Below, piece by piece: positions 1 to 25,688 of a stretch of 25,688 bases of DNA. This stretch comes from a virus. Position 1 is the stretch's first letter. Each line of letters opens with the position of its first letter. The position numbers and the translations under genes are program-made. The notes beneath the pieces are model-generated. The model was not told the DNA's origin, did not search any database, and was given only the letters and a program-made list of their open reading frames with translations. Location of the stretch: the IMG/VR virus record IMGVR_UViG_3300010166_000003, positions 1-25,688 of that record, one strand, 5' to 3'.

Positions 1-227
1 CAGCCATACTTCTCGATTAGATCCATGAACTCCTCGCGAGTCGGAGGCTCTAGCTTGTCTTCTTCGGTTTGGTGACTACGGCGCCATCCCTCCATGCAGC
101 ATGCGAACTGCCACAAGCTCATTCCGTCGACCTCACTAGGGGAGAATCCGAGAACGGCTCCGGATCCATAGATGATGGAGAATCGGAGGCGACCGTCCCA
201 ACGCTCGTCGTTGGCGCCTCGTCCTCT
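1..227 (-). CDS. Tail assembly chaperone, -1 frame extension (T-like part), partial
   Basis: This reading frame is open from the A-run at 227-233 to the window edge. It reads ...GSGAVLGFSPSEVDG-MSLWQFACCMEGW..., ending in EEFMDLIEKYG at base 1. The pattern resembles the second tail-assembly-chaperone gene of HK97-like phages and gene transfer agents (PF09550-like), which acts with the first chaperone on the tape measure. The only ATG is at 120-122, overlapping the upstream stop as ATGA. The chaperone-like sequence seems to begin about 16 codons before that ATG, and no ATG, GTG or TTG lies in frame between 227 and 123. I infer it is made mainly as a -1 frameshift fusion with the upstream chaperone, as with lambda G/GT. 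About 75 codons are visible and the 3' end is outside the window. Confidence 0.75.
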
Positions 228-568
228 TTTTTTGATCGATCACCATCCGGCGGATCTCCCGGAACACCCACGATCGCGCACATGAGGATGGCCATCGCGA
301 TCGGGACGCTTTCTGCAAGAGGACGATCGTCAACGTAGCGTTTGACGAGCGCGGTTGCCTTCGGAGGAATCATTCCTCCGCCGATAAGGCCGACCCGAAT
401 CGGCTCGCGCACATCGTCGACCTTCCATCGCCTAAACTGCAGCCGGTCCATGATCTCAATGAGTCCGGCGCCGCAGGTGTTTTGGATCTCCCGCCACTCG
501 CCCAGGCGAGTTCGAAAGACGTGGTCGCCATCCGCCCAAGTAAGCGTAATCGATCCGTCTTCTGACAT
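119..568 (-). CDS. Tail assembly chaperone (GTA gp10-like, TAC family)
   Basis: A 149-aa protein. Residues 1-105 match the GTA-gp10/Phage_TAC_11 pattern: LTWADGDHVF, LGEWREIQ, a VREPIRVGLIGGGM core, then LVKRYVDDRPLAESV and a helical AMAILMCAIVG end. The family coats or chaperones the tape measure during tail assembly. The last ~35 residues, after SKKEDE, are Ser/Pro/Asp-rich and look disordered, as expected for the unshifted short form of a G/GT-type pair. Its ATG overlaps the stop of the major tail gene (TGATG). The A AAA AAA heptamer at 227-233 lies in its zero frame at codons 112-114. Family call is by pattern only. Confidence 0.82.
   Translation of the reverse strand: MSEDGSITLTWADGDHVFRTRLGEWREIQNTCGAGLIEIMDRLQFRRWKVDDVREPIRVGLIGGGMIPPKATALVKRYVDDRPLAESVPIAMAILMCAIVGVPGDPPDGDRSKKEDEAPTTSVGTVASDSPSSMDPEPFSDSPLVRSTE
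186..233 (-). promoter_or_regulatory. Programmed -1 ribosomal frameshift signal
   Basis: Read on the minus strand, the heptamer A AAA AAA (233-227) is in the correct phase for tandem -1 slippage. A 6-nt spacer, GAGGAC (226-221), follows. Then comes a two-part stem: GAGGCG (220-215) pairs with CGCCTC (191-186), and directly inside it CCAACG (214-209) pairs with CGTTGG (203-198) around a 5-nt loop, leaving a 6-nt bulge GACGGT. Slippage moves the ribosome into exactly the frame of the downstream MSLWQF domain. Heptamer, spacer length and structure are all directly visible; function is inferred. Confidence 0.82.
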
Positions 569-999
569 CAGACGACCGCCACTTCACCGCTGGATGCAAG
601 TTCAAGCTCGACCTGGATTAGACCGTCCTGCTCCCCGGTGATATTGAACGTCGTCATGTGGAACAACCCTTGATAGGTTCGAGCGCCTACGGGGTAGTCG
701 ATCACGACCTGCACGTTTCGAGGATCAACCTGCGAAAAAAACTCTTCGTACAAGTTGAGGCTTTCCTCCGCGAGCGTTCCGGATCCAGACACGCCGGCCG
801 AGATGGCTCCCTTCACGCGCTCGGTCCAAACCGGTGCATCAGGGTCGTCGCAATCCGCGACATTAAATTCGTTCACGCTGGTCGACCGGTTAAACGCTTT
901 GGTCGCGAGCGCGCACGGCGCCGTAAATACTTCCGGCGTTCCACCATTGCCGAGTTTAATTAGTAGCTTGGTTCCCCGAAGGGTCGTCGGTGCGGCCAC
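568..999 (-). CDS. Major tail (tube) protein
   Basis: A 143-aa protein beginning MAAPTTLRGTKLLIKLG, with AFNRSTSVNEFNVADCDDPDAPVW and ending TGEQDGLIQVELELASSGEV. This is the arrangement of the GTA/TP901-like phage tail tube family, which polymerises to form the tail tube. The start is GTG at 997-999, with AGGAG 8 nt upstream in the 11-nt gap after the DUF3168 gene. It lies between tail terminator and tail assembly chaperone, the usual siphovirus order. Length is typical for a compact tube protein. Assignment rests on pattern plus context. Confidence 0.8.
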   Translation of the reverse strand: MAAPTTLRGTKLLIKLGNGGTPEVFTAPCALATKAFNRSTSVNEFNVADCDDPDAPVWTERVKGAISAGVSGSGTLAEESLNLYEEFFSQVDPRNVQVVIDYPVGARTYQGLFHMTTFNITGEQDGLIQVELELASSGEVAVV

Positions 1000-1010
1000 A
1001 GCTTGCGCTC

Positions 1011-1415
1011 CTATGTTGCCGGTTGCGTCAGTGCGCGGAAGGACATTGCGACATGATTCGTCAGACCGTCCGGATCACGAAGGAACCTAGCCTCCTCGAA
1101 ATCGAGAAGGTCTAAGATATGCCCGTCGAGTGCAAGGAAACTTTCGGCCTCGTCGAGCGCCTCGCGTACTTCGCTCGTGATGGTCTTCGCCTCTCCGAAC
1201 CCGTATTCGCGGGACCACACATGCACCTCAAGGAACACTTCGGAGCCGCGTCGACAGTCCTGATTGTCCTTTAGCGTTTGACCTTCGCCGATGGTGATTC
1301 GCGGGAACGGATCGGAATCCGGAACGCGATCGTAAACGCTTGCGCCGGCACCGGTCGATGCAGCCTTAAGCCGGGCGACGAGTGCTTTCTGCAGGGCAAG
1401 CATCGGATCGCTCAT
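1011..1415 (-). CDS. Tail terminator/completion protein, DUF3168 family
   Basis: A 134-aa protein starting MSDPMLALQKALVARLKA. It then reads VYDRVPDSDPFPRITIGEGQ, FLEVHVWSREYGFGEAKTI and ALDGHILDLLDFEEARFLRDPDG, matching DUF3168 (GTA gp9/lambda gpU-like), which caps the tail tube and joins it to the head. The ATG overlaps the stop of the preceding gp10-like gene by 4 nt, suggesting translational coupling. Length and position between the gp10-like gene and the tube gene are as expected for HK97-like phages. Confidence 0.87.
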   Translation of the reverse strand: MSDPMLALQKALVARLKAASTGAGASVYDRVPDSDPFPRITIGEGQTLKDNQDCRRGSEVFLEVHVWSREYGFGEAKTITSEVREALDEAESFLALDGHILDLLDFEEARFLRDPDGLTNHVAMSFRALTQPAT

Positions 1416-1816
1416 TTTCCAAAGTGCTCCCGAATCGCTTTCTTCATTGCCCGGTTCACGGCCGCCCGAGTTTGCTTTCGGAAGAGGCGATATCCCGGCC
1501 AGAAGTACGGTTGCGCCTGATGGTTCGCGGTTCCGAACTCCTGAGCTAGAGCGTAGTCATATGTCGTCTTCACACCGCGCCTAACCGGACGTGTTGTCGA
1601 AGGGCCACCAGCCTTCAAGGTAATGCGCAGAAGTGATGGATCTTGCTCGGCTCGGATCGACTTTTCTAGCGCGCGGTCCTCCTTGGGAACGAAGAGGCGC
1701 ATTGCGCCAAGCATTCTGTCCGCGCCTTTGATCAGCGCCAGAAAGGATTGACGCTTCACAGCAGGCGGGATTCTGGCGAGACCGCGTTTGTACTTCTCGA
1801 CCGAAAAGTTTGCCAT
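1412..1816 (-). CDS. HK97 gp10-like tail completion protein
   Basis: A 134-aa basic protein. The C-terminal half has the HK97-gp10 signature: TTYDYALAQEFGTANHQAQPYFWPG, followed by a helix RLFRKQTRAAVNRAMKKAI. Family members act at the head-tail joint or in tail completion. The reading frame is open further upstream, but the ATG at 1814-1816 was chosen because it overlaps the adaptor stop (TAATG) and the upstream residues are out-of-frame adaptor sequence, rich in Arg. It is followed by the DUF3168 gene with a 4-nt overlap. Confidence 0.86.
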   Translation of the reverse strand: MANFSVEKYKRGLARIPPAVKRQSFLALIKGADRMLGAMRLFVPKEDRALEKSIRAEQDPSLLRITLKAGGPSTTRPVRRGVKTTYDYALAQEFGTANHQAQPYFWPGYRLFRKQTRAAVNRAMKKAIREHFGK

Positions 1817-2163
1817 TAGCCGATCGCCTGCCCCGCTGTAGCCGTGATGTCGATATACGCCCCGCGTTCGTCGGTGTTTGTCACGGTCCGGATATTGTAC
1901 AGCGTTCCGGTCCGTGCATCCCGCGCCCGCCAGTCCGGACGAATCTCCTTCGCGTCCGCCGACGAATGGATCGATATCACGACAGGCTGTTCCCCGCCCA
2001 GGCGCGCGCCTTGAACGGTTTCGCCGCCGACGAGCGGCCGGATACGCGCCCAAACGACAAGCTGTTCTGTCCAGTCGCCCTGCTCGTTTCCGAGTTCATC
2101 GGCAACCGGGACACGCTTATCGAACGCTACCCGTTCCCGCATCTGGCCGATCAGTTGCAACAT
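1816..2163 (-). CDS. Head-tail adaptor (phage head-tail joining, SPP1 gp16-like)
   Basis: A 115-aa protein beginning MLQLIGQMRERVAFDKRV. Its body has WTEQLVVWARIRPLVGGE, then IRPDWRARDARTGTLYNIRTV and DERGAYIDITATAG, the typical signature of the Phage_H_T_join family (stopper at the head-tail interface). The frame is open upstream to 2253, but those 30 residues are nearly all Arg/Lys and belong to another gene read out of frame. The chosen ATG has AGACGG just upstream. It overlaps the 74-aa gene by 47 nt, an unusually long overlap for this cluster. Confidence 0.86.
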   Translation of the reverse strand: MLQLIGQMRERVAFDKRVPVADELGNEQGDWTEQLVVWARIRPLVGGETVQGARLGGEQPVVISIHSSADAKEIRPDWRARDARTGTLYNIRTVTNTDERGAYIDITATAGQAIG

Positions 2164-2341
2164 CCGTCTTTTTCGCCTTCTTCGGATTCTGTGTCGCTTC
2201 GCCCTTGCCCGCTTCGATGGCAGCCTCGGCGCGAGCGCGTGTGACGAACTCAACCATCCCCGGCTGATAGACCGTTGTCGGTTGCCCGCGACGGTTTTTC
2301 ACGGTGTAGTCGAATCGCTCGTTAAACCTGATCCATGGCAT
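2117..2341 (-). CDS. Small hypothetical phage protein (74 aa)
   Basis: A 74-aa protein starting MPWIRFNERFDYTVKNRRGQ. It has a compact beta-rich N-terminal part up to about residue 35 (TTVYQPGMVEFVTRARAEAAI) and a Lys/Ala-rich, probably disordered tail. Similar short proteins with an N-terminal W-I-R-F strand and a GMVEFVTR motif occur among head-joining genes of rhizobial prophages, as far as I recall; their role is unknown. It starts 2 nt after the stop of the 165-aa gene and overlaps the adaptor gene, which supports its reality. Confidence 0.7.
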   Translation of the reverse strand: MPWIRFNERFDYTVKNRRGQPTTVYQPGMVEFVTRARAEAAIEAGKGEATQNPKKAKKTDVATDRPDAGTGSVR

Positions 2342-2343
2342 GA

Positions 2344-2841
2344 TTAGATCCCCACTACGACGATATCGTATTCAACGGCCGAACCGGCTCCCCCGTTCAA
2401 GACCTTGAGGAAGTCGGTCGCGCCAGCGCCTACCGCCCATCCGGTTTTCGGCGCAACGAACATTGCGACACCGCCCGGCCGAATCGCGACCGTATGAGTA
2501 CCGGCCCCGAAAGGTCCGACCCATGCGGTTGCCGCAGCGTTACCGATAACCACGTCGTTGACGTTGGCATCGGCCGCCGTGATCATAAGCGCCTTCACCG
2601 CCGCGAAAGTGATCACGGTACCGAAGGCGTCGACGAGCACGCCAGCAAGATCGAGATTCTCCGTGGCGGATGCGGCCAAGGTGCGCTTGTCGGTAAACAG
2701 CTTGTTTGCCTGTCCGGTGAGCACGCCATCGGCGAGCGACACGCCCAACTTCTTGACGAAGTCGAACTCGCCGGATCCAAGATCGAGTGCAGAAACTTGC
2801 TCGGCGCCGATCTGTGCGACGATGCTTGTACGAAGTGCCAT
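2344..2841 (-). CDS. Phage structural protein, decoration-like (165 aa)
   Basis: A 165-aa protein. Its pattern is VKKLGVSLADGVLTGQANKLFTDKRTLAASATENLDLAGVLVDAFG, then MITAADANVNDVVIGNAAATAWVG and GVAMFVAPKTGWAVGAGATDFLKV. This beta-rich arrangement is common among uncharacterised structural proteins near capsid or connector genes, where a capsid-decoration or tail-associated role has been suggested. I cannot assign a precise function. It starts after a purine-rich AAGGAGAT site and lies 12 nt after the connector gene, inside the head-tail joining block. Confidence 0.72.
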   Translation of the reverse strand: MALRTSIVAQIGAEQVSALDLGSGEFDFVKKLGVSLADGVLTGQANKLFTDKRTLAASATENLDLAGVLVDAFGTVITFAAVKALMITAADANVNDVVIGNAAATAWVGPFGAGTHTVAIRPGGVAMFVAPKTGWAVGAGATDFLKVLNGGAGSAVEYDIVVVGI

Positions 2842-2853
2842 GCCATATCTCCT

Positions 2854-3417
2854 TTAGATGAACGCGCGATAGTTGTGGATGATGCGATGTACCGAGTGCG
2901 GAGGCTCCGACATGTTATCACCCGAGACAGCTTCTCGGTTGTTATACCAGTGACCGACAAGCATGAGGATTCCGAATTTTAGATCGGGAGGAAACGTGCC
3001 CGCTTCCCACCCGGCTACATAGTCCACTCGCACCGCATTGATAGCATCGACAGTTGCCGGCCAACCTGCCTCGATCGGAATCACCCATCCAGGTTCGTTG
3101 ACATTGTCGAGAACATAGTTATCGGCCGTCAATGTTTGCTCCAGACCGTCGATGTCATCGTACTTGATCGAGGTGATAGAAATCACCGGACCGATATCAA
3201 GGCGGATGTCCGAAGTGGTCGGGAACGAATCTAAGGTCGTGCGATAGGTCTGCGTCGCAAGTGCCCGCTGCGTTTGCTTCTCGATGTATTTCCTCGCCGC
3301 CGAGATCAGGCTTCCGATATGAGCGTCCTCATCGGGATGATCGATCCGAAGGTGCGCCTTCGCCTCAGCAAGGCTAACCGGTTCGACGGCGGGAAAGGTA
3401 ACTGGCTTGGTTGCCAT
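2854..3417 (-). CDS. Head-tail connector protein (HK97 gp6-like)
   Basis: A 187-aa protein. The N-terminus PVSLAEAKAHLRIDHPDEDAHIGSLISAARKYIEKQTQRAL is the classic gp6/phage connector signature. The middle has LDIGPVISITSIKYDDIDG, and the C-terminal helix is FGILMLVGHWYNNREAV. Family members form the ring below the portal. The start at 3417 has AGGAG and GAGGG upstream and overlaps the 3' end of the spike gene by 44 nt. The usual genomic neighbour upstream is the capsid; here a 10-kb adsorption block comes first. Confidence 0.9.
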   Translation of the reverse strand: MATKPVTFPAVEPVSLAEAKAHLRIDHPDEDAHIGSLISAARKYIEKQTQRALATQTYRTTLDSFPTTSDIRLDIGPVISITSIKYDDIDGLEQTLTADNYVLDNVNEPGWVIPIEAGWPATVDAINAVRVDYVAGWEAGTFPPDLKFGILMLVGHWYNNREAVSGDNMSEPPHSVHRIIHNYRAFI

Positions 3418-6400
3418 CCCTCGTGTGCTCCTGTTGTCCCGGCCTTGTGGGCGCCGCGCCCAATGATCCGACTCGTGTTCGTGTCGCTACTCGCGGCGAG
3501 ACATACCACCCGATCGCCGTGCCCGCACCTGTTGCCGTTCCCCGAGCGGCCGCAGTCGATCGTCCAGTGCCACCGGTCGCACCCGCGCCCGCCGCCGTGC
3601 CAACACCGGCCACGATGGTGATAATCGGCGAGATGCCCGGTGCTGTTCCGACGCCCGCCGCTGTGCCTGTTGCGGAAGCCGTGGAGGCGCCTCGACCAGT
3701 CGCGGCGCCAATCCCCGCCACGACGCCGGTTCCGGCCGTGGTGGCCCGTCCCTGGGCCGCCGTGCTGCCAATGCCGGCCGCCGTGCCAACACCGGAGCCA
3801 ATCGTGCCGGCCGTCGATGGTGCCGATGCGGCACCCGCGCCCGCCGCCGTGCCTGTCGCCGCAGCGACTTGCGAACCTGCAGCAACCGCCGCGCCGACAC
3901 CCGGAGCGGTAACCGCCCGTGCCGTTATCGCTTGGCCGCCGGCCGTGCCAGCACCCGCGCCCGCCGCCGTGCCAGGGACCGCCGTCGTTGCCCGACCTGT
4001 CGCCGTTGCCGCGCCAGTGCCTACCGCTATACCGGTTCCCGCGCCTTGCGCCGAGAAGGAGCCGCTGCCAACTGCGGCGCCGACGCCGGCCGCCGTGCCT
4101 TGGCCGATCGCGGTAGATCTACCGGTCGCGGTAGTCGTGCCAATCCCCGCCGCCGTGCCTTGGGCGCTCGTTGTCGCACGGCCCGTCGCATTGGTTGAGC
4201 CTACGCCGGCCGCCGTACCCGCAACGGCCGTCGTTGCTCGCCCGGTTCCTGATGTTGCGCCCGTGCCCGCCGCCGTGCCGGCCCCGGAGGAAATGGTTCC
4301 GGCAACGCTGGATCCGGAAGCTGTACCGGTTCCGCTGGCCGTGCCTACGGCCGCCGTAATCGCGGTCCCGATCGAGACCGTAGCGCCCGTGCCGGTTGCA
4401 GTGCCGACCGCCGCAGTCGGGACGATGTTGACGTTGTCGAATTCGATTACGGCGCGACTATCGGTTTGATAATCTCCCGCGCCGAACGCAACCCTTATAC
4501 GATCAAGAGCAAAGGCCGCCGTTCGGTTATTGATAGCCGTCCAGGTTGAACCATCGGTCGAGTACTCGGCGTATATCGTGCCGCCGCTCTCGCGAAGGCC
4601 GAGGAACTTATGAACGGCCGGGTTGTATGCAATGCTTGACCCGTACGTTACGTAACCACCGTTTTCGTTACCGGACATAAATATTGCGCCGCCGGTAATA
4701 ATAACAAAGTATTGCTGATTTGCATTGTCGTTTGATCTGAGAAATACATAAGCTTCCACCCCGCTTCCTGCGGTGTACTTCTCAAGCTCTATAAAGTATC
4801 GGACCCCGGTAAGGTCCCACCAATCGGTCGAGAAAAATTCGACGTAGGACGTGTCTGCGAAGAGCCGAGCTTGGCCATCGGCAAATTGGTAATCGACAGG
4901 CGAGAACCCAGATCCTAGCGTCCACTTGGCGCTATCAAGGCCCGAGAAGAAGTCGTCCTTAAGAGTGTCGACCTTACGGTAAATCTCCTTTCCGGTTGCG
5001 GCCGCCGCGCCCGTACCACTTGCAGCACCGGCCGCCGCCGAGATTGTACCAGCCGCACTTGAACCGGCTGCCGTACCCGTGCCGGCCGCCGTGCCGATTG
5101 CCGCAGCGCTCGCCGTACTGACCGCAGCCGTGGAACCGACCCCGGCCGCCGAGCCGGCCCGGAATTGAATAGCCCTTCCGACTGCACTCGTAGCGCCAAC
5201 GCCGGCCGCTGTGCCCGGAGAGGATGCTGTTGCGGCGCCGGTTGCTGATGTCGATCCAACACCCGCCGCTGTGCCTGCGGCCGATGAGATTGTTCCGGCC
5301 ACACTCGATCCGGCCGCCACACCCGTACCGCTGGCCGTGCCAACCGCCGCAGTAATTGCCGTGGTGACTGCAGTTCCGCCGCCGACGCCGGCTGCCGACC
5401 CGGCCCGGAACTGGATCGCTGTTGTGGTCGAAGTCGCGGCGCCCGTGCCCGTTGCGGTACCAGCGCTGGCCGCCGTAGACGCGCCCGTTGCGGCCGCCGC
5501 ACCGACGCCGCTCGCCGCCGCTGCGTCCGCTGCGGTTGAAGCTCCGACGCCGCTCGCCGCGCCAACGCCCGAAGCCGCCGCCGCATCCGCCGCAGTCGAT
5601 CGGCCAACACCCGAAGCGGCACCCGATCCGGACGCAGCGCCGACGCCATTTGTCGTCGAGACTGCCGCGCGCTCGATCGCTCCGATATCCGGAGCGGTGC
5701 CCGTATAAGAGATCCCGCTTACGACTGTGCCGGCGTCAACTAAGTCGGAGCCGGACACAAGGCTTAGGAAGGTTGTGGACGGCAGAGATCCGTCCGATTG
5801 CCTAGCACCTTCCGCAGTCGTTGCCGTGAGGCTTACGAAGTCCGCCGAGGATACGGTAAGGCCACCTTGCCACGAGTTCGTCGTTTGAGTGGCTTTGGTT
5901 CCGAGATCGTTGACTCCAGCACCACCGCCCGAGCTTACACTTAGGCAATTCGTAATCGTGTGCGCGCCGGTTGTAACGTCGTCGAGAACGAACTGCCCCC
6001 ATCCGGCTAGGGAATCTCGAATATTCGCGTAGGCCGTGCAGTTGTATAGAAATAGGCCGGCGGAGTTATTCGAGTTTCCATCAAACCCATTCGCCGCGTT
6101 TTCCCACGCGAGACACCTTTTATAGATGTGCCGGCCGTCAACGGAGGTGCCTGTCGCACCACCCATCTTAAAGCCCATGCCATCGCCGAGACGAGTCGTC
6201 CCATCCTCGCCATACCCGTTGCGATAAGCCCAACAATTTTCGAAGGTGACGGCTGCTTCGGTGCCAGAAGTGGTAATGAAGGTATCGAACCCGTCGTCCG
6301 AGTTTCGATAGGATCGGCATCCCTGCAGCAGGTTCCCGGTTCCGAGCGGGCGCGTATAGAAGCCGTCGCCGTTGCTGCCGTCTCCGGCCGAGTCCGCGTT

Positions 6401-8536
6401 GAAGTATGCGTCGCAATTCAGGAAAGTGTTATTTGCCGCGTTGCCCCAAAGGACGAACCCCCACCCCTCGAACTGCGAGCCGAATCCATTGCGATAGGCT
6501 TTGCAGTTTTCGACGATGTTGTTTGATCCGCCGAAAATTAGGAGACCGGCCGTTGGCGCGCGTGTGAACTGAAGTCCGACGAAGTGCAGCCAAGATCCGG
6601 TGACATAGATCAGTGCGCCGTTTTCGGACGAGTCAATATTCGTCAAGCCGTTGCCGTCGAAGATCGGCGTCTCGCCCGGCGCTGGCATGATCACGATAGG
6701 GTTTCCGGGATCCCCGGATCCGCTTACGTTGTCTCGCCCTGAATTGCCTCCGCTGTAAGTGTACGTCCCCCCTCTGCAATAGATGGTCCGGAGGCCCGTC
6801 GAATCGGCCTCAGCGACCGCCCGGCTAATCTTCCGGAACGGAGACGCAATGCTGCCGGTGCCCGTCGAGTCATTCCCGGTCGGGGAAATATAAATGATCG
6901 CGGTCGCTGGACTTGCGCCACTCGCCGACCCGCTACCGCTTGCGACACCCGCACGTGATGCGATGCTGGTAGGGATAACCGATCCGTTGCCGGTCCCGCC
7001 GCCTACGCCCGCCGCTGTGCCAACGGCAGATATAGCAGTCGGAACCACACGCTCGAATGCGCCGAGATCCGGAGCGGTGCCGTAATAGGTGATGCCCGAA
7101 ATCGGCGTGCCGAAGTCGATTAGATCCGACCCCGGCACGAGTTGCATGAACGTCGTTATAGTCGGCAGAGATCCGTCCGACTGACGGGCAGCCGTCGCTT
7201 GGGCGAATGCGGTGATGGATGAGAAGTCGGCCGCAGAAACAACCCGTCCGCCCTGCCACGAGTTGGTGGTCTCGACGACCTTCGAGCCAAGGCTCAGTAT
7301 TCCGGCGTTGCCGTTCGTCCGGACAGCAAGATTATTGGTAAGCGTGTGGGTGCCGGATGTGAAATCGTCCATGACGATCTCGGCCCACCCAGCTGATGCG
7401 TCTCGAATATTTCCGAATGCGGTGCAATTATATAGGAAGATTCCCGCCGATGTATTGCTGTTTACATCGAATCCATTCGCCGCGTTTCGGAACGAAAAAC
7501 ATTGCTTATAGACGTGTCGACCGTTGACGGCGGTCCCGGAGGAGCCGCCCATTTTAAAGCCGTTGCCGTCTCCTAGGCGGGTCGTACCGTCTTCCGCGTA
7601 CCCGTTTTCATAGGCCCAACAATTCTCAAAGGTCACCGGCGCTTGCGTGCCGGATACCGTCATATATGCGTCGAATCCATCGTCCGAGTTTCGATAGGCG
7701 CGGCAATTGCGAAGGATGTTTCCGGTGCTCGTCGGCCGCGTATAGAAGCCGTCTCCGTTACCGCCCGTGCCGGCTGTGTCTCTGTTGAAGTAACCGTCGC
7801 AGTTCAGGAGAAGGTTATTGCCGGACGCGCCCCAAATGGCGAAGCCCCATCCTTCAAATGCGGAACCGAAGCCGTTGCGATATCCTTTGCAGTTCTCAAT
7901 GATATTGTTAGAACCGCCCTCGATCATGATCCCGGCGGTGGGCGCACGTGTAAACTCAAGACCTTTAAAGTGAAGCCATGATCCAGTGACGTAGATCAGT
8001 GATCCATTTTGGGACGAGTCGAAGTTCGTTAGGCCGTTGCCGTCAAAGATCGGGACTTCGCCGGGATAGTTTTCTATCTTGATGCGGGCGCCGGACGATC
8101 CCGAACCGGTAACGTTATCTCGGCCAGTTGTACCGCCGCTGTAAGTGTATGTGCCTCCCCGGCATAGGACGGTATCGCCAGCAGCCGAAACCGAAACGGC
8201 CTTGGAGATCTTGCGATACGGAGCGCCGATCGCTCCGGTTCCGGTCGTATCATTGCCGGATGGAGAGATGTACCGAATCGTGCCGCCGGTCGTTGCCCCC
8301 GTAGCGCTCGCGGCGCCTACGCCAGCCGCCGTGCCAGCCCGCGCTATGGTGGCCCGGCCAGTCGCCGCCGCAGCGCCTACACCGGCCGCCGTGCCTACGC
8401 TGCCCGCGCCGGCCGTGGCGCCGGTTGCTGCGGCCGAGCCAACACCCGCCGCCGTTCCAACCGCCGCCGTTACGCCTCCAGCCCCCGCCTGAGTTTGCGC
8501 GGCGCCTTGGAGGAGTGGGCCAAACCATACGAGCAT
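3374..8536 (-). CDS. Giant tail spike/fibre with two PL9-like beta-helix domains
   Basis: A 1720-aa protein, probably an adsorption spike and candidate polysaccharide depolymerase. Layout: residues 1-85 Gly/Ala-rich repeats; ~87-495 right-handed beta-helix 1 (ISPSGNDTTGTG start); ~496-545 linker; ~547-950 beta-helix 2 (ISPTGNDSTGTG start); ~950-1184 GTAAGVG-type repeats; ~1184-1372 jelly-roll/LamG-like segment (DDFFSGLDSAKWTLGSG ... FDNVNIV); ~1373-1672 more repeats; ~48-residue basic tail. Both helices keep DDGFD (285-289 and 747-751) and GxGFKMGG with Lys328 and Lys790, resembling the Ca-binding and catalytic sites of pectate lyase family 9. Key positions are offset by exactly 462 residues, showing a tandem duplication. 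ATG at 8536 lies 3 nt after the previous stop. Confidence 0.85.
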   Translation of the reverse strand: MLVWFGPLLQGAAQTQAGAGGVTAAVGTAAGVGSAAATGATAGAGSVGTAAGVGAAAATGRATIARAGTAAGVGAASATGATTGGTIRYISPSGNDTTGTGAIGAPYRKISKAVSVSAAGDTVLCRGGTYTYSGGTTGRDNVTGSGSSGARIKIENYPGEVPIFDGNGLTNFDSSQNGSLIYVTGSWLHFKGLEFTRAPTAGIMIEGGSNNIIENCKGYRNGFGSAFEGWGFAIWGASGNNLLLNCDGYFNRDTAGTGGNGDGFYTRPTSTGNILRNCRAYRNSDDGFDAYMTVSGTQAPVTFENCWAYENGYAEDGTTRLGDGNGFKMGGSSGTAVNGRHVYKQCFSFRNAANGFDVNSNTSAGIFLYNCTAFGNIRDASAGWAEIVMDDFTSGTHTLTNNLAVRTNGNAGILSLGSKVVETTNSWQGGRVVSAADFSSITAFAQATAARQSDGSLPTITTFMQLVPGSDLIDFGTPISGITYYGTAPDLGAFERVVPTAISAVGTAAGVGGGTGNGSVIPTSIASRAGVASGSGSASGASPATAIIYISPTGNDSTGTGSIASPFRKISRAVAEADSTGLRTIYCRGGTYTYSGGNSGRDNVSGSGDPGNPIVIMPAPGETPIFDGNGLTNIDSSENGALIYVTGSWLHFVGLQFTRAPTAGLLIFGGSNNIVENCKAYRNGFGSQFEGWGFVLWGNAANNTFLNCDAYFNADSAGDGSNGDGFYTRPLGTGNLLQGCRSYRNSDDGFDTFITTSGTEAAVTFENCWAYRNGYGEDGTTRLGDGMGFKMGGATGTSVDGRHIYKRCLAWENAANGFDGNSNNSAGLFLYNCTAYANIRDSLAGWGQFVLDDVTTGAHTITNCLSVSSGGGAGVNDLGTKATQTTNSWQGGLTVSSADFVSLTATTAEGARQSDGSLPSTTFLSLVSGSDLVDAGTVVSGISYTGTAPDIGAIERAAVSTTNGVGAASGSGAASGVGRSTAADAAAASGVGAASGVGASTAADAAAASGVGAAAATGASTAASAGTATGTGAATSTTTAIQFRAGSAAGVGGGTAVTTAITAAVGTASGTGVAAGSSVAGTISSAAGTAAGVGSTSATGAATASSPGTAAGVGATSAVGRAIQFRAGSAAGVGSTAAVSTASAAAIGTAAGTGTAAGSSAAGTISAAAGAASGTGAAAATGKEIYRKVDTLKDDFFSGLDSAKWTLGSGFSPVDYQFADGQARLFADTSYVEFFSTDWWDLTGVRYFIELEKYTAGSGVEAYVFLRSNDNANQQYFVIITGGAIFMSGNENGGYVTYGSSIAYNPAVHKFLGLRESGGTIYAEYSTDGSTWTAINNRTAAFALDRIRVAFGAGDYQTDSRAVIEFDNVNIVPTAAVGTATGTGATVSIGTAITAAVGTASGTGTASGSSVAGTISSGAGTAAGTGATSGTGRATTAVAGTAAGVGSTNATGRATTSAQGTAAGIGTTTATGRSTAIGQGTAAGVGAAVGSGSFSAQGAGTGIAVGTGAATATGRATTAVPGTAAGAGAGTAGGQAITARAVTAPGVGAAVAAGSQVAAATGTAAGAGAASAPSTAGTIGSGVGTAAGIGSTAAQGRATTAGTGVVAGIGAATGRGASTASATGTAAGVGTAPGISPIITIVAGVGTAAGAGATGGTGRSTAAARGTATGAGTAIGWYVSPRVATRTRVGSLGAAPTRPGQQEHTRDGNQASYLSRRRTG
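3520..4415 (-). repeat. GTAAGVG-type low-complexity repeat block
   Basis: The C-terminal third of the spike encodes roughly 15-20-residue degenerate repeats built on (G)TAAGVGAxxxTGRATTA. A second block lies at about 4985-5690, and short ones flank the first beta-helix. The nucleotide sequence is dominated by GCC/GGC codons, which is why long open frames also appear on the opposite strand. These blocks probably act as spacers or shaft segments between globular domains; that role is inferred. Confidence 0.8.
5690..8280 (-). repeat. Tandem duplication of a ~400-aa beta-helix domain
   Basis: Two coding blocks inside the spike gene (about 7050-8280 and 5690-6900) encode clearly homologous beta-helices. 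Each runs from IxYISPxGNDxTGTG to a GTAPDxGAxER end, with the same internal order of motifs (YTYSGG, FDGNGLT, GSWLHF, EGWGF, SDDGFD, GFKMGG, NSWQGG, ARQSDGSLP). The offset between equivalent residues is constant at 462 aa where checked (DDGFD and the GFK lysine), so there are few or no indels between the sites compared. Divergence at many positions shows the duplication is not recent. Confidence 0.85.
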
Positions 8537-8539
8537 CGA

Positions 8540-8896
8540 TTATGCGATCTTCCGAATCGAGTAGCCGATGGCGCGATCAACACCGGCCGTTCGGATTAGA
8601 GTCATATCCCACCCGTGCAGCAAGACCAGGGACGGACTGATCCAGACCGCATTGTCGGCGCCCTGCGCATGAGCGAAGGACGCAATAAACGCTTTTCGCT
8701 TCGTGCTCGCAGCCGCCACCTTCTCATAGATCGAGAAGTCGAATGCGTCGCCGGCCACTAGGGCGTTAAGATCCAGGAAGCATTGATAGATCCCGTCGTC
8801 CGTGACGTTCTGCAAGGTCGATGTTCCGGAAACGATGGATAGCTCCGTCGTCGATACGGTAAGTCCGGTACTGGAATACGGTTCGCTTATGGCCAT
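8540..8896 (-). CDS. Conserved phage structural protein (118 aa)
   Basis: A 118-aa protein with the pattern GLTVSTTELSIVSGTSTLQNVTDDGIYQCFLDLNALVAGDAFDFSIYEK, then WISPSLVLLHGWDMTLIRTAGVDRAIGYSIRK. I recognise this as a small beta-rich protein repeatedly found near capsid and fibre genes in alphaproteobacterial phages. No function has been established that I can name; a decoration or fibre-associated role is plausible. It starts 2 nt after the previous stop and ends 3 nt before the spike start, so it is part of the adsorption block. Confidence 0.75.
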   Translation of the reverse strand: MAISEPYSSTGLTVSTTELSIVSGTSTLQNVTDDGIYQCFLDLNALVAGDAFDFSIYEKVAAASTKRKAFIASFAHAQGADNAVWISPSLVLLHGWDMTLIRTAGVDRAIGYSIRKIA

Positions 8897-8898
8897 GA

Positions 8899-9714
8899 TC
8901 AGTACAACCCATACAGTGCTACAGGGACGTTTTGCGCGGTGCCTTGGTTATTTTTTAGCCGGACTTGCATTATTTTCCCCGCCGGGATCGGTATCATTTC
9001 CGGCATCATTTCGTGCGGCTGATGTACTGCCTCGTTAGTGGAGAGAGCGTAAGGCTTGGTGGTGAGAGCCACGCTATCGTAACCAATTTCGCAGTGTCCC
9101 ATTTGCGTCGTCCAAGCGGTCGCGCCCGGACCTTGCATTGCGACATGAAACCCGCCCCACGGCCGCGTAGTTGTGCCGATCGTCGTCCATGATCCGAAGA
9201 CGCCGGAAGCTCCTGGGGTCACGCCGGGGAAGCCGCTACCCGTGATCGTCCCGAGCGTTTCGACGCCTGAAAAGACCGGCCAAGGCGGTTGGTCGAAGCC
9301 GCCGTAAAGGACGAGGCCCACATCCAAAGTCATGGCAGCGTTTGCCTGTATACGGCACGCGATCCTTGTCCCTTTTGGAATAAAGATCGGAAAAAACCGG
9401 ACGTTCTGGAAGCCGAAATTGCTGTTCGTTGGACTGTTTCCGATCAGGTTAGAGATTATAGGCACCTCCGATCCGGCCGCACCTATACCGAAGTCGGCAA
9501 TAATCTCTCGAGATGCCGCGCCTGATGCACCTCGGTTGATCGTTACCACCAACCCATAGACATCGCTGGCCGTTGCTGCAATTAACTGGACCCATGCTCC
9601 TTCGACATTGGACGCTCCTGTAACTACAGCGTCGCCATGCAGAGTCGTCGACAGAGAGTTGACCTCCGCGTTGTTGTAGAAATATGAGGAGCGAGATTTC
9701 CGGTCGCCAAACAT
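8899..9714 (-). CDS. Phage structural protein, paralogue of the preceding gene (271 aa)
   Basis: A 271-aa protein sharing a core with the 277-aa product encoded immediately upstream: FGIGAAGSEVPIISN, then FFPIFIPKGTRIACRIQANAAMTLDVGLVLYG, then a Gly/Thr-rich half. It looks beta-rich and lacks recognisable catalytic motifs. The ATG follows the upstream stop by 3 nt. Position between small structural genes and the spike suggests a virion component such as a fibre, baseplate or decoration protein. I do not recognise a named family. Confidence 0.72.
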   Translation of the reverse strand: MFGDRKSRSSYFYNNAEVNSLSTTLHGDAVVTGASNVEGAWVQLIAATASDVYGLVVTINRGASGAASREIIADFGIGAAGSEVPIISNLIGNSPTNSNFGFQNVRFFPIFIPKGTRIACRIQANAAMTLDVGLVLYGGFDQPPWPVFSGVETLGTITGSGFPGVTPGASGVFGSWTTIGTTTRPWGGFHVAMQGPGATAWTTQMGHCEIGYDSVALTTKPYALSTNEAVHQPHEMMPEMIPIPAGKIMQVRLKNNQGTAQNVPVALYGLY

Positions 9715-9717
9715 CGC

Positions 9718-10551
9718 TCACCTATACCCGATGAAAGCTAACCCGAAAGAGTCGCTTACGCTGGTTGCTGGCGTAGATCGATATTGCAGTTGACTCCCGG
9801 ACGGGATGTGACGAAGGATCGGAAGATCTGGATGAGCGCCACTTATCACCTCGGCGCCGTCCGTCGTAAAAAGCCAAGATCCGAATAGCGTGCTCGCAAT
9901 CCCTACGTCGAAATAGACAAGTCCGGTAATAGCCGAATCGGCTGACGCCAATTGAACGTAGCAGTCCAGCGCATCATAAAACCTCGTGGTTGGCGAGCCG
10001 AAGCTGGCCCAAGCGCTAACTGCGCCTTGGGTTCCCATAGACACGTCAGTCGAGTTCGATGTCGCCGTGCTTACCCCCAACACGTCCGCTTGTTGAAACA
10101 TCGGAAAGGGAGACGATCCGTTATCGCTACTGTGAAAGGTTATTCCGACATGTGCAGCAACGGCCGTTTGCGCGCCTTGGATGCGACAAGAGACCCGCGC
10201 TCCTTTGGGGATAAAGAGCGGAAAAAACTTGGTATATTTACTGCTGATATATTGGATTGATCCGCCGCCGCAGGGAAAGTTTGAAAGGATTGCGACCTCC
10301 GACCCTGCCGCGCCGACGCCGATATCTAGCAGGACGCGACGAGCGGTAGCCGATGCGGCGGTATTGGAAACGCCGATCGAGAAGCCATAGGAGTGGTATG
10401 GACAGGATGCCGAAAGCTCGGACCATCCCGTTTTCACATTGGCCGTGACGGTCGTGATTGTTACCTTGTCGAGAACGTATTGAGTTGGCGTAGTGGCGCC
10501 CCACTCGATGCCGTGCATCCTTCGACTAGGTCGCGGCAACATCAGACCCAT
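9718..10551 (-). CDS. Phage structural protein, first of a tandem paralogous pair (277 aa)
   Basis: A 277-aa protein with central motif DIGVGAAGSEVAILSNFPCGG, followed by KFFPLFIPKGARVSCRIQGAQTAVAAHVGITF, closely matching the next gene. The N-terminus reads MGLMLPRPSRRMHGIEWGATT. A strong AAGGAGG site precedes the ATG. The C-terminal half is beta-rich (YFDVGIASTLFGSWLFTTDG). The motif order suggests a virion surface or fibre protein, but no family could be named. The pair arose by gene duplication and has diverged strongly outside the core. Confidence 0.72.
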   Translation of the reverse strand: MGLMLPRPSRRMHGIEWGATTPTQYVLDKVTITTVTANVKTGWSELSASCPYHSYGFSIGVSNTAASATARRVLLDIGVGAAGSEVAILSNFPCGGGSIQYISSKYTKFFPLFIPKGARVSCRIQGAQTAVAAHVGITFHSSDNGSSPFPMFQQADVLGVSTATSNSTDVSMGTQGAVSAWASFGSPTTRFYDALDCYVQLASADSAITGLVYFDVGIASTLFGSWLFTTDGAEVISGAHPDLPILRHIPSGSQLQYRSTPATSVSDSFGLAFIGYR

Positions 10552-10564
10552 GGCCGCGCCTCCT

Positions 10565-10771
10565 TCAGGTAGTCAATCGGATATGCCGCGATTCCTCTGC
10601 AGGAACTGGGTTCGACAAAATAATATTCCAGTTCGCTCCGGACCTCGTCACCGACACCAGATCGGCATTGTAAAGTGCCCGATAGGTTGGCAAATGCATC
10701 GCGAGCGCCGCGAGAGCCTCGTCCATGCGAGCTTGCTGGTTGGTCGGGATCGGGTATGTGGTATTGGCCAC
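10565..10771 (-). CDS. Small hypothetical phage protein (68 aa)
   Basis: A 68-aa product with GTG start at 10769-10771, reading MANTTYPIPTNQQARMDEALAALAMH and then LYNADLVSVTRSGANWNIILSNP. It has an N-terminal helix followed by two short strands. A CCGGAAG site lies in the end of the previous gene, whose stop is 8 nt upstream. The next gene begins 13 nt downstream with its own strong ribosome site. Function unknown; tight packing in the operon is the main support. Confidence 0.6.
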   Translation of the reverse strand: MANTTYPIPTNQQARMDEALAALAMHLPTYRALYNADLVSVTRSGANWNIILSNPVPAEESRHIRLTT

Positions 10772-10779
10772 AGTGTTTG

Positions 10780-11079
10780 CTACTTCCGGTTATCCGGCTC
10801 AACGGAAGCACCGTCGCCGTCCCTGGCGCGTGCATCGGCCTCGGCTGCCTCTTTCACAACCGTTCGACGCGCGTCCTGCATGGCCGCCCGCTGAGCTTCC
10901 ACCGGAGCGCCTTCCGACATTGCCTTAGCCGCTGCGGCGGACATAGCTTCCTCGATCCGCTTGCCTAGACCGCCCGCAACGTTGCCGCCGCCGCCAGCCG
11001 TGCCGACCGCTTCGACGATCCTCGCTTCGTTCTGATCTCCGCCGCCCTTCGGCGCCGATGCCTTGCGTCCTCTCGGCAT
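10780..11079 (-). CDS. Ala-rich hypothetical phage protein (99 aa)
   Basis: A 99-aa, Ala/Glu/Arg-rich, probably helical protein beginning MPRGRKASAPKGGGDQNEARI and containing IEEAMSAAAAKAMSEGAPVEAQRAAM. The start at 11079 has AGGAGAGAG upstream; the frame is open 41 codons further, but that part overlaps the preceding gene out of frame. The first 14 bases of the gene are identical to the start of the small terminase gene. Function unknown. Confidence 0.66.
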   Translation of the reverse strand: MPRGRKASAPKGGGDQNEARIVEAVGTAGGGGNVAGGLGKRIEEAMSAAAAKAMSEGAPVEAQRAAMQDARRTVVKEAAEADARARDGDGASVEPDNRK

Positions 11080-11089
11080 TGCTCTCTCC

Positions 11090-11542
11090 TTACAGATAGC
11101 GCCGGACGGCGCGGTTTTTGGTTTCGATGATGCGGGCGCGGACGAACGGCGAGTCGAGCAATCGCCCATCTGCGGCCGCTTCCTCGATCGCGTCCGACAC
11201 ATCCTTTTGAACGGCCGGAATGATCTCGCGCATTTGCGGGGAAGTGCCTTTCATGGCGAATCCTACCGCGCTCGCGATCACCGGGTAAACCCGATGTGCC
11301 ATCGGCCGGAGTTCGTCGGGCAAGAGCGATGGGTAGCCGCGATCCATAAGCCATGCGTGCGAATAGGCTCGCGCCTTGAAGGTTACCCCTTGGCACTTCG
11401 TCCGGGCCGCGTGAAGCGCGACCAGCGCAGCCGCATCGTCTAGCGGCTGCGGCTGCGTAGGTTCCAGCTTGCGCCAAAGACGCCGGACGCCTTGCACGTC
11501 ACAGCGCTCTAGCATGTCGAGCATCGCCGCCGCTTTGTCCAT
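11090..11542 (-). CDS. Hypothetical phage protein (150 aa)
   Basis: A 150-aa, mostly helical protein starting MDKAAAMLDMLERCDVQGVRRLWRKL, with a middle GYPSLLPDELRPMAHRVYPVIASAVGFAMKG and a C-terminal helix IPAVQKDVSDAIEEA. The ATG at 11542 follows the previous stop by 5 nt; codons upstream in the same frame read through the previous gene out of frame and were excluded. No clear ribosome site is seen, so translational coupling is likely. I do not recognise a family. Confidence 0.65.
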   Translation of the reverse strand: MDKAAAMLDMLERCDVQGVRRLWRKLEPTQPQPLDDAAALVALHAARTKCQGVTFKARAYSHAWLMDRGYPSLLPDELRPMAHRVYPVIASAVGFAMKGTSPQMREIIPAVQKDVSDAIEEAAADGRLLDSPFVRARIIETKNRAVRRYL

Positions 11543-11547
11543 TAGGC

Positions 11548-11979
11548 TTAGTCCAGGGTTACCGTCGTCGCCGTCGTCAGCCTTGGTGTAACACCGTTGC
11601 CGGTTACGATCGAAGGCGAGACCGCACCGCTCCACAGAATCGCCGCTGCACCGCCGCCGCTCTTGCCAGTCGAGAAAAACGTTACCGTTCCGGAGCCGGC
11701 CGTTCCAGCACCGAAGTCGATATTCGCGACCGGCGACGTGCTGCCTCCGGAAGGCGCCGACCATCCGCTGGTCGTTCTCACAACGTTGACTCGGGCGTAG
11801 CCGGTATAAGTGGCTTCCGATGTTGCCATCGTGCCGGTATCGCCTGGATCCGCCGTATGAAGCGCGACAACGATGTTTGCTTCGGGCGTGGTTGTGGCGT
11901 TGATGGCGTAGTTCGCCCAGGTCGTCGCATTGAATACCAGCGCGAGGATTGCATTTTCGGTCGTGTCAGAGATCGACAT
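11548..11979 (-). CDS. Putative tail fibre/virion surface protein (143 aa)
   Basis: A 143-aa protein with MSISDTTENAILALVFNATTWANYA, then IVVALHTADPGDTGTMATSEATYTGYARV, then VNVVRTTSGWSAPSGGSTSPVANIDFGAGTAGSGTVTFFSTG. The ALHTADPG...E..YTGYARV signature is familiar from small proteins often annotated as phage tail fibre proteins in rhizobial and other phages. It starts after an AGGGAAAGGA tract, 19 nt downstream of the collagen-like gene. A virion surface role is inferred from family and neighbours. Confidence 0.78.
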   Translation of the reverse strand: MSISDTTENAILALVFNATTWANYAINATTTPEANIVVALHTADPGDTGTMATSEATYTGYARVNVVRTTSGWSAPSGGSTSPVANIDFGAGTAGSGTVTFFSTGKSGGGAAAILWSGAVSPSIVTGNGVTPRLTTATTVTLD

Positions 11980-11998
11980 TTTCGGGGGTCCTTTCCCT

Positions 11999-13126
11999 CT
12001 ATCCGTTTACTTCCCGCGCTTCGCGAGCCACTAGAGATCTTACGATAGGCACAAGGTCGATGGCGTGACTAGAGCCGTTTGACATTCCGATCACCAGGAC
12101 CCCCGCATCGACCGTAATGCTATCGATGCTCGTTCCGGCGGGACCACTGGGACCGGCGGGACCCTGCACGCCGGCCGATCCGCGCTTGCCACGTGTCGCG
12201 CTCATGCGCCAGCCCTCGCCCGGACACGGTCCGGGATCATCGCGCACCGCTCGAAACTCGCCTCCGTCAAGCGACACGATATCGAACTTGCCATAGGTGC
12301 GAGTCGCATCGAATAGGCCGCAGACTTCGCCCTCACGCGCATCTCGGCCATCGCGTCCGTCGTGGCCGGCCGCCGCCACAAGAAACCAATCGCCATCAAC
12401 ACCGCCCGGTTCTCTGGCCGTATCACAGCACGCTTGCCAAAGCGATCCGCCGTGAGTCGCGAGATCGCCGGCATAGGAGATAGCGCCGCCTCTCCAGTGA
12501 GTCGCGGAGCGGAGTTGCCCCATCGGTCCAGCTTCGCCGCGCTCGCCTTGTGCCCCGCGCTCGCCCATAGGACCCGGCTCGCCCTGCGGACCCGCTAGGC
12601 CGGCTTCCCCGCGCTCGCCCGGTACACCGGCCTCCCCACGCTCGCCGGCCGGTCCAGGTGCCCCCGCATCGCCGCGTTCGCCCTTCTCGCCGGGCGGACC
12701 GGCCTCGCCCCGTGCTCCAGGAATGCCTTCTGGCCCAGCCTCGCCACGTTCACCGGCCGGTCCTGCCTCCCCGCGCTCGCCCCGCTGCCCCGGCTCACCC
12801 GGCCAACCACGCTCACCTTGCGGACCGGGATCACCGGGCGCACCCGGAGGCCCGGCCTCGCCATCCTTAACCCGCGCTTCTACATCGCGCAGATAACCGC
12901 ACAGTTCATCAAACTCCCGCCGCATGATCTCGCGCGCTTCGGCGTGCGCTGCCTTGCACTCGGCTATTGCCGCAGCAGCCTCGGCCGCTATCGCCCGGCG
13001 CTCGGCTGCCCAAGTATGCTCGTTCCGAGCAATGATCTCGCCTAGAGCATCGGCGAGTGCCTCATCCGGCGACATGATGGCGCCGCGCCGCTTCGCCGAG
13101 AAGTTGCCGCCATGACCGTCCGCCAT
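11999..13126 (-). CDS. Collagen-like phage protein with binding-module-like C-terminus
   Basis: A 375-aa protein. Residues 20-86 are helical and likely coiled-coil ([39 protein letters not shown]). Residues 89-203 are about 38 uninterrupted Gly-X-Y triplets rich in GER and GEA (DNA about 12518-12862). Residues ~207-310 hold two YxxGDxxxxxGSLWxA-like segments ([33 protein letters not shown]) reminiscent of carbohydrate-binding modules. A short second collagen patch follows, and the end is beta-rich. The start at 13126 has GAGGA 8 nt upstream and overlaps the portal gene by 65 nt. Likely a trimeric fibre. Confidence 0.85.
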
Positions 13127-14471
13127 CCGTGTTTTCCTCTTCGTCGCCCTCGGCCGGCGGTTCGTCCTCGTCGTCGTTGGCCGGCGCTGGAGGCGCGGCC
13201 GGCGGACCGGGCGCTGCCGGGATCTTTCCCGCCGCAGACAGCGGGACGACCTGCTGTTGCACGCGCGGCTCTTCGCCATCCGGACCCACTGACGGCAAGC
13301 CTTCCTCGCGACGAGCTTCGTTCGGCGACATGATTCCGCCAATGGTCGCCTTCGCGAGTCCTTCAATCCGCTCCTTGAATGAGGAACGCAGGAGCGCAGA
13401 CGTATTAAATTCGAGGTACTCGTCCGGTTGCCCCCTCAGTTCGAATAGGTTTCCGATCGATTCCTCGATGTGGTTAAGCATAAATCCAAGACCGCTCGCG
13501 TGCCATTGCCTCATCAGAGCTTCGGTCGACGAATAAGTTTGCCCCCCGATCCCCAGGATGGCCAACGGGATGCGATAGACGAGCGCGACCGCCTGATCAC
13601 TGATCTTCAATATTTCGGCAAGCTGCGAGTCGACTGAATTTTGCGACCATGGAACAGGCTTTATCCCGGATGTCAGGATAGGCACGCCGCCGGTCGCCAT
13701 GTCCTTCGACTGCTCTTCCCAGCGAGCGCGAAGGTCCATGACCTGATTTGCGTCTAGCGTGAGATCTGTCGACAGAACCGCGCTCGGCCGCCCGCCATTC
13801 TGGAAGAATGCCATCTGTTGCCGCTTCATAGTCGACGACAGGCCGGTGTCCATCACGGCGGCTAGAAGCGGCGTCTCCCCGATCAAGGGATTGCGACGGC
13901 AGTGCAATCTAACGTGTAATACATCCCGCTGTGGAACCGCAGATAGTGTGCCGGGCGCGAACATCCGATCCACCACTTCATTCCCGGCGAGCGCATAAAA
14001 GATGGATCCATCTTGCGCGATCCTTCCGGAGCATGACCGGGACCGCATAAGGTGAAGTTCCTGGATCTCGCCGCGTCCATTGCGCACGGCCAAGGCGAAG
14101 GCGTTTCCATCTTCCAGAAGCTCCCTCGTGCAGTTCAGAAGGAAGTCGGAGATCGACTGATACGAGTTCGGCCGTTTGAGGATCCTCGTCAACGACGAGG
14201 CCGTGACTCGCTCGCGGCCGCCGTTCTCAAGCGTTCGCCAATGGTCTCCCGGACACATCGCGATCGTTTCGGCGTAGGCGCCAACGCAAGCCTGCACGAT
14301 CGCGGATCCGGCGCCGAAGGGAAGTGGATCGTACCCGTTTTGCCAGAAGTTCCAGGCGCCCCACGAAGCCGGCAACCATCCTCCGGAAACCTCCCAGGGT
14401 CCGGGACGATACGAACCTTCGGCAGCTTTCACCGCCGAAGGCCGGAAGACTTTGGAGAGCCAGCGGATCAT
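13062..14471 (-). CDS. Portal protein, HK97 family
   Basis: A 469-aa protein with the HK97-type portal pattern: [85 protein letters not shown], and [35 protein letters not shown]. It forms the dodecameric vertex through which DNA is packaged. The last ~70 residues are Pro/Ala then Asp/Glu-rich ([14 protein letters not shown]), longer than in HK97. It starts directly after the TAA of the 121-aa gene. It lies downstream of the capsid gene, the reverse of the usual order. Confidence 0.93.
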
Positions 14472-14837
14472 TTACTCCGACCGATCGCGGCCGCCCCGAC
14501 GCGTGATTTCGTTATTCTCGCCACCGACCTGTCGTTGACCGAGTCGGATAGCATCGGCCTCTTCCTGGGAAGGTTGCGGCCGCATCTCTTCCTGCCGGCG
14601 AAGCACTTCGGCCGACTGCCGACGCGCCTCCTCGGTATTCCGTGGTCCCTCGTTGTCGAACACCGGCCTCGGGATTTCCTCGACGTTCGGGTCGACGTTC
14701 TGATCGGTCGTGCGGCGCTGTGCAGGAGCCGGCGTTCCAGCCTGTCCCTGATTATTCGCCGCCGCCGCCCGCGCCTCCGCGTTCGCTTCGGACATATCCG
14801 GGCCGCTTCCCGCGCCTCGGTTGCTCTCTCTCGGCAT
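14472..14837 (-). CDS. Disordered hypothetical protein between capsid and portal (121 aa)
   Basis: A 121-aa hydrophilic protein beginning MPRESNRGAGSGPDMSEANAEARA, rich in Gln, Glu, Arg and Asn, with a helical stretch TEEARRQSAEVLRRQEEM. No globular domain is evident. The start at 14837 was chosen because GAGGA precedes it at 8 nt; an ATG at 14900 exists but lies only 4 nt after the capsid stop with no clear ribosome site. Low-complexity content and position next to the capsid gene are compatible with a scaffold-like or capsid-associated role, but nothing proves it. Confidence 0.68.
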   Translation of the reverse strand: MPRESNRGAGSGPDMSEANAEARAAAANNQGQAGTPAPAQRRTTDQNVDPNVEEIPRPVFDNEGPRNTEEARRQSAEVLRRQEEMRPQPSQEEADAIRLGQRQVGGENNEITRRGGRDRSE

Positions 14838-14904
14838 GGTCGTATCCTCGTTTCGGTTTAAGCTAATTGGAGACGGGCGGATTTTTCGTCCGCCCATCAA
14901 CGAC

Positions 14905-16857
14905 TTACCAAGTCACGCCAACAATCGTCTGCACCATGCCGGTGCGGCGCATTGCCCACGACACATCGAGGAGCATGCGGATCGCGATCTGCGCCGTCTG
15001 GAACATCGACTGCACGGGCGCCGCGACGACGGTCGGGGTTCCGGTTGTACCAATCTGCAGCGGAGTCGTGTCTTCCATATGCAGCGTTGCCTCGTTCGAA
15101 ATCTCGAACTCGGGAACGTCACCGGTCGCCGTAACGAAGTCTTCCGCATCGATCATGATCACGGTTCCGGCCGCAATCGCCGTCGACGTGAGAACGCCGA
15201 AACGGTTGACGACTGGATCCGCCCAGCCAAGCTCGCCGCCCGAGTTCGGAGTCAGCGCAAGCGAGAGTTCCTGCGCGGGGTTCATCAGGAGGATAAGGTT
15301 TGCGCCTGCGTTGGCCGTGTCGAAGGGAGCACGAAGCTTCTTGATATCGCCCAGGATGGCCGCCTGTCCGCCGCCAGCCGTTGCCGTAAGCGGAGTGACA
15401 CCGTTCGTCAGTCCCGCCGGGCGCACCGTCGAGCCGGCCGTAGCGTCCAGCAAAAGGCTATCGAGCGTGATCGCCGTGTCCGCAAGGATCTCGTTGCGGA
15501 GGAGCGTCTCGATTGCCGGCGTTCCGTAACGCGCGATTTCCCGAGAGAAGACGGAAAGAACACCCATCTTTTTCGGCGAAAGCGTAACGGACGTGAGTCC
15601 GAGACGCCGAACCGGGATCGGCGCACCTTCGCCGATGAACGATCCGCCGATTGATGGAGTGGCTGCCCGAGATGGAATCTTGATCGCACCGGCATTCGGA
15701 CCGAATGCAAGGCGCCCGCCGCCCGCCGCCGCAAGGCCGGGATAAACCGACCTGGGACGCAGGGTTTCGAGGAACTCTCCCATGGCCGTATTGACAAGCT
15801 CGGCCGCCCATCCGGCCGCCGTTGTGGTCGCACCGGCAACGGCCGCCTTCGTGATCATCGCAACGTTTGAGTCGTCGGGGTACATCTTGTTAAGGATGTC
15901 CTCCTCGCTCTTGTTCAGGATGCTTGCCATCGCATGCACGGCCATCCTGCGGACGATCAGATCGACGCCGGTTGACTTGCGTCCGGCCGTTGCAAAGACG
16001 CGGCCGCTTGTTTCCATGCCTCCGCCAGCCGTAGCTGCAGGCGCACGGACAAGTGCGCTCCCGGAGGCAAGGCGCTCCTCGGCCTTCTTGAGCGAGTCAT
16101 GCGTCTGCTGTGCCGCTTCGATGCGGTCGCTTAGCTCGTTGATCGCCACTGCGGCTGCCGGGTCGTCCGACGTTTCTGCCGACTTCGCGACTTCGGCCAC
16201 AAGCTGATCGCGCAGCGCATTCAAACGCGCCTCAGCCTCTTTAATGCGTTCTGCTAGGGTCATCTTAGGTCGATCCTTTGGGGGTTGCGTTACTTTCGGA
16301 TCGGCCGTCTTGCCGGGGATATTCCGTAAAGCCATGATGCCCGCTTGATCTCCAGCAAACTCGCCGAAGACGAGACCTTGCGTGCCTTCCGATACGTGCA
16401 TTGTCTTAGCAACAGCTAAGGCATTCGGATTTGCAGGAATAGAGACAAGGCTGCACTCTAGCAATTCCGATTTTGTGAAGCGCAGTCCGGCCCAGGGTTC
16501 TTTCTCGTCGATTGCCTCGGCCTTCAAAGGCCGGAATCCTACCGACACTGCGCGAAGCACGCCGGCCTCAACGAGCGCGATGATTTCGTCGATACGTTCG
16601 GATATGCCTCTCGCGACGAGTTCGAGCCGGCCGAGAAGTTTTCCCTTCTCGACGCGCACGTTGCGCCAGTGCCCGATCGGAAAATTGCTGTTGTGGCCAA
16701 AGAGCGCGATTGGGTTCTTTTTGAAATCGGTTAGATCCCATCCCTTTACGTCGATGATATCCCCATAGCGGTCTACGGAGTCGTCCGACATCACGTACTC
16801 AAGGGGATCGCCTTTTTCGCTGGCTCGAATCGTGTACTTGCGAACGATGTCGTTCAT
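14905..16857 (-). CDS. Prohead protease-major capsid protein fusion (HK97 type)
   Basis: A 650-aa protein. Residues 1-165 are a HK97-family prohead protease (SDDSVDRYGDIIDVKGWDL, LFGHNS with His54, LRAVSVGFRP with Ser105, LLECSLVSIPANPNAL). Residues ~199-275 are a charged coiled-coil like the HK97 delta/scaffold domain (LAERIKEAEARLNALRDQLV). Residues ~310-650 are the HK97-fold capsid protein (IKIPSRAATPSIGGSFIGEG, LRNEILADTAITLDSLLLDA, ending MRRTGMVQTIVG). HK97 itself uses two genes; fusions are known in other phages. AGGAG precedes the ATG, 10 nt after the terminase stop. Met199 is a possible internal start. Confidence 0.93.
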   Translation of the reverse strand: MNDIVRKYTIRASEKGDPLEYVMSDDSVDRYGDIIDVKGWDLTDFKKNPIALFGHNSNFPIGHWRNVRVEKGKLLGRLELVARGISERIDEIIALVEAGVLRAVSVGFRPLKAEAIDEKEPWAGLRFTKSELLECSLVSIPANPNALAVAKTMHVSEGTQGLVFGEFAGDQAGIMALRNIPGKTADPKVTQPPKDRPKMTLAERIKEAEARLNALRDQLVAEVAKSAETSDDPAAAVAINELSDRIEAAQQTHDSLKKAEERLASGSALVRAPAATAGGGMETSGRVFATAGRKSTGVDLIVRRMAVHAMASILNKSEEDILNKMYPDDSNVAMITKAAVAGATTTAAGWAAELVNTAMGEFLETLRPRSVYPGLAAAGGGRLAFGPNAGAIKIPSRAATPSIGGSFIGEGAPIPVRRLGLTSVTLSPKKMGVLSVFSREIARYGTPAIETLLRNEILADTAITLDSLLLDATAGSTVRPAGLTNGVTPLTATAGGGQAAILGDIKKLRAPFDTANAGANLILLMNPAQELSLALTPNSGGELGWADPVVNRFGVLTSTAIAAGTVIMIDAEDFVTATGDVPEFEISNEATLHMEDTTPLQIGTTGTPTVVAAPVQSMFQTAQIAIRMLLDVSWAMRRTGMVQTIVGVTW

Positions 16858-16867
16858 CAGAAAACTC

Positions 16868-18520
16868 CTAGCCTATGAGGCTTGCGAGATCGACTTCCCG
16901 TTCGCGCCGGTCCCTCGACTTTAACCCGATTCCCATAGTCAGCGATACCGCCCCGTCGATCCTGAATCGCGCCTTCTCTTTGTCCAGCTTTCGGTTGCCG
17001 GCCGGATCCATCGAGGCGACGGCGTTTGCTATGTTCCAGTTCAACACCGGATTGTTTCCATGTGCGATCTTACGTTCAATGACCGCGACTTCAAGAGCGT
17101 CAATCGCAGGAGCCATGTCACGGAAACCTTGCCCCCACGGCACGAGCCGCAGTCCAGAATGCTGCAACCTGCGGCGATCCTTCTGCGGCTCGGTATCCTC
17201 GTAAGTCTCCAGGCCGATCTTGTCTAGCTCCCGGCGTATGTCGTTTATCCGCCAGCGATCGTAGGCAAGGCCGAGTACCTTGTACCGATTGAAGCAATCC
17301 GCAATCGCCTTCGCGACAACTTCCGGATCTATTGATCGTCCGGGCGACGTTCGCAGGAACCCAGCATCCCGCCACTCGATGTAACGCCGGCTTCCGGATC
17401 CAAAGTCGCGCTTGCTGTGTTCCTTTAGTAGATCTTCCGGCTTCCAAAAGATCGCATCGACGATGCTTTCCTCGTCCTCGGCCGATGTCAGGCACAAGCA
17501 CGAAAGATCGACGACACCCGATAGATCGAGCGACAAATAGACCTTCGAACCTTCCGGAATGGTTGTTTCCGGTCGCTTGCATGCCATCCATTCGACACGG
17601 GACAGAAGAGAAGCGAGCGGCGACACCCGCTGGTTGAGATACAGATTCCGGAACTTTGGCTCCTCGGATGGCATGCGCTTTGCCTTGCGCGCCATCGATC
17701 GTATGTCTTCCAGGCTGCGGAATGTGCCAAGTGCGGGGTTTGCGAGCTTCCAAACCTTCTCGTCCCAAATGTCTTCGTCCGGAGTGTCATCCGGAACGGC
17801 ATGCAACTGCACATAGATCGAAGGGTCGTCCCCGGAAAGACCGTCGTCAATCAACTTGCTCATAATGTGCTCGGGATCATTCGACTGTGTCGAGATAATC
17901 GCGAAGAGCGGCTCATCCTGGGCGCCGAAGGACGAGTCGAGCACGTCGTACAAGTCGCGCTTCTTTGCCTGCGCTAGCTCGTCGTAGACGACCAGCGATG
18001 GGTTGAGGCCGTGCTTCGTTCCTGCCTCGGCCGAGATCGCGCGGTAGACCGTGCCGAGCCTGCGACCGACGAGCGTTTTCGTCGAAGGAACGACCGTCAC
18101 ATAGCGGGAGAGGCCCGGTGTTATCTCGACGATCTGTCGCGCAACCTTGAAGACGATTGACGCTTGCTCTCTGTCGTTCGCGGCCGAAACCATCTCCCCA
18201 TTTCGCCGCGCTTCCGGCCCGACGAGATGCACGAGCACGAGCGCGGCGATGAGCGCCGTTTTCCCGTTCTTTCGAGCAATCGAAAGGATCGCCCGGCGGA
18301 CGCGGCGGAGTTCTCGCCGGCCCGGCTCGCGCGGTCCGTAGACGTTCCGGATGAACCTCTTCTGAAACTCGTCGAGCAGGAACGGTTTGCCCTGTCCCTT
18401 TCCCGAAGGGACAACGAGATTCTCGATAAAGCGGATGACCTTGTTTGCCCGCTCGATGTTGCGCGTCGGCGCCCGGCTACTTTGCGAGGAGGCTTTCAAG
18501 TTCCGTTTGTCCCTCGCCAT
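16868..18520 (-). CDS. Terminase large subunit
   Basis: A 550-aa packaging ATPase-nuclease of the Terminase_1 type. Residues 81-88 (IARKNGKT) form the Walker A-like loop, 175-181 (SLVVYDE) the Walker B strand with catalytic acid, and 208-212 (IISTQ) the coupling motif. The nuclease part begins near YLSLDLSGVVDLSCL with Asp332, and GLAYDRWRINDIRREL follows. Length is normal. The ATG lies inside the small-subunit gene (44-nt overlap), as is common for P27-type terminase pairs. It packages phage DNA into proheads through the portal. Confidence 0.95.
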   Translation of the reverse strand: MARDKRNLKASSQSSRAPTRNIERANKVIRFIENLVVPSGKGQGKPFLLDEFQKRFIRNVYGPREPGRRELRRVRRAILSIARKNGKTALIAALVLVHLVGPEARRNGEMVSAANDREQASIVFKVARQIVEITPGLSRYVTVVPSTKTLVGRRLGTVYRAISAEAGTKHGLNPSLVVYDELAQAKKRDLYDVLDSSFGAQDEPLFAIISTQSNDPEHIMSKLIDDGLSGDDPSIYVQLHAVPDDTPDEDIWDEKVWKLANPALGTFRSLEDIRSMARKAKRMPSEEPKFRNLYLNQRVSPLASLLSRVEWMACKRPETTIPEGSKVYLSLDLSGVVDLSCLCLTSAEDEESIVDAIFWKPEDLLKEHSKRDFGSGSRRYIEWRDAGFLRTSPGRSIDPEVVAKAIADCFNRYKVLGLAYDRWRINDIRRELDKIGLETYEDTEPQKDRRRLQHSGLRLVPWGQGFRDMAPAIDALEVAVIERKIAHGNNPVLNWNIANAVASMDPAGNRKLDKEKARFRIDGAVSLTMGIGLKSRDRREREVDLASLIG

Positions 18521-18962
18521 GGTTCGCCGCGCCTATTCGAGCGCGCGCGACCGGCGTCATACCTAACTCGCCCATATACGCCACCATATCGCGCATGGCT
18601 TTGTTCGCGATCGACACCATGGGACTGTGGACGAACACGCCATTATGCGTCCGCTGGACCATGCCGGCACCGCCAGTCTTATCGCGCGCCATGACCTCCT
18701 CGGCCTTGCGCCATCGGTCGAATGCTTGGCAGTAGGCGGCTAGGACCGATAGGTCGACCGTAGGGTGCAAGCATCCCATCGCGGAAAGCTCGGGCGCTAC
18801 CCGCCGCCACTCGGCCGCCGCTACATCGCCGAGATAGTCCGGCGCATCGGGAACCGGCGTCTCATCGTTCGGCCTCCACTCGGCATTGTTGATCCGTCGT
18901 TTGCCAGGGTTTCCTTCGATCAATCGGAGATGCACTGGCTTAGGCTTTCGTCCTCTCGGCAT
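18477..18962 (-). CDS. Terminase small subunit, P27 family
   Basis: A 161-aa DNA-recognition subunit of the packaging motor. The N-terminus MPRGRKPKPVHLRLIEGNPGKRRIN is diagnostic of the P27 family. It is followed by PDYLGDVAAAEWRRVAPELSAMG, LAAYCQAFDRWRKAEEVMA and ANKAMRDMVAYMGELGMTPVARARI. The start has AGGTAAAAGG just upstream. It is the first gene of the minus-strand late operon, diverging from the plus-strand early operon, with only 16 nt to the repeated 25-bp element at 18979. Confidence 0.93.
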   Translation of the reverse strand: MPRGRKPKPVHLRLIEGNPGKRRINNAEWRPNDETPVPDAPDYLGDVAAAEWRRVAPELSAMGCLHPTVDLSVLAAYCQAFDRWRKAEEVMARDKTGGAGMVQRTHNGVFVHSPMVSIANKAMRDMVAYMGELGMTPVARARIGAANHGEGQTELESLLAK

Positions 18963-18978
18963 CCTTTTACCTCAAACT

Positions 18979-19003
18979 AAAATGTGCGTCCCGCCACTTT
19001 TTT
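18979..19003 (+). repeat. 25-bp repeated element, copy A
   Basis: Copy A of an imperfect palindrome: AAAATGTGC at the left, a CCCGCCAC core and six T at the right, so that AAAAnGTG faces CACTTTT. It lies between the divergent small terminase and the first plus-strand early gene. Copies B (19956-19980, same strand) and C (23149-23173, inverted) are 25 bp each. Copies A and B are both followed by GTTGC and by a shared leader 58 and 56 nt long before the next ATG. A regulatory site is inferred. Confidence 0.75.
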
Positions 19004-19060
19004 GTTGCGTGCCTATGGGACTCGATCTATACAGATAGGACCAAACACGGAGAAAGACCA
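19004..19060 (+). promoter_or_regulatory. Early-operon promoter/leader region
   Basis: This stretch follows copy A and contains a possible extended promoter: TTGTTG at 19002-19007, with TCTATA (from 19026) about 18 nt downstream. Then come GACCAAACACGGAG and AGACCA before the ATG. The copy B leader (19981-20035) has the same start (GTTGC) and end (GACCAAAACGGAG...CCAA ATG). Similarity of the two leaders, not the promoter score, is the main evidence. Confidence 0.5.
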
Positions 19061-19201
19061 ATGACCCGCCGCAAGCCAGCCACCGCCGCCCGCCCCGCTT
19101 CCAAGATCGTAGCAATCAAGAATGGACGCGGCGAAGTGACCGGCCACATCACGCTTTACTGGTCGCGCGGACTCGACCGTTACGTTTCGATCCCTGAATA
19201 A
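19061..19201 (+). CDS. Small basic hypothetical protein (46 aa)
   Basis: A 46-aa protein beginning MTRRKPATAARPASKIVAI, with a C-terminal half NGRGEVTGHITLYWSRGLDR that looks like a short beta-hairpin. A strong ACGGAGAAAGACCA leader precedes the ATG, and the same leader style precedes the next two genes, so this is a real first gene of the early operon. The basic, disordered N-terminus would fit nucleic-acid contact, but no function is known. Confidence 0.7.
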   Translation: MTRRKPATAARPASKIVAIKNGRGEVTGHITLYWSRGLDRYVSIPE

Positions 19202-19230
19202 ACCCACACGAATCACACGGAGACAGACCA

Positions 19231-19503
19231 ATGACCGATCTTATCGCCCGCACCGAATCAGTTTCCCCGGACAAGCTCCACGTAGGCGACCTCATAATGT
19301 TTTACGGCAACGTCTACCGCCTTAGCGGGGAGGCGAAGATCTCCTCCCATCACCGTCTCCGCCATGACGAGTACGGACCGGATCGTCCTTGCTACGTCTG
19401 GCCATGCGAATGGGTTGATGCTCTGCCCCATGCCGGGACGCTGAAATCTTGGGACCGCTTCCAAGGCAACACGCTCGCAAGATGGTCCCGCATCATCCCG
19501 TGA
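19231..19503 (+). CDS. Hypothetical early protein (90 aa)
   Basis: A 90-aa soluble protein, MTDLIARTESVSPDKLHVGDLIMFYGNVYRLSGEAKISS..., with a probable small beta-barrel (VGDLIMFYGNVYRLSG; YVWPCEWVD). Leader ACACGGAGACAGACCA precedes the ATG. It lies 29 nt after the 46-aa gene. No family recognised; genes of this type are common in early operons of alphaproteobacterial phages and are often anti-host or accessory factors, which cannot be tested here. Confidence 0.72.
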   Translation: MTDLIARTESVSPDKLHVGDLIMFYGNVYRLSGEAKISSHHRLRHDEYGPDRPCYVWPCEWVDALPHAGTLKSWDRFQGNTLARWSRIIP

Positions 19504-19514
19504 GCATCGCGGAA

Positions 19515-19534
19515 GGCGCCGCGAGTTCGGCGCC
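19515..19534 (+). promoter_or_regulatory. Intergenic hairpin, leader type D
   Basis: A perfect 7-bp stem GGCGCCG/CGGCGCC with a 6-nt loop lies 11 nt after the 90-aa gene. It is followed by GCTTGGGA and a CGGAGAAGACCA ribosome site. A matching unit lies at 20471-20488. No U-run follows, so it is more likely an mRNA processing, stability or attenuation element than a simple terminator. Confidence 0.6.
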
Positions 19535-19571
19535 TCTCGGAATGCTTGGGAACACAAACCGGAGAAGACCA

Positions 19572-19940
19572 ATGCGGACGATGACCTACATCCAACACAA
19601 CGACGACGGATCCGAAACCGAGCACAATCTCCCGGCCCGTTGGGAGATCTGCGACTCGTGCTGCGGCAACGGGACGACAACCCGCCACATCGAATGCGAC
19701 GGCGGCGGGTTCACCGGATCCGAGTGGGCGGAAGCCTGCAACGACGATCCGGACTTTGAGGAGAATTACTTTTCCGGCGTCTACGATCGCGCCTGCCCGG
19801 ACTGCAACGGGAGCGGCAAGGTCCAGGTCGTCGACCGTGACCGCGTTTCCCCGGCGATCCTCGCAAGCATGGATGCCGATGCGGACGAGGAATACGAATA
19901 CCAAGCAATGCGCGCGGCCGAGCGTCGTATGGGTTGCTAA
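19572..19940 (+). CDS. Small CxxC-rich hypothetical protein (122 aa)
   Basis: A 122-aa acidic protein. Two zinc-knuckle-like modules are visible: CDSCCGNGTTTRHIECDGGG near residues 28-46 and CPDCNGSGKV near 76-84, similar to the CxxCxGxG repeats of DnaJ-type zinc fingers. Between them is an acidic EACNDDPDFEENYFSG stretch; the end is helical (EYQAMRAAERRMGC). The start at 19572 follows GGAGAAGACCA; the frame is open upstream but without that signal. Immediately downstream is a strong terminator. Function unknown; metal binding is inferred. Confidence 0.75.
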   Translation: MRTMTYIQHNDDGSETEHNLPARWEICDSCCGNGTTTRHIECDGGGFTGSEWAEACNDDPDFEENYFSGVYDRACPDCNGSGKVQVVDRDRVSPAILASMDADADEEYEYQAMRAAERRMGC

Positions 19941-19946
19941 CCTTTT

Positions 19947-19980
19947 GTGGCAGGGAAAACGTGCTCCCTGCCACTTTTTT
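19947..19980 (+). terminator. Rho-independent terminator
   Basis: Stem GTGGCAGGG (19947-19955) pairs perfectly with CCCTGCCAC (19966-19974) around a 10-nt loop and is followed by six T (19975-19980). It lies 6 nt after the stop of the CxxC-rich gene. Its right arm and loop are copy B of the 25-bp repeated element; copies A and C lack the left arm, so only this copy can form the terminator. Confidence 0.85.
19956..19980 (+). repeat. 25-bp repeated element, copy B
   Basis: Copy B of the element described at 18979. It starts AAAACGTGC, has a CCCTGCCAC core and ends in six T. It is followed, like copy A, by GTTGC, a leader of nearly equal length, and GACCAAA(A)CGGAG before the next ATG. It doubles as the loop and right arm of a terminator. 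Confidence 0.75.
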
Positions 19981-20035
19981 GTTGCATCGACTCTGGGGAT
20001 TGTGTTTATTGGTGAGACCAAAACGGAGCGGCCAA

Positions 20036-20251
20036 ATGTTCACCACCTTCCTTCTCGCCTCTTCCGGCTCCAGCCGCACCGCCATCGCCTCCCACGCTTC
20101 CATCGAGGCAGCAATCGCCACCATCGAGGCCGAAGGCGCGCCCCACGGTTTCGCGACCGTTGCTGCCGACATCGAGGACGGCGCGGCCGATGTCTGCACC
20201 TCGAACGGCCGCCTCGTGAATCTCTACGCCATCGAATCCGCAACCGCCTAA
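20036..20251 (+). CDS. Small Ala-rich hypothetical protein (71 aa)
   Basis: A 71-aa protein MFTTFLLASSGSSRTAIASHASIEAAIATIEAEG, with a helix-strand pattern and a C-terminal NGRLVNLYAIESATA. The start is after ACGGAGCGGCCAA; the frame is open upstream through the terminator but those codons are not expected to be translated. It is the first gene after the terminator and copy B leader, so it probably starts a second early transcript. Function unknown. Confidence 0.68.
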   Translation: MFTTFLLASSGSSRTAIASHASIEAAIATIEAEGAPHGFATVAADIEDGAADVCTSNGRLVNLYAIESATA

Positions 20252-20264
20252 AGGAGGCTTTCCA

Positions 20265-20453
20265 ATGAACGACTTCTCCCGCACCACCATCTCCGCTCTT
20301 GCCCGCAAGGGGATCTTCCTCACCGGCCTACAGGCGATCCCGGACATGGCTTTGGCCATGCCCTTCGCCAACGCCGCGCGCGGCTACAAGGTAAACGACA
20401 ACGGCTGCGGCCGTGTCTGGACCTTCGCTGAGGTGATGGCCGCTGCGCGATAG
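20265..20453 (+). CDS. Small hypothetical protein (62 aa)
   Basis: A 62-aa protein reading MNDFSRTTISALARKGIFLTGLQAIPD and then ANAARGYKVNDNGCGRVWTFAEVM. A near-perfect ribosome site AAAGGAGG precedes the ATG, 13 nt after the previous stop. The pattern, a short amphipathic segment then a KVNDNGxGRVW-type beta segment, is familiar from small uncharacterised early proteins of rhizobial phages; no role is known. Confidence 0.72.
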   Translation: MNDFSRTTISALARKGIFLTGLQAIPDMALAMPFANAARGYKVNDNGCGRVWTFAEVMAAAR

Positions 20454-20470
20454 CGCGGAGCCTTCCGCCG

Positions 20471-20488
20471 GGCGCCGCGTGCGGCGTC
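20471..20488 (+). promoter_or_regulatory. Intergenic hairpin, leader type D second copy
   Basis: GGCGCC (20471-20476) can pair with GGCGTC (20483-20488), with one G-U, around a 6-nt loop. It is followed by GCTTGGGA and an AAAGGAGACATAGACC ribosome region. Sequence and layout match the unit at 19515-19574: hairpin, GCGGnAnGCTTGGGA, then ribosome site. The two are diverged copies of one leader. Confidence 0.55.
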
Positions 20489-20526
20489 TAGCGGGACGCT
20501 TGGGATCCCCAAAGGAGACATAGACC

Positions 20527-20631
20527 ATGCACTTCCTCGCCCTTCGCCGTGCCGGCCTCGCTCTTCTCTCCGTGTCGGTGTTCGTCGGCTACGTCGCGCT
20601 CGTGAACCTCGCCGTCACGGGGGTCGCATGA
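20527..20631 (+). CDS. Single-span membrane microprotein (34 aa)
   Basis: A 34-aa peptide, positively charged at the start (MHFLALRRAG), followed by one hydrophobic span (LALLSVSVFVGYVALVNLAV). AAAGGAGACATAGACC precedes the ATG, and its stop overlaps the ATG of the next gene (ATGATG context), which supports translation. Topology would be N-in by the positive-inside rule. Function unknown; small phage membrane peptides include holin-like and superinfection-exclusion proteins, and nothing here distinguishes these. Confidence 0.65.
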   Translation: MHFLALRRAGLALLSVSVFVGYVALVNLAVTGVA

Positions 20632-20858
20632 TGGCGAACGACAAAGCTATTTTCACGGTTCACGAAGGCGCCTTCATGGTCGTTCGCGGATGCCGCTTCT
20701 GCAAGCACATCGAGAAGGTCCGGAAAGGGATCCCCGGTGTCGGGCGCGGCTACGGCATGCGCGAGGGAAACAAGGCGCGTGGCCGCATGATCCAGCACGT
20801 CAAGGAAGCTCACCCGGAGCAGTACGCTGCGAGCCGGCCGACCAAGGGAACCGAGTGA
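20628..20858 (+). CDS. Small C2H2-type zinc-finger-like protein (76 aa)
   Basis: A 76-aa basic protein. CRFC at residues 22-25 is followed by a Lys/Arg/Gly-rich linker and a C-terminal helix MIQHVKEAH with two His spaced four apart. A C-x2-C ... H-x4-H arrangement suggests one zinc site in a possible nucleic-acid binder. It overlaps both neighbours by a few bases. Two adjacent ATG codons (20628 and 20631) could serve as start; the first overlaps the preceding stop. Confidence 0.7.
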   Translation: MMANDKAIFTVHEGAFMVVRGCRFCKHIEKVRKGIPGVGRGYGMREGNKARGRMIQHVKEAHPEQYAASRPTKGTE

Positions 20859-21088
20859 TGCATTGGATCACAAAAATTCACCGGAAAGTCCACGGGATCA
20901 CCGAGCCGGAGACATGCCAGTGCTGCGGCCGGATCCTCAACGACCGAACGATGGTGTGGCTCGAACTGAATTGCCGCACCGGCCGGTATGTGGCTAACGG
21001 GGTCTTCCTACCCGACGAGGAGTCGCAAGGCTTCTTCCCCTTCGGGAAGGCATGCGCGGAGAAGATGCTGCGGAAGGGAGTCTTGTGA
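20858..21088 (+). CDS. Small Cys-rich hypothetical protein (76 aa)
   Basis: A 76-aa protein starting MHWITKIHRKVHGITEPETCQCCGRIL, with CQCC near residues 20-23 and later GKACAEKMLRKG. This spacing resembles a treble-clef or zinc-ribbon fold. The body VWLELNCRTGRYVANGVFLPDEE is beta-rich. Its ATG overlaps the previous stop by one base, and its own stop overlaps the next start. The first codons (ATGNATTGGATCAC) are almost identical to those of the following gene. Function unknown. Confidence 0.72.
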   Translation: MHWITKIHRKVHGITEPETCQCCGRILNDRTMVWLELNCRTGRYVANGVFLPDEESQGFFPFGKACAEKMLRKGVL

Positions 21089-21276
21089 TGGATTGGATCA
21101 CCGCAGAGAACGTCAGCAGGACTCGCGCGGTACGCGCGTGGCATTACCTTTACAATCGAGGCATACTTTCGAAGTGGGATGCTGAGACGAAGGCGTTCAG
21201 GGTTCTGATCACGAAGCACGGCGCCGAGTCATGCGAGCGTGCGATGAACAAGGCACTCGGGCGGGAAAGCGCGTGA
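21088..21276 (+). CDS. Small hypothetical protein (62 aa)
   Basis: A 62-aa protein, MDWITAENVSRTRAVRAWHYLYNRGILSKWDAETKAFRVLIT..., with a helix-turn-helix-like helical half (VSRTRAVRAWHYLYNRGILSKW) and a strand plus a C-terminal helix. A small winged-helix fold is possible but not demonstrated. The ATG overlaps the previous stop (TGATG) and shares the start context of the previous gene. Its end overlaps a 25-aa membrane peptide. Confidence 0.68.
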   Translation: MDWITAENVSRTRAVRAWHYLYNRGILSKWDAETKAFRVLITKHGAESCERAMNKALGRESA

Positions 21277-21350
21277 CATCAGGAGTCGCTTTTTGGATCT
21301 TCGTTGTGCTCGTGTTTGGATACGCGCTCTATCGCCTAACCCGAGAATGA
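21273..21350 (+). CDS. Membrane micropeptide (25 aa)
   Basis: A 25-aa peptide with GTG start overlapping the previous stop (GTGA). One hydrophobic span, GVAFWIFVVLVFGYALYRL, is followed by a charged end (TRE). The stop lies 4 nt before a strong hairpin terminator, making it the last gene of the early operon. No ribosome site is visible, so reading depends on coupling; confidence is limited by its size. Confidence 0.45.
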   Translation: MTSGVAFWIFVVLVFGYALYRLTRE

Positions 21351-21354
21351 AAAA

Positions 21355-21381
21355 GGCGCCCGGCGGTGTGAACCGGGCGCC
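21355..21381. terminator. Bidirectional hairpin terminator
   Basis: A perfect 9-bp stem, GGCGCCCGG/CCGGGCGCC, with a 9-nt loop lies between the convergent early operon and the outer-membrane protein gene. On the minus strand it is followed by five T, making it a good terminator for the outer-membrane gene. On the plus strand it is followed by TCTCGTCTT, weaker but usable. Confidence 0.85.
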
Positions 21382-21431
21382 TCTCGTCTTGGGAGACTGT
21401 CACATGATGGCCGGCAGACCAGGACCGGCCT

Positions 21432-22247
21432 TTAGAACTTAAGGCTCAGGCTGGCTTTGACAATGTCCAAATCGTTGTCGAAGTTCACGGGTACGTCACC
21501 GATCCCCTCTCCGCCGTTTACCGTTACCTCGTTGTCGCCAAGGAACACGTGCTGATATTCGAGGCCGACGATCCATGCACCACGTCCGGCCGTGCCATCC
21601 GTGAGCGCGTACTGGATGCCTCCGCCGATCGTCCATCCGGTTTGCCAGTCACCGCCGGCCCAGCGACCATCCTCGTCGATGCGGCCGCCCGCTATGTCGA
21701 AGCCTACCGCGTTCTCGACATCGGCGAAGGCGATACCGCCGATCGCGTAGACGAGTCCGCGATCGAATGCAAGGCCCGCTTTCAGCCGTGCTGTCGCCAG
21801 CCAGTTGACATCGGTTTCCAGGAAGGCGGTTGCGTCGAAAGCTCCGCCGGCCGTGTTGACGTTTACGTCGATCCGATCTTCGCCATTGATTCCGGTGTAG
21901 GCAACGCCAAGCTCGCCGCCGAGCACGAAGGATCCGAACTGGTACTGGTATCCGGCATTGATGCCGAGCAAGCCTCCGCCGCTCCACCAATCGCCAACGG
22001 CCACACCGATGTTCGCGAGCGGTCCCTCAGTCTCCGGATCGTCGTCGTCGATATCGAAGTTTGCATTCGCATCGGACCGGCCGATGCCGTATCCGGCGTC
22101 GATCCCGACATAGAATCCCGTCCACGAAAACCCGGCTGGGATGTAGACCTGTTGTGCGACCGGCTCGGTGTAGACCGGAAGATCGGCAGCCATCGCGTTG
22201 CCGGCGAAGAGCGCGAGCGCGGCGCTCGCAAGAATCGTCCTCATCAT
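21432..22247 (-). CDS. Omp25/Omp31-like outer membrane beta-barrel protein
   Basis: A 271-aa protein. A clear signal peptide MMRTILASAALALFAGNAMA is followed by ADLPVYTEPV. The body has the rhizobial Omp25/31/RopB pattern: FSWTGFYVGIDAGYGIG, WSGGGLLGINAGYQYQFGSFVLGGELGVAYTG, WLATARLKAGLAFDRGLVYAIGGIAFADV, TGWTIGGGIQYALTDG and WIVGLEYQHVFLG. It ends in a strand with terminal Phe (IVKASLSLKF) as outer-membrane barrels require. AGGAGACGAC precedes the ATG at 22247. It has its own terminator and lies opposite to the early operon, as expected for a moron. Likely role: changing the lysogen surface or blocking superinfection (inferred). Confidence 0.88.
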   Translation of the reverse strand: MMRTILASAALALFAGNAMAADLPVYTEPVAQQVYIPAGFSWTGFYVGIDAGYGIGRSDANANFDIDDDDPETEGPLANIGVAVGDWWSGGGLLGINAGYQYQFGSFVLGGELGVAYTGINGEDRIDVNVNTAGGAFDATAFLETDVNWLATARLKAGLAFDRGLVYAIGGIAFADVENAVGFDIAGGRIDEDGRWAGGDWQTGWTIGGGIQYALTDGTAGRGAWIVGLEYQHVFLGDNEVTVNGGEGIGDVPVNFDNDLDIVKASLSLKF

Positions 22248-22273
22248 GTCGTCTCCTGTTGCGGCCCCATGCA

Positions 22274-22287
22274 TTGAGCCGACTCAA
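22274..22287. promoter_or_regulatory. Small palindrome upstream of the outer-membrane gene
   Basis: TTGAG-CCGA-CTCAA, a perfect 5-bp inverted repeat with 4-nt spacer, lies 26 nt upstream of the outer-membrane protein ATG. It could be an operator or a 5' UTR hairpin. No convincing -35/-10 pair was found around it. Confidence 0.35.
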
Positions 22288-22656
22288 CGCTAGCACGGAG
22301 TTGCGTGGCAGCAGGGACACACGCCACAGCAAAAACAGTGACGGCGCCTCCTCTTTCGAGTGGCGCCGTATGTTACGGACCCGTGCCGTACCCGTCCAAT
22401 GCACGCCATTGGAAACGCCCGAATGAACTGCACTCGGGACAGGACGGAGGCAATTGCCGGTCCTTACCTCACGTCATTCGCTCTAGCTTTCGGGAGCCGC
22501 GAGTCCCCCTAGGCGGTGCCGGGCGAAGGAGTAAAGCCTAGCCCGAGTCGTTCGCACCTTCCAGCGAAAAGTGCGACTGCGTCGCCGTCGCCGCTATTCG
22601 ATGATCGGGGGTTCGGCCAAGACCACAGACGCCGATTCCCGAGCGCCATCGAAACA
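22288..22656. other. Gene-free interval with several hairpins
   Basis: No open frame here looks coding: candidates are Arg-rich or lack ribosome sites. Structures seen: GTGGC...GCCAC (22306-22328); ACGGCGCC (22341-22348) with GGCGCCGT (22362-22369), an 8-bp stem with 13-nt loop; and CCAATG-CACGC-CATTGG (about 22397-22413). None forms a tRNA cloverleaf that I can recognise. The interval may hold the promoter of the outer-membrane gene and possibly a small RNA, but neither can be shown. Confidence 0.5.
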
Positions 22657-22689
22657 AGACGGCGCCGCCCGGAAGGTGCAGCGCCGTCT
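22657..22689 (-). terminator. Probable terminator after the 34-aa membrane peptide
   Basis: On the minus strand, AGACGGCGC pairs perfectly with GCGCCGTCT around a 15-nt loop and is followed by TGTTT. It lies 88 nt downstream of the stop of the 34-aa gene and would end the transcript of the 80-aa/34-aa pair. Confidence 0.6.
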
Positions 22690-22777
22690 GTGCCCAAGCG
22701 GAAAAGCCTTCGGTGTGTGCGCCTACGAAAGCTGACCCTGGCAGGGACGAGAAGCATGCTTCGCAGGTCGGCCGGTG

Positions 22778-22882
22778 TCAATGCTTCCGCAAATGTATCC
22801 ACCAATGCAGCGCGAAGCACCATGCCGGGACAAGTACGACGATCGAGGCAAGGCCCAGGATCGCAATCGCGAACCAAGACAC
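22778..22882 (-). CDS. Single-span membrane microprotein (34 aa)
   Basis: A 34-aa peptide with GTG start at 22880-22882: MSWFAIAILGLASIVVLVPAW, then CFALHWWIHLRKH. There is one hydrophobic span of about 20 residues with a basic C-terminus, so N-out/C-in topology is likely. AAGGGAG lies 7 nt upstream, at the end of the preceding 80-aa gene, whose stop is 2 nt before the GTG. Function unknown. The length equals the plus-strand peptide at 20527 but the sequences are unrelated. Confidence 0.62.
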   Translation of the reverse strand: MSWFAIAILGLASIVVLVPAWCFALHWWIHLRKH

Positions 22883-22884
22883 GG

Positions 22885-23127
22885 TTAGGCTCCCTTCGCG
22901 AGCGACCTCGCATGTTCCAACTGATCTTTGCGATCGCGCACGGTCGCCGCCGATAGATCGCTGATCAGTTCTAGCGGGATGATGACACCGCAACCGAGCC
23001 AATTACGAAGCTGGTCGAAGTGCGCTCGGAGGATCGGATCCTCCGGCCCCCGACGAAGCTTCTGCGCGATCAATTCCACGAGGAGTGATTCACGAGCCGT
23101 CAACATACCGGGATTGTAGCGTCTCAT
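22885..23127 (-). CDS. Hypothetical helical protein (80 aa)
   Basis: An 80-aa protein MRRYNPGMLTARESLLVELIAQKLRRG..., mainly helical, with LRAHFDQLRNWLGCGVIIPLELISDLSAATVRDRKDQLEHAR. A second Met at residue 8 is an alternative start; neither has a strong ribosome site. It diverges from the winged-helix gene at 23253, and copy C of the 25-bp element lies between them, 21 nt upstream of this start. It is followed closely by a membrane peptide. No family recognised. Confidence 0.6.
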   Translation of the reverse strand: MRRYNPGMLTARESLLVELIAQKLRRGPEDPILRAHFDQLRNWLGCGVIIPLELISDLSAATVRDRKDQLEHARSLAKGA

Positions 23128-23148
23128 CGCCCAAAATGTACCCCCGAG

Positions 23149-23173
23149 AAAAAAGTGGCGGGAAGCACATTTT
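23149..23173 (-). repeat. 25-bp repeated element, copy C (inverted)
   Basis: Read on the minus strand it starts AAAATGTGC, has a CCCGCCAC core and six T; it differs from copy A mainly at one base of the core (TTCCCG versus GTCCCG). On the plus strand AAAATGT at 23133-23139 mirrors ACATTTT at 23167-23173, adding a longer inverted repeat. It sits in the divergent intergenic region between the 80-aa gene and the winged-helix gene. Confidence 0.72.
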
Positions 23174-23252
23174 CCTCTTGATCGACTCGATCGATCCGAG
23201 CGATGGTGTGTCTACCGGCAAGGGAACGCCGGCCAACAAAGGAACGAGACAA

Positions 23253-24020
23253 ATGCAGACCTACACCGTTAAGTCCAACGCCGCCCGCGCCGCAGCCAAG
23301 GCCGGCCTCAACCGGTCCGACGTTGCCCAGGACGAGCATGGCAACTGGTACGTTGATCTTCCGGACTTCGCGGACGTTGACGTTTCCGAGGCCGACGACT
23401 TCGCTCCCCCGGCCTTCCTGAACTCCGACAAGAGCACGAAGGACGCGGCGGACCTCCCCGAAGTTGACCTCTCCGTTTCGGCCGCCGAAGCGAACCCTGG
23501 CATGGTTTCCGATGCCGAGGCCGCCACGGCCGATCCGGCCCGCACCGCCTACCGCGATCACGAGGCGCCCGAGCAGCCGCTCGTTCGTATGAAGCGCGAA
23601 CTGACCGAGTCGCTTGCCGACTCCGCTCCGACCGCCGCGTACACCACGACCCGCGTTAGCCTCCGCAACGTTGCCGCAGCCTTCCTTGCATGGTTCGACG
23701 AATACGTTGGCAAGGACGCGGTTGCCGAGATCAGCCACCCGGCGGTTGACGCCATGCGCGCCGCACTCGCCAATACCCCCGCCAAGGCACAGCGGAAGCC
23801 CAGGACGGCCAAGTCGACCCGCACCGGTACCACGAAGCGGGAGGAGATTGTTGCCCTTCTGTGCAGCCCGGAAGGCTGCACACGCGCCGACATCCTCGAC
23901 CTTACGGGCTGGCCATCGGTTACCGTTCAGGGTTTGGCCGCCGCGAGCAACCTCGACCTGCGCCAAGTGAAGGAGGGACGGGTGTTCCGCTACTTCGGAA
24001 CGCCTAAGAGCGCCGACTGA
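23253..24020 (+). CDS. DUF3489-like winged-helix protein (255 aa), putative DNA-binding
   Basis: A 255-aa protein. The N-terminus (MQTYTVKSNAARAAAKAGL, then HGNWYVDLPDF) is a small domain. Residues ~40-110 are acidic and Ala/Pro-rich, probably disordered. Residues ~135-165 are helical (NVAAAFLAWFDEYVGKDAV). The basic linker KAQRKPRTAKSTRTG leads to a C-terminal winged helix, KREEIVALLCSPEGCTRADILDLTGWPSVTVQG, closely like DUF3489. The start at 23253 follows GGAACGAGACAA; upstream in-frame codons cross copy C and were excluded. Probably a DNA-binding early protein or regulator; its target is unknown. Confidence 0.75.
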   Translation: MQTYTVKSNAARAAAKAGLNRSDVAQDEHGNWYVDLPDFADVDVSEADDFAPPAFLNSDKSTKDAADLPEVDLSVSAAEANPGMVSDAEAATADPARTAYRDHEAPEQPLVRMKRELTESLADSAPTAAYTTTRVSLRNVAAAFLAWFDEYVGKDAVAEISHPAVDAMRAALANTPAKAQRKPRTAKSTRTGTTKREEIVALLCSPEGCTRADILDLTGWPSVTVQGLAAASNLDLRQVKEGRVFRYFGTPKSAD

Positions 24021-24384
24021 CATCGAAGGAGCGGCCGTCCCGAAAGGATGGCCGCCCTCCTACTTCCTCCCGAAGGATGGTGCTCTGCGTCTGCAAGGTT
24101 ATCACCAGAAACGGAATATTGAGACCGCAGAGAATGCCCCCGATGTTCCGGAAGAAGTACGGCCCGAGCTTGACCCCGCGAGTTCTCGCACGGTCGACCG
24201 TCGCATGTGCAGACCATCGCCACGTGATGCTTTTGCGACTATGCCAGGAAAGATGGAATGACCGCCTAACGTTAGTCCGGCCGAATGTAAGCGCGCCGAT
24301 TCTCATCGATTTTCCCTCTTCGCCGACTGACGTTCGGCAGCCACCACATCGAAGGAGCGGTCATCCCCGGAAAGGATGGACGCC
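24011..24384 (+). repeat. Imperfect direct repeats flanking a gene-poor 240-bp segment
   Basis: CGCCGACTGA followed by CATCGAAGGAGCGG and a GGAAAGGATGG/CGAAAGGATGG hairpin half occurs at 24011-24056 and again at 24321-24384. The second copy has a 16-nt insertion after the first 10 bases. Copy 1 spans the stop of the winged-helix gene; copy 2 spans the end of the methyltransferase gene. The enclosed segment 24061-24302 has no convincing gene. An open frame of 100 codons (24004-24306, minus strand) overlaps the methyltransferase stop and ends in copy 1, but it lacks a recognisable domain. Confidence 0.6.
24031..24055 (+). terminator. Hairpin after the winged-helix gene
   Basis: GCGGCCGTCC pairs with GGATGGCCGC (10 bp, one G-U) around a CGAAA loop, starting 11 nt after the stop. 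No T-run follows (CCTCCTACTTCC), so it is a weak or rho-assisted terminator. A related sequence recurs inside the 3' end of the methyltransferase gene. Confidence 0.55.
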
Positions 24385-25631
24385 TTTCCCGTGAACTCCT
24401 GCCATCGCCGAACCGTGACATCCACATACAAAGGATTGATCTCGATCGCGATGCACCTTCGATGAACCTGCTCGGCCGCGATGATGGTTGTTCCGGAGCC
24501 GCAGAAGGGATCATAGATCCAATCGCCGTTCCTGCTGTTGTTCTCGATCGGCCGCCGCATGCATTCGACAGGCTTCTGCGTCGAGTGCCCGGTCTCCGAC
24601 TTTTGAGGTTTGTCGATTTCCCAAACGGTCGTCTGATCGCGCGCGCCGTTCCATCCGGACTTTCCGCCTTCGCGCACCGCGTACCAGCAGGGTTCGTGCT
24701 TCCAATGGTAGTCGCCCCGACCGATCGCGAAATGGTTCTTTGCCCAAACGATATGCGCGCGTATCTCAAACCCGCAGGACTCAATCGATTGCTGGACGCA
24801 ACTAGCATGCCGACCGGCATGCCACACGTACGCCACGTCGCCCGGAAATAGCGCCCAGGCTTCGCGCCAATCCGCCCGGCCATCATTCTCGACCTTGCCC
24901 ACTGCACGGCCGCCGTGGTCCTTCCCGTCCGACCGGACGGCTCTGTTTCGCCAGTCCGCATCGTACTCGACCCCGTATGGAGGATCCGTCACCATCACTT
25001 GCGGCCGATCCTGTCCCATCATTCGATCGACAAACACGCGATCCGTGCTGTCGCCGCAGCCGATTCGGTGCCCGTCTAGCTCCCATATCTCGCCCGGCTC
25101 GGTAATCGGGACTTCTGCAGGTTCGGGCGCGTCGTCCGGATCCGTGAGTCCCGGCTCGGCAGTCGTGTTGCCGGTCAGCATCTCGTCGAACTCTTCGGCC
25201 GTGAACCCGGTCAACCCGATGTCGAACCCGACGCTGTTTAGTCCGAGCAGTTCATTAAACAATTTCTCGTCGTTCCAACCGGCGTTCAACGCGAGCTTGT
25301 TGTCTGTGATCACGTAGGCGTCCCGTTGAACCTTCGTCCAACCCCGCGCGAACATCACCGGGACCTCCTCAAACCCAAGCTGTCTCGCCGCCAATAGGCG
25401 CCCATGCCCCGCGATCACCGTGCCATCCTCGTCGACCAGAATGGGGTTCGTAAATCCCCATTCCCTCATCGATGCGGCGATCTGCGCAACCTGATCGTCG
25501 CTGTGCGTCCGGGCATTGCGCGCGAACGGCACAAGCGATCCAACCGGCCGCATGACAATCTCCGTCGCCGGCCAGTGCGCCATCTGTGCCTTCCGAGCGG
25601 CATCGGCTGCGCTTATTTTGATCCTGGGCAA
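24303..25631 (-). CDS. ParB-like nuclease domain-DNA methyltransferase fusion
   Basis: A 442-aa protein. Residues ~25-120 form a ParB/Srx-like domain (LVPFARNARTHSDDQVAQIA, VDEDGTVIAGHGRLLAARQLG). Residues ~180-420 form an N6-adenine/N4-cytosine methyltransferase: EIWELDGHRIGCGDS, catalytic DPPY at 216-219, GHSTQKP at 348-354, and AdoMet-binding DPFCGSGTT at 374-382. The DPPY-before-FCGSG order and middle target-recognition region indicate a beta-type arrangement. Start is TTG at 25631 with AAGGGGG 6 nt upstream. Such fusions are common in phages and may protect DNA from host restriction or modulate packaging; no partner restriction enzyme is present. Confidence 0.93.
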   Translation of the reverse strand: MPRIKISAADAARKAQMAHWPATEIVMRPVGSLVPFARNARTHSDDQVAQIAASMREWGFTNPILVDEDGTVIAGHGRLLAARQLGFEEVPVMFARGWTKVQRDAYVITDNKLALNAGWNDEKLFNELLGLNSVGFDIGLTGFTAEEFDEMLTGNTTAEPGLTDPDDAPEPAEVPITEPGEIWELDGHRIGCGDSTDRVFVDRMMGQDRPQVMVTDPPYGVEYDADWRNRAVRSDGKDHGGRAVGKVENDGRADWREAWALFPGDVAYVWHAGRHASCVQQSIESCGFEIRAHIVWAKNHFAIGRGDYHWKHEPCWYAVREGGKSGWNGARDQTTVWEIDKPQKSETGHSTQKPVECMRRPIENNSRNGDWIYDPFCGSGTTIIAAEQVHRRCIAIEINPLYVDVTVRRWQEFTGKASILSGDDRSFDVVAAERQSAKRENR

Positions 25632-25688
25632 CTTGATCCCCCTTTCTAAAATCGCGGAATAGATATTTGCACTTGGGGCGGCGGTGTA
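25632..25688 (-). promoter_or_regulatory. Upstream region of the methyltransferase gene, partial
   Basis: The minus-strand sequence before the TTG contains AAATATCTATTCCG, an AT-rich block that could hold a -10 element, then the AAGGGGG ribosome site. The region runs off the window, so a -35 element cannot be judged. Confidence 0.3.

Follow-up and report, generated by a model that had tools for sequence, protein, structure and literature searches.

The chaperone junction and its neighborhood

The window analyzed here is a 25,688-nucleotide stretch of viral DNA (IMG/VR virus record IMGVR_UViG_3300010166_000003, positions 1 to 25,688) that carries a head and neck cluster of the usual HK97 type, consisting of terminase, an apparent protease-capsid fusion, portal, and connectors. 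At its first-numbered edge, on the minus strand, genes for a tail completion protein and the major tail tube protein are followed by a tail assembly chaperone gene that overlaps the tube gene by one base (Table 1). The product of this chaperone gene is a member of PF11836 (Phage_TAC_11/GTA-gp10, TAC_11), which it matches over residues 5-97 with an E-value of 1.4e-22 and a score of 80 bits against a gathering cut-off of 27.8, and it also matches phrog_8985 (E 7.7e-39). A second coding frame overlaps the end of the gene, and the junction of the two frames is the subject of this analysis. The junction adjoins the PF06199 gene upstream; its tape measure side lies beyond the window edge, but the tape measure is the next gene in annotated relatives, where the order is major tail protein, chaperone, C-domain, tape measure.

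Table 1. Coordinates of features at and near the chaperone junction, as positions in the window.
Feature	Position	Strand	Details
Second-frame (-1) C-terminal domain of the predicted long form	1..227	-	75 aa in window; open frame
ATGA overlap	119..122	-	ATG codes for a conserved Met inside the -1 domain (VDGMSLWQF); GAGG 8 nt upstream
Short tail assembly chaperone (0-frame gene)	119..568	-	149 aa; ATG 568, TGA 121-119
Putative stimulatory stem	186..220	-	Outer 6 bp 220-215/191-186, inner 6 bp 214-209/203-198; MFE fold includes both
Bulge of the stem	192..197	-	6 nt
Loop of the stem	204..208	-	
Spacer, heptamer to stem	221..226	-	6 nt
Slippery heptamer A_AAA_AAA	227..233	-	Phase permits -1 slippage; read as codons TCA AAA AAA GAG
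Major tail (tube) protein, upstream neighbor	568..999	-	PF06199 E 2.3e-17; phrog_1407
Tail completion gp17-type protein	1011..1415	-	PF11367 E 7.9e-28

The initial annotation proposed that a complete -1 frameshift signal joins the two frames, and each element that it described is present. In the frame set by the ATG at 568, the minus strand around the heptamer reads ...GAT CGA TCA AAA AAA GAG GAC GAG GCG CCA..., which divides the run at 233-227 as A_AAA_AAA, within TC[A AAA AAA] GAG, in the phase required for -1 slippage. Beyond the 6-nt spacer, GAGGCG-CCAACG (220-209) pairs with CGTTGG (203-198) and CGCCTC (191-186), and 12 of the 12 pairs in these two 6-bp stems are Watson-Crick. After a -1 slip the frame would read RGRGANDERWDGRLRFSIIYGSGAVLGFSPSEVDGMSLWQFACCMEGWRRSH..., and it runs without a stop from 227 to 3, at the window edge. 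This frame has no start codon between the slip site and the ATG at 122, where the 0-frame stop TGA produces the ATGA overlap. The final two bases of the window, TG, come after a Gly codon (GGC), and several relatives end in ..KYG* or ..RLG*; thus, the -1 frame probably ends one base past the window, and the domain would be essentially complete.

A search of Rfam gave no match, and the stem of the window by itself is no better than shuffled sequence (z -1.17 over 44 nt and -0.13 over 67 nt). The significance of the stem rests on the relatives of the window.

Frame relation in relatives and extent of the second domain

A search with the first domain yielded 12 phage records, six IMG/VR loci, and one Rhizobium genome, and a profile search yielded 563 viral relatives, 80 of which were kept. 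Both domains were placed by HMMs in 95 loci, and 72 loci were left after dereplication at 90% nucleotide identity. The group is composed mostly of rhizobial phages, including Rhizobium phage 16-3. The downstream domain lies in the -1 frame in 69 of the 72 non-redundant loci carrying both domains, and the remaining three comprise two in-frame fusion lineages (L009 and L073) and one locus with a +1 relation (L067). L009 is Rhizobium phage RHph_X2_26, a natural in-frame fusion (near 1820). L073 (near 2330) and L067 (near 2324) both have 10-A runs, for which indels in the A-run and a reversed scheme, with slippage making the short form, are two possible explanations.

The initial annotation described the -1 frame as a chaperone-like domain and proposed aligning it with PF09550-type and GT-type proteins; on PF09550 a correction is needed. 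The domain matches phrog_18467 (E 3.6e-16), as do 64 of the 64 family members. Direct assignment to PF09550 (Phage_TAC_6) was dropped, because neither the domain of the window nor those of 12 family members rose above the gathering cut-off of this family, and they gave no Pfam match at all. When the profile of the -1 domain was aligned by hhalign with that of the PF09550-type second chaperone of GTA-like loci, a single comparison, the two aligned over 46 columns with a probability of 89.7% and an E-value of 1.8e-6, which may reflect a distant relationship. Comparison with solved structures turned up only the chain HeliScrew4, and that weakly.

Homology to the -1 frame in other phages begins at residues 1-12, and the ATG at 122 encodes the Met at residue 36. 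Homology therefore crosses this ATG, as would be anticipated for a frameshift product, and the -1 protein is conserved upstream of any start, with the most conserved columns lying before the ATG at 122. Mean column identity is 0.42 in the -1 frame before this ATG, 0.33 after it, and 0.27 in the 0-frame tail, which ranges from 0 to 68 residues in length among relatives.

These comparisons bear on the alternative that the locus holds two separate genes, with the -1 frame translated alone from the ATG at 122 by termination-reinitiation at ATGA. The ATGA at 122-119 with its upstream GAGG fits such an arrangement, the annotations of 16-3 and other phages show a small gene on its own, and some GTA-type g10/second-chaperone pairs (L100, L101) do have an ATG at the overlap. 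However, a protein started at 122 would lack the half of the domain that shows the strongest conservation (G12, Y20, G21, G23, A24, G27, and P30). An ATG occurs at this position in 36 of the 69 loci, yet the 0-frame stop overlaps it in only 6, the window included; measured against the domain core, this stop lies anywhere between 65 nt upstream and 112 nt downstream. Moreover, there is no ATG, GTG, or TTG from the slip site to the core in 46 of the 69 loci. We consider it very unlikely that the two frames are independent genes. Separate initiation at 122 had also been suggested as coexisting with frameshifting; the overlap and GAGG that prompted the suggestion are there, but such initiation is unlikely to carry functional weight, because the Met encoded by this ATG is internal and conserved, and the overlap is found in only 6/69 loci. 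Since GAGG stands 8 nt upstream, initiation at 122 may occur at a low level; it is not the conserved mechanism, and its product would be half a domain.

Slippery sites and a coevolving stem

An in-phase slippery site is found in 69 of the 69 loci with a -1 relation, 69-99 nt before the domain core (LGFSP). The sites fall into four classes: G_GGA_AAR (37 loci), A_AAA_AAN (13 loci), G_GGG_GAR (15 loci), which was recognized from the alignment though it is documented elsewhere, and G_GAA_AAR (4 loci), which was added post hoc on meeting loci without a standard site. When G_GAA_AAR is left out, sites remain in 65/69 loci, and the canonical G_GGA_AAR and A_AAA_AAN classes alone account for 50/69. 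As background, 22 of 6694 sites within the body of the upstream genes carry an in-phase motif of one of these classes, from which a site would be expected by chance in a 60-nt interval for ~6% of loci, compared with the actual 69/69. The nearest relative (L002/L019, 63% identical) has G_GGA_AAA where the window has its A-run, and both there and in the window the slip site stands 9 nt past the last -1-frame stop. Both the place and the function of the slippery site are maintained in the 69 non-redundant relatives.

Folding downstream of the site follows the same pattern of conservation. The mean folding z of the 55 nt downstream is -1.53, and that of control stretches is -0.41 (Mann-Whitney p 3e-8). 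In 66 of the 69 loci, pairing starts 4-8 nt after the heptamer. We also performed an arm-swap test, in which the 5' and 3' arms of the stem were exchanged among phages and pairing energies were compared. Mean energies were -18.7 kcal/mol for a phage's own arms and -14.0 kcal/mol for foreign arms, and none of 20,000 permutations was as good; the same test at control offsets of -240, -180, -120, -80, and +70 nt gave no effect. Because own arms pair better than foreign arms, the stem must have been kept by selection via compensating change. The conservation of the stem in related phages, which had been put forward as a check on the proposal, is therefore established across the 69 loci.

The composition of the sites and the placement of the stem also speak to transcriptional slippage, in which the A-run would cause RNA polymerase to slip and a portion of the transcripts would carry the fused frame from the outset. 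The window has a run of 7 A, poly-A runs can serve both mechanisms (PMC3711429), and the 10-A runs of L067 (+1) and L073 (in frame) look like run indels, yet the A-runs quoted for transcriptional slippage are longer than 7 (PMC3711429), and the RNA stem coevolves at ribosomal spacing. Furthermore, 52 of the 69 relatives have G_GGA_AAR or G_GGG_GAR, which are codon-phased. Because most relatives thus carry mixed G/A sites and not long homopolymers, we judge this explanation to be extremely unlikely. A sequencing error or decayed gene, with one true frame split by an indel, might be suspected from the single continuous frame in two lineages (L009, L073) and is refuted, leaving it a negligible chance, because the -1 relation and the site are common to 69 non-redundant loci from many separate assemblies.

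Programmed frameshifting as the most probable reading

With high confidence, we assign the junction to programmed -1 ribosomal frameshifting of the lambda G/GT type, the mechanism favored by the initial annotation; the frame relation, sites, and stem of the relatives support it, and a fusion protein is predicted from the sequence. Most ribosomes would read the gene at 568-119 to its stop, producing the 149-residue PF11836 chaperone. A minority, pausing at the stem (220-186) while two lysine tRNAs occupy A_AAA_AAA, would move back by one base and go on in the -1 frame to make a fusion of ~189 residues. This long form would very probably consist of the first 114 residues of the short form joined to a small conserved C-terminal domain. 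Tail-chaperone frameshifting is textbook knowledge, and its original survey is reportedly that of Xu, Hendrix and Duda in 2004. By analogy with lambda G/GT (PMC5009743), the rare long form may link the tape-measure protein and tail-tube subunits in tail assembly, it and the abundant short form may both be required for building tube subunits around the tape measure protein, and the ratio of short to long would be set by the efficiency of slippage. In E. coli, A_AAA_AAA is less shift-prone than A_AAA_AAG (PMC5009743), which counts against a frameshift at the site of the window.

Relation to known frameshifts and gene transfer agents

The lambda G/GT frameshift is widely conserved in long-tailed phages (PMC5009743), and the junction described here has the same position after the major tail protein. 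The lambda-type G_GGA_AAR (PMC5009743) is also the commonest site among the relatives of the window. In contrast to lambda, the N-domain here is PF11836 (GTA-gp10), the slip site of the window is A_AAA_AAA, and the coevolved stem begins 4-8 nt downstream. The G_GGG_GAR sites of 15/69 relatives, at the homologous place, recall the GGGGGAA 'fivetwo' motif of the SEA-PHAGES collection (PRFect, PMC10885494), whereas the window's own site is of the canonical XXXYYYZ type. The same argument, based on a -1 frame that is open in all relatives and a conserved slip motif, has been made for the Vandenendeviridae (phage Adele), which differ in being myoviruses of another phage group with a GTTTTT motif (PMC12846349).

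The two chaperones of the gene transfer agent RcGTA offer a further comparison, at the level of domains. Chaperone 1 (g10, PF11836) has its N-domain family in common with the window, and chaperone 2 (PF09550-type) shows a distant profile likeness to the second domain, with a probability of about 90%. Unlike the junction of the window, the two RcGTA chaperones are described as separate genes. Likewise, a paper from 2024 that sets 16-3 and vB_MseS-P1 beside RcGTA assigns the downstream protein a gene of its own and nowhere uses the word frameshift (PMC11409702).

None of the phage records that we examined, 16-3 included, annotates a joined coding sequence for the long chaperone. In these records the C-terminal domain is either cut at an internal start or absent, the latter in NV1.1.1 and ppBeUSDA76-1: 16-3 p016 is annotated from a start within the domain, and nothing is annotated at this place in NV1.1.1. 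What is added here is a family-wide, unannotated frameshift signal in relatives of GTA tail chaperones. With it, the gene models of such phages can be corrected, including that of Rhizobium phage 16-3. The 69 sites, with four heptamer classes and coevolving stems, also form a natural set for studying the trade-off between slip site and stem. The finding further bears on the derivation of GTAs from phages, since GTAs carry these two chaperone modules in the form of separate genes.

The GTA-type PF11836/PF09550 pairs themselves differ from one another (L100 and L101 versus L106, L109, L114, L123, and L126; locus ~1400-1520). In some, such as L100 and L101, two GTA-like loci that were inspected, the second chaperone has an ATG of its own at an ATGA overlap, which sets them apart from the window; in others no start codon precedes the second domain, which lies in the -1 frame. 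Candidate slip sites occur in the pairs lacking starts, such as G_GGA_AAG in L126. C_CCU_UUY heptamers in GTA-type loci were set aside as independent evidence of slippage, because they overlap the PF residues of a conserved PFPW motif.

We regard it as a doubtful, though conceivable, extension that a frameshift-fused chaperone is ancestral to the entire PF11836 branch, which runs from rhizobial siphophages towards the GTAs, with some GTA pairs still shifting and others split. If this were true, GTA pairs without a second start (for example, L109, L114, L123, and L126) would still frameshift, L100 and L101 would represent a split into two genes with an ATGA start, and a phage recoding signal would have been lost from GTAs in the course of domestication.

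Other features of the window

Several further minus-strand genes of the window deserve mention. The ORF at 3374-8536 encodes a 1720-residue protein whose N-terminal repeats are of low complexity and rich in A/G/T and which also has beta-helix domains of the pectate-lyase-like type (PF22842, PF13229). This tailspike-like protein sits between capsid-side genes and the head-tail adaptor, not after the tape measure, a location that is unusual for its kind. Collagen-like triple-helix repeats (PF01391) are encoded at 11999-13366; the ORF as called overlaps the portal gene, and its true start is probably further in. At 14905-16857, the prohead protease and major capsid protein are apparently fused in a product of 650 residues (PF04586; phrog_617). 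An ORF between phage genes at 21432-22274 encodes a signal peptide followed by MAADLPVYTEP...GFSWTGFYVG and had no Pfam or PHROG match; it resembles a rhizobial outer-membrane porin-like protein and is perhaps host-derived. Lastly, the ORF at 24303-25688 joins a ParB-like domain to a DNA N6/N4 methyltransferase (phrog_498 E 1.8e-141; PF01555).
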